This document shows positions 1 to 64,000 of a stretch of DNA of 64,000 nt, in pieces; within the stretch, counting starts at the first letter, position 1, and each line of letters opens with the position of its first letter. Under the pieces are notes generated by a model. That model was not told the DNA's origin, searched no databases, and saw only the letters and a list, made by a program, of their open reading frames with translations. Made by a program: the position numbers and the translations under genes. This stretch comes from Vulcanimicrobiota bacterium (lineage in GTDB: Bacteria > Vulcanimicrobiota > Vulcanimicrobiia > Vulcanimicrobiales > Vulcanimicrobiaceae): the NCBI GenBank assembly GCA_003151115.1, contig PLWS01000002.1, positions 744,001 to 808,000 of the forward strand, read 5' to 3'.

Positions 1-1
1 A

Positions 2-313
2 TGGTTTGACGCGGCAAGTGACATGGTTCCATGCCCCGGCCAGCCTCCGATAGCAACGCCGGCCGATGTCTGGCTGACGGCGCTGGAGCTGCTGCCGATG
101 CGCACCGACGCCGTATTTTTGCTGACAGGCAACAGGCAATCGCGTGTTTATTGGCAGCTCGACTCCGGAAGCATCGGAATGGGAAAGGACGATGGCTTTG
201 GACGCGTCGTGGCGCCGCTAGAAACTTCAGGGAGTGGAACGTACACGCTCCACTACGGACCAAACGAACAGAGTCTTGGCCAAGAGGTTTGCTTTCACGC
301 GTTTCGCCCGTGA
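2..313 (+). CDS. 3' end of an unrecognised protein (5' truncated by window edge)
   Basis: The reading frame is open from base 2 and ends with TGA at 311-313, giving about 103 residues. An internal ATG at 23 lies in the same frame, but the frame has no stop before it, so the gene most likely begins outside the window. The visible part is rich in Gly, Ser and Thr, with beta-like patches (AVFLLTGNRQSRVYWQL, GSGTYTLHYG). I see no catalytic motif, cysteine pair or membrane segment. It is followed 43 bp later by another exported beta-rich protein, which may be a functional neighbour. I do not recognise a family. Confidence 0.5.
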   Translation, partial: WFDAASDMVPCPGQPPIATPADVWLTALELLPMRTDAVFLLTGNRQSRVYWQLDSGSIGMGKDDGFGRVVAPLETSGSGTYTLHYGPNEQSLGQEVCFHAFRP

Positions 314-356
314 GGGCGCTCTCGTATCCAAATCCCAGCGCCGACACTAATGTTAC

Positions 357-2018
357 GTGATCGTGCTGCAGTCGCTTATAGCTAGTTTGCTTGCCGCGCT
401 GCTGCAAGTGCCGCCTTCGCCAACGCCGTTGCCGAGTGCGTCACCGACGCCCGTCGTCTCGCCGACACCGCTTGCTTCACCGACGCCCGTGGCGCAGTTG
501 AGCGCGCAGCCATTTGTGGCCGATCATTTGTATCCGGGCGGCGTGCTGTCGATCATGATCGCAAACTCGACCGGAACGATCAACGCGTCAATCGATAATC
601 CGATCGTGACGTGGAACGTCGACCAGAACGCCCACGTTGTCACCATCACAGCCGGTCAGACTCTCGGTCGAGCCGTCCTGACGATTTCAGATGGAAGCGG
701 ACAGCGCGTCCTCATTCCCGTTCGCGTTGCAGTCGACGCGGCCAAGCTCTTGTCGCAAACGCTGACGCTTCAGTACACGGGCAATCCCGTTGATCAAGGA
801 TGGCTGCAAAAAACCGTACAGCAAACGGTGCTGCGCAACATGCAGCTACAGCCCGGGGCCGCCCAGGCGCAAACCAATTTCAATCTTCCGGCGCTCGCGC
901 CGGGCAGCATCGGGGCGTTCGATACTCAGATTCAAGTGCCCGGCAACGACAGCTACTATCCGGTGAACGCCGTCGTCAACGTCAACCTTCAAAACGTCGC
1001 CGCGCAAGCGTTTACGCCGCCCGTACTTTTTTACGACGACGACCCGGAGCATATCGCCACCGAGGGCGTTCTGTACCGCGGGCATATCGAGCCGGGCGGG
1101 CCGGTGCGGCTGTACTACTACCACGACAACAACGCGCAGCCGCGCGATCTTGCCGTGGTATTTTCGGCGCCGTCGGGTTCTTCCACGGTGCAGTTGATCG
1201 ATGCGTCGGCCGGCCCGAGCATCGACGTAATGACGGTCGGCCACAACGTCACGCGCGACTTCCTCACCCGTAAACCGAACAACCAAGGGATCATCCAGAC
1301 GATCGTTCCTGGATCTCCGTACATAGCCGAGATAGTTGCGATGAAACCCTTGGACGGAGCGGCGGGAAATATCGATGTGAGCATTCTTTCCGGCAGCGCG
1401 CTCGACGTGGCGGTGCTCTCGATCGCGCCGAACACGCCGGACTCCGCAATTCCCGGATTGCTGGCGCAGGCCAAACTTCCGGGCGACGGCCATCACCGCA
1501 CGGGCGTCTTCAATGTCAGCGGGTACGCGCAGGACACGCTTGCGTACCGGGTTGGCGGCGACGACGTCTCGCTCGATTACGGCTTGCACAGCCCGCCGAC
1601 GCTCGAACCGCCGGATGGACGCGACTTCGGCGAGTACGGCGTGTGGCGTACGTTGAATTTTGCCGTCACCAATCCAACGGATCAACCGGCGACGCTCTAT
1701 CTCTACGAGCAGCCGATGGGCGGACCCGTGCGCAGCAGCTTCCTGATTAACGGCACGCCGCCATTAGCTGATATCCAGTGTGCCCGGGCCTCCGAACGCT
1801 ATCAGATCGCGCCGATCACTGCGCCGCCTGGAGCAATGACGATTCAACTCCAGACGATGACCGACGGCGGCTCGTTCTATCCGCTTGAGGTTGGCTTGAC
1901 CGCGACGCCCCCCTCGCCCGTCCCGCCGCCCATCTCGGCGCCGAATGGGTGCTTCCCCAAACCGCAGACGACGGCGACTCCAGCCGCGTCGCCGCAACCG
2001 GAGCCGACCGGCCGCTGA
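357..2018 (+). CDS. Exported Pro/Thr/Ser-rich protein of unknown function
   Basis: 553 residues from a GTG start. Residues 1-17 form a hydrophobic signal sequence (LIASLLAALLQV). A linker of repeated SPTP units follows to about residue 47, as in proteins that span a cell wall or periplasm. The bulk (50-515) is Val/Asp/Gly-rich and predicted all-beta, with Ig-like stretches. The tail from about 515 is again proline-rich (PSPVPPPISAP). There are no catalytic motifs and only two visible cysteines near the C-terminus, which could form one disulfide. It is probably a surface or periplasmic beta-domain protein. It sits upstream of a WYL regulator, but nothing shows that the two work together. No family is recognised. 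Confidence 0.7.
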   Translation: MIVLQSLIASLLAALLQVPPSPTPLPSASPTPVVSPTPLASPTPVAQLSAQPFVADHLYPGGVLSIMIANSTGTINASIDNPIVTWNVDQNAHVVTITAGQTLGRAVLTISDGSGQRVLIPVRVAVDAAKLLSQTLTLQYTGNPVDQGWLQKTVQQTVLRNMQLQPGAAQAQTNFNLPALAPGSIGAFDTQIQVPGNDSYYPVNAVVNVNLQNVAAQAFTPPVLFYDDDPEHIATEGVLYRGHIEPGGPVRLYYYHDNNAQPRDLAVVFSAPSGSSTVQLIDASAGPSIDVMTVGHNVTRDFLTRKPNNQGIIQTIVPGSPYIAEIVAMKPLDGAAGNIDVSILSGSALDVAVLSIAPNTPDSAIPGLLAQAKLPGDGHHRTGVFNVSGYAQDTLAYRVGGDDVSLDYGLHSPPTLEPPDGRDFGEYGVWRTLNFAVTNPTDQPATLYLYEQPMGGPVRSSFLINGTPPLADIQCARASERYQIAPITAPPGAMTIQLQTMTDGGSFYPLEVGLTATPPSPVPPPISAPNGCFPKPQTTATPAASPQPEPTGR

Positions 2019-2049
2019 CAGAGCGCCAATAAAATGGCACAATGAACTC

Positions 2050-3036
2050 GTGGAACGGCCCAGTGAGCCAAAGACCGTTTTGCTCGTGCGGCTCCTCAAC
2101 GCTATCGATGAGGGGCGTTTTTCATTTGAGGACCTGAAAGACCGTATCGCAGAAGGCGAGCGCCGCCCCAGCACGCGCAGCCTGCGCCGTTACCTCGCCA
2201 TCTTGGCGGAGGCTGGGTTTCCGTGGTACTGTGACCGCGCGGCCAACGTCTACCGTTTTGCGGGCGGCTACAGCCTCAAACGCCTCGAGCTGAACAGCAA
2301 CGAACTCTTTGGGCTGGTCGCGCTGCGTTCGATCGGCGCGACGCTGGGCGGCACGATCGGCTCGTATGTCGATGAAGTGACCGCGAAAGTCGTCGGCTCG
2401 ACCGGCACGGGAGTGAAAGAACGGCTTCAGACGCCGTCATCGATGGCCTTCAGGCTCAGCGAGATCAGGCTCGACGAACAAGGCGAACGTATTTTCGGCC
2501 TGCTCTCGTCGGCAGAACGCAGCTCGCGGAGCGTGCGCTTCACCTATCGCGATAAGGAAGGCGTACGCTCGAAGAGACTGGCCGATCCCTACGGATTCAT
2601 CGTGAGCTCGGGGCGCGTTTATTGCGTTGCGTACGATCGCACTCGCAAAGACAAGCGGACCTTTGCCGTCGACAGCATCTCGGACCTCAAGGTCACCGCA
2701 CAGACGTTCGTCAAGCCGGCCTCGTTCAACGTCGAGGAGTTTGCGGCCAGCTCGATCAGCGGCGTGCTGCACAGCGACGAAACCACCGAGGTGCGCGTTC
2801 GTTTCGCGCCGCGCGTAGCCAAGGCGGCGATTGCGGCGCGCGTCGTCGCAGACCGTGCGGTTTCGCGAGACGGCGACGGACCCGTGGAGATAACGTACAA
2901 CGTCGCCGACGTGGACGAGCTCGCGCGCTGGGTCTTGAGTTGGGGCGCGCAAGCCGAGATTGTCTCCCCGCCCCGCGCGCGCGAACGGATTGCGGAACTT
3001 GCGGGGGACATCTCAAAAATCTACGGGGGAAAATGA
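2050..3036 (+). CDS. WYL-domain transcriptional regulator (HTH + WYL)
   Basis: 328 residues from GTG 2050. The frame is open further upstream, but that stretch overlaps the previous gene and reads as Arg-rich non-coding sequence, so I chose the GTG just after that gene's stop. Residues 1-65 form a winged helix-turn-helix typical of DeoR/YafY-like WYL proteins (VLLVRLLNAIDEG, then TRSLRRYLAILAEAGF). A WYL ligand-sensing domain follows from about 150 (SVRFTYRDKEG, then ADPYGFIVSSGRVYCVAYD and RTFAVDSISDL). A C-terminal WCX-type extension ends in RARERIAELAGDISKIY. Members sense ligands such as nucleic acids or nucleotides and act as repressors or activators. The target is unknown, as no obvious defence genes lie beside it. 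Confidence 0.85.
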   Translation: MERPSEPKTVLLVRLLNAIDEGRFSFEDLKDRIAEGERRPSTRSLRRYLAILAEAGFPWYCDRAANVYRFAGGYSLKRLELNSNELFGLVALRSIGATLGGTIGSYVDEVTAKVVGSTGTGVKERLQTPSSMAFRLSEIRLDEQGERIFGLLSSAERSSRSVRFTYRDKEGVRSKRLADPYGFIVSSGRVYCVAYDRTRKDKRTFAVDSISDLKVTAQTFVKPASFNVEEFAASSISGVLHSDETTEVRVRFAPRVAKAAIAARVVADRAVSRDGDGPVEITYNVADVDELARWVLSWGAQAEIVSPPRARERIAELAGDISKIYGGK

Positions 3037-3040
3037 CGAA

Positions 3041-3060
3041 GCCCCAGATTTCTCCGGGGC
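3041..3060 (+). terminator. GC-rich stem-loop after the WYL gene
   Basis: GCCCC and GGGGC flank a 10-nt interior (AGATTTCTCC) starting 5 bp after the WYL stop codon. No U-run follows, so termination is uncertain. The rest of the 3061-3311 gap holds more GC-rich hairpin-forming sequence (for example CTCC/GGAG around 3100-3114) and two near-identical GTTTGAC blocks. I could not assign it to a known riboswitch. Confidence 0.35.
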
Positions 3061-3311
3061 CCCGACGTATTCACTCACCGGTCTTCGCCTGTTTGACTCC
3101 CGTGAAGGAGCCCCACTGACGCCGTACCCGGCGGTTTGACCGACTCACTCAGATTGCCGGTCATCCCGGCTATCGTCAACATGTTCCAGTCGCGACCGAT
3201 ACGTTCATCGCCCTTCGTTTTATCGAAGTGAATGGATGGTATCACGGCTCAAAAGTCGTATGCAAGGGGCTGATCGATGTATTCACAACGTTTCCACAAA
3301 AAAGTTTAGTT

Positions 3312-3818
3312 ATGCACAGACGTTCCACGGTTGGCCTCGTACTTATGCTGGTATTACTATCAGTTCCGGGCCGCGCGCAGAACATGTTGGGCGGACTTCC
3401 CGTCGACGGCATCCGCTGTGACTACGGGGAAGGCGCCGCACTGCACATCCACGCCAATCTGCAAATGTACGACCGCGGGCGCAAGAAGACGGTGCCTTCG
3501 AATATCGGGATTCCGATCGCCGCCGGCTGTCTGTACTGGCTGCACACACATTCCGACAACGGCATGATCCACATCGAGTCTCCCGTGAATCAGATTTTCA
3601 CTTTGGGACAATTCTTCGACATTTGGGCGGTGAACTTGAGCGGCTCGCAGGCGGACGGCCTGAGTGCCGGCCGCGGCAAGACCTTGCGCTTCCTGGTGAA
3701 CGGCCACGTGTGGACGCGCGACCCGAAGCTCATCCCGCTGCGAAATCACGAAACGATCGTGATCGAGTCCGGGCCGCCGTTCGCGCCTGGGCAAAAACCA
3801 AATTGGGGGCTCCTGTAG
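3312..3818 (+). CDS. Small exported His-rich protein heading the hut operon
   Basis: 168 residues from ATG. An upstream in-frame GTG (3228) exists, but the ATG start gives a clean signal peptide (MHRRSTVGLVLMLVLLSVPG, cleavage near RAQ at 21-23). The mature part has a His pattern that could bind metal: HIH at 45-47, LHTH at 77-80 and IHIES at 86-90. Similar uncharacterised exported proteins exist in soil bacteria, but I cannot give a function. It overlaps the start of hutH by 16 bp and so is probably co-transcribed with the histidine-degradation genes. A periplasmic role in handling histidine, metal or a His-metal complex is only a guess. Confidence 0.7.
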   Translation: MHRRSTVGLVLMLVLLSVPGRAQNMLGGLPVDGIRCDYGEGAALHIHANLQMYDRGRKKTVPSNIGIPIAAGCLYWLHTHSDNGMIHIESPVNQIFTLGQFFDIWAVNLSGSQADGLSAGRGKTLRFLVNGHVWTRDPKLIPLRNHETIVIESGPPFAPGQKPNWGLL

Positions 3819-5341
3819 CGTCCGCCGTCGAGCTCGACGGCCGGCACCTCACTCTCGAAGCCGTACGCGCGGTTGCCGTCGGCGGCGCCCAAGTAACGAT
3901 TGCCGCGGACGCGCGCCGGCGGGTTGCGGCCGCACGCCGTTTGGTCGACGAAAAAATGGCGCAGGGCGAAGCGATCTACGGCGTTACGACCGGCTTCGGG
4001 CGCCTCGCCCAGGTCCCAATCGCGCTCGCCGACGCCGAACAGCTGCAGTTGAACCTGGTCCGCAGCCACGCGGCCGGAACCGGACCGCCTCTGTCAGAGC
4101 GTTTTGTGCGCGCCGCCGGTGTGCTGCGCGTGAGCTCGCTGTCCGCGGGGCACTCCGGCATCCGCCAGGAGACGCTCGACCTCTTGGCCGAGCTCTTGAA
4201 TCGCGGCGTTACGCCCTACGTACCATCGCAGGGCTCGGTCGGTGCAAGCGGCGATCTCGCTCCGCTGGCGCACATGACGCTAACGCTCGTCGGCGAGGGC
4301 GACGCCTATTTCGGCGGCGAGAAGATGCCAAGCGCGCGCGCGTTGCAGCTCGCAGGCCTGGCGCCGATAAAGCTCGCGCCGAAAGAGGGGCTCTCGCTCG
4401 TCAACGGCACCGAAGCGATGACGGGGATCGCCGCCCTCTCACTGTTGCGCGCGGAATCGCTCATGGAAGCCGCCGACGTCATCGGCGCCATGTCGCTCGA
4501 GGCGTTTCTCGGAACGGATCGCGTGTTCGACCGGCGCATCAATGCGCTGCGGCCGCATCCGGGGCAGGCGGCGGTGGCAGACCACTTGCGTGCTCTGTTG
4601 AGGGGCTCGGAAATCATCGAATCGCATCGCGAGTGCGGGCGCGTTCAGGATCCTTACTCGTACCGGTGCATCCCGGTCGTACACGGCGCCGTGCGTGACG
4701 CTTCCGCCTACGCGCGCACCGCGATCGAAACGGAAGCGATTTCCGTTACCGATAATCCGCTGGTCTTTCCCGACGACGGCGAGTTTCTCAGCGGCGGGAA
4801 TTTTCACGGCCAGCCGGTCGCGCTCGCATGCGACGTGCTAAAAATCGCGCTCTCGGAGCTCGCTTCGATCAGCGAACGCAGGCTCTACCTGTTATTGAAT
4901 GCCGAGGAGCGCGGCTTGCCGCTCTTCTTGACGGGCCGCTCGGGATTGCAATCCGGGCTGATGATCGTGCAATACACCTCGGCCGCGCTCGTTTCCGAAA
5001 ACAAGGGATTGGCGTGGCCGAACAGCGTCGATTCGATTCCGACCTCGGCCGGACAAGAAGACCATGTCAGCATGGGCATGACCGCCGCGCTCAATTTGGA
5101 TCGCGTGCTCGACAACGTCGAAGGATCGCTCGCTTGCGAGCTGCTGGCCGCCCTTGCGGCTACGGATTTCCGGCGGCCGCTGCGTTCGGGAGCCGGAACG
5201 CAAGCCGCTTACGATACGGCGCGTAAAAGCATCGCCGCCTGGCGCGAGGATCGCTCTCCCGCGCCCGATATCGAGGCAGCCCGCGCTTTGATCGCGAGCG
5301 GCGAATTGGTCGGTGCCGCCGAAAAAGCTGCGCATACATGA
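3803..5341 (+). CDS. hutH: Histidine ammonia-lyase
   Basis: Converts L-histidine to urocanate and ammonia, the first step of histidine degradation in the cytoplasm. The MIO prosthetic group forms from A148-S149-G150 in [15 protein letters not shown]. Other family blocks are [11 protein letters not shown], the NGTEAMTG region and the C-terminal [15 protein letters not shown]. From the proposed TTG at 3803 the protein is 512 residues, the usual HutH length. The frame is open further upstream, but that part lies inside the preceding gene. No ATG or GTG near the expected N-terminus fits, so the start is the weak point. The 3' end overlaps hutU by 4 bp (ATGA), showing translational coupling. Confidence 0.95.
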
Positions 5342-6990
5342 AGACGCTCGCGCGAACGGTGCGCGCGCCGCGCGGGTCGGAACTCTCTTGCAAGGGCTGG
5401 CCGCAAGAAGCCGCGCTTCGCATGCTCATGAACAATCTCGATCCCGACGTCGCCGAACGTCCCGACGATTTGGTCGTCTACGGCGGCAACGGCCGCGCGG
5501 CGCGCTCGTGGGAGGCATTTGACGGGATCGTTCGCGCGCTGAAGCGACTCGGGAACGATGAAACGCTGTTGGTGCAAAGCGGCAAAGCCGTCGCAATCTT
5601 TAAGACGCACGCACGCGCGCCGCGCGTGCTGATCGCCAACGCGAATATCGTGCCGAAGTGGGCCGATCTCGAAACCTTCCGCCGGCTCGAAGCGGAAGGC
5701 TTGACGATGTACGGGCAGATGACGGCCGGATCGTGGATCTATATCGGCTCCCAGGGTATCGTGCAAGGAACGTACGAGACGTTTGCGGAGCTCGCGCGCC
5801 GGCATTTTGGCGGAACGTTGCGCGGACGGGTGTGCTTGACCGCCGGCGCCGGCGGTATGGGCGGTGCTCAGCCGCTGGCGATTACGATGAACGAAGGCAT
5901 CGCGCTGATCGTCGACGTCGACCCGCAGCGCCTCGAGCGTCGCCGCGCGTTGAAATATCTCGACCGCGTAGTATCGTCACGCGCGGAGGCGCTGCGCGAA
6001 GTGGAGGCCGCGCGTCGCGACGGGCGAGCCGTTTCGATCGGCTATGCCGGAAATGCGGGCACGGAATTTCCAGCGCTGTTAGTGGAAGGCTTGCGGCCCG
6101 ACGTGGTCACCGATCAGACGCCGGCGCACGACATGATCGGCGCTTACGTTCCCGCGGATCTTTCGGTTGAAGAAGCCGCCGAGCTGCGCGCGCGCGATCC
6201 GAAAGAGTACGAACGGCTAGCGTTTGCAACGGTTGCCGCGCACGTGCGCGCGATGCTCGGTTTCCAGCAAGCGGGCGCGATCGTCTTCGATTACGGCAAC
6301 AACGTGCGCGCGATGGCGCAGCGCGCCGGCGTCGAGCGCGCGTTCGATTTTCCCGGCTTCGTGCCGGCCTTCATCCGCCCGCTCTTTTGCCGGGGCAGCG
6401 GGCCGTTTCGCTTCGCCGCGCTTTCGGGTGACGCCGAAGACATCGCGCGCTGCGACGAAGAGTTGCTGCGGCTTTTTCCCGCCGACGAAGCGCTGCGCCG
6501 CTGGATTACGCTCGCGCGCGATCGCGTGGCGTTCCAAGGTTTGCCCGCCCGGATCTGCTGGCTGGCGTATGGCGAACGCGCGATCGCCGGCGTGCGCTTC
6601 AACGAACTCGTGCGTTTCGGCGAATTGCGGGCGCCGATCGTTATCGGCCGCGATCATCTCGACACGGGCAGCGTGGCCTCGCCATACCGCGAAACCGAAG
6701 GGATGCGCGATGGCAGCGATGCGATCGCGGATTGGCCGATCCTCAACGCGCTGCTGAATACGGCTGCGGGCGCACATTGGGTCTCGTTTCATCACGGCGG
6801 CGGCGTCGGCATCGGCTATAGTCTGCACGCGGGCATGGTCGTCGTAGCCGACGGTACCGATGAGGCGCGCGAACGGCTGCAGTGCGTGCTGACGACCGAT
6901 CCCGGGCTAGGCGTCGTGCGTCACGCGGACGCCGGCTACGAGACGGCGATCGAAACGGCCGACGCAAAAGGAATCGATTGGCGCTTTTAG
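5338..6990 (+). CDS. hutU: Urocanate hydratase
   Basis: 550 residues, the normal family size. It hydrates urocanate to 4-imidazolone-5-propionate using tightly bound NAD+. The N-terminus carries the family block [20 protein letters not shown]. The Rossmann region [16 protein letters not shown], the catalytic-region peptide [14 protein letters not shown] and the C-terminal [16 protein letters not shown] are all present. It starts at ATG 5338 inside the hutH stop, and its own stop overlaps the hutI start. It is the second enzyme of the hut operon. Confidence 0.96.
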
Positions 6991-8195
6991 TCCGCGCGGG
7001 AGCGATCGTCACCTGCGACACGGACGCTCCGCAAAACGGAATCACTTTCGAGCGACTCGGACTGATCCGCAACGGCTCGATACTAATCGATGATACCACC
7101 GGCGCGGTCATCAGTGTAGCCGAAGGCGCGGAGCGCCGAAGTCCTGAGCAAGGTCGAAGGGAGCGCGCTGAAAGCGCGCAAGTCGAAGGGGGCACGGCGG
7201 TCCTCGATTTCCCCAACTGCGTCATCGTGCCGGGATTTGTGGACGCGCACACGCATCCGTTTTTTGCCGGCATGCGCGCACCGGGGGAAACGATGCTGCA
7301 CACCGTGCAAAGAACGCGCGAGGCGCTCTTGGACCTATCCGTTTTTTGGGAAACCGTCGAAGGCCGCCTGAGATTGATGCTCGCGCACGGCACGACAATG
7401 GCCGAAGTAAAAACCGGTTACGTGTTGACGAAAGCCGGCGAACTGCAGCTTCTCGAGATGATCGAGGAGCACAAAGAAGAGCCCGGATTGCCGCGGCTAG
7501 TAGCGACGTTCCTCGGCGCACACGCTGTGCCGCCTGAATTTCCGGACGCGGACGCGTATACAGACTATCTGATCGCGGAGGTACTGCCCGAAGCTCGGGC
7601 GCGCGGTGCGGTGTACGCCGATGTGTTTTGCGAGCCCGGGTTTTTCTCGCCCGCGCAAACGCTGCGTTACCTGAACGCGGCGCACTCGCACGGTCTCCGG
7701 CTGCGCGCGCACTGCGACGAGATGTCTTACAGCGGCGCGGCGGCGACTGCGGCACAAGCCGGCGTGGACACCATCGATCATTGTAACTACATCCAGAAAG
7801 AAGATATTGAGGCGATCGTGGCGCGCGATATCGTAACCGTCGCTTGTCCGGCAACGACTGCGTACCTCGACCTTCCGCCATGCCCGGTGCGCGAGATTCT
7901 CGAGTGCGGCGGATACGTTGCCCTAGCCAGCGATTACAATCCGGGAACCTCGCCATGCTTTAACCTCCAAACCGTTGCGAACTACGGGCGCAGGCTCTTC
8001 GGATTGAGCGCGGCGGAAGCGCTCTATGGCGTGACGGTAGCGGCAGCGAAATCACTGCGCGCGCAGGCCGGCCGCATTCGCGCCGGCGAACCGGCCGATT
8101 TCGTCGCGCTGCAAATCGCGGCGCCCGAAGAGTTCGGCTGGCAGTTCGGAGGCAACTTGGCCGCAGCGGTCTTCCGCAGCGGCCGGCGCATCTGA
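6978..8195 (+). CDS. hutI: Imidazolonepropionase (with an in-frame repeat insertion)
   Basis: Hydrolyses imidazolone propionate to N-formimino-L-glutamate. Start TTG 6978 is supported by AAAAGGA a few bases upstream and gives 405 residues, as usual for HutI; longer versions would lie inside hutU. Metal-dependent amidohydrolase motifs: VDAHTHP (H91, H93), [26 protein letters not shown] and the Asp in ASDYNPGTS. Residues about 49-72 are encoded by a copy of a dispersed repeat (7120-7191) and are Arg/Glu/Gln-rich, unlike family members. They fall in the loop between the N-terminal beta-sandwich and the barrel, so activity may be kept. The stop overlaps the next gene by 1 bp. Confidence 0.94.
7120..7191 (+). 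repeat. CCTGAGC/GTCGAAGG hairpin repeat, copy 1 (inside hutI)
   Basis: Contains GGCGC-gga-GCGCC, then GTCCTGAGCAAGGTCGAAGG, a second hairpin (AGCGCGCT-gaa-AGCGCGC) and another AGTCGAAGGG. The core matches the copies at 52718-52769 and, reversed, 42532-42606. It is translated in frame as part of HutI. Confidence 0.8.
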
Positions 8196-9436
8196 TGGGC
8201 GCGGTCATCGTTCGCGCGGCCCTCGCGCTCGTGAACGCCCAGGAGTGCGAGGACTTTTGCTTTGCGATCGAGGGCGAACGCATCGCCGCGATCTCGCCGT
8301 TCGAAACGCTGCGCGAACGCTTTCCGGACGCCGCCGTTCGTATGCACGGCGCCGGCGTTGCGATCGTCCCGGGCTTCATAAACGGCCACAGCCACGCATA
8401 CCAAATACTCTTGCGCGGAACCGGCGACGATCTGCCGTTTGCGCGCTGGCGAACGGAGGCGCTGTATAAAATCGTTCCCGGGCTTTCGCCCGAAGACGTG
8501 CGGCGGACGTTCGCGTCGGCGTTTCGCGAAATGCTGTCCTCCGGTGTCACGACCGTTGCGGAGTTTTTCTACCTCAACGGCAGGGGCAACGCGCATGCCG
8601 AGGCGGCCATCCAGGCCGCGCGCGAGACGGGAATCCGGCTGGTCTTTGCTCGCTGTTGGATGGATGCGCCGGCGGCGCCGGCCGACTTTCGCGAAACGGT
8701 CGAAACGGCGGCGGAGCGTACAGGCGAGTTGATGACGCGATTCCCCGATGCCCACGTCTGCGTCGCGCCGCATTCCGTGCACGGCGCTTCGCCCGAGATG
8801 ATTCGCGCGGCCGGGGAATTTGCGCGCGAAGCGGGCTGCCGGCTGCACATCCACGTCGCCGAAGCTTCATATGAAGTCGAACAGACCGTCGCGCAGCACG
8901 GCATGACGCCTTTGCGGCTGCTCGAGAGCTTAGACGTCGTGAACGAGCGTCTCGTCGCCGTGCATGCCATCTATATGGAAGAAGCTGAGAAGAAGATGCT
9001 GGCCGGCGCGAGCGCCGCGGTGATTCATAATCCGGTGACCAACCAGTATTTGGGCGACGGCATCTGCGATGTTGCCGGCTTGCTCGAACTTGGCGTGCCC
9101 GTCGGGTTGGGAACTGACGCCAATATAAACGCGTCGATTCTCGACGAAATGCGCGCGGCCGCGTTTCTCCAGAAGCTCGCGCACCATGATGCCGGCGCCT
9201 TCGATGCAGTCCGCGCTTTTCGACTGGGCACGTCGCTTGGCGCGCAGGCGCTCGGCATCGATGCGGGCGATTTTCGCGCAAGTTCGTACGCCGATTATGC
9301 GGTCATCGACTTGGAGCGGTTGAACCCGCCGGCCTCGCCGCTGATAAATGCGCTCATCTATCGCGCCCGTTCCGACGGGGTCCGCGAAACGTACGTCGGC
9401 GGAAAACTTAGAGCTGCGAGCGGATCGAGCTCATAA
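8195..9436 (+). CDS. Amidohydrolase, probable formimidoylglutamate deiminase (HutF-like)
   Basis: 413 residues of the amidohydrolase superfamily, HutF/TrzA/SsnA branch. Metal ligands are visible as NGHSHAYQ (H65, H67), the HIHVAE block, VHAIYM and GTDANINASILDEM. In a hut operon directly after hutI, the likely substrate is N-formimino-L-glutamate, giving N-formylglutamate and ammonia. The RGTG sequence after the first metal motif is also common in other aminohydrolases such as guanine or S-adenosylhomocysteine deaminases, so the name rests largely on context. No hutG (formylglutamate deformylase) is present in the window. It starts 1 bp inside the hutI stop. Its 3' end overlaps the convergent beta-lactamase-like gene by 29 bp. 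Confidence 0.75.
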   Translation: MGAVIVRAALALVNAQECEDFCFAIEGERIAAISPFETLRERFPDAAVRMHGAGVAIVPGFINGHSHAYQILLRGTGDDLPFARWRTEALYKIVPGLSPEDVRRTFASAFREMLSSGVTTVAEFFYLNGRGNAHAEAAIQAARETGIRLVFARCWMDAPAAPADFRETVETAAERTGELMTRFPDAHVCVAPHSVHGASPEMIRAAGEFAREAGCRLHIHVAEASYEVEQTVAQHGMTPLRLLESLDVVNERLVAVHAIYMEEAEKKMLAGASAAVIHNPVTNQYLGDGICDVAGLLELGVPVGLGTDANINASILDEMRAAAFLQKLAHHDAGAFDAVRAFRLGTSLGAQALGIDAGDFRASSYADYAVIDLERLNPPASPLINALIYRARSDGVRETYVGGKLRAASGSSS

Positions 9437-10193
9437 AGGGACCGAACTTCGCATTGTTGGCGTCGTCCGAGTGCATCCCGGTATAAACGACGACAACGTA
9501 GGACGCGCCCTCTTGCGTATCCAGAATTCCGCCGTCATGCGTCGCTTCATCGGTATCGCCGGTTTTGTGCGCGAACCTGTCGCCCGGATAAAGCCCGGCC
9601 GGCAACTTGTTGTTCCACTGTTGGCGATCCAAGATGCCGCGGAACAGGCGCGCGAACGGAACCTCGTCGCGGGCGATGAGTTCGAATAAACGCGCAGCAT
9701 CGGCAGCCGAGTGCGAATTCCGGTGCGTTTTGTCCCAGCCGGGATCGACGATGAGCGGTTCGCCGCCGGAAAGCTTCCGGTAGAAGGCCGTATCGTTAAG
9801 GCCATAACGCTGCTGCACGATCTGCGTTGCGCGTGCCCGTCCGAGCGCATCGAAAAGCACGTTCGTCGCGACGTTGTCGGAGATCGTGAGCATGAGTTCG
9901 ATCAGTTGATACAGGGGCGCGACGAAGTCGGGGACGAGCGGCGAATCCTTGTCGTTGGCCGTCATGTTGGTTTGCGTGATCTGATAGGTCTCGTCGAGAT
10001 TGATCACGCCGTCTTGCACGAGCGTGAAGGCGGCTAGCGCCAGCGGCGTCTTAACCATGCTGGCCGGATAGTAATACCGGCTCGCGTCGATCGCAATGCG
10101 TTCGCCTGGCCGGTCGAGCCGCACGATGACGAAGGCCGCCGGCGTCAGGTTGACGCGTGCCGCACTTTCAAGGACCGCCTCCGGCGTGAGCAT
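9408..10193 (-). CDS. Class A beta-lactamase-fold serine hydrolase without signal peptide
   Basis: 261 residues. The three serine active-site elements are present: SMVK (S45-K48), SDN (105-107) and KTG (210-212, within FAHKTGDTDE). The omega-loop region resembles the family (DKTHRNSHSAADAARLF) but I do not see the usual Glu of ExxLN, so beta-lactam hydrolysis may be weak or absent. An in-frame TAG lies 6 bp before the ATG, so no upstream start can add a signal peptide, and the N-terminus is hydrophilic. A penicillin-recognising peptidase or esterase is an alternative. It is divergent from the efflux operon and convergent with the HutF-like gene. Confidence 0.8.
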   Translation of the reverse strand: MLTPEAVLESAARVNLTPAAFVIVRLDRPGERIAIDASRYYYPASMVKTPLALAAFTLVQDGVINLDETYQITQTNMTANDKDSPLVPDFVAPLYQLIELMLTISDNVATNVLFDALGRARATQIVQQRYGLNDTAFYRKLSGGEPLIVDPGWDKTHRNSHSAADAARLFELIARDEVPFARLFRGILDRQQWNNKLPAGLYPGDRFAHKTGDTDEATHDGGILDTQEGASYVVVVYTGMHSDDANNAKFGPFMSSIRSQL

Positions 10194-10266
10194 CGCCTAC
10201 TCTTTCCCGCCCGGGCAGCCCGAACCGCCTGCCTGCCCGGAACCCGGAAGGGCCAACGAGCGTTAT

Positions 10267-10282
10267 GCAAGTAAGTACTTGC
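10267..10282. promoter_or_regulatory. Palindromic operator, likely bound by the TetR regulator at 10975
   Basis: Perfect inverted repeat GCAAGTA-ag-TACTTGC, 24 bp before the start of the first efflux-operon gene. Its size and symmetry are typical of TetR-family operators, and a TetR gene is second in the operon, which fits autoregulation. It also lies 74 bp upstream of the divergent beta-lactamase-like gene, so one repressor could control both. Confidence 0.65.
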
Positions 10283-10305
10283 ACTTAGCCTTGAGAGACA
10301 TTTCC

Positions 10306-10974
10306 ATGAGCATTCTGACACTTAAGCGTCCGGCCGCTCTCTTGCTCGCTGCCGCCCTAACGGCTGTGCCGGCAGTAGCGCAGAGCCCGGCTGCGCCTCG
10401 GACCGCAGCCGAGATCATCAAGAGAATCAATGACCGTAATCCCTCGCTGCACTCTTTCCAAACCGGAATTCACGTGCAGGTGCGGATGACGAGTTTTCCG
10501 TTCTTCTCGCCGCATCTCGACGGCAACGCGTATTACAAACGTCCCGGAAAATATGAGGTCGTGTTTACCAATGCGCCGTCGTATGCTAAGGGATTTGACA
10601 AACTTTTCGCCGACATCGCCGATCCCAACGGATGGATCGCCGATTCCAATATTGCGTTTCGCGGCACGCAAACTCTCGACGGGCGCCAGTATCTGGTGCT
10701 GAGCATGACCAAAAAAATCTACAGCGATCAGATCAAAGATACGGTTGCGTATGTCGATCCGGCGAGTTATCAGGTCGCGCGGATGGAATGGCATTATACG
10801 AACGGCGGGTCGATCTCCATGACGCAGTCCTACCGGAACGAAGCCGGCTTTAACGTCGTGGCTTCGCAGCACGTCGACGTGCACTACCGCGTTCGCGCGG
10901 TCGCGGACTCCTCGTTCGATCCGTATAGGACCAACGTTCCCGTCGCCGACTCCGTCTTTACCGGAAAGAACTAA
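10306..10974 (+). CDS. Exported LolA-like outer-membrane lipoprotein-sorting family protein
   Basis: 222 residues from ATG 10306. The frame is open upstream, but this ATG begins a clear signal peptide (LKRPAALLLAAALTAVPAVA, cleavage near AVAQ). The mature protein begins AAEIIKRINDRNPSLHSFQ and continues with beta-strands carrying GNAYYKRPGKYEVVF and YLVLSMTKKIY. This is the pattern of the LolA/LppX-like or DUF2092-type fold that binds acyl chains in the periplasm. It is first in an operon with TetR, HlyD and TolC genes, so it may deliver or sense a hydrophobic substrate of the efflux route. The exact ligand is unknown. Confidence 0.7.
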   Translation: MSILTLKRPAALLLAAALTAVPAVAQSPAAPRTAAEIIKRINDRNPSLHSFQTGIHVQVRMTSFPFFSPHLDGNAYYKRPGKYEVVFTNAPSYAKGFDKLFADIADPNGWIADSNIAFRGTQTLDGRQYLVLSMTKKIYSDQIKDTVAYVDPASYQVARMEWHYTNGGSISMTQSYRNEAGFNVVASQHVDVHYRVRAVADSSFDPYRTNVPVADSVFTGKN

Positions 10975-11580
10975 GTGGCGCTGCAGCAGCTTCAAGCCGT
11001 CAACCGTTCGCCGGGAGCAACCCGGCTGCGGCTGCTGGCGGCAACGCGGAGCTTGCTCGCAGCCAAAGGCCGCCGGGGCACGACCACACGGGAGATTGCC
11101 GATCAAGCCGGCGTGAACGAAGCGACGCTCTTCCGGCAGTTCGGCAGCAAAGACGCGCTGGTCGACGCATGCGTCGAACACTATTGCAGCACGGTCGAAT
11201 TGCAGGAATTGCTCGCGAGCCTCGACGGCGACCTCGAGCGCGACCTGCAGCGTATCGCTTCGGCGCTCATACAGCGCATGGAAAACGTGCGCGACCTGAT
11301 CGTCATGTCCCTCGCGGAAGAAAATGCCGACGGCACCGTGGGAGAAGCGGCGTGGCGCGCGCCCACCGCGATCAAGAAGATCGTGGCCGACTACATGGCT
11401 AAGCGGATCGCCGCGGGCGAGCTCTCCGGAAACCCGTTGTTCCTGGCGCGGTTCTTTATGGGCATGGTTTTCTCATACGTCATGGGACGGAAACGTTTCC
11501 CCGAAGAGTACGCCGCCGATCCGCCTGCGGTGGTTGAATTTCAGGTAGGCTTGTTCTTAAACGGGGCAAGGAAGGTTTAG
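10975..11580 (+). CDS. TetR/AcrR-family repressor of the efflux operon
   Basis: 201 residues from GTG, starting on the base after the preceding stop codon. The N-terminal helix-turn-helix is canonical: TRSLLAAKGRRGTTTREIAD, then GVNEATLFRQFGSKDALVDA (about residues 22-64). The C-terminal half is all helical and forms the ligand/dimer domain. The palindrome at 10267-10282 in front of the operon is the probable operator. By analogy with the family, the repressor should release DNA when the efflux substrate binds. Its stop overlaps the next start by 1 bp. Confidence 0.9.
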   Translation: MALQQLQAVNRSPGATRLRLLAATRSLLAAKGRRGTTTREIADQAGVNEATLFRQFGSKDALVDACVEHYCSTVELQELLASLDGDLERDLQRIASALIQRMENVRDLIVMSLAEENADGTVGEAAWRAPTAIKKIVADYMAKRIAAGELSGNPLFLARFFMGMVFSYVMGRKRFPEEYAADPPAVVEFQVGLFLNGARKV

Positions 11581-12821
11581 TGGACACTCGCGAGCAGGCG
11601 CCGGTGACGCGCGGCGACGTTCCCGTCGAAGACGGCGTCGAAGTCACCACATCGAAGCGAAATCTCCGTCCGTTCATTATTGCGGCCGGCATTGTTGTGG
11701 CGATTCTGATTGTCGTGTATGGACTGCGCTGGTACAGCTATGCGCGAGTGCACCAGTCTACCGATGATGCGCGGGTCGACGCAAATACGGTCAGCATTAC
11801 CAGTAAGATCAGCGAACGCGTGGACCGCATTGCGGTCGATACCGACCAGCGTGTGCACAAAGGGCAGCTGCTGATCGTGCTTGACAACGCAGCCGAACGC
11901 GCTGCGCTCGATCAGGCGCGCGCGAATATGGAGCTCGCAATGCAAAACCGGCTCGCCGGCGTGCAGCAAGGCACGGGCGGTGTTAATCAGGCTCAGGCCG
12001 AGGTGCAGGGCGCAGCCGCTGAAGTTCCGCTGGCGCAGGCCGGCGTTTCGGCGGCGCAAGCTCAAGTGCAAGCGGCGCAGGCCGCACTGCCGGGCGCCGC
12101 TCAAGCATTGGCGCGCGCGCGTGCCGACTATCAGCGCACCTTGTCGCTCGTCAACACCGGCGATCTCCCGCGGCAGCAGCTCGATGCAGCGCGCGCGAGC
12201 TACGCCGCGGCTCAGTCGCAGTACGCGGCCGCGCAAGATAACGTCAATGTCGCGATTGCAAATATGAATGGTGCGCGGCAGCGCATCAGTTCGGCGCAGG
12301 CCGGCGTCAGCGCCGCGCAGGGCGGCGTACAAGCCGCGCAGGGAAAACTTTCGGCGGTACAGAGTCCGGCCTCGGTGGCTGCCGCGCAAGCCGCGGTTGC
12401 AATCGCGCTGCAAAACCTCACGAATACCCAGATCGCTTCGCCGATCGACGGATACGTCGGGGAAAAGCAGGTTGAAGTCGGGCAGACGGTCGGTGCGGGA
12501 ATGTCGCTGCTCACGCTCGTTCCGAACAGTGTTTTCGTCACGGCGAATTATAAGGAAACGCAGGTCGGAGACATGCATCCGGGACAGCCCGTGGATCTTC
12601 ACGTTGACGCCTACAAAGGCGTGACGTTCCACGGCCGCGTTATTGCCATCAACCCCGCTTCGCAAAACACTTACGCGTTGGTTCCGACGCAAAATTCGAC
12701 GGGGAATTTCGTGAAAGTGACGCAGCGCATCCCCGTCAAAATATCGATCGACGACGCCGATCCACAGAAATATCCGATGCGCCCCGGCATGTCGGTCGAA
12801 GCGGCCGTTCAGGTTCACTAG
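11580..12821 (+). CDS. HlyD/EmrA-family periplasmic adaptor (membrane fusion protein)
   Basis: 413 residues. Residues 1-20 are cytoplasmic, with one transmembrane helix at about 26-46 (FIIAAGIVVAILIVVYGL). The EmrA-type block RVHQSTDDARVDANTVSI follows, then a first biotinyl-lipoyl-like half (about 50-90), a long Ala/Gln-rich coiled coil (about 95-275) and the returning half with GYVGEKQVEVGQTVGAGMSL. A beta-barrel segment ends near RPGMSVEAAVQVH. Adaptors of this type join an inner-membrane pump to TolC. The next gene is a TolC homologue, but no pump gene is in the operon. Confidence 0.92.
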   Translation: MDTREQAPVTRGDVPVEDGVEVTTSKRNLRPFIIAAGIVVAILIVVYGLRWYSYARVHQSTDDARVDANTVSITSKISERVDRIAVDTDQRVHKGQLLIVLDNAAERAALDQARANMELAMQNRLAGVQQGTGGVNQAQAEVQGAAAEVPLAQAGVSAAQAQVQAAQAALPGAAQALARARADYQRTLSLVNTGDLPRQQLDAARASYAAAQSQYAAAQDNVNVAIANMNGARQRISSAQAGVSAAQGGVQAAQGKLSAVQSPASVAAAQAAVAIALQNLTNTQIASPIDGYVGEKQVEVGQTVGAGMSLLTLVPNSVFVTANYKETQVGDMHPGQPVDLHVDAYKGVTFHGRVIAINPASQNTYALVPTQNSTGNFVKVTQRIPVKISIDDADPQKYPMRPGMSVEAAVQVH

Positions 12822-14534
12822 GTGCTGGCAGTTCTGCTACTGGCGGCCGCCGCCGCCATTCCGACGCCTGCTCCCGCCCCGGTTCTTCCGCGCATTCCGA
12901 ACGTTGCGCCCGGCTATGCGGCGCCACCGCTGCCGGCCGCAACTCCGAATGTCATCGGCGTGACGCAACAGGCCTTCGTCGGGATATCGCTTCCGGATGC
13001 GGTCGGGATGGCGCTATCGAAGAATCCCGATCTCGAAGTCGCGCAAGCCAACCGCCGCATCGCGCACTATCAGATCGTCGCGGCGCAAGGCGCCTACGAT
13101 ATCCGTTTTACGCTGCAGCCGCAATATCAGTACGTAACCGTTGCGCCGCAAAATGCATTTTTCGCCGGGCCTAATTTCGGGCCGATCGTGCAGCGCACGA
13201 CCTCGGTGAGCGCGGGCGCGCAAGGCGTGACCCCGGCGGGACAGCAGTACAGCGTCAGCGCCTCGGGTAAGCAGACGTACGACAACACCACGATCAATTC
13301 GTTCGATCCGGCTTATCCAACGGTATTTTACGTCAACTTTTCTCAGCCACTGGCGCGCGATCGCGGAATCAACGACGCTTCGCGCAACTTGCAACTCGCG
13401 CAAATTAACGACCGCGCTGCAGTCCAGAAGGCGCTGAGCACCACCGCCGATACCGTGGCCCAAGTGGAGAACGTGTATTGGGACTTGGTGGCCGCGTGGC
13501 GCAACGCCGCAATTCAAGAGCAAGCCCTGCGGGACACGGTCGCGCAGCAGCATAGTAACGTCAGGCTTGCGCAGCAGGGCGTCTCCGCGCCAATCGACGT
13601 CGTGCAGGCCAACACGCAGATAGCGCTTTTCCAAGAAAACGTTTACGCGGCGCTTCAGCGCGTCGGCGCGCTTCAGAATCAATTGAAGAGCCTGCTGAGC
13701 GACGATCCGGCCGATCCGATCTGGAACGCGAATCTGGTGCCGACCGGTCAGGTGCTGCAGTTGCCGCAGGAGCCGCCGCTGAGCGACCTTGTCTTAACCG
13801 CACTTCGCAACCGCCCCGAGATCGAGCAGCTGCGTCAGCAGCGTGCAGCGGCCGACGTGAACCTGCACTACGCGCAAAATCAAACCAAGCCGCAGGTGGA
13901 TTTGCAAGCCGGATACGCGAGCAACGGCTTTGCCGGCAACCCGACCAATCCGGCGAACAGCCCGTTCACCGCGAGCAGCGCGCAGCAGCTGATGGCGATC
14001 AATGCGCTCATCGCTGCCGTCAATCCGACGCTGCCCGTCAATCAGCAGATTCAGCCGCTGCCCAGCTCGAACACGTCGGTGCCGCCGTATCTTTCCGGCG
14101 GGCTCGCGCAATCGATCCGGAATCTTCTGGGCAATAAATTTCCGGTCTACAGCGCCGGCGTGCTCGTGTCGTTTCCGATTGGCGACCATACCGCCAAAGC
14201 CAATCTGGCCATCGCGCAAGAACAAGAGACGATCGCGCAAGTGCAAGAGGCTTCCACGATCGAGGGTGTCACCGTCGAAGTGCGCAACGCTCTGCAGGCG
14301 TATCAAAGCGCGCTCGCTCGTCTGAGTGCCGCTCGCGCGGCGCGCCAAGCATCCGAAGCGGTGCTCGCGAGCGAACAGCGGCGCTTTCGGGCCGGAGAAT
14401 CCACGACGTACCTCGTGCTGCAGCGCGAAATAGCCGTCGCCAACAATCGCGGCCTCGAGCTGCAGGCGCAGACCGATCTCAATAAGGCGGTCGTCGAAAT
14501 TCAGCGGGCAACGGGAACGATACTAACCCGTTAA
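12822..14534 (+). CDS. TolC-family outer-membrane efflux channel
   Basis: 570 residues from GTG, starting directly after the adaptor stop. The signal peptide is MLAVLLLAAAAAIPTPAPA. Two outer-membrane-efflux repeats follow. The first starts at the ISLPDAVGMALSKNPDLEVA helix, the second near LVLTALRNRPEIEQLRQQRA, each with long coiled-coil helices and beta segments. The C-terminal conserved region is SEAVLASEQRRFRAGESTTY. An insertion rich in Asn/Pro (about 370-425) lies in the second repeat. Together with the upstream adaptor it would form the outer two parts of a tripartite pump. The last 12 bp overlap the convergent pgl gene. Confidence 0.93.
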   Translation: MLAVLLLAAAAAIPTPAPAPVLPRIPNVAPGYAAPPLPAATPNVIGVTQQAFVGISLPDAVGMALSKNPDLEVAQANRRIAHYQIVAAQGAYDIRFTLQPQYQYVTVAPQNAFFAGPNFGPIVQRTTSVSAGAQGVTPAGQQYSVSASGKQTYDNTTINSFDPAYPTVFYVNFSQPLARDRGINDASRNLQLAQINDRAAVQKALSTTADTVAQVENVYWDLVAAWRNAAIQEQALRDTVAQQHSNVRLAQQGVSAPIDVVQANTQIALFQENVYAALQRVGALQNQLKSLLSDDPADPIWNANLVPTGQVLQLPQEPPLSDLVLTALRNRPEIEQLRQQRAAADVNLHYAQNQTKPQVDLQAGYASNGFAGNPTNPANSPFTASSAQQLMAINALIAAVNPTLPVNQQIQPLPSSNTSVPPYLSGGLAQSIRNLLGNKFPVYSAGVLVSFPIGDHTAKANLAIAQEQETIAQVQEASTIEGVTVEVRNALQAYQSALARLSAARAARQASEAVLASEQRRFRAGESTTYLVLQREIAVANNRGLELQAQTDLNKAVVEIQRATGTILTR

Positions 14535-15263
14535 TGCCTCGGCGGCGGCTTTATCCGCAAGCCACGTGAGTTCGCCATCGTGCGGCGATACAATCTGTGC
14601 CGGATATTTGAAGGGATCGTAAGTTCCTTCGCGCACGGCGCGCAGGGCCTGCGCTTTGGATGCGCCTTCGACTGCGATGGTGACGTGCCTGGAGTTATTG
14701 ATGACGAGCGGCGTCAGTGTTAAGCGATGGGGGTCACGTGCCTCGGCGAGAACGGCGCGCACGAGTTGGTCCTCGTCGGTTCGCGGATCGGTTCCCGGAA
14801 AAAGCGAGGCAGTGTGGCCGTCCTCGCCCATTCCTAATAGCATAAGATCGAACCGCGGCACCTCGCCCATCGTTTCCACGAGCACCTGTGCGTAGGCGCG
14901 TGCCGCACGCGCGGGTTCGTCCTCGCCGTGCATGCAGTGCACGTTTCGCGGCGGGATCGGTACTTTTGAAAGAAACGAATCCAAGGCCATTTTGTAATTC
15001 GAATCGTCGCTCTCGGGCGGTACGCAGCGTTCGTCGCCGAAGTAGATGAAAGCGCGGGGCCAGTCAACAGCGTCGCGGCACTCGGCTCCCGCGAGCAGCG
15101 CATATGCGGCTTGGGGCGTGCGTCCGCCGGCCAAAGCGACGAAAAATGAGCCGCGGGCCTCAATCGCGGAGCGCGCTTCCGCGACGAAAATATCGGCGAG
15201 CGCGGCCGCTACGGCTTGCGGTGATTCAAAAACTCGCAGCTCACCGCGAGGGCGAGCCGTCAC
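14523..15263 (-). CDS. pgl: 6-phosphogluconolactonase
   Basis: 246 residues, typical for the DevB/Pgl family. It hydrolyses 6-phosphoglucono-1,5-lactone to 6-phosphogluconate. Visible family motifs are FFVALAGGRTPQAAYALL, FIYFGDERCVPPESDDSNY and FDLMLLGMGEDGHTASLFPG; the last carries the catalytic Asp-Gly-His. It is the last gene of the pentose phosphate operon, and its ATG overlaps the opcA stop by 4 bp, so production is coupled to the dehydrogenase and its activator. Confidence 0.95.
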   Translation of the reverse strand: MTARPRGELRVFESPQAVAAALADIFVAEARSAIEARGSFFVALAGGRTPQAAYALLAGAECRDAVDWPRAFIYFGDERCVPPESDDSNYKMALDSFLSKVPIPPRNVHCMHGEDEPARAARAYAQVLVETMGEVPRFDLMLLGMGEDGHTASLFPGTDPRTDEDQLVRAVLAEARDPHRLTLTPLVINNSRHVTIAVEGASKAQALRAVREGTYDPFKYPAQIVSPHDGELTWLADKAAAEALTG

Positions 15264-16156
15264 CGTTCCGTATCGAGGATCGCGCGCGCCATTTGCAGCG
15301 ATTCGGCGAAGAGCGGGTCGTTATGCGGCACGAACATGGCTTGCTCGACGAGCGAAACCAGGTCGACGTCGTGAAGCGGCGCGCAGCGCTTCTCGCGCTT
15401 AGGTTTTCCGGTTACGGTCAAGCAGACGAGGTCGGGCGATTGCGCGTCAAGCTCGGCCGCAAAGGTGCAATCCTTGCTGCGCAGGATGACGCTGAGAACG
15501 CGCCGCGGATCGCCGCGCTGCTCTATCGCAACCTTGATGACGTCGCCCGCGTCGTTGCAGAGCTCGTTTCGGGCGCAGGGTTTCCAATGCAAACGGCTGG
15601 CGAGCCAGCCGGCGAAATAATAAGCCTCCGGCTCCGAACCGCTCACGACTTCAACGCGGGCGATGCGGGGAAGCTCGCCTGCGAGTTGGTCGTCGTCGAA
15701 AAACTGCGCGATCATATCCTGCCACGGAAGGAGCCGGAGATAGGAGAGATCGCGCGCGAAGCGGTCGGTCGAAGCGCTTATCTCGGCGAGCTTTTGAATG
15801 GACGCTTTTCCGTCGGCGGCGCGCGAGCTGTCGACGACGACGGTTGTGCCCAGCGATGCGAGCGCTTCGAACCGCGGGTCGCTCAAATCGCGACCAGCCC
15901 AGAAAAGTGCCGACCCAACGCCGCCCGTCAGCAGATCGTGAACGGTCGACCGCAACTGATCTGCCGGCATGCCGGCCACGCCCAGCTCCAGATCGCCGGA
16001 CGAGCCTCCGGCGCGCGTTGCATCTAGAAAAATCGCTTTGCACGAATGCTTCTGCGCAAAGGTCGAAAAGCGGTCGCGCAGGCGCGGCACGGTTGCCGGA
16101 TCTTCGGCAAACGCGATCAGATTGACCGTCGTCGTCGAAGCGGTTGCCGCCGTCAC
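15260..16156 (-). CDS. opcA: Glucose-6-phosphate dehydrogenase assembly/activator protein OpcA
   Basis: 298 residues from GTG 16156, which overlaps the zwf stop as GTGA. A longer open frame upstream lies within zwf and reads as Arg-rich noise. Family features: the VNLIAFAEDP strand, LRSTVHDLLTGGVGSALFW, SYLRLLPWQDMIAQFFDD and a C-terminal half with cysteines (RNELCN, SKDCTF). OpcA binds and activates Zwf in cyanobacteria and actinobacteria. Its position between zwf and pgl matches that role. Sequence conservation is moderate, but length and context make the call firm. Confidence 0.88.
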   Translation of the reverse strand: MTAATASTTTVNLIAFAEDPATVPRLRDRFSTFAQKHSCKAIFLDATRAGGSSGDLELGVAGMPADQLRSTVHDLLTGGVGSALFWAGRDLSDPRFEALASLGTTVVVDSSRAADGKASIQKLAEISASTDRFARDLSYLRLLPWQDMIAQFFDDDQLAGELPRIARVEVVSGSEPEAYYFAGWLASRLHWKPCARNELCNDAGDVIKVAIEQRGDPRRVLSVILRSKDCTFAAELDAQSPDLVCLTVTGKPKREKRCAPLHDVDLVSLVEQAMFVPHNDPLFAESLQMARAILDTER

Positions 16157-17712
16157 AGTGTCCGCCAGCCTGGGTTCAGTTCCTTTGCCGCATCGGGGCC
16201 CTCGGAACCGGCCGCGTAATTCGGGAACGAGCGATCTTTGATCGACTGCCACACGTCGAGAATCGGCATGACGATCTCCCACGCGCGCTGGACCGCATCC
16301 CACCGCGTGAAGAGCGTCGCGTCCCCGCGCATCGCGTCGGCCAGTAAACGCTCGTATGCGGGCGAGGACTGAACGCCGAATCCCGTGCCGTAGTTGAAAT
16401 CCATCGTCACGCCGCGGATGTGGTTCTTCTGGCCTGGAACCTTGGCGTTGAAGCGAATCGAGACGCCCTCGTCGGGTTGGATCTTGATCACCAGAAGATT
16501 TTGCTCGATCGTGTCGCTCTTCTCGCCGAAGAGACGGTGCGGGATCGGGTTGAAGGTGATGGCGATCTCCGAAACCTTGCGCGCTAGGCGTTTTCCGCTG
16601 CGCAGAAAGAACGGAACGCCGGCCCAGCGCCAGCTATTGATGTAGAGTTTCAGCGCGGCATACGTTTCCGTATTCGACGCCGGACCCACGTCGGGTTCCG
16701 AACGATAACCCGCAACGTGCTCGCCGCCGATTGTGCCGGGACCGTACTGACCGCGGACCGACATGTCGAAGACGTGTTCGTGCGCCGGCGGCTCGATCGC
16801 TGAAAACACCTTGTATTTTTCGTTACGGATCGCGTCGGCATCCGAGCTCGCCGGCGGCTCCATCGCGACGAGCGCCAGCAGATTGAGAACGTGGTTCTGA
16901 ATCATGTCGCGCAAAGCGCCCGCGTTGTCGTAATACGCGCCGCGCGCTTCCACGCCGAGCGTTTCGGCGGACGTAATCTGCACCGACTGAATGTAGTTGC
17001 GGCTCCAAATCGGCTCGAAAATCGTGTTGGCGAACCGCAGCGCCATGATGTCTTGGACGGTCTCTTTGCCCAAATAATGGTCGATGCGATAAACTTGGCT
17101 CTCGCTGAAGACCCTTTCAACTTCAGTTTGCAGCGCGCGCGCCGACGCCAGATCCGTACCGAACGGCTTCTCGACGATGATCCGCGTCCATCCGTTAGGA
17201 TTGCCGGCCGGGTCCAGCCCCGCTTTTTTCAACTGCTCGATGATCTTCGGAAAGACCGATGGCGGCGTCGCGAGGTAGAAGAGGCGGTTATGCCCCGCTC
17301 CGAACTGTTTTTCGTAGTCTTCCAGGCGGCGTTTGAGTGCTTCGAAGTGCGATGTGTTGTTGAAGTCCGCGGTGATATAGCCGATCCGCTGCGCTAAATC
17401 GTCCCAGAGCGGTTCCTTGATCGCGTCGTTTCCCAGGTCTTGTTGGGCCGCTTGTTTGCAGTACTCGCGAAATTGCTCGTCGGTGTACGGCGTGCGGGCA
17501 AACCCGATCAGGCCGAAATTTATCGGCAAGATATCGTCCGCGCGCAAGCTGTAAATAGCGGGAATCAGCATACGCTTGAACAGATCGCCGCTGGCGCCGA
17601 AAAACACGATCGTGCAGGGGTCGGCTACGCGGTTGCTTTCGATGCCCTCGCGCAGCGGATTCGCTGCAACGTGCGCCGCACCATCGGTTTTCGGAACGGT
17701 CTTCGCCATCAA
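16153..17712 (-). CDS. zwf: Glucose-6-phosphate 1-dehydrogenase
   Basis: 519 residues. Oxidises glucose 6-phosphate to 6-phosphoglucono-lactone and makes NADPH. The Rossmann motif FFGASGDLFKRMLIPA lies near residue 37, IVEKPFGTDL is the conserved EKP block, and RIDHYLGKE is the substrate-binding active site. The C-terminal beta domain contains RSGKRLARK. The start overlaps the gnd stop by 4 bp (ATGA). A second ATG one codon later is an equally possible start. It belongs to the operon tkt, tal-pgi, gnd, zwf, opcA, pgl. Confidence 0.97.
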   Translation of the reverse strand: MMAKTVPKTDGAAHVAANPLREGIESNRVADPCTIVFFGASGDLFKRMLIPAIYSLRADDILPINFGLIGFARTPYTDEQFREYCKQAAQQDLGNDAIKEPLWDDLAQRIGYITADFNNTSHFEALKRRLEDYEKQFGAGHNRLFYLATPPSVFPKIIEQLKKAGLDPAGNPNGWTRIIVEKPFGTDLASARALQTEVERVFSESQVYRIDHYLGKETVQDIMALRFANTIFEPIWSRNYIQSVQITSAETLGVEARGAYYDNAGALRDMIQNHVLNLLALVAMEPPASSDADAIRNEKYKVFSAIEPPAHEHVFDMSVRGQYGPGTIGGEHVAGYRSEPDVGPASNTETYAALKLYINSWRWAGVPFFLRSGKRLARKVSEIAITFNPIPHRLFGEKSDTIEQNLLVIKIQPDEGVSIRFNAKVPGQKNHIRGVTMDFNYGTGFGVQSSPAYERLLADAMRGDATLFTRWDAVQRAWEIVMPILDVWQSIKDRSFPNYAAGSEGPDAAKELNPGWRTL

Positions 17713-18614
17713 GGCTTTTCGGATTTGATCGCGTGGCCGCCGAACTGATTGCGCAGCGCAGCGATCACCTTGGCGCTATACGACTCGTCTTGCCGGGATG
17801 CGAAACGCGCGAGAAGCGAAAGCGTGATCACGGGCGCCGGCACGTTCTCGTCGATCGCGGCTTGCACGGTCCAGCGTCCCTCGCCTGTGTCGTCGACCCA
17901 GCCGCGAACGTCTTTCAGATCGGGATCGGCCGCAAATGCGAGCACGGCCAAATCGAGCAGCCACGAGCGGATGACGCTGCCGAACCGCCAGATCTCCGCC
18001 AATTGCTTTAGATCAAACGGGAACTGCGACTTCCGCAGGATCTCGAATCCCTCGCCGTAGGCTTGCAGCAAACCGTACTCGATGCCGTTGTGGACCATTT
18101 TCGAGAAGTGTCCGGCGCCCGCCGGCCCGACGTGCGCGTATCCGCCTTTTGGGGCGAGCGTCAGAAAAATCGGTTCGCAGTACGCGACCGCACCCGAATC
18201 GCCGCCGACCATCAGGCAGTAGCCCTCTTTCAAGCCCCAGACGCCGCCACTCGTGCCGGCGTCGACGAGCGAGACGCCTTTGGCTTTGCAGCGCTCGTAC
18301 GCCGCCAGACCGTCTTGGTAGTTCGTATTACCGCCGTCGATAATGACGTCGCCCGACGCGAGCAATCCCAACAGCTCGTCGATCGTGTCGTCGGTGGGTT
18401 TCCCCGACGGCACCATCAGCCAAACCACGCGCGGAGTCTGCGTGAACTTCTTGACGAGATCCGCAAGCGAATTCGCACCCGTCGCACCGCCGCTCGCGCT
18501 CGTCTTAACGGCGTCGGCGCTTCGGTCGTACGCAATGACCGAATGGCCGCCCTCGATCAAGCGGGTCGTCATGTTCGCGCCCATGCGCCCCAGTCCGACC
18601 ATCCCTAATTGCAT
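17709..18614 (-). CDS. gnd: 6-phosphogluconate dehydrogenase, decarboxylating (short GndA/YqeC type)
   Basis: 301 residues, the size of the short, often NAD-preferring class, not the 470-residue NADP class. The N-terminal GLGRMGANMTTRLIEGGH is the nucleotide fold, followed by VWLMVPSGKPTDDTI, IIDGGNTNYQD and the substrate block DAGTSGGVWGLKEGYCLMVGG. The active-site helix is GAGHFSKMVHNGIEYG. It makes ribulose 5-phosphate and CO2, feeding rpe, tkt and tal. Its leader (18615-18794) contains long inverted repeats that could affect translation; a GAAAG purine block lies just outside the stem, about 9 bases before ATG. Confidence 0.95.
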   Translation of the reverse strand: MQLGMVGLGRMGANMTTRLIEGGHSVIAYDRSADAVKTSASGGATGANSLADLVKKFTQTPRVVWLMVPSGKPTDDTIDELLGLLASGDVIIDGGNTNYQDGLAAYERCKAKGVSLVDAGTSGGVWGLKEGYCLMVGGDSGAVAYCEPIFLTLAPKGGYAHVGPAGAGHFSKMVHNGIEYGLLQAYGEGFEILRKSQFPFDLKQLAEIWRFGSVIRSWLLDLAVLAFAADPDLKDVRGWVDDTGEGRWTVQAAIDENVPAPVITLSLLARFASRQDESYSAKVIAALRNQFGGHAIKSEKP

Positions 18615-18629
18615 GAGGCGCTATCTTTC

Positions 18630-18795
18630 AGATTCGGAGCCGGTATGTGCTGACCAGGAATGTGTGACATTTTTGGACCGGCCATGGATGGGCGCTTCAA
18701 AACTTTGTTTTTCCAAAAATGCACTCAAGCGGCGAAAAAACATGGACGTTTTTTTCGCCAGCGGTTCCGGGGCGGCACATACCGGCTCCGAATCT
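18630..18795. repeat. 166-bp element with perfect 21-bp terminal inverted repeats
   Basis: Bases 18630-18650 and 18775-18795 are exact reverse complements. Between them lies 124 bp that includes a second hairpin at 18731-18759 (GGCGAAAAAAC / GTTTTTTTCGCC). The element fills the gap between tal-pgi and gnd, and the right arm touches the tal-pgi stop codon. It could be a small non-autonomous mobile element or an RNA structure that separates expression of the two genes. No target-site duplication is visible. Confidence 0.75.
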
Positions 18796-21635
18796 CAAGT
18801 CTTCGCCGTTAGGGAGTCGTCGATCAGTGCGTTCAGAGCCGCGAGGCCGCGATCGACGTCGCCTTTCAGATGCACGCGCATACCGCGGCGGTCGCGTTTG
18901 TCGAGCGACTGCAGATCGCCGAGTGCTTGCGCCGCGATTAGCGTGCGGAAGGTGATGCCCATGCCCGGGATCGGCATGTCGTCGGGCGAGTCGGCCGTGA
19001 TCTGCACGAAGACGCCCGTGTCGGGGCCGCCTTTGTGTTCCTGTCCGGTCGAGTGGAGAAAGCGCGGTCCGAAGCCGACGGTCGTGGCGCACTTGCGCGC
19101 ATCGCGAACTTTGACCCGCATCTCTTCGAGCAAAGCGGCGTGCTTGTCGTTGCGCGCGATGTAGGCGCAGAACGCGACATAGTCGCCCGCGACGACTTGT
19201 CCGAAGACGCCGGCGAGCGCCGCGGCCGGATCGTGCGCGTGGATTCCCTCGCTGCCTGACAGGAACGAAATGTCCATCACGTCGTCAGAAACGGCCGGCG
19301 TAGGCTCGTCGAATTTTCCCGTGCTCGCAAACTGTTTGAGTAGCGCCTTGGTGTTGTCTTTGGATTCTTGCACGTTGGGCTGGTCGAACGCGTCGATCTG
19401 CAAGATCGAGCCCGCCGCGGCCACTGCGACTTCCCACGAATAGAACTGCTCGCCGATGTCGTAGGCATCGTTCATCGCCAGCCTGATGATGGGATGGCCG
19501 GCAGATTCGAGCGCTTGCAATTTGTCGGCGATATCCTTCGGCTCGTCCGGCAGACCGGCGCCGACGTAGACGAAAACGCGATCGTTCCCGTAATCCGAAG
19601 GTGCGCCCAGCGGCTCGCCTTCTACGGGCAGAATGCCCTTGCCCATTTTTCCGGTCGATTCGGCGACGAGCTGTTCCGCCCACGCGCCGAACGCGCGCAC
19701 CGACGGATGCGTGACGATCGTGAGCTTGTCGCGGCCTGCGGTTGCCAGGCCGCCGATTGCGGCGCCGAAGCGCGCGCCCGGCGCATCCTTCGCGGCTACC
19801 GTTTTATCATTCGCGTGCAGCGCGCCAAGGCTGCGATCCAAAAGCAGATTGATGTTGTAGCCGGCCAGTGCTGCGGGCAGCATGCCGAAAAAGGAGAGCG
19901 CGGAATAGCGCCCGCCGATATTCGGATCGTTGAGGAAGCACGATCTGAAGCCTTGCGCTTTCGATTCGGCCTCGAGTTGCGTGCCCTCGTCGGTGATTGC
20001 CACGAAGTGACGGCCGCATTTGCCCGATCCGGCGACTTTCGTTACTCGTTCGCAGAAGAAGCGGTAGAACGCATCGGGCTCGGTCGTCGTGCCGCTCTTG
20101 CTCGCAACGATGAAAAGCGTCGAACTGAGATCGATCGCCGCCTCGAGCTCCCGGATCTGCTCCGGATCGGTGGAGTCGAGCACGTGCAGCGCCGGGTAAC
20201 CGTCGGTTTTTCCAAACGTCGCGCGCATGATATCCGGCGCGAGCGAGCTCCCGCCCATCCCAAGGACGACCACGTCGGTAAACTCCGCGGCGATCTCCTT
20301 GGCGAAGCTTTGCAGGTTCGAAACGTTCTCGATCATGTGTTCGGGAACGTCGAGCCATCCCAGAGCATGTTTGATGATCTCAGCGTGGTGAGGATCGTTG
20401 GACCAAAGGGTCGGGTCTTTTGCCCAGAGTTTTTTCAGGAAGTCGCGGTCGGTCAAAGTTTTCAGGGTGGCGTCGTAAGCGCTTTGGCCTTCGCCCAGCG
20501 ACAACGCGACGCGTTCCGATCCCGAACTGAGCTGTTTCTGTTTGTAGACGATTGCGCCCAGGAGGCCCGCAAACGAGTCGCTGAACGCGCTAACACCCTC
20601 GACCTGCAACTGGTAGGTGACGTCAAAGAGCGAGATGCCGTTGGCCGCCAGGCTCTTGAGCGTTTCGCGCGCCTCGTCCACGCCTTGCAAGATCGTGTCC
20701 GCCACGACGTTGCCGTGATCCAGCAGCGCCTCGAGGGTTTGCGGCGGCATCGTGTTGACGGTATTGCGCGCGACCACCGGCTCGACGTACATCAAATCCG
20801 GATACTTCGGATTTTTCGTCGACGTCGACGCCCACAGCGGACGCTGTTCGGAGCCACCCTTGGCTTTGAGCGGCGCCCATTCTTCGGATTCGAAAATCTC
20901 CAGATATTTCTGGTAGGCGAGCTTGAGGTTGGCGACGCCCGTCTTGCCGAGCAATGCTTCCAATTGCGTCTCGCCTTTATCGATGCGCGCTTGCAGCAGT
21001 TTGTCGATCAGGGTGTCGATGCGGCTGACGAAAATGCTGTTAACCGAACGCTGCTTGTCGATCGGCAGGCCCTTTTTTACCCGGCGCTGCAGCCCGCGCA
21101 CGTAAGCGCGCGCCGTCTTTTCGTACATCTCGATCGCGAAGATGAGCGTGACGTTGATGTTGATGCCTTCGGCCACGCACTCTTCGATCGCGGGGACGCC
21201 CTCGTTGGTACCGGGGATCTTGACCATGAGGTTCGGGCGGTCGATCCGCTTCCAAAGTTCTTTTGCCATCGAGACGGTTGCTTTAGTGTCGTGCGCGATC
21301 AGCGGCGAAACCTCGATGCTCACGAAGCCGTCGTTCCCGCCGGAGCCGTCGTAGACGGGCCGGAAGAGATCGCACGCGTTACAAATATCCTCGACTGCGA
21401 GATCCCAGAACAAGGCGCTCGCGTCGCGCTGCTTTCCGATCAGCGACCGCAACTGATCGTCGTAATCGTTGCCGCTGCCGATGGCCTTTTCGAAGATCGT
21501 CGGATTGGAAGTCATCCCGCGCAGGCCTTTGTCGATGAGACCCTGTAGCTCGCCCGACGCGAACATTCCGCGGCGGAGATTGTCGAGCCAGACGCTTTGT
21601 CCGGCCGCGAGCAGTTGTGACAATTGGTTACTCAT
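18795..21635 (-). CDS. Bifunctional transaldolase / glucose-6-phosphate isomerase
   Basis: 946 residues in one frame. The N-terminal ~370 residues are transaldolase: MTSNPTIFEKAIGSGNDYDD, NLMVKIPGTNEGVPAIEECV with the Schiff-base lysine, GININVTLIFAIEMY and NTMPPQTLEALLDHG. The rest is a phosphoglucose isomerase: VVVLGMGGSSLAPDIMRATF, SKSGTTTEPDAFYRFF, GRYSALSFFGMLPAALAGYN and the C-terminal glutamate region DAYDIGEQFYSWEVAVAAAG. The fusion links recycling of fructose 6-phosphate back to glucose 6-phosphate within the oxidative pentose phosphate cycle. It lies 7 bp after tkt and upstream of gnd. Confidence 0.95.
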   Translation of the reverse strand: MSNQLSQLLAAGQSVWLDNLRRGMFASGELQGLIDKGLRGMTSNPTIFEKAIGSGNDYDDQLRSLIGKQRDASALFWDLAVEDICNACDLFRPVYDGSGGNDGFVSIEVSPLIAHDTKATVSMAKELWKRIDRPNLMVKIPGTNEGVPAIEECVAEGININVTLIFAIEMYEKTARAYVRGLQRRVKKGLPIDKQRSVNSIFVSRIDTLIDKLLQARIDKGETQLEALLGKTGVANLKLAYQKYLEIFESEEWAPLKAKGGSEQRPLWASTSTKNPKYPDLMYVEPVVARNTVNTMPPQTLEALLDHGNVVADTILQGVDEARETLKSLAANGISLFDVTYQLQVEGVSAFSDSFAGLLGAIVYKQKQLSSGSERVALSLGEGQSAYDATLKTLTDRDFLKKLWAKDPTLWSNDPHHAEIIKHALGWLDVPEHMIENVSNLQSFAKEIAAEFTDVVVLGMGGSSLAPDIMRATFGKTDGYPALHVLDSTDPEQIRELEAAIDLSSTLFIVASKSGTTTEPDAFYRFFCERVTKVAGSGKCGRHFVAITDEGTQLEAESKAQGFRSCFLNDPNIGGRYSALSFFGMLPAALAGYNINLLLDRSLGALHANDKTVAAKDAPGARFGAAIGGLATAGRDKLTIVTHPSVRAFGAWAEQLVAESTGKMGKGILPVEGEPLGAPSDYGNDRVFVYVGAGLPDEPKDIADKLQALESAGHPIIRLAMNDAYDIGEQFYSWEVAVAAAGSILQIDAFDQPNVQESKDNTKALLKQFASTGKFDEPTPAVSDDVMDISFLSGSEGIHAHDPAAALAGVFGQVVAGDYVAFCAYIARNDKHAALLEEMRVKVRDARKCATTVGFGPRFLHSTGQEHKGGPDTGVFVQITADSPDDMPIPGMGITFRTLIAAQALGDLQSLDKRDRRGMRVHLKGDVDRGLAALNALIDDSLTAKT

Positions 21636-21642
21636 GGAATTC

Positions 21643-23643
21643 CTAACCTCTTACCCCTGCGAAGCGTTGCGCCGCAATTTCCGCAACATGTTCGGGCGTA
21701 AAGCCATACTCGCGTGCGATGTCGGCCGCCGGCGCCGACGCGCCGAAATGATCGATACCGAACGCGAAGCCGCGCGAGCCGATCCAGCGTTCCCAGCCGA
21801 AAGTGGCGGCGGCTTCAATGGACATGCGCGCGGTGACGTCGGGCGGGAGCACCTCGTCTTGATACGTTTGCGGCTGCGCCTCGAAGAGTTCCCAGCACGG
21901 CATCGAGACGACGCGCGTGCGCGTGCCGCGGTCGTTGAGCAGATTTGCGGCCTGCGCGGCGAGCGAGACTTCAGAGCCCGTAGCAATCAAAATGAGATCG
22001 GGCGTGCCGTCCGTGTCACTCAGAATATATGCGCCGCGCGCAACGTCGGCGTTGCGATCTCCCAAGTACGGCAGCTTTTGCCGGCTCAGGACCAGCGCCC
22101 ACGGTCCTTCGGTAGCTGCGATCATCACCTTCCACGCTTCGAGCGTCTCGAGCGCATCGGCCGGCCGGATCATTTTCAGATTCGGAATCGCGCGCATGTG
22201 CGCCAAATGCTCGATCGGCTGATGCGTCGGACCGTCTTCGCCCAAAAATATGGAATCGTGGGTGAAGACGTAGTAGCAGCGAATCGCGTTGAGCGCGGCG
22301 AGCCGAACCGCCCCCTTCATGTAATCCAAGAAGTTCAAGAACGTGGCGCCGAACGGCAATAGGCCGCCGTGCAGCGCGATTCCGTTGTTGATGGCGCCCA
22401 TCGCGTGCTCGCGAACGCCGTAATGGATGTTGCGTCCCGCATATTGGTCGGGCTGGAAGTCGCCGCAATCCTTGAGATACGTCTTCGTGGACGGATCCAA
22501 ATCGGCCGATCCGCCGATAAGCTCGGGCACCGCCGCCGCGATCGCGTTCATCACTTGGCCGCCCGTATCGCGCGTGGCGATGTTGTCGCCGTTCGCTTTA
22601 TTGATCGCCGGCCACGGAATCTGCTGCGGAGGCAGATTCTTCAGCGTGCGTTCGAGTTGTGCCGCCAAGCCTGCGTTGGCTGACTTCCACTCGTCGAACG
22701 TTCGCTGCCACTGCGCCTGCAGTTCGCCGCCGCGCGCGCCGACTTCGCGGTAGAACTTCAACACGTCGTCGGGAACGTAGAAATCCGGCTCGAGCGGCCA
22801 GCCCAGGTTCTCTTTGGTGCGCTTGACGTCGTCGGGCCCGAGCGGCTCGCCGTGCGATTTGAACGAATCTTGTTTGGGAGAGCCGTAACCGATGTGCGTG
22901 CGGATGACGATCATCGACGGCTTGTCCGTAACGCTTTTTGCATGAGAGATCGCGCGATCGATGGTCGCGACGTCGTTGCCTTCGTCGAGATCGATGTACT
23001 GCGTATGCCAGCCGTACGCGTCGAAGCGTTTGGCGACGTCCTCGGTAAAGCAAACATCGGTGGCAGCGGCGAGCGAAACTTTGTTGTCGTCGTAGAGGGC
23101 GATCAGCTTGCCGAGCTGGAGATGGCCGGCCATCGAAGCGGCTTCGGACGCGACGCCTTCCATCATGTCGCCGTCGCTGCACATGACGTAGGTGTAATGA
23201 TCGATGATGTGCTGATCGCGGTTGTAGACCGCACCCATGTGCGCTTCGGCGCTCGCGAAGCCGGCCGAATTTCCGAAGCCCTGGCCGAGCGGCCCCGTCG
23301 TTACCTCAACACCCGGCGTGCGGTGCGCCTCGGGGTGTCCGGGCGTTTTGCTTCCCAGCTGCCGGAAATGCTTGATGTCGTCGAGCGTCAGCTCGTAGCC
23401 GGTAAGATAAAGCAGCGAATACAGAAGCATCGAGCCGTGCCCGGCGCTCAAAATAAACCGGTCGCGATTGAGCCAGGACGGATCCTTCGGATTGAAGCGC
23501 AGATGCCTGGTCCACAGCGTGAAGGCGGTGGCCGCGGCTCCCAGGGGCATGCCGGGATGACCGGAGTTCGCTTTCTGCACCGCGTCTACCGATAGAAAAC
23601 GGATCGCGTTTATACGCTGCTCGTCCTGGGGCGTGTTGGGCAC
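21643..23643 (-). CDS. tkt: Transketolase
   Basis: 666 residues from GTG 23643, with a strong ribosome-binding sequence AAAGGGAG upstream. Thiamine diphosphate motif: [20 protein letters not shown]. Other family blocks are [32 protein letters not shown], the conserved-His pyrimidine domain [17 protein letters not shown], and [18 protein letters not shown]. It transfers two-carbon units between sugar phosphates. It is first in the pentose phosphate operon, divergent from dapD with only 74 bp between the starts. Confidence 0.97.
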
Positions 23644-23717
23644 TTCGCTCCCTTTGTACCCCTCGCGGCCCCCACCTTCGCGGGACCGGGTAAAGCGGGC
23701 GACGTAAGCGAGGCACT

Positions 23718-24539
23718 GTGGATCCGGCGGAACTCCAGGGCGAGATCGAGGCGATTGCCGCGGAGCCCGAGCGCGCGCGAGGCCGCGCCAGGAAAGCGGT
23801 GGACGCCGTCATCAAGGCGCTCGATCGCGGCGACCTGCGCGTATGCGAACCGGCTGGCAGCGACTGGGTGACGCACGCGTGGATCAAGCGGGCGATCCTG
23901 CTGTATTTCCAGCTTCGGAAGAGCGAGCCGATCGGTTCCCGGCTCGGTCCGCAGTTTTACGACAAAGTGCCGCTCAAGAGCAACTTCAAGAAGCTCGGCG
24001 TGCGCTGCGTGCCGCCGGCGGTCGCGCGATACGGAAGCTTCCTGGGCCGCGACGTGATTTTGATGCCCAGCTTCGTGAACATCGGCGCGTACGTCGACGA
24101 AGGCACGATGGTCGACACGTGGGCGACGATTGGTTCGTGCGCGCAGATCGGCAAGAACGTGCATCTCTCGGGCGGCGTCGGAATCGGCGGCGTTCTCGAA
24201 CCGCCCCAGGCGCAACCGGTGATCGTGGAAGATGGAGCCTTCATCGGCTCGCGCTGCATTATCGTCGAAGGCGTACGCGTCGATCGCGAAGCAGTGCTCG
24301 GCGCCGGCGTCGTCATTACGGCAAGCACTCCCATTATCGACGTGCGCGGCAGTCAGCCGGTAACGGCAAAGGGCCGGATACCGGCGCGCGCGGTCGTCAT
24401 TCCAGGTTCGATGCCGAAAGATTTTCCGGCGGGGAGTTTCGGCGTACCCTGCGCGCTGATCATCGGCACGCGCAACGACGCGACGGATCGCAAGACGTCG
24501 CTCGAGTCAGCACTTCGCGAGTATGAGGTAACGGTATAA
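23718..24539 (+). CDS. dapD: 2,3,4,5-tetrahydropyridine-2,6-dicarboxylate N-succinyltransferase
   Basis: 273 residues from GTG 23718, the standard DapD length. Lysine/diaminopimelate pathway enzyme using succinyl-CoA. Contains [20 protein letters not shown] and [20 protein letters not shown], then the left-handed beta-helix hexapeptide region [20 protein letters not shown] and [16 protein letters not shown]. The C-terminal block ends with [17 protein letters not shown]. It stands alone in the window (no dapA/dapE nearby) and ends just before a strong stem-loop. Confidence 0.95.
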
Positions 24540-24545
24540 AATGAA

Positions 24546-24571
24546 GAAGCGCCCACCTGCGTGGGCGCTTC
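24546..24571 (+). terminator. Stem-loop terminator after dapD
   Basis: Perfect 11-bp stem GAAGCGCCCAC / GTGGGCGCTTC with a CTGC loop, starting 7 bp after the dapD stop. No strong U-run follows, so termination may be factor-assisted. Confidence 0.65.
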
Positions 24572-24642
24572 CGGCTCTTGTAGGTAACCTAACCGCCGGA
24601 GCTATTCTACCAGATACCGGAAGCGTTGCAACCCACCCGGGT

Positions 24643-24711
24643 TGGAGGCGACGGGAATCGAACCCGCTCGACCAAACTGGCGGTTAGGTCTCTCTGCACA
24701 AGAGCGCCCCC
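24643..24711 (-). other. tRNA/tmRNA-like element (T-arm plus acceptor stem), possible ssrA remnant
   Basis: Read on the minus strand, GGGGGCG at the 5' side pairs with CGCCTCC at the 3' side (7 bp, one G-T), followed by a discriminator A. A perfect T-arm GCGGG-TTCGATT-CCCGT joins directly to the acceptor. The middle is not a normal D-arm plus anticodon arm: it folds as CTCT/AGAG and GACC/GGTC hairpins. GGGGGCG...CGCCTCCA ends are typical of tmRNA, but no mRNA-like domain fits here. The 3' CCA is not encoded. Best read as a tmRNA-derived fragment or a degenerate tRNA. Confidence 0.4.
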
Positions 24712-24757
24712 AATGTGGACCTTCACGACGAACCTGTCACTTGGAAAGTAGGACTAA

Positions 24758-25402
24758 ATGAAGATTGGGATTCTGGGAAGCGGCGACGTCGGCAAGGCGC
24801 TGGCGCGCGGGTTTGCATCGCGCACTCACGAGGTCATGATCAGCTCGCGCGAGCCGGAGAAATTGCAAGAGTTCGTCGTCGAGCAAAACGGGCGCGTGCG
24901 CAGCGGCTCGTTTGAAGAAGCGGCGAAATTTGGCGAACTCATCGTGATCGCAACGCTGTTTTCCGGAACAAAGCACGCCATCGATCTTGCTGGGCCTGCG
25001 AACTTTGCCGGCAAGCCCGTCATCGATTGCAGCAATCCGCTGAAGTTTGAAGAAGGCAAGATGCCGGCGTTATCGATTGGCTTCGACAATTCCGCGGGTG
25101 AAGAAGTGCAGCGCTGGCTGCCTGACGCAAAGGTTGTCAAGGCGTTTAACATTATCGGCAACCAATTTATGGTCGATCCGAAGTTTCCGGGCGGTCCGCC
25201 GACGATGTTTATTGCGGGTAACGACGATGGCGCCAAGAAAACCGTGACGGAACTGGTCGAGTCGTTGGGCTGGCAAGGCGCGGTTTCGGATCTCGGCGGG
25301 ATCGAGGAGTCACGGTATCTTGAGCCGATGTGCATCGTGTGGTTGCATTACGGAATTCGCAACGGATCTTGGGATCACGCGTTCACGATGCTGACGAAGT
25401 AG
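24758..25402 (+). CDS. NADPH-dependent F420 reductase-superfamily oxidoreductase
   Basis: 214 residues. The N-terminal Rossmann motif is MKIGILGSGDVGKALARGFA, and SSREPEK in place of an acidic residue suggests NADP(H) binding. ELIVIATLFSGTKHAI and KPVIDCSNPLKFEEG follow the F420_oxidored/NAD_binding_10 pattern, and VVKAFNIIGNQFM is the family's conserved block. It is likely a small cytosolic reductase. Whether it uses coenzyme F420 or another acceptor cannot be told from sequence. AAAGTAGGA before the ATG is a good ribosome-binding site. It abuts the next gene with no gap. Confidence 0.8.
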   Translation: MKIGILGSGDVGKALARGFASRTHEVMISSREPEKLQEFVVEQNGRVRSGSFEEAAKFGELIVIATLFSGTKHAIDLAGPANFAGKPVIDCSNPLKFEEGKMPALSIGFDNSAGEEVQRWLPDAKVVKAFNIIGNQFMVDPKFPGGPPTMFIAGNDDGAKKTVTELVESLGWQGAVSDLGGIEESRYLEPMCIVWLHYGIRNGSWDHAFTMLTK

Positions 25403-25822
25403 ATGAATTCCAAGGCCGTAAAAGAATCGGAGCCGAGCGTGCCCGCGGATCTTCGCAAAGCGCTCGCCGCCGCCCCGAAGGCGAAGGCGCAGTGGAAAGA
25501 TCTCACGCCGATTGCGCGCCGGGATTTTATCAGTTGGATAGAGTCGGCCAAACAGGCGGAGACACGTAAGCGCCGGATCGAGAGGGCCTGCTCCATGCTT
25601 GCGGCCGGGAAACGGCGCCCTTGCTGTTATGCAATTGTGCCGTTCAATCTTTACAAGGCCCTCGCAGCTAGCCCGAAGGCGAAGGCTCAGTGGCGCGATC
25701 TCACGCCGTTTGCGCGCCGGGGCTTTATCAGCTGGATAGACGCAGCTCAGCAACCCGAGATGCACAAGCGGCGGATCGAGAAAGCGTGCGTGATGCTTGC
25801 GGCTGGAAAGAAACGCCCCTAG
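25403..25822 (+). CDS. YdeI/OmpD-associated (OmdA) domain protein, internal tandem duplication
   Basis: 139 residues made of two near-identical units, about 17-72 and 83-139. Each has the form LRKALAAAPKAKAQWKDLTP, R-R-DFISWIESAKQ, TRKRRIERACSMLAAGK. This is the C-terminal YdeI/OmdA domain linked to bacteriocin or peptide resistance; its biochemical role is unknown. The usual N-terminal YdeI (DUF1801-like) part is absent. The ATG follows the previous TAG directly. The two halves also match closely at DNA level, pointing to a fairly recent duplication. Its last 4 bp overlap the convergent aldehyde dehydrogenase. Confidence 0.75.
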   Translation: MNSKAVKESEPSVPADLRKALAAAPKAKAQWKDLTPIARRDFISWIESAKQAETRKRRIERACSMLAAGKRRPCCYAIVPFNLYKALAASPKAKAQWRDLTPFARRGFISWIDAAQQPEMHKRRIEKACVMLAAGKKRP

Positions 25823-27207
25823 CGGCTCCGCCGTTCCGGGCCAACCCAGACGGTTTGGATGTTGACGAATTCGTGAATGCCGAATTCAGACAACTCGCGC
25901 CCGTAGCCGCTCCGTTTGACGCCACCGAACGGTAAGCGCGGATCGCTGGCGACCATGCCGTTGATAAAAACCATGCCGGATTCGATTTCTGCAGCCATGC
26001 GCGTCGCGCGCTCCGCGTCGCGCGTCCAAATGTTGGCGCCCAGGCCGAATGTGGAGTCGTTGGCAAGTCCGATGGCGTGCGCTTCATCGCGTGCTCGCGT
26101 GACGGATGCCGCCGGTCCGAAGGTCTCTTCGTCGAACATCGGCATGCCTTTGGCGACGTCGGCGACGATCGTCGGTTCGAAGAAGAAGCCTTCGCGCTCG
26201 ATCGGTTTTCCGCCGGTGACGACGCGAGCGCCGCGGGCGGCGGTCTCCGTAACCTGACGCGCGAGTGCCTCGCGCAAATCGCTGCGCGCGCACGGGCCCA
26301 GCTGAGTTTGCGGATCCATCGGATTTCCTACGCGCTGTGCCGCGGCGGCCTCGGCGAACGCGGGCAGGAAGCGATCGTACAAGCCATCTTCGACGATAAA
26401 ACGCTTGGCTGCGATGCAGCTCTGCCCGTTATTTTGAAAGCGTGCCTTAATGGCAAATTCGACCGCGGAGTCCAGGTCTGCGTCGCCCAGCACGATGAAC
26501 GGATCCGAACCGCCGAGTTCGAGCACGCATTTCTTTAGCGCTGCACCGGCTGCCGATGCGACTGCGACTCCGGCGCGCTCGCTGCCCGTGAGCGTGACCG
26601 CCGCGATGCGATCGTCCGAGATTCGCTCGTCCGCATTTTCGTTCCGCATGAGCAACGTGGAAAATAAACCGTCGGGTGCGCCGGCTCCGGTAAAGATTTG
26701 TTCGATTTCCAGCGCGCAGCGCGTCGTGCTGTCGGCGTGCTTTAGTACGAGCGAGTTTCCGGCCATCAGCGCTGGCGCAGCTGCGCGAAACACCTGCCAG
26801 TACGGAAAATTCCACGGCATGATCGCGAAGATGAGGCCTAGCGGGCGAAACGCGACTGTGCTGTGCGTTGCGTTGCTTTCGACCGTGCGCGCCGCTAACA
26901 GCGCGGTGGCATGCTCCGCAAAGTAGTCGCAGCACCACGCGCACTTTTCGACTTCAGCTAATGCCTGCGCGATGGGCTTTCCCATTTCGCGAACCGCGGC
27001 TTCGGCCAGCGGCTGACGCTGGGCGCGCAGTCCCGCAGCTACCCGGTGCAGCAGCTGCGCGCGATCGTCGAACGATGTGCCGCGCCACGAACGATAAGCG
27101 GATACTCCCGCATCCAAGCGCGCGCCGATCTCGCCGGGGCTCATGTACTGAAATCGTTCGAGGGTCTTTCCCGTTGCGGGATCGACCGTTACGATTTCAG
27201 ATGGCAT
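25819..27207 (-). CDS. Aldehyde dehydrogenase, succinate-semialdehyde dehydrogenase type
   Basis: 462 residues, close to the short Sad/GabD class. Catalytic Cys lies in NNGQSCIAAKRFIVEDG, and the general-base Glu in CVLELGGSDPFIVLGDADLD. IMPWNFPYWQVFRAAAPALM and the C-terminal VASDPRLPFGGVKRSGYGRE are typical of NAD(P)-dependent succinate-semialdehyde dehydrogenases. The likely reaction is succinate semialdehyde to succinate, but other aldehydes are possible. The N-terminus overlaps the end of the M16 peptidase gene by 11 bp, and the order DUF1003, M16 peptidase, aldehyde dehydrogenase on one strand suggests one transcript. Confidence 0.85.
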   Translation of the reverse strand: MPSEIVTVDPATGKTLERFQYMSPGEIGARLDAGVSAYRSWRGTSFDDRAQLLHRVAAGLRAQRQPLAEAAVREMGKPIAQALAEVEKCAWCCDYFAEHATALLAARTVESNATHSTVAFRPLGLIFAIMPWNFPYWQVFRAAAPALMAGNSLVLKHADSTTRCALEIEQIFTGAGAPDGLFSTLLMRNENADERISDDRIAAVTLTGSERAGVAVASAAGAALKKCVLELGGSDPFIVLGDADLDSAVEFAIKARFQNNGQSCIAAKRFIVEDGLYDRFLPAFAEAAAAQRVGNPMDPQTQLGPCARSDLREALARQVTETAARGARVVTGGKPIEREGFFFEPTIVADVAKGMPMFDEETFGPAASVTRARDEAHAIGLANDSTFGLGANIWTRDAERATRMAAEIESGMVFINGMVASDPRLPFGGVKRSGYGRELSEFGIHEFVNIQTVWVGPERRSR

Positions 27208-29887
27208 GGTCCGCCCATGGTCCCATGGGCCCGGCGTAAATTTGGATCAGTTGGTCAGGCTGCAAATACTTCTCCGCGACACGCTGAATGTCGGCGGGCG
27301 TGATATTCGCGTACCGTTCTTGCAGCGTGGCAAAGTAATTGCCGGGCAGATCGTTCTGAGCGAGGCTCAAAATCTCCGACAGCTGCCCGCTTGCCGAAGC
27401 CTCCGAGAGCAGTGCCGACGAAATCAAACGAAGTTTTGCGCTCGCAAGTTCGGATTGGGTGATCGGCTGCGTGCGCAGGCGGCCGAGCTGTTCGCGAACC
27501 AGCGCAATCGACGGGGCGACGTTCGCCGGCGATGCGCTCAGGTCGATCTCGAGATCGCCGCGATCCTTGTCGCTTTTCATCTCGCTCGAGACGTTGTAAA
27601 CGAGTCCGCGCTTCTGGCGGAGTTCTTGCCACAAGCGGGATTCAAAGTAGCCCGAACCGCCGATGATCTCCGTGAGCAGCGCAAATGTATCGTAGTCGGA
27701 ATTGGTACGCGCCACCGCGGGCTGGCCCAATTGAATGAAGACCTGGTTTGCATCGGTGCCGATGTAGTCGTGACCCGAATGTGCCGGCGGAATAGCCGGC
27801 AGCGTGACCGCTGGCTCCGGCCCGGTATTTGCCCAGGAACCGAAAGCCGCTTCGACGGCTTTGCGCGCGCGCGCCGGCGTCACGTCGCCGACGATGGCGA
27901 TGGTCGTAAGATCCGGGCGCCAGTACTTTTGCGCGTACGCGATCAAATCTCTGCGCGTTATCGATGCCACGGAAAGGGGCGAGGCGAAGCGCAGCGACGG
28001 ATCGCTGGGAGCGAGCAAATTCTGCAAGTACGCGTGCGTCACCATGGTGCCGGAAACGTTTTCCTCCATCTGCACCGTATTGGCCAGCTGGCCGCGTTCC
28101 AACGAAAGCCAATGTTCGGGAAACGCCGGATGCTCTTCGCCGTCGGCCAGCACGCCGAGCAGCGTCTCGAAATCTTGCGCGTAGCCTTGCGCCGAAAACG
28201 ACCCTCCGAGATCGACCGACGCGCCGATGTCGTCGGTCACTTTGCGCAGTTGCGTGAAATCGTAATGCTCGCTGCCGAAGGGCGCCATCACCGAAGCCAA
28301 GCGCCCGATGCCTTCTTGTCCGTCGGGGGCAAATGCCGGAGATGAATCGATCTCGCCGCGCACGTAGATCGTTGGCCGGTCGTGCTTTTCCTGAACGATA
28401 ACCTTGAGGCCGTTCTCGAGCGTGAAACGTACCGGTGCGAGTTTGCTGCGCGCGGTGCTCGGCTGTGCGAGCGCCGCGCGAATCGACGACGGTTCGAGGA
28501 TTGGTCCAGACGGCGTGCGGCCACTGAAATTGTCGGAATTCGCCGCGTCCGTTTTTTGTGACGTCCGGGCGGCGGGTTTTTCGTTCGGCGTTAGGTGGCC
28601 GACGACGGTGGGCTTTGCCAAGTACATTTTTGCCGCACCCAGTAAGTCGGCGGGAGTCAGCGCGGCGAGCCGCGCGTCTTCGTCGCGATTGCGTTCACCG
28701 ACTATGCCATATGTGTAACCCGCCATATCGCCGTAGCCGCCAATCGAATCCGCCGAGAATGTGCGGTCGGCGATGGTCGCGAGTTTTGCCGCGCCGACCA
28801 ACTCCGGCGTGAAGCCGCTTTGCAAGACGTGATCCATTACGCGTTGAAAGACTTGCTCCGCCTCGGCCGCATTGTGTCCGCCGTTCATGATAATGAAGAC
28901 GTGCATCAGCCCGCCGCGCAGCTGCGTGTCGGCATTTGCCGAAAGATCGAGCGCGATGTTAGATTCGACCAGCGCTTGATAGAACGGGCCGCGCTCGTTC
29001 GGGATCAGCGAGGCCAGCGTGCTGATCGCCGGTTCGCCCGCCTCGGTATCGCCGGGAACCGCATATGCGAGATCGACGACTTCGAACGGAAACGGAAACT
29101 CCGCCTCGACCGATTGTCCCTGAGCTGCATGCGGACGAACCGCGGCGTGGGCCGGAACCCGATGGGCCGGAATGCCTCCGAAATACTTATTCGCCAGCGC
29201 GAATATGGCGGCGTGGTGCACGTCGCCGGCGACCACGAGGGCCGCGTTGCCCGGCGCATACCATTCTTGGTAATAGTGGCGAATATCGGAGGCGCTCGCG
29301 TTGGCGACGTCGGCCCGTAAGCCGGCCGGCGTTCGCCCCGCGGGCGAGCCGGGATACGCCGCTGCTCGAACGCGCGAAAGAAGATTGTAGAACGGCGAGC
29401 TGTCGTCGCCGTCGAGTTCGTTGAGCACGGCACGACGTTCGACAGCCCATTCTTGCGGCGCTATTGCCGCGTGCTGCATGCGATCGGCTTCAATTTGCAG
29501 TGCGACGGAGACGCGGTCGGCCGGCATGTCGAAGACGAATTGCGTGTAGTCGTAATCTGTTTGGCCGTTCATCTCGGCGCCAAGCCGCGCGACGATGTCG
29601 TCGAGGCCTCCGGACGAAATGGATGACGTGCCGCGGAACATCATGTGCTCGAGCGCGTGCGCCAAGCCGGTCTTGCCCGGCGTTTCGTCCAAGGAACCGA
29701 AGCGGTACCACATCGCCGTGTGGACGACGGCAGCGGCGTGATCTTCGACGACGATCACTTTTAGGCCATTGGCAAGTTTCGTTTGAAAGATGCCGCTGTC
29801 CCCGATGCCGCCGCGGCTGCTTTGCGCTTGCGCGGCGCCGAAACCCGCCAGCGATATCGCCAGCGCGAGACCGAGAAAGAAGCGCAT
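27197..29887 (-). CDS. Two-domain M16 zinc metallopeptidase (exported)
   Basis: 896 residues from ATG 29887; a longer open frame upstream lies inside the DUF1003 gene. Signal peptide MRFFLGLALAISLAGFGAAQ. The N-terminal M16 unit starts FQTKLANGLKVIVVEDHAAA and has the inverted zinc motif HALEH (H77, E80, H81) with a downstream NELDGD region. A second M16 unit begins near residue 465 with FTLENGLKVIVQEKHDRP but lacks HxxEH. One active and one inactive half mimic the two subunits of processing peptidases. The likely role is periplasmic degradation of peptides. The stop/start with DUF1003 is TAATG. Confidence 0.92.
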   Translation of the reverse strand: MRFFLGLALAISLAGFGAAQAQSSRGGIGDSGIFQTKLANGLKVIVVEDHAAAVVHTAMWYRFGSLDETPGKTGLAHALEHMMFRGTSSISSGGLDDIVARLGAEMNGQTDYDYTQFVFDMPADRVSVALQIEADRMQHAAIAPQEWAVERRAVLNELDGDDSSPFYNLLSRVRAAAYPGSPAGRTPAGLRADVANASASDIRHYYQEWYAPGNAALVVAGDVHHAAIFALANKYFGGIPAHRVPAHAAVRPHAAQGQSVEAEFPFPFEVVDLAYAVPGDTEAGEPAISTLASLIPNERGPFYQALVESNIALDLSANADTQLRGGLMHVFIIMNGGHNAAEAEQVFQRVMDHVLQSGFTPELVGAAKLATIADRTFSADSIGGYGDMAGYTYGIVGERNRDEDARLAALTPADLLGAAKMYLAKPTVVGHLTPNEKPAARTSQKTDAANSDNFSGRTPSGPILEPSSIRAALAQPSTARSKLAPVRFTLENGLKVIVQEKHDRPTIYVRGEIDSSPAFAPDGQEGIGRLASVMAPFGSEHYDFTQLRKVTDDIGASVDLGGSFSAQGYAQDFETLLGVLADGEEHPAFPEHWLSLERGQLANTVQMEENVSGTMVTHAYLQNLLAPSDPSLRFASPLSVASITRRDLIAYAQKYWRPDLTTIAIVGDVTPARARKAVEAAFGSWANTGPEPAVTLPAIPPAHSGHDYIGTDANQVFIQLGQPAVARTNSDYDTFALLTEIIGGSGYFESRLWQELRQKRGLVYNVSSEMKSDKDRGDLEIDLSASPANVAPSIALVREQLGRLRTQPITQSELASAKLRLISSALLSEASASGQLSEILSLAQNDLPGNYFATLQERYANITPADIQRVAEKYLQPDQLIQIYAGPMGPWADHAI

Positions 29888-30357
29888 TACGACGCAGCCG
29901 GGGCGAGCAGCGTTTCCGCGGTCGCAGCGAGGTCTTTTACGTCGATGCCGGCGCGTTCCGCCAAACGCAACAGAATCTGATCTTGCAGCTGCTGATGGTA
30001 GAGTAGCCGTGAAATCGCATCGTGGTCCGCCTCGGCGCGAATTTCGTCGTGCTGACCCTGCTGGCGCTGGGCGACGGCGATAATGAAGATCAGAATCAAC
30101 TGGATGATGTTCGAGAACGTGAGCAAGAAGACGAACGGAAACGGATCCCAGCGCCAAAAAATACCGGTAGCGACCCAAACGAGCTGAACGACGATCGCGA
30201 GCATTAATGCCGCCGGCGCGCCGGTCGCGTCGGCGATTCGCTTACAGAAGCGCTCTATCGGCGTCAACCGTTCTTGGTGAATGGCGTTGACGTCGTCGAC
30301 GAGCGGATGATTCTCGACCTGAGCGATCGTGAGCGGCTGACGTTGCGGTTGGTTCAC
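29887..30357 (-). CDS. DUF1003 inner-membrane protein
   Basis: 156 residues. A soluble start (HPLVDDVNAIHQERLTPIER) is followed by two transmembrane helices, about 48-66 (AALMLAIVVQLVWVATGIF) and 73-93 (PFVFLLTFSNIIQLILIFII). The family block AVAQRQQGQHDEIRAEADHD and a C-terminal helical tail complete it. DUF1003 proteins are common but have no proven function. The start overlaps the ftcD stop by 4 bp and the stop overlaps the peptidase start, so it sits in the run radA, ftcD, DUF1003, M16, aldehyde dehydrogenase. Confidence 0.88.
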   Translation of the reverse strand: MNQPQRQPLTIAQVENHPLVDDVNAIHQERLTPIERFCKRIADATGAPAALMLAIVVQLVWVATGIFWRWDPFPFVFLLTFSNIIQLILIFIIAVAQRQQGQHDEIRAEADHDAISRLLYHQQLQDQILLRLAERAGIDVKDLAATAETLLAPAAS

Positions 30358-31217
30358 AGGTTTTCTCCGGAATCGGATGCTGCTAAATAATAGCGGGCGC
30401 TGTCCTCGACAGCTGAAAGCGGCAGACAGCCGATCAGTTCAGAACGCACGACCTGCGTCCCCGCTTGCCTTGCCATCGCGCGAATCGTTTCGACAATGCG
30501 GTAGAGCGGAGTAGCGCGGTGGTTCGTGACGTTTAGGGAAATTTGCACCAGATCGTCGCTCAACGGAAGACCCAAAGCTTTGAGCGTCCGCAGTCCCCCG
30601 TCGCGCTCCCGCAGCTGCTTGGCGATGCGTTTGGCTAAGGCCAAATTTCCCGTGGCCAACTCAACGTTGAACGCGATCAAAACCTCCCGCGCGCCCACGG
30701 CGATCGCTCCGGCGCTGGGATGTTTGGAAACCTCTCCGAAGTCGGGGCTCCAGCCGGGCAGATCAAAGCGCGCGTCCAAGCCCTCGAACTCGCCCTCGCG
30801 GACGGCCGCGAGATTCCGGCGCAGCGGCGTGCTCGCCGCTTCCCCATATAAGAAGGAAGGAACGCGTAGTCGGTGCCAGATGGCGGCGGCCGTTTCGCGC
30901 GCCAGCGCGACGGCGTCGTCCATCGTTGCGCCGCGCAGCGGAATGAACGGCAGCACGTCGAGCGCGCCGATTCGCGGGTGGACGCCGCGGTGCGTGCGCA
31001 AGTCGATGCGTTCGACGCTCACCGCCGCCAGCGCGACGGCCGCGTCGCGAAGCGATTCATAGGTTCCAACCGTCGTGAGCACGCTGCGGTTATGCACGGG
31101 ATCGCTGGTTTGGTGTACTACGTGCGCGCCGGCTTTTTCCACGGCGGCGGCACAGGCTGCGACCGTGGCGAGATCGCGGCCTTCAGAGATGTTCGGGACG
31201 CACTCCAGCCACCTCAC
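30354..31217 (-). CDS. ftcD: Glutamate formimidoyltransferase
   Basis: 287 residues from GTG 31217, which overlaps the radA stop as GTGA. A much longer upstream frame is the shadow of radA. The N-terminus RWLECVPNISEGRDLATVAA is the family signature, followed by DLRTHRGVHPRIGALDVLPF with the conserved histidines, VPSFLYGEAA and the C-terminal SLNVTNHRATPLYRIVETIR. It transfers the formimino group of N-formimino-L-glutamate to tetrahydrofolate. That is the last step of one histidine-degradation branch, although it lies 21 kb from the hut genes. The cyclodeaminase domain found in animal FTCD is absent. Confidence 0.9.
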   Translation of the reverse strand: MRWLECVPNISEGRDLATVAACAAAVEKAGAHVVHQTSDPVHNRSVLTTVGTYESLRDAAVALAAVSVERIDLRTHRGVHPRIGALDVLPFIPLRGATMDDAVALARETAAAIWHRLRVPSFLYGEAASTPLRRNLAAVREGEFEGLDARFDLPGWSPDFGEVSKHPSAGAIAVGAREVLIAFNVELATGNLALAKRIAKQLRERDGGLRTLKALGLPLSDDLVQISLNVTNHRATPLYRIVETIRAMARQAGTQVVRSELIGCLPLSAVEDSARYYLAASDSGENL

Positions 31218-32533
31218 GCCAGCGCCTTTTCGATCGCCTGCGCGACATCGGTGCAATTCTGCGGCGTGAACAGCGTGCGATATCCAAGTTTGTTTGCTTC
31301 GGCGATTCGCCGTGCGGAAGCGGTGACCGCGCGCACTTCGCCGGAAAGCCCGAGCTCGCCGAAAGCCGCGGCGTCGGCCGGAAGAGGCCGGTTGCGGAAC
31401 GACGATGCGATCGCGAGTGCGATTCCCAGATCGGCGGCCGGTTCGTTTACGCGCAATCCGCCGGCGACCGATGCGTAGACGTCGTGAGAACCGAGCTGCA
31501 TGCCGACGCGGCGTTCGAGGACGGCGATGATCATCGCGAGCCGGCCCTGATCGACGTTGTTGGCGAGCCGGCGCGGCGTTCCGTAGCTGGTTTCGCCGAC
31601 GAGCGCTTGGATCTCGATCAGCACCGGGCGGGAACCCACGATTCCCGCCACGACGCAAGAACCGCTCGGGCGGCCGTGGCGGCCGGAAAGAAAAAGTTCG
31701 GAGGGATTGCTTACTTCGTGCAGTCCGTCGGCCTGCATCGTGAAGACGCAAATTTCGTCGATGCTGCCGAAGCGGTTCTTGTAGGCGCGCAGGATCCGGT
31801 GATCGCTGTTGACGTCGCCTTCGAAGTACAGCACCGTATCGACCAAATGCTCGAGCAGTCGCGGACCGGCAATTGCGCCGTCTTTCGTCACGTGGCCGAC
31901 AACGAACGTTGCGCAATTCGTGCGCTTGGAAAATTCCATCGCCGCCTGCGCGCAGTCTCGGATTTGCGTGACGCTGCCGGCGTAAGACTCCGCCTCGGGC
32001 AGCCAAACGGTTTGAATCGAATCGATAATCAGCGCGCGTGGTGCGAGCTTTTCCATCGCTTCAAGCACGACCCGTAGGTTCGTTTCCGGATAAACCAGGA
32101 TCTCGCGCTCGCCGAGCGCTAGCCTTTCCGCGCGCAGCCGCACTTGCGCGGCCGATTCCTCGCCGCACACATAGACGACGGGTCCGCGTTCGCTTGCGAG
32201 ATTCGCGGCGATCTGCAGCAAGAGCGTAGACTTTCCCGCGCCGGGCGGGCCGCCGATGAGCGTGACGCTTCCTGGCACGATGCCGCCGCCGAGAACGGCG
32301 TCGAATTCGTGCAAACCGGTCGACGATCGGGTGGTCGCGGAACGGTCGACTTCGCGGAGTGGAATCGGGCCCGCCGTGGACGTGCGGGATGTCGCTCGCG
32401 ATCCGGCCGGCGTGACGCGCATCGGGCGCTCGTCGAAGGAGTTCCAGGCTTCGCACTGCGGGCAGCGGCCGAGCCAGCGCGGCGATTCGAAACCGCACGC
32501 CGAGCAGAAGTACACGGACCGCGCTTTTGCCAC
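31214..32533 (-). CDS. radA: DNA repair protein RadA (Sms)
   Basis: 439 residues from GTG 32533; this start places VAKARSVYFCSACGFES at the N-terminus as in other RadA proteins. C4 zinc finger CSAC...CPQC at about residues 10-27. RecA-like core with Walker A GGPPGAGKSTLLL, Walker B ALIIDSIQTVW and the RadA-specific KNRFGS. The C-terminal Lon-like domain has YASVAGGLRVNEPAADLGIA. It helps recombination and branch migration during DNA repair. It heads a minus-strand run and is divergent from cmk, with 53 bp between starts. Confidence 0.95.
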   Translation of the reverse strand: MAKARSVYFCSACGFESPRWLGRCPQCEAWNSFDERPMRVTPAGSRATSRTSTAGPIPLREVDRSATTRSSTGLHEFDAVLGGGIVPGSVTLIGGPPGAGKSTLLLQIAANLASERGPVVYVCGEESAAQVRLRAERLALGEREILVYPETNLRVVLEAMEKLAPRALIIDSIQTVWLPEAESYAGSVTQIRDCAQAAMEFSKRTNCATFVVGHVTKDGAIAGPRLLEHLVDTVLYFEGDVNSDHRILRAYKNRFGSIDEICVFTMQADGLHEVSNPSELFLSGRHGRPSGSCVVAGIVGSRPVLIEIQALVGETSYGTPRRLANNVDQGRLAMIIAVLERRVGMQLGSHDVYASVAGGLRVNEPAADLGIALAIASSFRNRPLPADAAAFGELGLSGEVRAVTASARRIAEANKLGYRTLFTPQNCTDVAQAIEKALA

Positions 32534-32586
32534 GTTTGCGCAGTTAGGCGCGAGGCGCGCTCCGGCCTCGCGCAAAAGAGGGTGGC

Positions 32587-33258
32587 GTGCCCGCTGATCT
32601 GCAGATCGCCATCGACGGACCGGCCGCGTCCGGAAAGACGACCGTTGCGCGTCTCCTCGCGCAACGCTTGGGCGTGGTTTACGTCGATACCGGCGCGATG
32701 TACCGCGCCCTGGCGTACGCCGCTTTGCAGACCCAAACGGACGTCGACAACGAGAACGCGCTCGTGCGTCTCTTCGATCAGCAGATTCGCGTGAGTCTCG
32801 ACGGCGGAGCGCAGCTCGGTTTCCGCGTCTTTTGGAAAGAGACCGAACTGACGCAAGACGAGTTGGATACGCCGGTCGTTACCGCCGTGGTTTCGATCGT
32901 TGCCGCGCATCCGCGCGTGCGCGAAGCGATGGTGCGCGAACAATGCCGTATTGCAGCGGAAGGGCCGGTGGTGATGGCCGGACGCGACATCGGCACCGTC
33001 GTTCTCCCAAACGCCTCGTGCAAGATCTTTCTAACCGCTTCGGTCGCGGCGCGCGTGCGGCGAAGGCGCGCGCAGCTAGAGATGGCCGGCGTCGACGTCA
33101 GCGCGCACGAATTGACTCAAGAGATCGAGGAACGCGATCGTCTCGACGAAACGCGGAAGAACTCGCCGTTGCGGCAAGCTCCCGACGCCCACGTTATCGA
33201 TTCGAGCACACTGACGGCCGAACAAGTCGTCGATGAAATCTGCGGTATGATCGGATGA
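32587..33258 (+). CDS. cmk: Cytidylate kinase
   Basis: 223 residues from GTG. Phosphorylates CMP/dCMP with ATP. P-loop IAIDGPAASGKTTVARLLAQ near the N-terminus, then YVDTGAMYRALAYAAL. The CMP-binding block is VVMAGRDIGTVVLPNASCKI, and the lid region has DETRKNSPLRQAPDAHVID. It is first in the series cmk, plsC, ispH, polyprenyl synthase, glycosyltransferase. The cmk-plsC-ispH order is common in Firmicutes and relatives. The stop overlaps the plsC start by 4 bp. Confidence 0.95.
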   Translation: MPADLQIAIDGPAASGKTTVARLLAQRLGVVYVDTGAMYRALAYAALQTQTDVDNENALVRLFDQQIRVSLDGGAQLGFRVFWKETELTQDELDTPVVTAVVSIVAAHPRVREAMVREQCRIAAEGPVVMAGRDIGTVVLPNASCKIFLTASVAARVRRRRAQLEMAGVDVSAHELTQEIEERDRLDETRKNSPLRQAPDAHVIDSSTLTAEQVVDEICGMIG

Positions 33259-33851
33259 TCGATTGGACCTATGACGCCGCCAAGCTCTCGCTCGGCGTCA
33301 TCTTCAAACTGTGGCGGATGCGCGTCTTTGGAGCCGGGAATGTCCCGGCGTCGGGTCCGGTGATCGTGGCTTGCAATCACGTTTCGTATTTCGATCCGCC
33401 GCTGCTCGGAACCGCATGCCCGCGCCGGATCAGATATATGGCCAAGGCGGATCTCTTTAAAATGCCGGTACTCGGTCCGGCGATAACGGCTTTCGGGGCA
33501 TACCCGGTCGACCGCAGCGGCACGCCGATGGCCGCCGTGCGCCGCTCGGTCGAAGTGCTGCGCCGCGGCGAGGTGATCGGCATCTTTCCCGAAGGCACGC
33601 GAAATTTGGACGGAACCGTACAGGCCCGAGAAGGCGTTGCGCTCTTGGCTTCCCTGGGGAAGTCGCCCGTGGTTCCCGCCGCCGTCGTCGGCACGGGAGA
33701 AGCCGCCCGTTTCAAGCGATTCGAGGTCATTTTCGGGCCGCCGCTCAGCCTGCCGGCCGACCGGAAAGCGACTCGGGAAGACTTGGCGAACTTTACGGAA
33801 CAGGTGATGCAAACGATTCGAAAGCTCCCGGAGACCGCCGGTGGAGATTAA
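33255..33851 (+). CDS. plsC: 1-acyl-sn-glycerol-3-phosphate acyltransferase
   Basis: 198 residues. Makes phosphatidic acid from lysophosphatidic acid at the inner membrane. Catalytic NHxxxxD is NHVSYFD (residues about 41-47), and the phosphate-binding motif is FPEGTRN. VDRSGTPMAAVRRSVEVLR lies between them, and the C-terminal helix is FTEQVMQTIRKL. The N-terminal helix can dip into the membrane. Together with plsX and fakA at 42-45 kb it covers most of phosphatidate synthesis; plsY is not in the window. It overlaps ispH by 11 bp. Confidence 0.93.
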   Translation: MIDWTYDAAKLSLGVIFKLWRMRVFGAGNVPASGPVIVACNHVSYFDPPLLGTACPRRIRYMAKADLFKMPVLGPAITAFGAYPVDRSGTPMAAVRRSVEVLRRGEVIGIFPEGTRNLDGTVQAREGVALLASLGKSPVVPAAVVGTGEAARFKRFEVIFGPPLSLPADRKATREDLANFTEQVMQTIRKLPETAGGD

Positions 33852-34683
33852 GAAGGCGAAAGTCCAAGGCTTTTGCTTCGGTGTTGCCATCACGCTGAAG
33901 AAAGCCGAAGAAGCGATCGACGCCCGCGAAACGGTGACGACGCTCGGCCACGTGGTCCACAATCCGCAGATGGTCGAATCTCTCGAACAGCGGGGACTGA
34001 AGAATGCGACCTCCATCGATGAGGTCGATACCGGCGCGCTGTTCGTTCGCGCGCACGGCCTGCCCGTCGACGTTTACGAGAAGGCAGCGGAAAAAGGCCT
34101 GGAGATCATCGACGCGACCTGTCCGATGGTGACGAAGATTCACGTGCAGGCCGAGAAACTCAAAGCCGACGGCTACAAGATCATCGTCGTCGGCGATCCC
34201 AAGCACCCGGAAGTCAAAGGCACGCTGAGCCACGTACCTGGCGCTTGGTGCATCGAAACGATCGAGGACGTCGAGAAGCTTCCGCGCGGATCGCGCGTCG
34301 GCGTCGTCGTGCAGTCGACCTATTCGCGCGAACGCTTCACGGATATCGTGCGCGCGCTGATCGCCAAGTATTATGAAGTTCGCGCGGTCAACACGATCTG
34401 CACCGACACGAACAATCGCCAAAGCGAAGCGCTCGAGCTTTCTAAGGAAGTCGAAGTCATGGTGGTCGTCGGCGGCAAGACATCGGCCAACACCAAGCAC
34501 TTAGCAGAGCTCTCCGAGCTCAACGGCGCGAAAGCCTACCACATCGAAGGGCCGGACGAATTAGAGGCCGGATGGTTCGACGGCGTGCGCGTCGCGGGCC
34601 TCATGTCGGGCGCCTCCACTCCGGGATGGCTCGTCGACAGCGTAGCGCAGCGCATGGAGGAGCTCGCCCGTCAACCAGCCTGA
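33841..34683 (+). CDS. ispH: 4-hydroxy-3-methylbut-2-enyl diphosphate reductase
   Basis: 280 residues from GTG. Last step of the MEP isoprenoid pathway, making IPP and DMAPP with a [4Fe-4S] cluster. The three cluster cysteines are in QGFCFGVAITL (C12), IIDATCPMVTKIH and VNTICTDTNNRQ. GHVVHNPQMVESL, FVRAHGLP, GDPKHPEVKGT and SGASTPGWLVDSV are the other conserved blocks. The next gene uses its product; ispD and ispF are at 48.3 kb. Confidence 0.96.
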   Translation: MEIKKAKVQGFCFGVAITLKKAEEAIDARETVTTLGHVVHNPQMVESLEQRGLKNATSIDEVDTGALFVRAHGLPVDVYEKAAEKGLEIIDATCPMVTKIHVQAEKLKADGYKIIVVGDPKHPEVKGTLSHVPGAWCIETIEDVEKLPRGSRVGVVVQSTYSRERFTDIVRALIAKYYEVRAVNTICTDTNNRQSEALELSKEVEVMVVVGGKTSANTKHLAELSELNGAKAYHIEGPDELEAGWFDGVRVAGLMSGASTPGWLVDSVAQRMEELARQPA

Positions 34684-34747
34684 TCTCTTTGAAGCCCACC
34701 TCGAAGAGGCGATCAGGGACTATCGTGGATCTCCGCAGATCTCCGAT

Positions 34748-35644
34748 ATGCTGCTCTATCATTTTGGTTTCGGAGGGTACGGCCCGGCGAAACGCGGCAA
34801 GCGGCTGCGCCCGCGTCTGCTGCTGTGCGTCGCCGGCGCGGAGGGCGGCTCGATCGAAGACGCACTCGATGCGGCCGCCGCGATCGAAATCCTGCACAAC
34901 TACTCGCTCGTGCACGACGACATTGAAGATAACGATGAGTTGCGCCGCGGCCGCCGCACGGTTTGGGCAATCTACGGAATCCCGCAAGCGCTCAACGCGG
35001 GCGACGCGCTGTGCGCCATCAGTTTTTTGGTGCTGACCAATAGCGTCGCGCGATACTCCGACGAACGCGTGCTGGCAATGGTGCGCGCCCTGCACGAAGC
35101 GCACGCGACGATGTGCGACGGACAGTCCATGGATCTCGCTTACGAGCGGGCCGGGCAAGTCGATTTAGCTGCTTACAACCGGATGATCGCGGCGAAAACC
35201 GCAGCGCTGTTCGGCGCATCGTCGCAACTCGGGGCGCTGTGCGCGCCGTGTGACGCTGACACGGTTCTGCGCTACCGCGAGCTGGGCCGCGCGTTCGGGA
35301 TGGCGTTCCAAATTCGCGACGACGTTTTGGGTATTTGGGGAACGCTCGATGCGACGGGGAAAGTCTCCGGAAATGACATCGCGCGGCGCAAGTGGACCTT
35401 TCCGGTGGTTTGGGCGCTGACCCAGCCGCGCTCGGCAGTGCGCGATGTCATCACGTCCGCCTACGCTCGGGGCGGAACGCTCGACAACGGTACGGTCGCG
35501 TCGGTGGTGGACGCACTCGACGAACTCGGCGCTCGTGATGCCGCGAACCAAGCTGCCGCCGGACATCTTTCCATCGTCGAGCGGCACCCGGTTAAACACG
35601 TGCGCGAGTTTCTTTTGAACTCGCTCGAACTGGCGTCAACGTGA
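34748..35644 (+). CDS. Polyprenyl (geranylgeranyl/farnesyl-type) diphosphate synthase
   Basis: 298 residues from ATG 34748. First aspartate-rich motif LVHDDIEDND, second QIRDDVLGIW, and the KRLRP start of the family (RGKRLRPRLLL). It condenses IPP onto allylic diphosphates; chain length cannot be set with certainty. Coding-like sequence continues upstream in the same frame to about 34670 (NQPDLFEAHLEEAIRDYRGS), but there is no ATG, GTG or TTG for it, so the protein may start at a rare codon or be shorter than relatives. The stop overlaps the next gene's GTG. Confidence 0.9.
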   Translation: MLLYHFGFGGYGPAKRGKRLRPRLLLCVAGAEGGSIEDALDAAAAIEILHNYSLVHDDIEDNDELRRGRRTVWAIYGIPQALNAGDALCAISFLVLTNSVARYSDERVLAMVRALHEAHATMCDGQSMDLAYERAGQVDLAAYNRMIAAKTAALFGASSQLGALCAPCDADTVLRYRELGRAFGMAFQIRDDVLGIWGTLDATGKVSGNDIARRKWTFPVVWALTQPRSAVRDVITSAYARGGTLDNGTVASVVDALDELGARDAANQAAAGHLSIVERHPVKHVREFLLNSLELAST

Positions 35645-38600
35645 CAACGGTAAGGCTCCGGCTCGGGCTCTTGCTGCTGGCGGCGTTCGTCATCCGGCTG
35701 TTTTTCATCGGCGATCAAGGCTTCAAGAATGACATCGAATCGTTCGAAGCGTGGGCGCTGACGCTGACCACGCACCCGCTGTCGCAATTCTACGCCTCGA
35801 CCAAGTTCGTGGACTATCCGACCGGCTATTTCTACATCTTGTGGATCGTCGGCCATATCTATTCGGTGATCTCGCCGCACGGAAATTTCGACGTTCTCCG
35901 TATTTTGGTGAAGATGCCGGCGATTTTGATGGATCTCGCGGACGGAGCAATGCTCTACCTGCTCGTGCGGCGCTACGCATCCGAACGTTGGGCTCTGGGA
36001 GCCGCCGCGTTCTTCGTCTTGAACCCGGCCGTGATCTACATCTCGGCGTTGTGGGGTCAAGTCGATTCCGTGGCCGCCGGATTGGCGTTAGCCGCCGCGT
36101 ATCTGCTGCTGCGCTCGACGGATTTTCCGGATGGATTCGCATGGCGGATTCCCGTAGCGTGGCTGCTGCTGGCGTACTCGCTGCTGATAAAACCTCAGGC
36201 GGCCGTGCTCGTTCCGTTGTTCATTGCGTTTGCTTTTGTTTCGCCTGAGTTCAGGGCGCGGCGTGTTACGGCAACGGGGGCCGGAATCGTCGCGGCGATC
36301 GCATTCGCGTTTCTGCTGACGGTGCCGTTCCATCCGACTGCAAATCCCATCGCAGCGCTCTCCTGGTTGTACGAACGCTACGAAGTCGGCAAAGACGTCT
36401 ACGCCGTCAACTCGGTCAACGCGTTCAATCTTTGGTCGATCGTCCATCCGTTTTGGCAGCCCGACTCGCAGCTGATCGCCGTTTGGCCGCAGTATCTCTG
36501 GGGCGTCGTGCTCGCCGGCATTGCGATGGTCTTGATCTTGGTGCGCTACGTGCAGGCGCGCACGGAGCAGGCGTTCGTGGAAGCTGCCGCGCTTTGCACG
36601 CTGGCGTTCTTTCTGCTATCGACGCGCATGCACGAGCGCTACATGTTCGACGGCCTGCTGTTTACGATTGCGGCCGCGCCCATCGCAAGACGGTACGCTT
36701 GGGCGGCGGCGATCTTTTCATTGACGCTTTTCGTTAATCTGCTCTACTCGCTGAACTACCTCGCGGTCGTGATGCAAAGTACGCCCGGCGTAAACCCGCG
36801 CGACATGTGGCCTTTCGTCACGCATCCGCTCTCGACCCTAAACGTGCTCGCGTTTTTCTATCTCGGCTACGTCTATTTGGGGCAAACCGCGCAGGAAATA
36901 CCCACAACAAAACCGGCTGCAGCCGGCGAGCCGTCGTTAGCGGGTACATTCATGGAACTGCTGCGCGGCATAAAAGCGCGCGCATGGTTCGATCCGCGCG
37001 AGGGTTTGGCGCGCATGCGCTGGCCGCTCGATTACGGTTTAGCCGCCTTGTTCGGCGTGATCTCGTTTGTCTTGTCGTACGTGAACTACTGGATCCCAAA
37101 GGAGAAGATCTTCGACGAGATCTACTTTGCGCGCGCCGCTGAAGAGTATCTCTCACATAAATACATCTACGAAAACACGCATCCACCGCTGACGAAGCTC
37201 ATCATTACGCTTTCTACGATGCTCTTCGGCGGGGACAACGCGCACGGCTGGCGTTTCTTGGATGTCGTCTTCGGCGCATTCGCAATCGTTCTGATCTATA
37301 TTTTTGCAAAACGTTTGACGCGCTCGACGCTCTTCGCGTCATTTGCGGCGATCATGTTCATGTCGGACGGCATGCATTTCGTCCAGTCGCGCATCGCGAC
37401 GCCCGAAGGCATCGTCATTGTCTTTGCGCTCGGAACGCTTTACGCGTTCTACCGGTTTTGGATCGCCTCGCAGTCGACGCTGCGGGCATACGAACCGCAG
37501 ACGTTTTCGCGCGCCGGAGTTTCGGCGCTTGCGGCGTTGGCCGGCGGATTCGTGCTTAGCGCGTTGGTGACGCTCCCGTTTCATCAATCGCGGGCGGCAT
37601 TCTTCGTAACGGGATTCTATTTGGCGTGCGGACTTTATCTGCTGCTGCGTTTGGCGATCGTCCCGCGGTTCTTTGGCCGGTCCGGCGAGTTCGGATCGTA
37701 CGCCGAGGGCTCGCGTCTGCTTCGGCAGGGCGGATCGGCGACGCTGGAAACTCCCGACGGCCGGGCGGTTCGCGGAAAATCTCTGCAAGTAACACAGGAT
37801 GACTTGAAGGTCGAATACGACCGCGATGGTTCGGTGCGCTATCAAACGCCGGCCGGAGCGGCCACATATTCGCCAGGATTGGTAACGGTCGACGGCGTTC
37901 AGGTGCAAGAAGGCCGCCACGCAGGCGCGTGGCTGATCGTTTTTACGATTCTCTTAGGTGCGCTGGTCGCAAGCAAGTGGTACGGCGTTATGGCGTATGG
38001 CGTGTCGTTCGTCGTCATCGTTTTTGTCTGGCTGCAGCGGTACTGGAATGCCGGCAAGCTCAAAGCCTGGGGCAACCCTTATGGATTTCGATTGGACGTC
38101 GCCATAACTGCAACGCTCTTCTTGAGCATGACGGTCTACCTGCTCGTCTGGGTGCCTGATTTCATCCGGCAGATCGAGATAAAGAACCTCACCGATCTCG
38201 TGTACCGCCAGTACTCGATGTTCATGTATCACGACACGCTGAAGGCAACGCATCCCTACGCGTCGGCTTTTTGGACGTGGCCGATCGACCTGCGTCCGAT
38301 CGCCTATTATTGGAACGATTCTCGCATGGGCGTCGCGGCGGCTCAGTCGACGGCATGCTGTGTCGCGGAGATCATATCGTTGCCGAACCCGCTTATTCTC
38401 TGGCCGGGATTGGCGTGCGTGCCGATCGTCGCTTTTCTGGCTTGGCGCGAGCGCAACAAGGGATACGCGCTGCTCGTTATCGCCTATCTCTTGCAATGGC
38501 TGCCGTGGGCGCGTTCGCCGCGCATCACGTTCATCTATCATTTCTATGTAGATATTCCGATCATCGTGCTCTGCAACGTGATCGTCTTGCAGCGCATTTG

Positions 38601-38772
38601 GCAGATCGGTGAGGCTAGTACCGACGGGAAATGGCTGAGCCGGATCGTCGTGTTCGGCTACGCCGCTACTGTGGTCGCGGCATTCATCTGGTTCTATCCG
38701 GTCCTGGCGGCCGTCCCCATTCCGTGGGACCACTGGAGCCACCGCATGTGGCTCACGCGCTGGATCATCTAG
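35641..38772 (+). CDS. Double GT-C membrane glycosyltransferase (PMT-type C-terminal half)
   Basis: 1043 residues with more than 20 predicted membrane helices. The N-terminal half (1-450) looks like a polyprenol-phosphate-dependent mannosyltransferase, with NDIESFEAWALTL in the first loop, LIKPQAAVLVPLF, and TRMHERYMFDGLLF near its end. The second half (about 455-1043) is a GT39/PMT-like module with the acidic loop motif FDEIYFARAAEEYLSHKYIY (D492, E493) and ENTHPPLTKLII. A hydrophilic beta-rich insert at about 683-757 (LETPDGRAVRGKSLQV, AATYSPGLVTVDG) interrupts the second half. It follows the polyprenyl synthase in a GTGA overlap, so the lipid donor may be made next door. Targets may be exported proteins or cell-surface glycans. 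Confidence 0.82.
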   Translation: MTTVRLRLGLLLLAAFVIRLFFIGDQGFKNDIESFEAWALTLTTHPLSQFYASTKFVDYPTGYFYILWIVGHIYSVISPHGNFDVLRILVKMPAILMDLADGAMLYLLVRRYASERWALGAAAFFVLNPAVIYISALWGQVDSVAAGLALAAAYLLLRSTDFPDGFAWRIPVAWLLLAYSLLIKPQAAVLVPLFIAFAFVSPEFRARRVTATGAGIVAAIAFAFLLTVPFHPTANPIAALSWLYERYEVGKDVYAVNSVNAFNLWSIVHPFWQPDSQLIAVWPQYLWGVVLAGIAMVLILVRYVQARTEQAFVEAAALCTLAFFLLSTRMHERYMFDGLLFTIAAAPIARRYAWAAAIFSLTLFVNLLYSLNYLAVVMQSTPGVNPRDMWPFVTHPLSTLNVLAFFYLGYVYLGQTAQEIPTTKPAAAGEPSLAGTFMELLRGIKARAWFDPREGLARMRWPLDYGLAALFGVISFVLSYVNYWIPKEKIFDEIYFARAAEEYLSHKYIYENTHPPLTKLIITLSTMLFGGDNAHGWRFLDVVFGAFAIVLIYIFAKRLTRSTLFASFAAIMFMSDGMHFVQSRIATPEGIVIVFALGTLYAFYRFWIASQSTLRAYEPQTFSRAGVSALAALAGGFVLSALVTLPFHQSRAAFFVTGFYLACGLYLLLRLAIVPRFFGRSGEFGSYAEGSRLLRQGGSATLETPDGRAVRGKSLQVTQDDLKVEYDRDGSVRYQTPAGAATYSPGLVTVDGVQVQEGRHAGAWLIVFTILLGALVASKWYGVMAYGVSFVVIVFVWLQRYWNAGKLKAWGNPYGFRLDVAITATLFLSMTVYLLVWVPDFIRQIEIKNLTDLVYRQYSMFMYHDTLKATHPYASAFWTWPIDLRPIAYYWNDSRMGVAAAQSTACCVAEIISLPNPLILWPGLACVPIVAFLAWRERNKGYALLVIAYLLQWLPWARSPRITFIYHFYVDIPIIVLCNVIVLQRIWQIGEASTDGKWLSRIVVFGYAATVVAAFIWFYPVLAAVPIPWDHWSHRMWLTRWII

Positions 38773-38810
38773 GCATGACAGTACGGGCCCAAGGCCAAAG
38801 GTAAGCGCCT

Positions 38811-39557
38811 ATGTCGGGGCACTCCAAGTGGCACAACATCAAGCTGCGCAAGGGAAAAGTCGACGCGCAGCGCGGTGCGCTTTTTACCAAATTGAGCAAG
38901 GAGCTCATTCTGGCGGCCAAGTCTGGCTCGCCGGATCCCGAGGCAAATTACCGTTTGAAGATGGCGGTCGAAAAAGCGCGCGAGCATAACATGCCGCAGG
39001 ACAACATCAAGCGCGCGATCGCGCGCGCGTCGGGCGGCGCGGGCGAAAAAGAGATCCACGAAATCCGCTACGAGGGATATGGACCGCACGGCCTCGCCGT
39101 TGTGATCGACGCGGCCACCGACAACCGGAATCGCACGGCGGGCGAGCTGCGCTTTCTCTTCAGCAAGCACGGCGGAAGTTTGGGAGAGACCGGCAGCGTC
39201 GGATGGATGTTCGATCCGGTCGGCGTCGTTGAGATCGATCCCCAAGGACGTTCCGAAGACGAGCTGACCGAGGCCGCGCTCGTGGACGGCGTAATCGATC
39301 TCGACTACGGGCAGCCCTCGGAGGTCTACACCGCTCCCGTGCAGTTGGGTGAAGTGCGCGGTTCGCTGCAGAAGGCCGGCCTGAAAGTTTCCGATGCATT
39401 TCTCGGTGTCCGCGCGAGACAAAAAACGTCTTTGAGCGGCGCCAACTTGACGGAAGCACTGAATTTTTTGGAGGCGCTGGAAGAACACGAAGACGCGCAA
39501 AGAGTGTTTTCGAATCTCGACGTCAGCGAGGCGGCGTTGGAGGCGCTCGCGACGTGA
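38811..39557 (+). CDS. YebC/PmpR-family regulator (translation/transcription factor)
   Basis: 248 residues. The start MSGHSKWHNIKLRKGKVDAQ is the family hallmark. GALFTKLSKELILAAKSGSP, NMPQDNIKRAIARASGG and EIRYEGYGPHGLAVVIDAAT follow. Members are described as DNA-binding regulators, and some as factors relieving ribosome stalling. In many bacteria yebC lies with ruvC/ruvA; here it precedes a PASTA protein, whose GTG overlaps its stop. AAAGGTAA is a good ribosome-binding sequence. Confidence 0.95.
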   Translation: MSGHSKWHNIKLRKGKVDAQRGALFTKLSKELILAAKSGSPDPEANYRLKMAVEKAREHNMPQDNIKRAIARASGGAGEKEIHEIRYEGYGPHGLAVVIDAATDNRNRTAGELRFLFSKHGGSLGETGSVGWMFDPVGVVEIDPQGRSEDELTEAALVDGVIDLDYGQPSEVYTAPVQLGEVRGSLQKAGLKVSDAFLGVRARQKTSLSGANLTEALNFLEALEEHEDAQRVFSNLDVSEAALEALAT

Positions 39558-40606
39558 GCACGGGCGCTCGTCCGCTGATCGAGCGTTACGTACCGCGCGA
39601 TTGGGTTTTCCCGCTGGTCTTTGCCGCATTTGTCGGCGTGCTGGTGTGGTTCGGCCACTCGGTTCAGCAGTTTCTGCTGCCCGGACCCAACACGGTGTCG
39701 GTGCCTTCGTTCGTCGGTCTCACGACCGGCGACGCAACTAGCGCGATCGTGCGCATGAATCTTAAGGTGTCGCTTGCAGGGCACGCGGTCAGCACCCAGT
39801 TTCCTAAGGGCGTGGTGGTCAGTCAACAACCGCAGGCGGGTATGCACGTTCGCGCCGGCCGGCAGGTTTCGCTGATCGTGAGCGACGGCATGAAAACCGA
39901 ACTCATGCCCGATCTGCGCTACCAGTCGTACCGCGACGCACGCCTCGATCTTTCGCAGGCGCACCTCACGCTGACGAAGACGGCGTACGCGCGCAGCGAC
40001 GACATCCCGTCGGACCACGTGATCTCGCAGAATCCCGAACCTTCGGTCAGCGTGACGGATGGCACGGCGGTCTCGCTGCTGATTAGCAAAGGCGGCACTC
40101 CATCGGTGCGCGTTCCGGATTTGACCGGCATGGACGTCGACGAAGCACGTGGTGCGGCGGCCGCCGCGCACGTCAAGCTCGGCCAAGTGGTGTGGACGCC
40201 GCTCGGCCCCGGCGGTCCGGCGCACGGGACCGTCGTCGAACAGCGGCCGGCGCCGGGTTCGCTGATCGGAACTTACGATACGGTTTCACTCGACGTCAGC
40301 GCGGGGCCTCACGAATCGGGCTACATCATTCATCAGACGCATATACTGGCGGCGGTGCCACCGTCCGAAGCGGAGCAGAACAAGGCGCTGCGCGTGCGGT
40401 TTTCGGTGAGCGATGCGACCGGACAATACGATCTCTATAACGGATACGCGACGCCGGGACAAAAGTTCGATCTGACCGTCACGACCGTCGGCACGTCCGC
40501 CGTCTACTTTTTTGTAAACGACACACTGATGGGTGAAACCAAGGTCGGGCAGGAGCCGCCCAACGCGTACGGAGCGCCCGTCACGAAGAGTTCGCATGGC
40601 CGTTAA
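39554..40606 (+). CDS. Membrane-anchored PASTA-repeat protein lacking a kinase domain
   Basis: 350 residues from GTG. A 16-residue cytoplasmic tail is followed by one transmembrane helix (about 17-37, WVFPLVFAAFVGVLVWFG) and three PASTA repeats outside: about 47-112 (VSVPSFVGLTTGDATSAIVR), 117-180 (MPDLRYQSYRDARLDLSQA) and 184-253 (VRVPDLTGMDVDEARGAAA). A C-terminal beta-rich domain of about 95 residues follows. PASTA repeats bind muropeptides or beta-lactams in Ser/Thr kinases and PBPs. This gene sits directly before rpe, thiL and fakA, where Firmicutes have the PASTA kinase prkC, so it may be a kinase-less relative. rpe starts inside its last codons. Confidence 0.85.
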   Translation: MSTGARPLIERYVPRDWVFPLVFAAFVGVLVWFGHSVQQFLLPGPNTVSVPSFVGLTTGDATSAIVRMNLKVSLAGHAVSTQFPKGVVVSQQPQAGMHVRAGRQVSLIVSDGMKTELMPDLRYQSYRDARLDLSQAHLTLTKTAYARSDDIPSDHVISQNPEPSVSVTDGTAVSLLISKGGTPSVRVPDLTGMDVDEARGAAAAAHVKLGQVVWTPLGPGGPAHGTVVEQRPAPGSLIGTYDTVSLDVSAGPHESGYIIHQTHILAAVPPSEAEQNKALRVRFSVSDATGQYDLYNGYATPGQKFDLTVTTVGTSAVYFFVNDTLMGETKVGQEPPNAYGAPVTKSSHGR

Positions 40607-41258
40607 GATCGCGCCATCGATCTTGTCGGCGGATTTCGGCCGGATCGCCGAACAAATCGCGGAAGTCGAACGCAACGGCGCGGCTTACGTGCATCTCGAT
40701 GTCATGGACGGACGATTCGTTCCGAATATCACATGGGGCCCGAAGGTGATCGCCGATCTGCGCAAGCGCACCTCGCTGGTTTTCGACTGTCACCTGATGA
40801 TCGTCGAGCCGGAGCGGTACGTTGACCGGTTCCGCGAGGCGGGCGCGGAGATTATTACGTTTCACCTGGAAGCCACCACGCAGGCGCACCGGCTTTTGGA
40901 ACACATTCGATCGACCGGTGCGAAGTCGGGAATCTCGATATCGCCGCAGACGCCGGTTGCGATGCTGGAGGATCTCGCGGGCGACTTCGATCTGGCGCTC
41001 GTGATGAGTGTCAGCCCCGGGTTCGGCGGCCAGCGCTTCATTCCGCATGCGCTGGAAAAGCTCCGCGAGACGCGCGAGCTGCGCGAACGTACCGGCGCGA
41101 AGTTCGAGATCGAAGTCGACGGCGGCATCACGCTCGAAAATGCGCGGAGCGCTGCCGAAGCCGGCGCAGACGTCATCGTGATCGGCTCGGCCATCTTCGA
41201 GCGGCCCGACTGCGGCCGCGCAACGAAGCAGTTCCGCGAACTGCTCGACGGGGCCTAA
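40596..41258 (+). CDS. rpe: Ribulose-phosphate 3-epimerase
   Basis: 220 residues from ATG 40596, inside the 3' end of the PASTA gene. Start MAVKIAPSILSADFGRIAEQ is typical. Metal and catalytic residues are in YVHLDVMDGRFVPNITWGP (His/Asp) and FDCHLMIVEPERY, and MSVSPGFGGQRF and EIEVDGGITLENA carry the second aspartate. It interconverts ribulose and xylulose 5-phosphate and completes the pentose phosphate set whose other genes lie at 14.5-23.6 kb. Confidence 0.96.
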   Translation: MAVKIAPSILSADFGRIAEQIAEVERNGAAYVHLDVMDGRFVPNITWGPKVIADLRKRTSLVFDCHLMIVEPERYVDRFREAGAEIITFHLEATTQAHRLLEHIRSTGAKSGISISPQTPVAMLEDLAGDFDLALVMSVSPGFGGQRFIPHALEKLRETRELRERTGAKFEIEVDGGITLENARSAAEAGADVIVIGSAIFERPDCGRATKQFRELLDGA

Positions 41259-41263
41259 GCCCG

Positions 41264-42184
41264 CTGACTGAAGACCAACTCGTCGAAGCGATCCGGGAAC
41301 TCGTCGAACGCCCCGGGGAGCGCCGCGTTCTCATCGGCATCGGCGACGACGCGGCCGTTTGGCAGCCCTCACGTTCACACCGCAGCGTCATTACGACGGA
41401 TACGTTCGTCGAAGACGTACACTTCCGGCGCGAGGATACACTCGAAAACGCCGGCCGCCGCGCGTTCGCCGCGAGCCTCAGCGATATCGCTGCAATGGGA
41501 GCGAGCCCCGTTCTTGCAACAGTCTCGCTGTCGCTGCCGAAAGAGCACGCGCAAGCCGATGCTGTCGCGCTCTACCGGGGCATTGCCGAATGCGCAAAAG
41601 CAAACGGCTGCGCGATTGCGGGTGGCGATCTCACGCGGGCTCCTTCGATCGCGCTGGCGATAACGATCGTCGGAGAGGTTCGCGCGTCGAACCTCAAGCT
41701 GCGCTCGGACGCGCGCGCGGGCGACGTTATCGCGGTTACGGGACCGCTGGGCGCAGCGCGGGCCGCGGAGTTTCGCTCGATTCCGCAACCGCGCATCGCG
41801 GAAGGCCGCTGGCTGGCGGCGAGCTCCGCCGTGCGAGCGATGATGGATATATCGGACGGACTCTCTACAGATCTGTCGCGCATGTGTGCGCGGTCGAGAT
41901 GCGGAGCGCTGATCGAGCGCGTGCCGGTTGCGCCGGCTGCCGGAAAGGCTGCGCGCGCGGCGGGAGAAGAGCCGGAGAGTTATGCGTTGGCGGCGGGAGA
42001 AGATTACGAACTCCTGGTCGCTGTTAAAGCGCGGGCGTTCGTGCACGTCGCGGCGCGTTTCCGGAAACGTTTTGGCCGCGAGCTCGAACGCATCGGCGTT
42101 TTTCGCGAGGGTTCAGCCATGTACCGGAAGGTCACGGGCAGCGAGCGAGAGATTGCCCCAACCGGCTGGGACCATTTTTCATAG
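41264..42184 (+). CDS. thiL: Thiamine-monophosphate kinase (start proposed at CTG)
   Basis: 306 residues if translation begins at CTG 41264. The first ATG (41495) would remove the essential N-terminus, which is clearly encoded: LTEDQLVEAIREL, VLIGIGDDAAVW and TDTFVEDVHFRREDT are standard ThiL motifs. No ATG, GTG or TTG occurs in frame between the rpe stop and 41495. Downstream motifs are GRRAFAASLSDIAAMGASP, AIAGGDLTRAP and MMDISDGLSTDLSRM. It phosphorylates thiamine monophosphate to thiamine diphosphate, the cofactor of transketolase. In Bacillus the unrelated thiN occupies this slot after rpe. Confidence 0.88.
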   Translation: MTEDQLVEAIRELVERPGERRVLIGIGDDAAVWQPSRSHRSVITTDTFVEDVHFRREDTLENAGRRAFAASLSDIAAMGASPVLATVSLSLPKEHAQADAVALYRGIAECAKANGCAIAGGDLTRAPSIALAITIVGEVRASNLKLRSDARAGDVIAVTGPLGAARAAEFRSIPQPRIAEGRWLAASSAVRAMMDISDGLSTDLSRMCARSRCGALIERVPVAPAAGKAARAAGEEPESYALAAGEDYELLVAVKARAFVHVAARFRKRFGRELERIGVFREGSAMYRKVTGSEREIAPTGWDHFS

Positions 42185-42313
42185 TTTCTTCAGAGACAAA
42201 CTCGAGCTCAGCCGGTATGCAAGTATACGCTGGGCGGAATGTCGCCTGGCATCCGCGCGATGACGCAGAAGGTCACGCACGCGAAGCTGTTGTTTTAGGG
42301 GAGCCCCCGGGGC

Positions 42314-42505
42314 TTAGGCCTTCCGGGTAATTCTCTTCGCGCGCAAGCAAGCCGTGCAGACTTTTGCCGTACGGTTTGTGCCGCGTTCGCTGATCCGGAT
42401 CGATTGCAGGTTGGGCAGCCAGCGGCGCTTGGTCTTGTTCATCGCGTGGCTGACATTGTTGCCGGCCATCGGGCCCTTGCCGCAGACTTCACAGCGTTTT
42501 GCCAT
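42314..42505 (-). CDS. rpmB: 50S ribosomal protein L28
   Basis: 63 residues from ATG 42505; an upstream in-frame ATG exists but [20 protein letters not shown] is the normal L28 start. Contains CEVCGKGP and CTAC-type cysteine pairs, so a zinc-binding (C+) form is likely, plus [17 protein letters not shown]. It is reversed relative to thiL and fakA, although Firmicutes have rpmB in the same direction at this locus. The 42185-42313 gap on its 3' side shows only a GC-rich AGCCCC/GGGGCT hairpin next to the stop. Confidence 0.95.
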
Positions 42506-42531
42506 AACGTTCCGCATAGTACCACGGGCCG

Positions 42532-42606
42532 GGCCCTTCGACAACCCTCCGGCCCCGGCTCAGGCCCTTCGACAGGGACGCCACGTGGCGTCCGCTCAGG
42601 ATGACA
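42532..42606 (-). repeat. CCTGAGC/GTCGAAGG hairpin repeat, copy 2
   Basis: On the minus strand: TCCTGAGC, then a GGACGCC/GGCGTCC hairpin, CTGTCGAAGGGCCTGAGCC, and a second GTCGAAGGGC. It fills the rpmB-fakA gap and belongs to the same family as 7120-7191, 52718-52769 and 53602-53660. Confidence 0.8.
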
Positions 42607-42634
42607 GGGTGTCGACCGAGAAGCCACCTGCCCG

Positions 42635-44221
42635 ATGGATGTCACCGTCCTGGACGGCCGCGGCTATGCGAAATTCATTACGGCCGGGTCGTTTTTCGTC
42701 CGGAAATACCGCCAGGTCCTCAACGATTTGAACGTTTTTCCGGTCCCCGACGGGGATACCGGGACCAATATGTACCTCACGGTCAGGCAGGCGGCCGTCG
42801 AGGCGGCCAAACAGCATGACGCTCCCTTGTCAAAGGTGGCGGAGGCGGCGGCCGAGGGCAGCCTCATGGGGGCGCGAGGCAATTCAGGCGTCATCATCTC
42901 GCAGATGCTCCGCGGTTTCGCGCATCACGTCCGCCATCGCGACGCGATCGACACGTTCGTTTTCGCAACGGGGATGCGCGAAGCGGTTGCGGCCGCGCGG
43001 CAAGCCTTGGTGCGGCCCGTCGAGGGCACTATCCTCAGCGTCGCCGATGCGGCTGCCGAGGCCGCATACCGTCTGGCGCTTCACGAAAAAGATTTTTACC
43101 GGCTCTGCAATGCCGTGCTGCGCGCCGCGAACGAAGCGCTGGATCGGACGCCCGAACAACTTCCCGTATTAAAGGAAGCGGGCGTTGTCGACGCCGGCGG
43201 CGCGGGCCTGGTCTATTTCCTCGAGGGAGCACTCCGTTTTCTTCCGGACAGCAAAGTGCACGCGACGGCGTTTCCGCGCCGGCCGCTCCGCCTAACGGCG
43301 TTCACGCCACAGCAGTACGTAGGTGAACGAAAGTTTTGCACCGAGTTCATTCTTGAAGAAGCGAACTGCACGCCGCTTGACCTGCGTCAAATGCTGCAGC
43401 CGCGCGGCGATTCGCTGATCGTCGCGGGCGAAGCGCCGACGCTCAAGGTGCATATCCACACCGACCATCCCGACCGCGTGCAAGGCGCCGCCGCCAAGCA
43501 CGGAATGGTCACGCGCTTGAAGATCGACGACATGGAACGGCAGCACAACGTGCTGATCGACGCGGCTCCGCCTCCGTATTCGATCGTCGCGGTCGTACCG
43601 GGCCCGGGTTTCGAACGGATCGTGCGCGAACTCGGCGTCGAGGTTCCGCTCGTGACGCAAAAAAATCCGAGCGTCAGGGATTTTCTGCTCGCGATCAATT
43701 CGTGTTTGGCGCCCGACGTCTATCTCTTCGTGAACGACAAGAACGCGGCGCTCGCCGCGCAGGAAGCGGCGAAGCTGACGGCGCGCACGGTGCGGGTTCT
43801 TCCGACTCCGGACGTCGTCGCGGGGATTGCGGGACTCTTCGCGATGCGATCGGGAAACGGCCGCGTTCCGTCTCCGGAGGAAATCATGGCCGCCGCCGCG
43901 CACCCGCGCAGCGCGCAAGTCTTCTTCGCCGGGAAGGACGTGACACTCGGTGGAACGACCGTCGCACGGGGAAAACCGGCTGTGTCGAGCGGCGGCAACC
44001 TGTACGCCGGAGTGTCGCTCGCGGACGCGGCGGTATCGGCGTTGGATGCGATGGGCGCTCGGGAAGGAGGATTGATCACCGTGTATTACGGCGGAGCGCA
44101 AAAAGAACGCGACGCGCAGCGGCTGGCCGAAACCTTGCGCGCCTCGTTTCCATCCGCCGATATCGAATACTATTTCGGCGGCCAGCGCGACCTCGAGTTT
44201 TGGATCTCGCGCGATGAATAA
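42635..44221 (+). CDS. fakA: Fatty acid kinase catalytic subunit FakA (DAK2/YloV family)
   Basis: 528 residues. The N-terminal DAK2 (DhaL-like) domain has the metal/ATP motifs NVFPVPDGDTGTNMYLTV and GSLMGARGNSGVIISQMLRG, and GVVDAGGAGLVYFLEG. The middle FakA domain carries FCTEFILEEAN and KVHIHTDHPDRV. The C-terminus is a DegV-like fold ending in GGLITVYYGGA. FakA phosphorylates fatty acids bound to FakB (DegV). plsX (acyl-phosphate:ACP) and a DegV protein follow immediately, which supports this function strongly. Its stop overlaps plsX by 8 bp. Confidence 0.94.
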   Translation: MDVTVLDGRGYAKFITAGSFFVRKYRQVLNDLNVFPVPDGDTGTNMYLTVRQAAVEAAKQHDAPLSKVAEAAAEGSLMGARGNSGVIISQMLRGFAHHVRHRDAIDTFVFATGMREAVAAARQALVRPVEGTILSVADAAAEAAYRLALHEKDFYRLCNAVLRAANEALDRTPEQLPVLKEAGVVDAGGAGLVYFLEGALRFLPDSKVHATAFPRRPLRLTAFTPQQYVGERKFCTEFILEEANCTPLDLRQMLQPRGDSLIVAGEAPTLKVHIHTDHPDRVQGAAAKHGMVTRLKIDDMERQHNVLIDAAPPPYSIVAVVPGPGFERIVRELGVEVPLVTQKNPSVRDFLLAINSCLAPDVYLFVNDKNAALAAQEAAKLTARTVRVLPTPDVVAGIAGLFAMRSGNGRVPSPEEIMAAAAHPRSAQVFFAGKDVTLGGTTVARGKPAVSSGGNLYAGVSLADAAVSALDAMGAREGGLITVYYGGAQKERDAQRLAETLRASFPSADIEYYFGGQRDLEFWISRDE

Positions 44222-45227
44222 CGCGCGCCCGCGCATTGTGATCGACGCGATGGGCGGCGATCACGCCCCGGCTGAAATCGTCGCCGGCGCTCTGCTTGCC
44301 GCCGGAGCAGACTTCGCCGACCTCACCTTAGCCGGCGACGAGTCGCAGATTAAGCCGCTGCTTCGCGGATCCGCAGCTTCGCGTATCGCGATCTTGCACG
44401 CGCCCAAAAACGTTCCGATGGACATGCACGCGTCGCAAGCACTGCGCATCGCCGGCGAGACATCGTTGGGCGTAGCCGTCGAAGCCGTCAAAGACGGCCG
44501 CGCGGATGCCGTCGTGTCGGCGGGCAACAGCGCTGCATTCTTAGGAATTGCATTGGTCAAACTCCGGCCGATCGCCGGCATCGCGCGGCCGGCTATAGCA
44601 ACGGTGTGGCCTGCGCTCAACGGACCGATGGTCCTGCTCGATTCGGGCGCGAACGTCGACTGCCGGCCCGAGTGGCTCGAACAGTTCGGCATCATGGGAT
44701 CGTCCTACGCCAAAGCCGTGCTGAAGATCGCCAATCCGCGAGTCGCGATTCTGTCGATCGGCGAAGAGCGATCGAAGGGCAACGCGCAGGTGCTCGAAGC
44801 AGCCAAGCTGCTCGAACGCGCGCCGATCAACTTTATCGGCAACGTCGAAGGCAAAGATCTCTTTCACAATGCGGCCGACGTTGTGGTCGTTGACGGTTTC
44901 GTCGGTAACGTCGTGCTCAAGATGGGCGAGGGCTTGATCGGCGACCTTAGCAAGGTGATTCGCGAAACGATCCTGGGCGGGAACTTCGTCACGAAGATCG
45001 GCGCCGCGCTGGTGGCGCCCGCGCTGCGCGGCCTGCGGCGGAAGTTCGATTATGAGGAGTACGGCGGAGCGCCGCTGCTCGGACTGCGCGGAAACTGCAT
45101 CGTGACGCACGGGCGCGCGTCGCGCAACGCCATCAGGGGCGCTATTCGCGTCGCAGCCGACGAAGTGCGCAACGACGTCGTCGGCAAGATCAGCGATCTC
45201 GTCGCGCCGGATTTGACCGAGGCCTAG
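44214..45227 (+). CDS. plsX: Phosphate acyltransferase PlsX
   Basis: 337 residues. Start RPRIVIDAMGGDHAPAEIVA is diagnostic. Other blocks: DGRADAVVSAGNSAAFLGIA, GIARPAIATVWPALNGPMVL, LDSGANVDCRPEWLEQFGIM and VGNVVLKMGEGLIGDL. It interconverts acyl-ACP and acyl phosphate, linking the FakA/FakB fatty-acid kinase and fatty-acid synthesis to phospholipid synthesis. It lies between fakA and degV. Confidence 0.96.
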   Translation: MNNARPRIVIDAMGGDHAPAEIVAGALLAAGADFADLTLAGDESQIKPLLRGSAASRIAILHAPKNVPMDMHASQALRIAGETSLGVAVEAVKDGRADAVVSAGNSAAFLGIALVKLRPIAGIARPAIATVWPALNGPMVLLDSGANVDCRPEWLEQFGIMGSSYAKAVLKIANPRVAILSIGEERSKGNAQVLEAAKLLERAPINFIGNVEGKDLFHNAADVVVVDGFVGNVVLKMGEGLIGDLSKVIRETILGGNFVTKIGAALVAPALRGLRRKFDYEEYGGAPLLGLRGNCIVTHGRASRNAIRGAIRVAADEVRNDVVGKISDLVAPDLTEA

Positions 45228-45234
45228 CAGCTCG

Positions 45235-46083
45235 ATGGCTGTTGGGATCGTCACCGACAGCACGTCGGACATCGAGCCGCGGCTCGCAGCACGCTTAGGG
45301 ATCACCGTCGTCCCGCTTTTCGTCATCTGGGGCGATCGCAGCTACCGCGATTACGTCGACCTGAGCCGCCGCGAATTTTATGTGAAATTGTCTTCCGAGC
45401 CTGAATTACCGAAAACCTCACAGCCTTCCCCACACATGTTCGAAGAAGCGTTCGCACCGTTCGCGGCGGCCGGCCAAGAGATCGTATGCATCACGATCAG
45501 TTCCAAACTCTCCGGCACCATCAACGCGGCGCGCGCCGCCGCCGGGAGTTTCCCGGGAACCAATATTTCGATTTTCGATTCGCAGAGCGTTGCCGGCGGT
45601 TTGGGCATGCAGGCCCGCGTCGCGAACGATTTAGCGAAGAGCGGCGCAGGCACCGGTACGATTTTGGAAGCATTGGAAAAAGAACGGCGAGCTCAGCGGC
45701 TTTACGCTTGCATTCCCGATCTTTCGCACGTCGTGCGCACCGGGCGCATTGGAAAAGCACGGGCCGCGCTCGGGACCCTGATGAAAATCGTGCCCGTCAT
45801 CTCGCTGCACGATGGCGAAGTCGTAGCGGAGGCGCAAGTCCGCACGTTCGCGCGGGCGGAAGAAACCATGATCGATTTGGCGCTGCGGAATGTGCGCGAA
45901 ATTTCGGAAAGTCGTTTTCTGGTGATGCACACCAATGCGCCTGCGCTGGCTGAAACGGTGCGCGAGCGGCTCGAGCAGCGTTTTGACGGCGTCAAGCCTA
46001 AAATGCTCGAAGTGCTCGAAGCCGGTCCGGTGATTGCCACGCACGGCGGCCCCGGAGCGGTAGGAGTTTTTTCGGCACAATGA
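45235..46083 (+). CDS. DegV-family fatty-acid-binding protein (FakB-like)
   Basis: 282 residues, the usual DegV length. Start AVGIVTDSTSDIEPRLAARL is the family signature, then VVPLFVIWGDRSYRDYVDLS, KTSQPSPHMFEEAF and SSKLSGTINAARAAAG. The lipid-head-binding region includes FDSQSVAGGLGMQA, followed by IGKARAALGTLMKIVPVISL and the C-terminal THGGPGAVGVF. It should hold a fatty acid for phosphorylation by FakA, two genes upstream. Overlaps hemW by 4 bp. Confidence 0.93.
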   Translation: MAVGIVTDSTSDIEPRLAARLGITVVPLFVIWGDRSYRDYVDLSRREFYVKLSSEPELPKTSQPSPHMFEEAFAPFAAAGQEIVCITISSKLSGTINAARAAAGSFPGTNISIFDSQSVAGGLGMQARVANDLAKSGAGTGTILEALEKERRAQRLYACIPDLSHVVRTGRIGKARAALGTLMKIVPVISLHDGEVVAEAQVRTFARAEETMIDLALRNVREISESRFLVMHTNAPALAETVRERLEQRFDGVKPKMLEVLEAGPVIATHGGPGAVGVFSAQ

Positions 46084-47207
46084 CCGGCATTTACGTACAC
46101 CTGCCGTTCTGTCCGTACATTTGTCCGTACTGCGACTTTGCGAAGTGGCCGCATAAGGAAAGCGCGGCGCGGCGTTATCTGGAGGCGCTGCACAGCGAGC
46201 TCGACGCGGCAAGCTCGGCGGACAGCGAACATACCGTGTTCCTAGGCGGCGGCACTCCGAATACGTACGCGCCTGCGGCAATCGCAGATTTGCTGGCGCG
46301 CATCGGCGCGAAATTTCCCGTGTCGCAGCCGCGCGAAGTGACGATCGAAGTGAATCCGGAACTCGTCAGCGCCTCGGCTTTGGAAATTTACGCGGCGGCC
46401 GGCGTGTCGCGGCTCTCGATCGGCGTGCAGTCATTCGTGGAGACGGAGATCCGTACGTTGGGCCGGCGGCACGATGCCGGCCAAGTGCGTACCGCTGTTG
46501 CGGCGGCTCGATCGGCTGGAATAGCGAGCGTGAGCCTCGATCTGATGTTCGCCGTTCCGGGGCAGACGAAAGAAAGCTGGCGCAGCTCGCTTGAGACGGC
46601 GATCGCGCTCGGGCCGGATCACGTTTCCGCTTATGGGCTGACGGTCGAAGACGGAACGTCATACGCGGATTGGCGCGCTCGCGAACCTGCGGCTTTCGCC
46701 GATCAAGACTTGGAAGGCGACCTGTATGATGTAGCGATCGATACGCTGGAGAAGGCGGGTTTCGAGCACTACGAGATCAGCAACTTCGCGCGTCCCGGAC
46801 ACCGCTGCGCTCACAACGCGAATTACTGGGCGAACGGAGAGTACATCGGATTCGGCGTCGGCGCCGCGTCGTACCGGAACGGCGTGCGATCGACGCACAC
46901 GCGCGACTTGGCTGCATACGTGGCAGCTGCTTCACGGGGCCTGAAGATTCCCGACCAATCCGAGCGGCTCGAAGGCGCTCAGCGCGCGGGCGAGGCGGTG
47001 ATGCTGGCGCTGCGCACGGCGCAGGGGCTGTCGTTTGCAGCCTTCAAAGAACGTTACGGGTTGAATTTCTTGGAATATTACGCTTCAATCGTCGAGCCGT
47101 ATCGCGCGGCGGGGCTGCTCGAGGTCGACGCCGCCGGCGCGCGGCTGACCAGGCGGGGGCGATTTGTAGCCAATGACATATGCGCAACATTCATAACGCT
47201 TCCGTAG
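46080..47207 (+). CDS. hemW: HemW-like radical SAM protein (heme chaperone)
   Basis: 375 residues. The radical SAM cluster motif is CPYICPYC (C11, C15, C18) preceded by YVHLPF, followed by [32 protein letters not shown] and [18 protein letters not shown], all typical of the coproporphyrinogen oxidase-like HemN/HemW group. The missing Cys after the third cluster residue (CDF in place of CDC/CNF variants) and the length favour HemW, which transfers heme, over HemN. It overlaps the next gene by 28 bp. Confidence 0.88.
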
Positions 47208-48280
47208 GGCCCCACGTCGCCACGGCGATTCTGCGAGCCGTTTTTGCAATAGCCTTCGCCGTTACCGGATTTCTCTTGGGACGCGAAGCGTACATCTATC
47301 TCGTCGCGCCGCACTTCGCGACCGAAAATTTGCAGCTCGCCTTCACCGTCGTCGTTCCGCTCGCCGGAGCACTGCTCGGTCTCTTCTTAGCGCCTGCTGC
47401 GCAAAGCGTCTTCGAAAAAGAGCTCAATGCGATTGAGCGCGCGATCGAGCGGCTCGCCCCTTATGAAATTGCCGGCGGCGCGATCGGCTTGATCGCCGGA
47501 CTCGTCATAGCTTTTCTCATTCGCAGCGTTCTTTTCGAGTTTATTTCGACAACGGGGCGCTCCGGAAGCTACGTCGCGATCCTGATCTACATCGTCCTCA
47601 GCGTTTTCTTCGCATACCTCGGTGCGCGCGTGGGCTCGCGGAAGATCGTCCCGTTATCGTTCGCAGCCGGCGGCGCGGCCGGCAGCGTTCCAAAGATCAT
47701 CGATACGTCCATCATCGTGGACGGACGCATCGTCGAGATTCTTCAGGCGGGGTTTATCGAAGGGCCGTTCATATTGCCGCGTTTCATTTTGCGCGAACTG
47801 CAGGCGGTCGCGGATTCGGCGGACGCGCTCAAGCGCACGCGCGGACGCCGCGGGCTCGATGTGCTCAACCGGCTGCAGGAACTCGGTTCGCTGGAAATCA
47901 GCGAGATCGATTATGACGGAGTCCGTGAAGCGGATGCAAAGTTGGTGCGCCTGACGCGCGAGCTCGGTGGAAAACTCGTTACGAACGATTACAATCTCAA
48001 CCGGGTCGCACACGTCGAGGGCGTCGCCGTGCTCAACGTCAACGAATTGGCGAATGCCGTCAAACCCGTCGTTCTTCCGGGTGAAGAACTGCACGTCCAA
48101 GTGATTCGCGACGGCAAGGAACCGCATCAGGGAGTCGGTTATCTCGACGACGGCACGATGATCGTGGTCGAGAACGGCCACCGGCTGATCGGCGAGGCGA
48201 CCGACGTCATCGTCACCAGCGTTTTGCAAACGGTTGCGGGGCGCATGATCTTCGCGAAAGCGCGCAAGGAATCGCACTGA
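47180..48280 (+). CDS. YacL-type membrane protein with PIN and TRAM domains
   Basis: 366 residues. Four membrane helices in the first ~155 residues ([70 protein letters not shown]). A PIN nuclease-like domain follows with its acidic residues ([46 protein letters not shown]). The C-terminal TRAM domain is near 300-350 ([15 protein letters not shown]). The family lies just before ispD in Firmicutes, as here. The role is thought to be RNA-related but unproven. Confidence 0.92.
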
Positions 48281-48987
48281 TGCGGCGCCCGCCATCGTGG
48301 AGCGCCATCGTCGTCGCCGCCGGCCGCGGGACGCGATTCGGCCGTCCCAAACAACTGCTGGAGATCGCCGGCACGCCGATGCTCGCATGGTCGGTACGAG
48401 CCCTTGCCGAGATGCCTGAAATAGATTCGGTCATCGTCGTTACCGAAGGCGAATGGCTGAGCGAGATCGCGGTCGTCGCGCAGAGCGCCGGCGGTACCAA
48501 GTGCTCGGCGGTCGTGCCGGGCGGCGCGACGCGCCAAGCCAGCGTCTATGAAGGGCTGCGAGCGGTTGCCCAGGGATGCGACGCCGTGCTCGTGCACGAC
48601 GGCGCGCGCCCGCTCATCAACGCGGAGATCGTGCGCAGCGGCATGCAGATCATCGGTGACGGATACGCAAGTTTGCTCGCGGTTCCCGTAGTCGATACGG
48701 TAAAGATCGTCGAGCCTCACTCGCGCATCGTAAAAGAAACCTCTCCGCGGGAACGGCTCTGGGCCGCGCAGACGCCGCAGTTTGCGACGCTTGCGGATAT
48801 TCGATTGGCGCACGAGACGGCGCGCCGGGATCATTTTTCCGCCACGGACGATGCGATGCTGCTCGAACGCATCGGCGTAACCGTGCAGATCGTGCCCGGT
48901 TCGCCCGACAACTTCAAAGTGACGCTGCCCGAGGATTTGGCGCGCGCCGAAGATATTCTCCGCCGCCGCTTTGCGGACGCCCGCTGA
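48280..48987 (+). CDS. ispD: 2-C-methyl-D-erythritol 4-phosphate cytidylyltransferase
   Basis: 235 residues. The CTP-binding N-terminus is AIVVAAGRGTRFGRPKQLLE. GGATRQASVYEGLRAV and VLVHDGARPLINAEIV are diagnostic, followed by the RLWAAQTPQFATL block. Third enzyme of the MEP pathway. ispF follows with a 1-bp overlap and ispH is at 33.8 kb, so this strain uses the MEP route. Confidence 0.96.
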   Translation: MRRPPSWSAIVVAAGRGTRFGRPKQLLEIAGTPMLAWSVRALAEMPEIDSVIVVTEGEWLSEIAVVAQSAGGTKCSAVVPGGATRQASVYEGLRAVAQGCDAVLVHDGARPLINAEIVRSGMQIIGDGYASLLAVPVVDTVKIVEPHSRIVKETSPRERLWAAQTPQFATLADIRLAHETARRDHFSATDDAMLLERIGVTVQIVPGSPDNFKVTLPEDLARAEDILRRRFADAR

Positions 48988-49460
48988 TGCGCGTCGGCTT
49001 CGGTTTCGACGCGCACCGTTTGGAACTGGGGCGAAAGTTTGTGCTCGGCGGTGTACACGTTGAAAACGATCGCGGCGCGACCGGGCACTCGGATGCTGAC
49101 GTGCTGGCGCACGCGGTTTGCGATGCGATCCTCGGCGCCGCGGCCATCGGCGATCTCGGTGGACGCTTTCCGGCTTCGGATCCGCGTTGGAAAGACGCGG
49201 ATTCCCTGGAACTGCTCGCGCAGTGCGTCGCGGACGTGCAGCGCGCTGGATATTCCGTTCAAAACGTGGATGCTACGATCGTGCTCGAGTCGCCGCGGCT
49301 GGCGCCGTTCGTCGATCGCATGCGGAAAAATCTTGCGCGCGCTTTGGGGATATCGGCCGGGCAAGTCAGCGTGAAGGCCAAAAGCAGCGAAGGTCTTGGA
49401 TATACGGGAGACGGCACCGGCGTCGTCGCCTCAGCAGTCGCGCTGATCGAAACGCTGTAA
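48987..49460 (+). CDS. ispF: 2-C-methyl-D-erythritol 2,4-cyclodiphosphate synthase
   Basis: 157 residues. Zinc ligands are in GFGFDAHRLE and GHSDADVLAHAVCDAILGAA; GDLGGRFPASDPRWKDADS and the C-terminal VKAKSSEGLGYTGDGTGVVA complete the signature. It makes the cyclic diphosphate of the MEP pathway. One base separates it from the next gene, so ispD, ispF and the following genes form an operon. Confidence 0.96.
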   Translation: MRVGFGFDAHRLELGRKFVLGGVHVENDRGATGHSDADVLAHAVCDAILGAAAIGDLGGRFPASDPRWKDADSLELLAQCVADVQRAGYSVQNVDATIVLESPRLAPFVDRMRKNLARALGISAGQVSVKAKSSEGLGYTGDGTGVVASAVALIETL

Positions 49461-49461
49461 C

Positions 49462-50004
49462 ATGCCGGAACGCGAGGCGCTGGCCGCGGCGATGCAACGC
49501 TGGGGGTTTTTGGAAGTCCCGGTTCCGGCGGCCGCATGGCAATGGATCGAAACGTTCATTGAGGCCTATTCGGATCGCACGATCGAAGATGCGCGCCCGC
49601 TGATTGCCGAGCTGCGCGCGGAAGCCTGCATCATTCCGGCGCTGGAGCTGGAGCGGCTACGTTCGCGAGACACACTATTTTTTGTTGACTCTGTTGGTCA
49701 ATACGTCGATCAGCAGCCGGAGCTGCGCGGATTGCCGCTGGATCGCGACCTTCCCGAGATCGCAAAGGAGTTTGGATTGTCGCGCGAAGACGCGCTGCTG
49801 GTAACGCGTTTGGCGCTCACCGGCCAAAGAGAAGGGCCGCCGCTGGAACTGCTTTTTCCACTGCTCGGACACGATCGGATATTGATCCGCATCGGCGCGG
49901 TCAATTCGCGCCTGTTGCACGGGCGCGGGCTGCAGCCGCTGGCTTTCGGTCCCGACGGAAAACCGTTCGAGCCGATTCACGGAGAACGTCCGGCGGGTGG
50001 ATGA
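49462..50004 (+). CDS. Stand-alone protein resembling the GluRS C-terminal anticodon-binding domain
   Basis: 180 residues from ATG. No HIGH or KMSKS and no nucleotide-binding fold. The segment REDALLVTRLALTGQREGPP (about 108-127), followed by LELLFPLLGHDRILIRI, resembles the last helices of bacterial glutamyl-tRNA synthetase (altG...gp.l...lG.e..l.Rl). The earlier part (AWQWIETFIEAYSDRTIEDA) is helical, as in that domain. In Bacillus and relatives gltX lies exactly here, before cysE-cysS. The frame is intact, with normal codon use. It could be a remnant turned into a new RNA-binding protein. The similarity is my own reading and needs profile confirmation. Confidence 0.6.
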   Translation: MPEREALAAAMQRWGFLEVPVPAAAWQWIETFIEAYSDRTIEDARPLIAELRAEACIIPALELERLRSRDTLFFVDSVGQYVDQQPELRGLPLDRDLPEIAKEFGLSREDALLVTRLALTGQREGPPLELLFPLLGHDRILIRIGAVNSRLLHGRGLQPLAFGPDGKPFEPIHGERPAGG

Positions 50005-50575
50005 CCTGTTTTCGGCGATCGGCTCCGATTTGCGCGCAGCTTTACAGCGCGATCCGGCCGCGCGCAGCGCGCTGGACGTCGTGCTCTCCTATCCCGGATT
50101 CCATGCCGTCGCCGCGCACCGTTTCATTCACGCGCTGCACCGAACCGGCATCCCGCTGCTGCCGCGGTGGCTCTCGACCGTGAACCGCTTTCTGACGGGC
50201 ATCGAAATCCACCCCAACGCGCGCATCGGCCGCGGCTTTTTCATCGATCACGGCATGGGTGTGGTGATTGGAGAGACCGCCATAGTCGGCGACAACTGCA
50301 CCATCTACCAAGGCGTCACGCTCGGCGGAACGAGCCTTTCGCACGGCAAACGTCACCCCACCTTGGGAAATAACGTGACCGTCGGCGTCGGAGCCGCGCT
50401 GCTCGGAGCGATCACGATCGGCGACAACGCGAAGATCGGTGGCGGCTCGGTGGTCGTACGAGACGTGCCCGCCAATGCGACGGCGGTCGGCGTTCCGGCA
50501 CGCGTCGTCATGAAGGACGGAATCGCAGTGAGCGCGCCCGCGGAAGAAGACGTCAATTGGACGTGGGTCATCTAG
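49997..50575 (+). CDS. cysE: Serine O-acetyltransferase
   Basis: 192 residues from GTG, overlapping the previous gene by 8 bp. A helical N-terminus (FSAIGSDLRAALQRDPAARS) is followed by a left-handed beta-helix with GIEIHPNARIGRGFFIDHGM, VVIGETAIVGDNCTIYQGVT and GNNVTVGVGAALLGAITIGD. It makes O-acetylserine for cysteine synthesis. The short class is typical of Gram-positive-like CysE. cysS follows directly, linking cysteine synthesis with its charging enzyme. Confidence 0.94.
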   Translation: MDDLFSAIGSDLRAALQRDPAARSALDVVLSYPGFHAVAAHRFIHALHRTGIPLLPRWLSTVNRFLTGIEIHPNARIGRGFFIDHGMGVVIGETAIVGDNCTIYQGVTLGGTSLSHGKRHPTLGNNVTVGVGAALLGAITIGDNAKIGGGSVVVRDVPANATAVGVPARVVMKDGIAVSAPAEEDVNWTWVI

Positions 50576-50576
50576 C

Positions 50577-51989
50577 GTGAAGCTGTACAACACGCGCACG
50601 CGCAGCCTCGAAGAGTTTAAGCCGCTGCGGCCTCCGCACGTGCGCATCTATGTCTGCGGGCTGACGCCGTCGGCCGAGGCACACGCCGGCCACGCCCGAT
50701 CGTTTCTGTTTTTCGATGTGCTGCGAAGATATCTCGAGCATTTACGCTACGACGTGACCTTCGTGCAGAACGTGACGGACATCGACGACCGCAGCATCGA
50801 GCGCGCGAAAGAGACGGGCGAGCACTGGTACGATATCGTTGGCAGCTACTATGCGTCGTTCAAAGAGTCGATGCGTAAGCTCGGCGTGCGTCAACCCGAC
50901 GAAGAACCGTATGCGACGCGCTTCGTTCCGCAGATCGTCGAGATGATCGGAGAATTAGTTGACAAGGGCTACGCCTATGTCTCCAAGGGCGGCGTGTACT
51001 ACCGCGTCGCAAAGTTTCCGCGTTACGGAGCGCTCAGTGGACGGAACATCAAGGATTTAGAAGCAGGCGCGCGGGTCGAGGTGGACGAGGATAAAGACGA
51101 TCCGCTCGATTTTGCGCTTTGGAAATTCGCCAAACCCGGCGAGCCGACGTGGCCGTCACCGTGGGGAGACGGCCGCCCCGGTTGGCATATCGAGTGCTCG
51201 GCCATGTCGCGCGCGCTGCTCGATCCGGACGGCGAAGGTTTCGACATTCACGGCGGCGGCGCGGACCTGATCTTTCCGCACCACGAAAACGAGATCGCGC
51301 AAAGCGAGCCGCTGATGAAAAAACCTCCGATGGCGAACTTTTGGCTGCACGGCGGACTCGTGCAATTCGAAAGCCGCAAAATGAGCAAATCGCTCGGCAA
51401 CTTCGAACCGCTGGGCGATCTGCTCGAGCGTTTCGACCCGCAAGCCGTGCGCCTGGCGTTCTTGCAAACGGGCTACAGCAAAGTGATGAACTTCACCGAC
51501 GAGTCGATGGCGGCGGCAACCGCCGCTTTGACGCGCATCAAAGAATGCTGGCGCGAGCTCGAACGCGGCGAAGGCCGCGACGGCAGTTTGATGCCGAAGA
51601 TCGAAGCGGCCCTGGACGAGGATTTCAATACCTCGCAAGCGCTATCGGAAGTTTTTGGCTACATTGCCACTCCGAAGACCGCGAACGGCGCGGAGCTCAG
51701 CTACGTGCTCGCGCTGCTCGGAATCAAGCCCGACGATTCATGGATAGCCGATGCGCCGCGCAAGCTGCGGGCGGGTTTTCTCGATTGCCTTCACGACGAG
51801 CTCGGATCGGAAGTTTCGCTCAATCGGGAGACGCCTGAGAGCGCGATCGCACAGGTCATTCGCTTACGCGCACGAGCGCGCGCCGAGAAGAATTGGAAGG
51901 AATCGGACCGTCTGCGCGACGTGCTGCTGCGCTGCGGCGTCGAACTGCGCGACGAGCAAGGCGGCGATACGACTTGGCAGCCCGCGTAG
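50577..51989 (+). CDS. cysS: Cysteinyl-tRNA synthetase
   Basis: 470 residues from GTG. Class I signature appears as HAGHARSF (residues 36-43) after YVCGLTPSAEA, with C27 as the first zinc ligand. WHIECSAMSRALL and the DIHGGGADLIFPHHENEIAQ block hold the other zinc ligands, and KMSKS is in ESRKMSKSLGNFEPLGDLL. HAGH in place of HIGH is a mild variation. The CysE neighbour is the usual context. The gene end overlaps the proposed rlmB start. Confidence 0.95.
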   Translation: MKLYNTRTRSLEEFKPLRPPHVRIYVCGLTPSAEAHAGHARSFLFFDVLRRYLEHLRYDVTFVQNVTDIDDRSIERAKETGEHWYDIVGSYYASFKESMRKLGVRQPDEEPYATRFVPQIVEMIGELVDKGYAYVSKGGVYYRVAKFPRYGALSGRNIKDLEAGARVEVDEDKDDPLDFALWKFAKPGEPTWPSPWGDGRPGWHIECSAMSRALLDPDGEGFDIHGGGADLIFPHHENEIAQSEPLMKKPPMANFWLHGGLVQFESRKMSKSLGNFEPLGDLLERFDPQAVRLAFLQTGYSKVMNFTDESMAAATAALTRIKECWRELERGEGRDGSLMPKIEAALDEDFNTSQALSEVFGYIATPKTANGAELSYVLALLGIKPDDSWIADAPRKLRAGFLDCLHDELGSEVSLNRETPESAIAQVIRLRARARAEKNWKESDRLRDVLLRCGVELRDEQGGDTTWQPA

Positions 51990-52744
51990 ATCTCGACGAC
52001 GCCGTCTACGGCGTGCACGCGATCGAAGAGGCGCTCACTGCGGGCGAGAATCTTCGCCGCATTCACGTCTCCGGCGAACGCAGACGCGATCCCGCCATCC
52101 GCAAGATTCTGGATCTTGCGAGCGATCGCGGCACGCAGATCCGTTTTGAGGACCGGCGCTTCTTCACGCAGTTTCCGTACAAGGCGCATCAGGGTGTCGT
52201 CGCGGTCGGCGAGCCGTTTCCGTATGAGACTTTGGCGGGGGTCCTTGCGAAACGCGGCAGCCCCGCCCTCTACGTCGTGCTCGATCATATTACCGATCCG
52301 CACAACGCCGGCGCGATCATTCGCACCGCGGAGTCGGCGGGCGCGGACGCGCTCATCTTGCCCGAGCGACGATCCGCCGGCGTGAATGCCACGGTTCGCA
52401 AAGCGAGCGCCGGCGCCGCGGCGCACTTGCCGATCGCGCGCGTCAGCAACGTCGCCGAAACGTTGCGCAAGCTGAAGAAGGCCGGCATATGGATTGCCGG
52501 CGCCGATACGGGCGAGGGCAGCGTCGATTACGTGCAGGCAAACCTGGGCGGCGATCTTGCGCTGGTCATCGGGGCCGAGGGCCAAGGCCTTTCGCAGGTG
52601 GCCCGCAAGGAGTGCGACTTCCTGGTGCGGATCCCGATGCTCGGGAAGGTCGCTTCGCTCAACGCCTCGGTGGCCGCGGCTGTGCTGCTCTACGAGGCAG
52701 TCAGGCAGCGTACGAGCCTGAGGAGCGCAGCTCCTCAGTCCTGA
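51974..52744 (+). CDS. rlmB: TrmH/SpoU-family 23S rRNA 2'-O-methyltransferase
   Basis: 256 residues from TTG 51974, which makes YGVHAIEEALTAGENLRRIH the normal N-terminus; a longer frame runs back into cysS. Substrate-binding domain to about 80. SPOUT knot motifs: DHITDPHNAGAIIRTAESAG (motif 1), LALVIGAEGQGLSQ (motif 2) and RIPMLGKVASLNASVAAAVL (motif 3). The order cysS-rlmB-sigH matches Firmicutes (mrnC and rae1 are missing). The last ~9 codons and the stop are supplied by a dispersed repeat (52718-52769). Confidence 0.93.
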   Translation: MAARVDLDDAVYGVHAIEEALTAGENLRRIHVSGERRRDPAIRKILDLASDRGTQIRFEDRRFFTQFPYKAHQGVVAVGEPFPYETLAGVLAKRGSPALYVVLDHITDPHNAGAIIRTAESAGADALILPERRSAGVNATVRKASAGAAAHLPIARVSNVAETLRKLKKAGIWIAGADTGEGSVDYVQANLGGDLALVIGAEGQGLSQVARKECDFLVRIPMLGKVASLNASVAAAVLLYEAVRQRTSLRSAAPQS

Positions 52745-52769
52745 GCCTGGTCGAAGGGGGGCGAAGTCC
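52718..52769 (+). repeat. CCTGAGC/GTCGAAGG hairpin repeat, copy 3 (rlmB 3' end)
   Basis: A perfect palindrome with 9-bp arms (CTGAGGAGC / GCTCCTCAG, 3-nt loop) is followed by TCCTGAGCCTGGTCGAAGGG and GCGAAGTCC. It shares GTCCTGAGC-nn-GGTCGAAGG with the hutI copy. The rlmB stop codon is the TGA within CCTGAGC. Confidence 0.8.
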
Positions 52770-52799
52770 TTGACGGCGCAAGGAGTACCCTTTTATACT
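52770..52799 (+). promoter_or_regulatory. Sigma-70-type promoter for sigH
   Basis: TTGACG (52770-52775), 18-bp spacer, TATACT (52794-52799). It lies about 77 bp before the sigH ATG and gives sigH its own housekeeping promoter downstream of rlmB. Confidence 0.8.
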
Positions 52800-52875
52800 T
52801 GGGCGAGATGTGTGGCGCTCGACGGGCTGCGGCCCGCGATTTGCCCACATCGCTTGCAAAAGGGTAGAGGCACTT

Positions 52876-53523
52876 ATGGCGATGACCCATCCCGTCTCGG
52901 AGGGCTTGGACTACCACGAGCGGGTAGACGAGGACTTGGTCGCAACGGCCAAATCGGGCGACAACCTCGCGATGGAATTCCTTCTCAACAAGTATAAGAA
53001 TTTCGTCCGCATAAAAGCGAAGAGCTATTTCTTGATCGGCGCCGACCGCGAAGACATCATTCAAGAAGGAATGATCGGCTTGTATAAAGCCGTCCGCGAC
53101 TTCAAAGCCGATAAGCTCTCGAGTTTCCGCGCGTTCGCCGAACTCTGTATCACGCGGCAAATCATTACCGCGATCAAGACGGCGACGCGACAGAAGCACA
53201 TTCCGCTCAATCAGTACATCTCGCTGAACAAGCCGATCTACGATGAAGACAGCGAACGCACGCTGCTCGACGTCATGGCGTCGAACAAGATGTCCGATCC
53301 GGAAGAGCTGGTGATCAACCAAGAAGTCTCACAAGACATCAAAGAACGGATCCAGGAGAACCTTTCGGAGCTCGAGTCGCAGGTGTTGCTATCGTACCTC
53401 GAGGGCAAGAGCTATCAGGAGATGGCGCGCGACCTCGGCCGGCACGTCAAGTCGATCGACAACGCGCTGCAGCGCGTCAAACGGAAGATTGAGAAGAACC
53501 TTTCGGAGATAGAACTGCCGTAG
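52876..53523 (+). CDS. RNA polymerase sigma factor, SigH-like (sigma-70 family)
   Basis: 215 residues from ATG 52876, with AGGGTAGAGG upstream; a longer frame exists but lacks family similarity. Region 2: LLNKYKNFVRIKAKSYFLIG, DREDIIQEGMIGLYKAVRDF and SSFRAFAELCITRQIITAIK. A linker carries ATRQKHIPLNQYISLNKPIY. Region 4: LSELESQVLLSYLEGKSYQE, MARDLGRHVKSIDNALQRVK. This closely follows the stationary-phase/sporulation SigH of Firmicutes, also encoded before rpmG-secE-nusG. Whether the organism sporulates cannot be told. A strong terminator follows. Confidence 0.93.
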   Translation: MAMTHPVSEGLDYHERVDEDLVATAKSGDNLAMEFLLNKYKNFVRIKAKSYFLIGADREDIIQEGMIGLYKAVRDFKADKLSSFRAFAELCITRQIITAIKTATRQKHIPLNQYISLNKPIYDEDSERTLLDVMASNKMSDPEELVINQEVSQDIKERIQENLSELESQVLLSYLEGKSYQEMARDLGRHVKSIDNALQRVKRKIEKNLSEIELP

Positions 53524-53544
53524 CTTTCGTTTCGGACAATGAAC

Positions 53545-53570
53545 AAAAAGGCGCCTAACGGCGCCTTTTT
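53545..53570. terminator. Intrinsic terminator after sigH (bidirectional form)
   Basis: AAAAAGGCGCC-TAAC-GGCGCCTTTTT: an 11-bp perfect stem whose ends form A- and U-runs on both strands, 21 bp after the sigH stop. It can serve sigH and, on the other strand, the VOC/ferredoxin genes that converge from the right. Confidence 0.92.
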
Positions 53571-53601
53571 GTTTACCGGCGTTGGATAACACGCTGTGTC
53601 A

Positions 53602-53660
53602 TGGTGAGCAGCGCATCTTCGATGCGCGTTGTCGAACCACGCCCGAGCGAAGTCGAGGGC
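53602..53660 (+). repeat. CCTGAGC/GTCGAAGG hairpin repeat, copy 4 (diverged)
   Basis: GTGAGCA, hairpin GCGCAT-cttcg-ATGCGC, GTTGTCGAACC, then CCCGAGCGAAGTCGAGGG. Same plan as the other copies with several substitutions. It lies between the sigH terminator and the VOC gene stop. Confidence 0.65.
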
Positions 53661-53670
53661 CGCGCGGCAA

Positions 53671-54030
53671 CTACTTTCGCTGATGCAGGTAGATGTAGTT
53701 CCCTTCAGAGTCGATGCACTCGGCGGCCCCGCATGACTCGCCCTCGAACTTGCGGTCGGTGATTTTCCCGCCAAGCGATTTGGCGCGCTCGGATGCCGCG
53801 TTCATGTCGTTGACGCCGAACATGATTCCGTGGCCTTCTTTCCAGCCGGCTGACGGGTCTTGGGCTAAGGCAAACGTCGAACCGTCCGGCAACCCGTATT
53901 CAACCCAGTAGTCGGATTCCGTTCCGGTCTTCCAATCGAAGAGACCCTCGTAGAACGCGCGCGCTCGTTTCATGTCCTTGACCGTATAAAAGACGACGTC
54001 GAGTCCGCGCAGCGGAATTTTTTCGCTCAT
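53671..54030 (-). CDS. VOC (glyoxalase/dioxygenase-fold) protein
   Basis: 119 residues from ATG 54030. One VOC unit: LRGLDVVFYTVKDMKRARAF, YEGLFDW, VEYGLPDGSTFALAQD, GIMFGVNDMNAASERAKSLG and DSEGNYIYLHQRK. Candidate metal ligands are sparse (no clear N-terminal His), so enzyme activity is uncertain. Members bind small molecules or confer resistance. Its ATG overlaps the stop of the ferredoxin-like gene by 4 bp, so the two are co-translated. Confidence 0.85.
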   Translation of the reverse strand: MSEKIPLRGLDVVFYTVKDMKRARAFYEGLFDWKTGTESDYWVEYGLPDGSTFALAQDPSAGWKEGHGIMFGVNDMNAASERAKSLGGKITDRKFEGESCGAAECIDSEGNYIYLHQRK

Positions 54031-54359
54031 GCGAGCCGCTTCACGATTTCCGCATAGAGCGCCTCTCGATCCGCCAGCGGGTCCACGATGAAGGCTTGCG
54101 CCTCTTTGCCTTCTGTCTTGGGATCGATGACGACGGTTACGTGACGCCGCGCGCAGACGTCCATGCAACTCGTGTTGATAGCACGGATTTTTCCCCAGAG
54201 GCCCTCGGCCTTGAGCCGATCTTTGAGCCAGTCGCGTAAGTGGAAGTCGCCGATCTCCGCAGCTTTCCCCGGGTCTTCCTCGGGAATGCGCTCTTTCGCG
54301 CAACGTTCGCAGACGAGCACGAGTCCGGAATCTGACCACTTCGGTTTTATTGGCTGCAT
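54027..54359 (-). CDS. Small thioredoxin-like [2Fe-2S] ferredoxin-family protein
   Basis: 110 residues. Cysteines are placed as LVCERCAKE near residue 17 and TSCMDVCARRHVTVVIDP near 64-69, the pattern of (2Fe-2S) ferredoxins with thioredoxin fold. VDPLADREALYAEIVKRL is the C-terminal helix. It could carry electrons for an unknown partner. It precedes the VOC gene in a two-gene unit. The ATG is 17 bp past the tRNA-Thr gene end on the same strand. Confidence 0.75.
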   Translation of the reverse strand: MQPIKPKWSDSGLVLVCERCAKERIPEEDPGKAAEIGDFHLRDWLKDRLKAEGLWGKIRAINTSCMDVCARRHVTVVIDPKTEGKEAQAFIVDPLADREALYAEIVKRLA

Positions 54360-54369
54360 AAAATATTCT

Positions 54370-54453
54370 AGCCGGCAGAGGGATTCGAACCCCCGGTAGA
54401 CTTTCGTCGACAGCTTACAAAGCTGTTGCCGTTGACCGCTTGGCTATGCCGGC
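54370..54453 (-). tRNA. tRNA with TGT anticodon (Thr) and a long variable arm
   Basis: Acceptor GCCGGCA/TGCCGGC (7 bp), D-stem GCC/GGC, anticodon arm ACAGC-TTTGTAA-GCTGT giving anticodon TGT, T-arm GGGGG-TTCGAAT-CCCTC, discriminator T, CCA not encoded. Between the anticodon and T arms are 15 nt containing GAC-GAAA-GTC, a class II-type variable arm that tRNA-Thr normally lacks. Identity is Thr by anticodon but the body looks like the Tyr/Ser/Leu class. Confidence 0.85.
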
Positions 54454-54488
54454 TTATAAGAGCTTCAGTTGGAGTTGGTCGACTAGAT

Positions 54489-54956
54489 TTACCTCCCAAA
54501 AACGAACAACCTCCGGCAGATGTTGCGAGCTTTTTCCTGTTCCCAATGGATTCTCTCTGCCGCCGCGCGGAACGCTCGGTCGCGTCCGCGATTGAGGCCA
54601 CGAAAGGTCGGCGTTAGCGCGTGGCAGCTGGGACAAAGAAGCGTAAGGTTCTCCAGGTGGTTGTTTTCCCAGTTGCCGTCGATGTGCTCGACCTCGACGG
54701 GTATGCGCTGGGTTATGGAATGACGTTCAGACCAACCGCATCTCGAGCACTTGTCGCCGTACAACTGGCGGAGGATGCGACCCAGGAACTTAGTGTCGAC
54801 GTAACCATAGTGGCCGCCATCTGCGAGGAAGCGTTTTACTTTCTGCAGGTGGCGATATTCGTGTTGACAACGAAAGGAGCAATACCGGGTTGCGCCCGCT
54901 TTGATTTCATTGCCGCATTTGTTGAGGCACCAACCGCGAAATTTCTTTGGATTCAT
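54489..54956 (-). CDS. HNH endonuclease beside a tRNA gene
   Basis: 155 residues. A zinc-ribbon-like start (CLNKCG, YCSFRCQHEY) is followed by HNH core cysteines KCSRCGWSE and the catalytic block VEVEHIDGNWENNHLENLTL, then LCPSCHALTPTFRGLN. This is the small stand-alone HNH type found in phages, introns and free mobile genes. It probably cleaves DNA. It lies 36 bp upstream of tRNA-Thr(TGT) on the same strand and is flanked by housekeeping genes, so it looks like a mobile insert. No intron or intein boundaries are visible around it. Confidence 0.88.
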   Translation of the reverse strand: MNPKKFRGWCLNKCGNEIKAGATRYCSFRCQHEYRHLQKVKRFLADGGHYGYVDTKFLGRILRQLYGDKCSRCGWSERHSITQRIPVEVEHIDGNWENNHLENLTLLCPSCHALTPTFRGLNRGRDRAFRAAAERIHWEQEKARNICRRLFVFGR

Positions 54957-54974
54957 GCATGCATATTATCGCTG

Positions 54975-55000
54975 CAATGTGCCAACAGCATGGCACATTG
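54975..55000. other. Perfect 9-bp stem-loop between HNH and Rieske genes
   Basis: CAATGTGCC and GGCACATTG enclose an 8-nt loop. It lies 19 bp upstream of the HNH start and 41 bp after the Rieske stop (both minus strand). There is no U-run on the minus strand, so an operator or mRNA hairpin is as likely as a terminator. Confidence 0.5.
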
Positions 55001-55040
55001 TTTCGGTCAAGCAAAAATCTTGGAACAGTGTAACGAAACG

Positions 55041-55673
55041 TTAAGCGATGTATGACACAACGATACGATTCGGAATTGTCGGCGAATAGCGAATCCATTG
55101 ACATTGCGCGATTCCGCTGCGCTCTCGAAACGGTAACGGATCGAGGCCACGTGTGGCGGGACCGGCGACGTGCGCACCGCTGCGATCGAATTGCGATCCG
55201 TGACATGGACACGCAAACCTATTCAGGAACGGCTTCCACTCATAATAGCAGCCAAGGTGCGGACAAATCGGACTGAAAAGTGCGAACCCGATATTGACGA
55301 CGGGATAGGGCAGCGTGTCTTCGCCGTTCGCCGTGAAGAGATCGCTCCGGTCGCGCATGAATTTCTGAGGATCTTTAACCTTGATGCCCCAAACCGACTG
55401 GGGCGACCCGGCAGTGAGATAGGCGTCTTTGCTGTGCATCCGTATGTCGATCTGCACCGGCGTGTCCGTCGCCGTCTGAAGCTGTTTCCACGCGCTTTCG
55501 TCCATGCCGGTCCAGTCTGGGCGCCCGGGGTCGATATCTGGAACGAGCGCTGCCATCGTCGGAATGGCTAGAATCAAACCGATAATGCCGCCGATGGAAA
55601 TCGTCGCTTTCCCCATCCATTCCCGGCGCGAGAGTTCTTCGGGTGGTTGTGCGCGATCGCGGTCGTCTTGCAT
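55041..55673 (-). CDS. Rieske [2Fe-2S] protein (QcrA/PetC-like), orphan
   Basis: 210 residues. A Tat-like start (SRREWMGKATISIGG) leads into one membrane anchor at about 25-43. The Rieske cluster ligands are complete: CPHLGC (137-142) and CPCHGS (155-160), with GSQFDRSG and AGPATRGLDPLPF after them. Such subunits take electrons from quinol in cytochrome bc complexes or related enzymes. No cytochrome b or c1 gene is within the window, so its complex must be encoded elsewhere or it works alone. Confidence 0.92.
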   Translation of the reverse strand: MQDDRDRAQPPEELSRREWMGKATISIGGIIGLILAIPTMAALVPDIDPGRPDWTGMDESAWKQLQTATDTPVQIDIRMHSKDAYLTAGSPQSVWGIKVKDPQKFMRDRSDLFTANGEDTLPYPVVNIGFALFSPICPHLGCYYEWKPFLNRFACPCHGSQFDRSGAHVAGPATRGLDPLPFRERSGIAQCQWIRYSPTIPNRIVVSYIA

Positions 55674-55808
55674 GGTGACCTCGTTCTTGGCGTAGCCGTA
55701 CGAGTGAATGGTAGCATGATTTTACGCCGGCAGGATGCGCCATTTCTATGAAGCTAAGAGCTTGTTGATGGTGTTTCGCCAGGGGAAGGGAGAGGGAACA
55801 GAGTCGCT

Positions 55809-56249
55809 ATGGACTTGACCAAGGACTACCCGCGCAGCCCGCGCGCGCAACTCGACGGCATGATGATTCTTCCACGGGCGATCGACAAAGCGCGTGCCCA
55901 GCTCGAGGGCAAGCTCGGGCAGTACATCTATTTCGGCTGCCACGTGAACCGAATGCTCTTCAGTACGCTCGGAGTTACCGAGGACGAATTTTTGCAAACG
56001 GTACGATCCTCGCCGGACGACGAGGGCGTCTTGGAGTGGATTCGCGAGTTCGTGCGGCCCGAGCGCGACAAGGTCGAAGCGATGAACCGGCGGCTGCTCC
56101 ACGATGGCCCGCAGAAGCCTGAAGAACAAAAACATTTCAAGGACGAGCTCGACCGGATCGATCCCGGCAACGACCAGATAAACACGTGGCCGGATCTGAT
56201 CGATCTCGAAGAAGGCCGCCTTCCCAAAGAGAGCGCGACCGCTACGTAG
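55809..56249 (+). CDS. DUF5069-family protein
   Basis: 146 residues with strong ribosome-binding sequence (GGGAGAGGGAAC). Start DLTKDYPRSPRAQLDGMMIL, PRAIDKARAQLEGKLGQYIY and FSTLGVTEDEFLQTV match the DUF5069 pattern. It is soluble and helical, with no catalytic residues recognised. Function unknown. It is followed by a tRNA-Tyr/Gly pair on the same strand. Confidence 0.8.
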   Translation: MDLTKDYPRSPRAQLDGMMILPRAIDKARAQLEGKLGQYIYFGCHVNRMLFSTLGVTEDEFLQTVRSSPDDEGVLEWIREFVRPERDKVEAMNRRLLHDGPQKPEEQKHFKDELDRIDPGNDQINTWPDLIDLEEGRLPKESATAT

Positions 56250-56258
56250 AGTCCAACG

Positions 56259-56287
56259 TCTGGAGAGTCGCATGAGAATGGTACAAT
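56259..56287 (+). promoter_or_regulatory. Possible promoter for tRNA-Tyr/tRNA-Gly
   Basis: A -10 box TACAAT (56282-56287) lies 52 bp before tRNA-Tyr; a weak -35 (TCTGGA) is 17 bp upstream. The -10 is convincing, the -35 is not. Confidence 0.4.
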
Positions 56288-56339
56288 GGCCGCACAGGAC
56301 TCGCCGCGGAGCGCATCGTACCCTGGTGCGCCTGTATAT

Positions 56340-56427
56340 GGGTAGGTGGCCGAGTGGTTAAAGGCAACAGACTGTAAATCTGTCCAGCTAACGCTGTACG
56401 CTGGTTCGAATCCAGCCCTGCCCACCA
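56340..56427 (+). tRNA. tRNA-Tyr (GTA)
   Basis: Acceptor GGGTAGG/CCTGCCC, anticodon arm ACAGA-CTGTAAA-TCTGT with anticodon GTA, a 16-nt class II variable arm, T-arm GCTGG-TTCGAAT-CCAGC, encoded CCA. Confidence 0.97.
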
Positions 56428-56434
56428 GATTTTC

Positions 56435-56508
56435 GCGGGCGTTGCATAGTGGTAGTGCTTTTGCCTTCCAAGCAAACAGCGCGGGTTCGATTCCCGCCGC
56501 CCGCTCCA
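56435..56508 (+). tRNA. tRNA-Gly (TCC)
   Basis: Acceptor GCGGGCG/CGCCCGC, anticodon arm TTTGC-CTTCCAA-GCAAA with anticodon TCC, T-arm GCGGG-TTCGATT-CCCGC, discriminator T and encoded CCA. It starts 7 bp after tRNA-Tyr, so the two are co-transcribed. Confidence 0.97.
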
Positions 56509-56567
56509 AATACATTTGAAACAATTTGGAAATCCCGCGGACATCTCCGTGCAGGCATAAGCTCTTT

Positions 56568-56849
56568 ATGGATATTACCTGGAAACCGGTGCGGGCGCGC
56601 CCGGGTGAAACGCGTGCTCAACTGCCTGCGAGTGTTTTCGCGTTCCCTAAGGAACGTAAGGAACCGCTGACCGATGCCAATCATGTACGCAGTGCCATTG
56701 CGCGTTTTCCCCAAGTGGACGGTGTGGACGACGCCGAGCGCGCTCAAGCCTTTGGCAACATCAAAGCGGCGGCGCAGTATTATCGGATCGGATTCCATGC
56801 CAAAGACTGGCATGAGCTCAGTGTTTCATTATGCGGAAGACTGCGTTAA
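56568..56849 (+). CDS. Small protein resembling DUF6582 (phage/prohead-type segment)
   Basis: 93 residues from ATG 56568. The block LPASVFAFPKERKEPLTDAN, then HVRSAIARFPQVDGVDDAER and a helix KAAAQYYRIGFHAKDWHEL, follows a short domain often found in phage-related proteins (aspartate-containing FA.p...k.pl.da.hvr.A..Rf). No strong ribosome-binding site is seen. It lies between tRNA-Gly and an endonuclease remnant, so it may be part of the same inserted material. Function unknown; family assignment tentative. Confidence 0.55.
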   Translation: MDITWKPVRARPGETRAQLPASVFAFPKERKEPLTDANHVRSAIARFPQVDGVDDAERAQAFGNIKAAAQYYRIGFHAKDWHELSVSLCGRLR

Positions 56850-56934
56850 TTACCTTGAGTTAAGGGCGCGCCGCGGTCGCGCTCCGAAATCATCGAGCTG
56901 TACAGTTGGCACTTTCGTGCGTTATTCTTCGTAC

Positions 56935-57350
56935 ATGGAAACGCATGATAAGCGAAACACGAAACGCATCGGTGACGTTTCGGAGGTCATGGTTCTCGGC
57001 GCGTTCATACGCGCGGGATATTTTGTGTCGATTCCTTTCGGCGGGAATCAACGTTACGATCTGATCGCCGAGAAAAATAATAGGCTTTGCCGGGTTCAGG
57101 TGAAGACTGGACGTTTCCGTAAAGGCGCAATTGTGTTTGCCTGCTACAGCATGCACGCTTATCGTGGCGGCGGTATGCGGCGAAATCGAATTGTTTGGGG
57201 TTTACTGTCCGAATATTGACAGCACATATCTCATCCCCCTGGAGGACATCGCCGCATACTCGGGTTCATTGCGTGTTGAACGGCCAGGAATGGTCAGGAT
57301 AAAAAAGTGCGCTGGGCAGCCCCGTATCTTTTGGAGTCAGGTAGGGAGGC
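56935..57350 (+). pseudogene. Frameshifted group-I-intron-type PD-(D/E)XK homing endonuclease
   Basis: The first frame (from ATG 56935) reads RIGDVSEVMVLGAFIRAGYF, VSIPFGGNQRYDLIAEKNNR, LCRVQVKTGRFRKGAIVF, with the D and QVK catalytic residues of the PD-(D/E)XK fold. After HAYRG near 57165-57180 the similarity moves to another frame, GEIELFGVYCPNIDSTYLIP, LEDIAAYSGSLRVERP, which the first frame loses before its stop at 57217-57219. A single indel in the GGCGGCGGTATGCGGCG stretch explains this. It occupies the space between tRNA-Gly and tRNA-Thr(GGT). No intact intron is visible. Confidence 0.75.
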
Positions 57351-57389
57351 GCCCCGGCTGCGGAGTATCGGCCCGGTGCAGCTTGAAAT

Positions 57390-57464
57390 GCCGTCGTAGC
57401 TTAGTGGTAAAGCACGTCATTGGTAATGACGAGAGCGTGGGTTCAATCCCCACCGACGGCTCCA
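57390..57464 (+). tRNA. tRNA-Thr (GGT)
   Basis: Acceptor GCCGTCG/CGACGGC, anticodon arm CGTCA-TTGGTAA-TGACG with anticodon GGT, short variable loop, T-arm GTGGG-TTCAATC-CCCAC, discriminator T and encoded CCA. A normal class I tRNA-Thr, in contrast to the TGT gene at 54370. Confidence 0.97.
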
Positions 57465-57489
57465 TCTTTCTGGGCTGAAAGGCCGGCGC

Positions 57490-58929
57490 ATGCAATTTAG
57501 AGTCGAGCTCGTCGTTCCACCGGAAGCTACTTTTGCATCGCTAGTGCAGGCGACGGTTGCAGACGCGTGCGAGCGCGCAGAACTCGACCCCTCGCGCCAT
57601 GACGACCTCACGACCGCGGCGGCCGATGGGTTTCTGACCATCGTCGAGCAGGCCATGGTCGAATCGAGCGAGCCGATCCGCGTGATCTTGCACGCGATGC
57701 CCGCCGAGCTGCGCGTGCGCATTCGCGAACGCGGCTTACCGCTTGACGGAGCGGCCGCGCGGCGCGATCCCGCGTGGGCAAAAATTACCGCGAAAATTGA
57801 TGCGATGCACTGGCACGCACACGGCGCGTCGGGAAGCGAGCTCGAGCTCGTCATGAACCACGCCCCGGCGAAAACGGATGCAGGCCCGCCTGCGAGTGAC
57901 GACGTCCCGCTCGCTCCGCCCCAAGAATACACGATCCGCCGTTTCGAGCCGGCCGATGCGGCGGCGCTCGCGCGCGCTTTCTATTTAACGTATGGCTACC
58001 ACTACGATTTTCCGGCGGTTTACGAACCGCGCCGCCTCGCCGCGTTGAACGCCTCCGGGCGCTACATTTCAACCGTCGCCGTCGGCGAAGACGGTGAAAT
58101 TGCCGGCCACTACGCGCTGTCGCGCGAACCCGATCAGCCGATCGGCGACGGCTGCGGAGCGATCGTGCTCCCGGCGCACCGCGGACGCGATCTCCTGAAC
58201 AAGTTGCGCGAAGGCATGGAAAAAGAAGCGCAGCGCGTCGGGCTCGAGGCCTATTTCTCCGAGCCCGTAACCGACCACGGCCGCACGCAACACGCGAGCG
58301 AAAGCTTCGGTGCGAAAGCGACCGCGATCACGTTGGGCTGTGCGCCGCGCAGTTTCCTCGCCAAACACATGGAACTTTCCGCCACTTCGCAGCGGCAAAG
58401 CACGATGCTGTACTACAAGATATTGAAGACGCCGGCGCCGCGCGTATTGTACGCGCCGCAAGCTCATGCGCAAATGCTCGCAAAGATCTACCGGAACCTC
58501 AGCATTCTCGCCGAGTTTGCCGAACCCAAACCCGCCTCCGGAAACGGCGCCATGCGAACCACGGTCAATCGCGCCGATGCCGTCGCGACGATCGACCTCC
58601 TGCGAATCGGCGCCGACAGCGCGGCTTCGCTGCGGCAAAACATCGAAGACATGCGATCGCTTGCGCACTTGGGCGCCCTCTACGTGAGGCTGCCGCTCGA
58701 CGATCCCGCGATGCCGCACCTGGCCGCGGCCGCCGAATCGTGCGGCGTGTTTTTCTCGGGTGCCGCACCGTGGGCGCTCGATGGCCGCGACGCGCTCGTT
58801 TTGCAGCTTCCGCTGACCCCGATCGATCTCTCGGCGCTCACCGTCGTCAGCGACTTCGGTAAAGAGCTGCTAAGTTATATCGAGGTCGCTTCCAAGAAGG
58901 CCGCAACGAGCCCCTCGATTCCCGCTTGA
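57490..58929 (+). CDS. Fusion of an anti-sigma-type ATPase domain with a GNAT acetyltransferase
   Basis: 479 residues. The N-terminal ~125 residues resemble a HATPase_c_2/RsbW-like fold (FRVELVVPPEATFASLVQAT, HDDLTTAAADGFLTIVEQAM, IRVRIRERGLPLDGAAARRD). A GNAT domain begins near 148 (YTIRRFEPADAAALARAFYL) with ISTVAVGEDGEIAGHYALSR and IVLPAHRGRDLLNKLREGME, the acetyl-CoA-binding region. The C-terminal third (from about 300) is another alpha/beta domain, possibly a second acyltransferase-like unit. Similar RsbW-GNAT fusions are known from several soil phyla but substrates are unknown. It follows tRNA-Thr by 26 bp and overlaps the convergent fRMsr gene by 55 bp. Confidence 0.72.
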   Translation: MQFRVELVVPPEATFASLVQATVADACERAELDPSRHDDLTTAAADGFLTIVEQAMVESSEPIRVILHAMPAELRVRIRERGLPLDGAAARRDPAWAKITAKIDAMHWHAHGASGSELELVMNHAPAKTDAGPPASDDVPLAPPQEYTIRRFEPADAAALARAFYLTYGYHYDFPAVYEPRRLAALNASGRYISTVAVGEDGEIAGHYALSREPDQPIGDGCGAIVLPAHRGRDLLNKLREGMEKEAQRVGLEAYFSEPVTDHGRTQHASESFGAKATAITLGCAPRSFLAKHMELSATSQRQSTMLYYKILKTPAPRVLYAPQAHAQMLAKIYRNLSILAEFAEPKPASGNGAMRTTVNRADAVATIDLLRIGADSAASLRQNIEDMRSLAHLGALYVRLPLDDPAMPHLAAAAESCGVFFSGAAPWALDGRDALVLQLPLTPIDLSALTVVSDFGKELLSYIEVASKKAATSPSIPA

Positions 58930-59333
58930 TCTTCGGCGCGAAAGCGCGCGAGCTCCGGGCTGTCGAGATCGAAAACGCCATGCGCTTCGCCGTTGACCAT
59001 CAGCGGTACCACGATCTCCGACTTGGAAGCCGAATCGCAATAAATGTGATCGGCGGCCTGGCTGACGTCGTCTACCACCACCGTGCGTTTTTCGTCGAAC
59101 GCGCGGTTGCAGATGCCCTGGCCTTTGGGCAGTCGCGAGCAGGCCGGTTTTCCGCCGAAGGGACCGAGCACTAAGCCGTCCGGTGCGGGCAGGTAGAAGC
59201 CCGCCCAGTTGATCGCCGGGAGCTCGGCGTAGACGAACGCGGCAAAGTTTGCGGCGTTGGCAATAAAGTCGCGCTCGTCTTCGAGCAGACCGCGCACTTG
59301 GCGCTCCAAGAGTTCATAATCTACCGCTTGCAC
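58875..59333 (-). CDS. Free methionine-(R)-sulfoxide reductase (GAF-domain)
   Basis: 152 residues from GTG 59333; the longer frame upstream crosses tRNA-Arg and is not credible. The GAF fold keeps all three redox cysteines: GKPACSRLP (C65), GICNRAFDEK (C75) and HIYCDSASKSEIVVPLM (C99). NWAGFYLP and VFDLDSPELARFRAED are also conserved. It reduces free Met-R-sulfoxide, protecting against oxidation. It lies on the opposite strand between the ATPase-GNAT gene and tRNA-Arg. Confidence 0.9.
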   Translation of the reverse strand: MQAVDYELLERQVRGLLEDERDFIANAANFAAFVYAELPAINWAGFYLPAPDGLVLGPFGGKPACSRLPKGQGICNRAFDEKRTVVVDDVSQAADHIYCDSASKSEIVVPLMVNGEAHGVFDLDSPELARFRAEDQAGIEGLVAAFLEATSI

Positions 59334-59420
59334 GTGCCGCTCTTTTGGCACCGGGGATCGAAGCCCTCGGCGCGCACAGCCAGGGCCGGCGCGCGGGCGG
59401 GGGTAAGGAGCCGTAGGCAC

Positions 59421-59497
59421 GCGCCCGTAGCTCAATTGGATAGAGCAAGGCACTCCTAAGGCCGAGGTTGGCGGTTCAATTCCGTCCGGGCGCACCA
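59421..59497 (+). tRNA. tRNA-Arg (CCT), imperfect anticodon stem
   Basis: Acceptor GCGCCCG/CGGGCGC, D-stem GCTC/GAGC, loop CTCCTAA with anticodon CCT, T-arm GGCGG-TTCAATT-CCGTC, encoded CCA. The anticodon stem AGGCA/GGCCG has A-G mismatches at both ends, leaving three paired bases. Confidence 0.9.
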
Positions 59498-59510
59498 CCA
59501 CATCGCTTGC

Positions 59511-59540
59511 TTGCCGGACCCCCTCTCCCGGTGCTATAAT
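59511..59540 (+). promoter_or_regulatory. Promoter for rpmG-tRNA-Trp-secE-nusG
   Basis: Consensus -10 TATAAT (59535-59540) with -35 TTGCCG (59511-59516) at 18 bp. It begins 13 bp after tRNA-Arg and about 64 bp before rpmG. Confidence 0.8.
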
Positions 59541-59550
59541 CAGCCCCACA

Positions 59551-59574
59551 ACGGACTTGCGGGTCCGTTTATTT
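59551..59574 (+). terminator. Leader hairpin with T-rich tail before rpmG (possible attenuator)
   Basis: ACGGAC-ttgcgg-GTCCGT followed by TTATTT. It starts about where the transcript from the TATAAT promoter should begin, so it is a 5'-leader structure and not the end of an upstream gene. Confidence 0.5.
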
Positions 59575-59604
59575 AATGTGGCTCGTCGGTCCAGAGGCTT
59601 GTAA

Positions 59605-59769
59605 GTGGCGAAAAAAGAGAACCGCGTGATGGTCGTTATGGCGTGCACGGAGTGCAAACGCCGCAACTACAATACGCAAAAAAATAAGCAGAAAACGACG
59701 GAACGGCTCGAGTTGAGCAAGTACTGCCGCTTTTGCCGCTGTCACAAGCCGCACAAGGAGACCAAGTAG
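59605..59769 (+). CDS. rpmG: 50S ribosomal protein L33
   Basis: 54 residues from GTG 59605. Sequence runs [40 protein letters not shown], then [13 protein letters not shown]. Both CxxC pairs (CTEC, CRFC) are kept, so it is the zinc-binding form. It precedes tRNA-Trp by 4 bp and then secE-nusG, the standard order. Confidence 0.95.
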
Positions 59770-59773
59770 GCGG

Positions 59774-59849
59774 AGGGCGGTAGCTCAATTGGTAGAGTTG
59801 CGGTCTCCAAAACCGTCGGTTGCAGGTTCGAGTCCTGTCCGCCCTGCCA
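59774..59849 (+). tRNA. tRNA-Trp (CCA)
   Basis: Acceptor AGGGCGG/CCGCCCT, anticodon arm GCGGT-CTCCAAA-ACCGT with anticodon CCA, T-arm GCAGG-TTCGAGT-CCTGT, discriminator G and encoded 3' CCA. Embedded between rpmG and secE. Confidence 0.97.
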
Positions 59850-59867
59850 ATTCCTGAAGATCATTTT

Positions 59868-60092
59868 ATGAGTAAAGTACAAACAAATACAGCGAGCCGG
59901 CCAAATCCGCGCGAATTCGTTCGCGGGGTCTGGCTCGAGCTACGCCGCGTCACCTGGCCGACGCGCGAAGAATGGATCTCGGCGACGGTCCTGACCGTGG
60001 TGCTCGTCGTGACCGTGGGCATATACACGTACGGTTGCGATTGGGTCTTCGCGCAAATCTTCTCGCTCATTCACCCGCCGGTTACATCATGA
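59868..60092 (+). CDS. secE: Preprotein translocase subunit SecE
   Basis: 74 residues from ATG 59868; a longer frame would overlap tRNA-Trp. NPREFVRGVWLELRRVTWPT is the amphipathic SecE block, and one membrane helix follows (ISATVLTVVLVVTVGIYTYG). It is the short single-span form common outside proteobacteria. The stop overlaps the nusG ATG (ATGA). Confidence 0.94.
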   Translation: MSKVQTNTASRPNPREFVRGVWLELRRVTWPTREEWISATVLTVVLVVTVGIYTYGCDWVFAQIFSLIHPPVTS

Positions 60093-60952
60093 TCGAATTT
60101 CCCAATCACGAGTCGGAAGCCGAAGCGCTTTCGGAAGCCTCAGGAGTGCAAGACACGCCCGAACAGGCCTTCGAAGCCTCCGAGAACACGCAGCTTGAAA
60201 GCGGGCAAAACGAGAGTCCGCAAAGCAACGGCGCGGTGAGCGCTGAACCGGCTGAAGCGGACGAAGACTCCGGCGACTCATTCGCAGAGCTCGAATCACC
60301 CGGTATCGAAGTCGCGCAGATCGAATCTGCCGAGGCTCCCGCTGCGGAAGCAACGGAAGCAACGGAACCTGCCGAAACTCCGGCGAGCGACGGCGCTGCG
60401 CAGCCCAAGGGCAAAGACAGCCGCAAGAACTGGTTTGTGATTCACACGTACTCGGGCTACGAGAACAAGGTGAAAGCCAATCTCGAGCGGCGCATCCATT
60501 CGATGAACATGCAGGACAAAATCTTCCGCGTGCTCGTGCCGATGGAAGACGAAGTCGAGTTCAAAGACGGCAAGCGCAAGATCACCCCGAAAAAAGTGTT
60601 CCCGGGATACGTGCTCGTCGAGATGGACATGGACGACCAGTCCTGGTACGTCGTGCGCAACACGTCGGGTGTGACCGGATTTGTCGGCAGCCCAGGCGCC
60701 GGCGAGAAGCCCGTGCCGCTGCAAGACAAAGAAGTCAAAACGATTCTCAAACAAATGGGCATCGAAACGCCCAAACTCAAGATCGACTTCAAGAAAGGCG
60801 ATCGCGTCAAGGTTACGTCGGGACCGTTCTTCGACTTCACCGGGCTCATCGACGAGATCCAGCCCGAGAAAGAAAAAGTGCGCGCGCTCATCTCGATCTT
60901 CGGGCGCGAAACGCCGGTGGAACTCGAGTTCTACCAAATCGAGAAAGTCTGA
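60089..60952 (+). CDS. nusG: Transcription termination/antitermination factor NusG with acidic N-terminal extension
   Basis: 287 residues from ATG 60089. Residues 1-110 are a low-complexity acidic extension rich in Glu, Ala and Ser. The NGN domain then starts at NWFVIHTYSGYENKVKANLE and contains KKVFPGYVLVEMDMDDQSWY and NTSGVTGFVGSPG. The KOW domain is DFKKGDRVKVTSGPFFDFTG. The extension is longer than in most bacteria and recalls actinobacterial NusG. It regulates elongation and Rho or ribosome coupling. It lies between secE and rplK. Confidence 0.95.
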   Translation: MIEFPNHESEAEALSEASGVQDTPEQAFEASENTQLESGQNESPQSNGAVSAEPAEADEDSGDSFAELESPGIEVAQIESAEAPAAEATEATEPAETPASDGAAQPKGKDSRKNWFVIHTYSGYENKVKANLERRIHSMNMQDKIFRVLVPMEDEVEFKDGKRKITPKKVFPGYVLVEMDMDDQSWYVVRNTSGVTGFVGSPGAGEKPVPLQDKEVKTILKQMGIETPKLKIDFKKGDRVKVTSGPFFDFTGLIDEIQPEKEKVRALISIFGRETPVELEFYQIEKV

Positions 60953-61025
60953 TGAAACCATACGTTGGAACCGTTTCGATAGGTAACGAGTTCAAATTCC
61001 ACCACGCCGCAAGATAGCAACTTTC

Positions 61026-61052
61026 TCACGCGAAGCGACCCCGGTCGCGTGA
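61026..61052 (+). promoter_or_regulatory. Structured leader upstream of rplK
   Basis: TCACG/CGTGA with inner CGACC/GGTCG forms a bulged stem-loop 32 bp before the rplK start. Placement in the nusG-rplK gap suggests an L1-type autoregulatory leader, though I cannot match the L1 binding consensus base by base. Confidence 0.45.
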
Positions 61053-61084
61053 TGTATCAGGGGGAGTTCTGAAAGGACGACAAT

Positions 61085-61510
61085 ATGGCTAAAAAAGTCG
61101 TAGGCAAAATCGGCCTGCAAATTCCGGCCGGCAAGGCCACTCCGGCGCCGCCGATCGGTCCGGCGCTCGGTCCATACAGCTTGAACATCATGGACTTCTG
61201 CAAGCAGTACAACGAACGTACCGCCTCGCAGTCTGGCATGATCATTCCCGTCGAGATCACGGTCTTCGAAGACCGGACGTTTACGTTCATTACAAAAACG
61301 CCGCCGGCGTCATTTCTCATTAAACAGGCCGCGAAGATCGAATCGGGTTCGAAAGAGCCCAACCGCGACAAGGTCGGTAAGATCTCGCAAGCGCAAGTCG
61401 AGCAGATCGCCAAGACGAAGATGCCCGACCTGAACGCCAACGACATCGAGATGGCCAAGCGGATCATCGCCGGAACGGCGCGTTCGATGGGCGTGGACGT
61501 GGAAGGCTGA
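61085..61510 (+). CDS. rplK: 50S ribosomal protein L11
   Basis: 141 residues, standard size. Start [57 protein letters not shown] and the C-terminal rRNA-binding [26 protein letters not shown] is a good ribosome-binding sequence. The stop overlaps the rplA start by 1 base. Confidence 0.98.
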
Positions 61511-62214
61511 TGGCGCGTACGCACGGTAAGCGTTTTCGCAATCTTGCGAAAAGCTACAATCCCGCCGAAGCGTTAGATACCGTCCAAGCCGTTTCGCTCG
61601 TGAAGAAAAACGCGAACGCGAAATTCGACGAGACGATCGAAGCGCACATCCGGCTCGGCGTCGATCCCAAGAAGAGCGAACAAAACGTGCGCGGCACGGT
61701 TTTGCTTCCGCACGGAACGGGTCGCGCGGTCCGCGTTGTTGCTTTCGCCAAGGGCGACAAAGCCAAAGAGGCTGAAGCCGCCGGTGCGGATTTCGTCGGC
61801 GAACAGGATCTGATCGATAAAATAAAAGGCGGCTTCGCCGATTTCGACGTCGCGGTTGCGACGCCTGACATGATGGGGCCGGTCGGTTCACAGCTCGGAC
61901 GCATCCTGGCGCAGAAGATGCCCAACCCGAAAGCCGGCACGGTTTCACCGAACATCGGCGCCGCGGTGCGCGACATCAAGGCCGGTAAGGTGGAGTACCG
62001 CTTGGACAAGGCGTCGATCGTGCACACGATCGTCGGCAAGGCCAGCTTCGCCGAAAACCAGCTTGCCGAGAACGTGACGACGCTGCTCGACGCGATCATC
62101 CGCGCCAAGCCCGCCGCTTCGAAAGGGACCTATCTTCGCAGCATCACGCTGACGAGCACGATGGGCCCCGGGGTGAAAGTCGATCCGAACAAAGTTCGAA
62201 CGACAACCGCCTAG
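61510..62214 (+). CDS. rplA: 50S ribosomal protein L1
   Basis: 234 residues. Blocks: [80 protein letters not shown] and [20 protein letters not shown]1 binds 23S rRNA and can repress its own mRNA. In most bacteria rplJ follows directly; here a reversed carbonic anhydrase intervenes. Confidence 0.98.
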
Positions 62215-62220
62215 CCGAAA

Positions 62221-62880
62221 CTAGACGAGCGAAACTTTCCCGGAAGCGAGATCGTAGATGCCTCCTACGACCTCGGCTTTTCCGATAATCGGGTCGGCCT
62301 TTAATTTTGCAACGTTTGCTTTAACGTTAGCGACGATCGCATTGTGCAGCCAATCGCCCGATGCGTGCCGGGTGCTCTTAGCGACCGGCGCGAGCGCCGC
62401 GGCCAGCGTTTGAATCTGTCCCGGAAACGGCTTACCGGTTTTGACGAAATCGGTTGCCGCTTTGACAGCGCCGCACGCGGTGTGGCCGAGGACCATAACC
62501 AGCGACGACTTTAGCACCGCGACCGAGTATTGCAGCGAGCCGATGCCGACCGGGTCGGCAAAATTTCCGGCCACGCGGACGACGAAAATGTCGCCGGGTT
62601 CGTGATCGAAAACGGTCTCGACGGGAACCCGCGAGTCCGAACAGCCCAGGACGGCGGCGAAGGGCGCCTGGCCGTTGGCCAATTCGGCGCGCCTGACCGT
62701 GGCGGGCAAACAGGCGGGCGTGCCGGCCACGAACCGGGCGTTGCCCCTGAGGAGTGCTTTGAGGGAGTCTGAGGCGCTCATTCGGGCTTGCTCGTTCGCT
62801 GCCTGAGCGGTGGATTCCGCAGCGGTGATGGCCACCGCGGCGGCGGATGATAGCAAAAAGGAACGGCGGTTTGTCTTCAT
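62221..62880 (-). CDS. Tat-exported beta-class carbonic anhydrase
   Basis: 219 residues from ATG 62880; the next ATG downstream would lose the signal. Signal MKTNRRSFLLSSAAAVAITA has the twin-arginine RRSFLLSS form. Zinc and catalytic residues: LGCSDSRVPVETVF (Cys, Asp-Arg dyad) and VLGHTACGAVKAA (His, Cys). RVAGNFADPVGIGSLQYSVA is the conserved core. It hydrates CO2 in the periplasm. It is transcribed against the ribosomal operon, between rplA and rplJ, with its stop 7 bp from the rplA stop. Confidence 0.93.
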   Translation of the reverse strand: MKTNRRSFLLSSAAAVAITAAESTAQAANEQARMSASDSLKALLRGNARFVAGTPACLPATVRRAELANGQAPFAAVLGCSDSRVPVETVFDHEPGDIFVVRVAGNFADPVGIGSLQYSVAVLKSSLVMVLGHTACGAVKAATDFVKTGKPFPGQIQTLAAALAPVAKSTRHASGDWLHNAIVANVKANVAKLKADPIIGKAEVVGGIYDLASGKVSLV

Positions 62881-62914
62881 GGGCGCTTGGTTGGCTCGAC
62901 CCGCCCGCGGGCCC

Positions 62915-62944
62915 TTGCGCAAGCCGCCCGTCCTCTGTTATGAT
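62915..62944 (+). promoter_or_regulatory. Promoter for rplJ-rplL
   Basis: TTGCGC (62915-62920), 18-bp spacer, TATGAT (62939-62944). It is needed because the reversed carbonic anhydrase gene separates rplJ from rplA. Confidence 0.7.
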
Positions 62945-62951
62945 GGCCGAC

Positions 62952-63060
62952 GGCTCCGAAGACCGCACCTGGCCTAGGCCTTAATTTGGTGCAGAGGACG
63001 CACTCGAAGACTTTTGTGCGCGCCCTCCGGACGGATGGAGCGCGTTTTGTTTTTTTTTGA
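62952..63060 (+). promoter_or_regulatory. L10 leader with terminator-like hairpin before rplJ
   Basis: The ~110-nt leader holds GCACC/GGTGC pairing and ends in a GC hairpin at 63019-63044 (CGCG..CTCC / GGAG.CGCG) followed by a T-run at 63045-63058, only a few bases from the GAGGGA ribosome-binding site. This fits the L10(L12)4-controlled leader known from many bacteria; the hairpin with T-run suggests transcription attenuation. Confidence 0.75.
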
Positions 63061-63066
63061 GGGACG

Positions 63067-63594
63067 ATGCCGACAGCGAAAAAAGAAGCCGCGATCGCCG
63101 AACTCCAGCGCAAACTTTTGGGATCGACCAATCTCTTTCTCACGGATTACACGGGCCTGACCGTCGAGCAGATCACGCGTTTGCGCGGCGAGCTGCGCAA
63201 AGACGGCAGTTCGTATGCCGTCGTGAAGAACACGCTGTTTTCGATCGCCGCAGCCGACCTGGCGAAAACGTTGGAAAAATATCTCGCCGGTCCGACCGGC
63301 GTAGTTTTCGCGGGTAAAGATCCGGTCGCTCCTGCCAAGGCGCTGAAAACATTTTCGGACGACGTCAAAGCGATCGGCATCAAGGCGGCTTACATCGAAG
63401 GCCGCATCGTCGACGCCAAAGAGGTTATGGTCCTCGCGTCTCTTCCTTCCAAACAAGAACTCATCGCAAAACTGGTCGGTTCGCTCGCCTCGCCGCTGCG
63501 CGGCTTGGTAACGGTCCTTTCGGGAAATCAAAGCGGACTCGTCCGCGTGCTCAATGCTATCCGCGAGCAAAAAGCCGCGGCTACGAACGCTTAA
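63067..63594 (+). CDS. rplJ: 50S ribosomal protein L10
   Basis: 175 residues. AELQRKLLGSTNLFLTDYTG, LTVEQITRLRGELRKDGSSY, VVKNTLFSIAAADLAKTLEK and the C-terminal helix that holds L12 dimers (ALNAIREQKAAA type, VRVLNAIREQKAAATNA). It anchors the L12 stalk and represses its own leader with L12. rplL follows after 18 bp. Confidence 0.97.
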   Translation: MPTAKKEAAIAELQRKLLGSTNLFLTDYTGLTVEQITRLRGELRKDGSSYAVVKNTLFSIAAADLAKTLEKYLAGPTGVVFAGKDPVAPAKALKTFSDDVKAIGIKAAYIEGRIVDAKEVMVLASLPSKQELIAKLVGSLASPLRGLVTVLSGNQSGLVRVLNAIREQKAAATNA

Positions 63595-63612
63595 AGGAGA
63601 ATCACACCTATC

Positions 63613-63984
63613 ATGGCAGTCGCCGAAATCATCGAAACAATTGATAAACTCACCGTGCTCGAACTCGCCGATCTCGTCAAGCAGCTTGAAGAGAAATACG
63701 GCGTTTCGGCCGCGGCTCCGGTTGCAATGATGGCCGCCGGCGCCGCCGCCGCTGCCGCGCCTGCAGCGGAAAAAACCGAGTTCGACGTCATCTTGACCGA
63801 GGCAGGGCCGGAAAAGATCAAAGTCATTAAGGCCGTCCGCGAGCTCACGAGCCTCGGATTGACCGAAGCCAAGACCTTCGTGGAAAGCGCGCCCAAACCG
63901 GTTAAGGAAGGCGTGACCAAAGACGAAGCCGAGGCCGTCAAGAAGAAGCTCGAAGAGGCCGGCGCAAAGGTCGAGATCAAGTAA
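63613..63984 (+). CDS. rplL: 50S ribosomal protein L7/L12
   Basis: 123 residues. The N-terminal dimer helix region is [20 protein letters not shown], then an Ala-rich hinge ([14 protein letters not shown]) and the C-terminal globular domain [47 protein letters not shown] lies upstream. rpoB would be expected beyond the window edge. Confidence 0.98.
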
Positions 63985-64000
63985 CGGGTGATTCCAGCCG

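Follow-up and report, generated by a model that had tools for sequence, protein, structure and literature searches.

What is the long perfect inverted repeat that fills the junction between tal-pgi and gnd, and does it act on the operon in which it lies? In the window, by which we mean the whole 64-kb stretch of DNA analysed, the tal-pgi fusion gene (18795..21635) and gnd (17709..18614) are both encoded on the minus strand, and the gap from the stop codon of the former to the start of the latter is filled by an element whose arms, at 18630-18650 and 18775-18795, are exact reverse complements over 21 bp (plus strand AGATTCGGAGCCGGTATGTGC and GCACATACCGGCTCCGAATCT, respectively). The right arm starts inside the tal-pgi stop codon (18795-18797), and the gnd ATG is 15 nt from the end of the left arm. 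A preliminary description of this DNA had reported both the perfect repeat and its placement, and both were confirmed. The repeat bounds a discrete element and is the longest perfect one in the window at spacings up to 300 nt; it is also beyond chance, as the longest inverted repeat in each of 200 first-order Markov windows averaged 12.7 bp and never exceeded 16 bp. Inward of the arms, positions 18651..18660 (TGACCAGGAA) pair with 18765..18774 (TTCCGGGGCG) with two mismatches, and with this imperfect continuation the outer helix comprises 31 positions. Compared with shuffled sequences, the single-strand fold of the element has a z of −6.7 to −8 as RNA and −10.6 as DNA. Neither an intrinsic terminator (no GC-rich hairpin with a T-tract in 18400-19000) nor a sigma-70 promoter near the element was found. 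Elsewhere in the window, two sub-threshold Rfam matches were seen, one tmRNA-like (24640-24711, minus strand, 28.2 bits vs. 47, E = 1.6e-7, with no call by ARAGORN) and one a weak match to the ribosomal protein L10 leader (62938-63060, plus strand, 30.8 bits vs. 44).

A genome-wide search for the arm had been proposed as a check on the idea that the element is a dispersed repeat, and its outcome divides the element in two. Besides the two arms themselves, a 20-mer of the arm, searched with up to three mismatches across the 2.56-Mb genome, gave only two unrelated three-mismatch hits. By contrast, the interior, a 104-nt core at 18661..18764 (plus strand), recurs at six other places in the genome with 76-88% identity, and models added two further divergent places (C6:475325-475467 and, in the atpG-atpD spacer, C5:152099-152252), bringing the copies in the genome of the window (G000) to eight or nine. 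A covariance model built from seven copies found matches in 30 of the 61 genomes of the same family, which carry from 0 to 35 copies each, and a broader model, applied to 149 genomes of the phylum, was positive in 71, only two of which lie outside this family. No exact match to a core pattern was found in viral contigs. The element is thus one copy of a structured repeat family of about 100 nt, largely confined to one family of soil bacteria within Candidatus Eremiobacterota.

Some members are unusual in form or setting. The copy in the atpG-atpD spacer (L035:4019-4134, on G000:C5) lies in the ATP synthase operon and is a divergent member whose outer stem is GC-rich; it lacks hairpin 2 in G062 and is absent in G058 and G063. 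Two copies in G045 (L303:1497-1625 and 1675-1799) lie in opposite orientation about 50 nt apart, and G033 has a wider inverted pair (L301). A second, commoner repeat, with the motif TCATCCTGAGC...TCGAAGGAC / CTTCGACAGGCTCAGGATGACA, has dozens of matches in every genome of the genus; it occurs at the L031 and L034 flanks and in the L251 spacer (the gnd site of G025), and fills some of the junctions that are without the element described here.

The core folds into a long helix plus two hairpins whose loops are of (A)NGGA type, rather than around the one internal hairpin first described. In the gnd-site copy, read on the plus strand, the internal helix P2 pairs 18662..18677 with 18711..18725, hairpin 1 occupies 18678..18694 (loop region AUGGAU at 18684-18689), and a CAAG junction at 18726..18729 leads into hairpin 2 at 18729..18762 (loop AUGGAC at 18742-18747). 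Loops of other copies vary (e.g., AGGAU and CGAU). Among 100 aligned copies, hairpin 1 contains GGA in 93 and hairpin 2 in 83, and CGA replaces GGA in hairpin 2 of several lineages. Covariation analysis in relatives, which had also been suggested at the outset, strongly supports the core pairs. Changes on both sides were already seen at 29 of 47 pairs in the seven-copy alignment; among the 100 copies, 94.8% of cells pair and 46 of the 47 pairs have double-sided changes. The covariation score over the 100 copies is 0.865, vs. 0.214 when shuffled and at most 0.146 with slid partners, and although this alignment was fitted to the covariance model, both controls fall far below it.

No Rfam family matches the element above threshold. 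The nearest, TwoAYGGAY (RF01731), scores 38.2 bits against the gnd-site copy, below its gathering threshold of 43, on the plus strand and therefore antisense to the operon; this match was seen in a narrow Rfam scan and was missed by a whole-window scan owing to its filters. It is also the best TwoAYGGAY score in the genome, and the 43-bit cut-off is exceeded in none of the 61 genomes of the family. The likeness is nonetheless considerable. TwoAYGGAY elements have two hairpins with AYGGAY-type loops inside an outer stem that is described as poorly conserved (PMC4333381), and here, too, we find two such hairpins, backed by covariation, within an outer stem poorly conserved in sequence. The AAUG, CAAG and CGGUU positions match those of the gnd-site copy, the CAAG junction is kept in the Rfam consensus, and the best TwoAYGGAY matches in the genome are mostly copies of the present family. 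In contrast to TwoAYGGAY, hairpin 1 is carried on an additional long helix that has an A/T-rich side arm. The element behaves as a TwoAYGGAY element does and is probably distantly related.

The outer arms behave quite differently from the core. Over 90 copies, the outer stem has a mean length of 29 bp and a maximum of 50. The clear copies in the window's genome have a recognisable core, while their outer 20-35 bp are unrelated in sequence and yet almost perfectly paired. Likewise, the twenty copies read in the genome with 35 copies have near-identical cores within subfamilies and stems of 35-50 bp of differing sequence, and at best the inner 10-14 bp of the arms are shared between copies. In two species of that genome's genus, orthologous cores are 99-100% identical and both arms are altered in concert. 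In the genus of the window, too, species differ at the gnd site in both arms simultaneously. Pairs of copies with such concerted arms are L082/L107, which has a 4-nt indel in both arms, L078/L179 and L030/L093. It is because both arms change together that they stay identical. The absence of the drift expected of an old structure, noted in the preliminary description, is accordingly correct as a description of the arms but misleads as to their age, as the element at this site is common to two other species.

Two sites indicate where arm sequence may come from. At the L088 site of G061, the 3' end of a pyrK-like gene (...FWAHELRW*) forms one arm and its inverted copy the other, the two agreeing at 45 of 49 positions in an alignment that has a 5-nt gap; the element-free sites of G000 and G058 have the gene end and no inverted copy. 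At the nuoD-nuoE site of G062, the end of nuoD, stop codon included, reappears in inverted form as the far arm. Because these arms copy the ends of neighbouring genes, the arms are apparently made from flanking DNA, copied from immediately beside the core. We considered a rule of polarity in which the 3' arm is always ancestral; it fits five cases, yet L078 and similar copies contradict it, the 5' arm of L078 overlapping the adjacent gene, and inversion of the core undermines it further. Two related arrangements were seen. L253, at the L029 site of G062, is a partial element with hairpin 2 only, whose left flank repeats the 3' end of the core in inverted orientation, likely a product of template switching. 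In L182 and L190 (G041, contigs C118 and C12), the element has the same flank to its left and right in inverted orientation and its arms exceed 100 nt; these are either very long arms or an assembly artefact arising from the hairpin.

The history of individual copies was followed by tracing eight sites of G000 in six other species of the genus, with a tree built from the flanks. Cores from the same site usually group in a clade of their own, and are therefore the same element by descent. Even so, their orientation is not fixed. At the gnd site the core is reversed in G049 relative to G000 and G062, with unchanged neighbours and with cores that are 94-96% identical and form one clade. The core is likewise reversed between G061 and G062 at the L033 site (97% identical), and is inverted in G049 at the atpG-atpD site and in G025 at the L030 site; the L088 site provides a fifth case (G049 vs. 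G061). One event each on the tree suffices for the gnd, L033 and atp inversions. Arms of 40 bp can confuse short-read assemblies, and some inversions in fragmented genomes (e.g., L072/L102) may be artefacts.

Copies are also gained and lost. Near-identical cores occur at different sites (99% for L097/L098, 98% for L033/L281), which shows movement. The gnd-site element, common to G000 and two other species, is absent in G058, G025, G061, G006, G041 and others. Element-free sites are either tight junctions (G058, G063) or have one arm left (G061 at gnd and L029; G041 for two G006 copies), and fragments of the core remain at L253, L256 and L263. None of the element-free sites that were read showed an obvious direct duplication of the target. 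We considered the single-arm sites of G061 as targets awaiting insertion, but the species tree makes loss likelier at the gnd site, where the outer part of the 3' arm (18775..18795) stands alone, and for some of the one-arm sites deletion is a better account than a state before insertion.

Template switching could link these observations. Switching between the arms of an inverted repeat homogenises the arms and inverts the spacer (PMC8604942), and its reverse-complement copying has been put forward as a way in which perfect RNA stems arise and are kept (PMC8794818). Both arm homogenisation and spacer inversion are seen here at orthologous sites. In this mechanism, the core hairpin would provoke template switching during DNA replication, and the switching would copy flanking DNA to the other side of the core, correct mismatches between the arms, and flip the core. 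The perfect arms, their concerted changes, the captured gene ends and the inversions would then be accounted for in one step. From these footprints, we infer that template switching operates at the elements.

What the core itself does is less certain. Orthologous cores of close species are mostly 90-97% identical, compared with 86-89% for the adjacent DNA, while arms and spacers hardly align, which suggests that the core is under constraint in place. In the outer stems, read on the core-sense strand, G-U pairs outnumber A-C pairs by 79 to 14 (p = 4e-12), by 39 to 9 outside the modelled stretch, and by 23 to 3 in copies antisense to their neighbours, these counts pooling related copies that are not independent. 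The excess points to folding of the core-sense strand. Inside the core, G-U pairs are rare, hardly above A-C, and without excess in the hairpins, making the core less RNA-like than expected; both RNA and single-stranded DNA readings therefore remain. With less certainty than for the arms, it can be suggested that the core-sense strand works as a folded single strand, either RNA or a single-stranded DNA mobile intermediate, in which a protein might recognise the paired (A)NGGA loops. Such a function would be independent of the direction of the neighbouring gene, with each single copy dispensable. Taken together, we consider it rather probable that the locus holds one member of a structured repeat family with template-switched arms, core flips and a folded-strand function, in which no individual copy is essential.

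The alternative that survives best is that the element acts at the DNA level only. Core-sense single-stranded DNA would be the substrate of a hairpin-recognising transposase or recombinase, as for IS200/IS605-derived or REP elements, and the fold would be selected for mobility alone. The mobility of the copies, the stability of the DNA fold, the mostly Watson-Crick pairs of the core and a strand polarity independent of the direction of transcription would all be expected. However, the site-specific clades and the slow evolution of the core at orthologous sites suggest selection in place, and we regard this alternative as unlikely, if the most serious of those considered.

Somewhat more doubtful is the possibility that the element is a CsrA/RsmE-binding RNA, in which each pair of (A)NGGA hairpins would hold a single CsrA dimer and all copies would jointly form a sponge. 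A CsrA-binding role has been proposed for TwoAYGGAY (PMC4333381), and loops such as ACAUGGACGU and ACAGGAUGU fit the published recognition consensus C-A(N)GGAN-G (PMC4005645). The frequency of GGA in both hairpins is consistent with this role, and the window's genome encodes CsrA (E = 3e-26). However, elements are present in 35 of 50 CsrA-positive and 8 of 11 CsrA-negative genomes, although incompleteness may explain part of the latter, and the lack of preferential co-occurrence weakens the idea. Two genomes of the same genus in which CsrA was undetected, G009 (97% complete) and G043, retain elements, and the CGA loops of hairpin 2 in several lineages also argue against it. The elements resemble CsrB/RsmZ-type small RNAs in having hairpins with (A)NGGA loops, but differ from them in having two sites per element and many genomic copies, in the lack of co-occurrence with CsrA, and in being known as DNA sequence only. 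CsrA binding is therefore a candidate role only.

The preliminary description had offered two further readings, a MITE and a post-transcriptional switch of gnd-zwf-opcA-pgl, and both now appear improbable. As a classical MITE, the element would be a non-autonomous transposon with the 21-bp arms as terminal inverted repeats recognised by a transposase. One part of this holds, since the element is a dispersed, mobile, multicopy repeat with related copies elsewhere in the genome, with presence/absence differences between species, as many as 35 copies in one genome and the near-identical cores at different sites mentioned above. The other part does not: terminal inverted repeats common to the copies were not found, the repeated unit being the interior. 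Because the arm is unique and the interior is shared and conserved, a classical MITE with shared terminal inverted repeats is ruled out, and arms that change in concert and can hold inverted copies of neighbouring codons are equally at odds with one. A modified version, in which a transposase acts on the core hairpins, would rescue the reading. Bacterial MITEs and REP/ERIC-type repeats are likewise short, dispersed, structured and intergenic, often lying between codirectional genes; in contrast, their conserved signature is the stem or terminal repeats, whereas here the stem is locus-specific and the interior conserved.

A cis-acting role at the 3' end or in the leader of the operon mRNA, be it as terminator, stabiliser or gnd switch, seems just as improbable. 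The end of the stem lies close to the gnd start, and copies commonly sit just past stop codons; of 76 such copies, 34 lie between convergent, 39 between codirectional and three between apparently divergent genes by a heuristic gene caller, the divergent L030 and L093 looking codirectional by eye. However, orientation relative to the neighbouring gene is variable (15 sense, 24 antisense), which makes a direct role in the gnd leader unlikely. The RNA-like fold at gnd is on the plus strand, opposite to the operon, in both G000 and G062, the core is inverted at this and other orthologous sites, and there is no T-tract. Nor is the element conserved upstream of gnd, as several close relatives keep the tal-pgi/gnd junction without it (spacers of 6-35 nt). 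Insertion into the loop of a pre-existing long hairpin can be dismissed, as no comparable other hairpin is present in the window and element-free orthologous sites have at most one arm.

Returning to the reading we prefer, a repeat family with template-switched arms, the novelty lies in how the arms behave and in the inverted cores, neither of which has been described for TwoAYGGAY in the literature that we surveyed. Known template-switch quasipalindromes are alike in their perfect arms, concerted two-arm changes, spacer inversion and reverse-complement-copied stems (PMC8794818, PMC8604942), but they have short arms, concern miRNA or rRNA stems and mostly enclose loops of a few nucleotides, whereas the long arms in the present family are seeded, at many places in the genome, by a conserved core of 104 nt. 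A TwoAYGGAY-like motif that behaves as a repeat of flipping orientation bears on the filing of that motif as a cis-regulator in Rfam. It also carries a warning, in that covariation in an outer stem can stem from arm correction at the DNA level as well as from selection on RNA.

More tentatively, and as a proposal slightly more doubtful than probable, these elements may represent a dispersed class in which only the conserved structured core is carried, while the long perfect arms are built from host sequence by template switching, which would also flip the core. If true, such a class would be marked by an interior that is conserved and ends that are made on the spot, the reverse of what defines a transposon. 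The origin and upkeep of long perfect RNA stems is an open question, and the proposal of template switching has so far drawn on isolated examples from eukaryotes and from rRNA. In the present bacterial family, dozens of mutually independent stems enclose the same core, and, with orthologous sites before and after, changes in both arms, captured gene ends and inverted cores, the process is therefore measurable.
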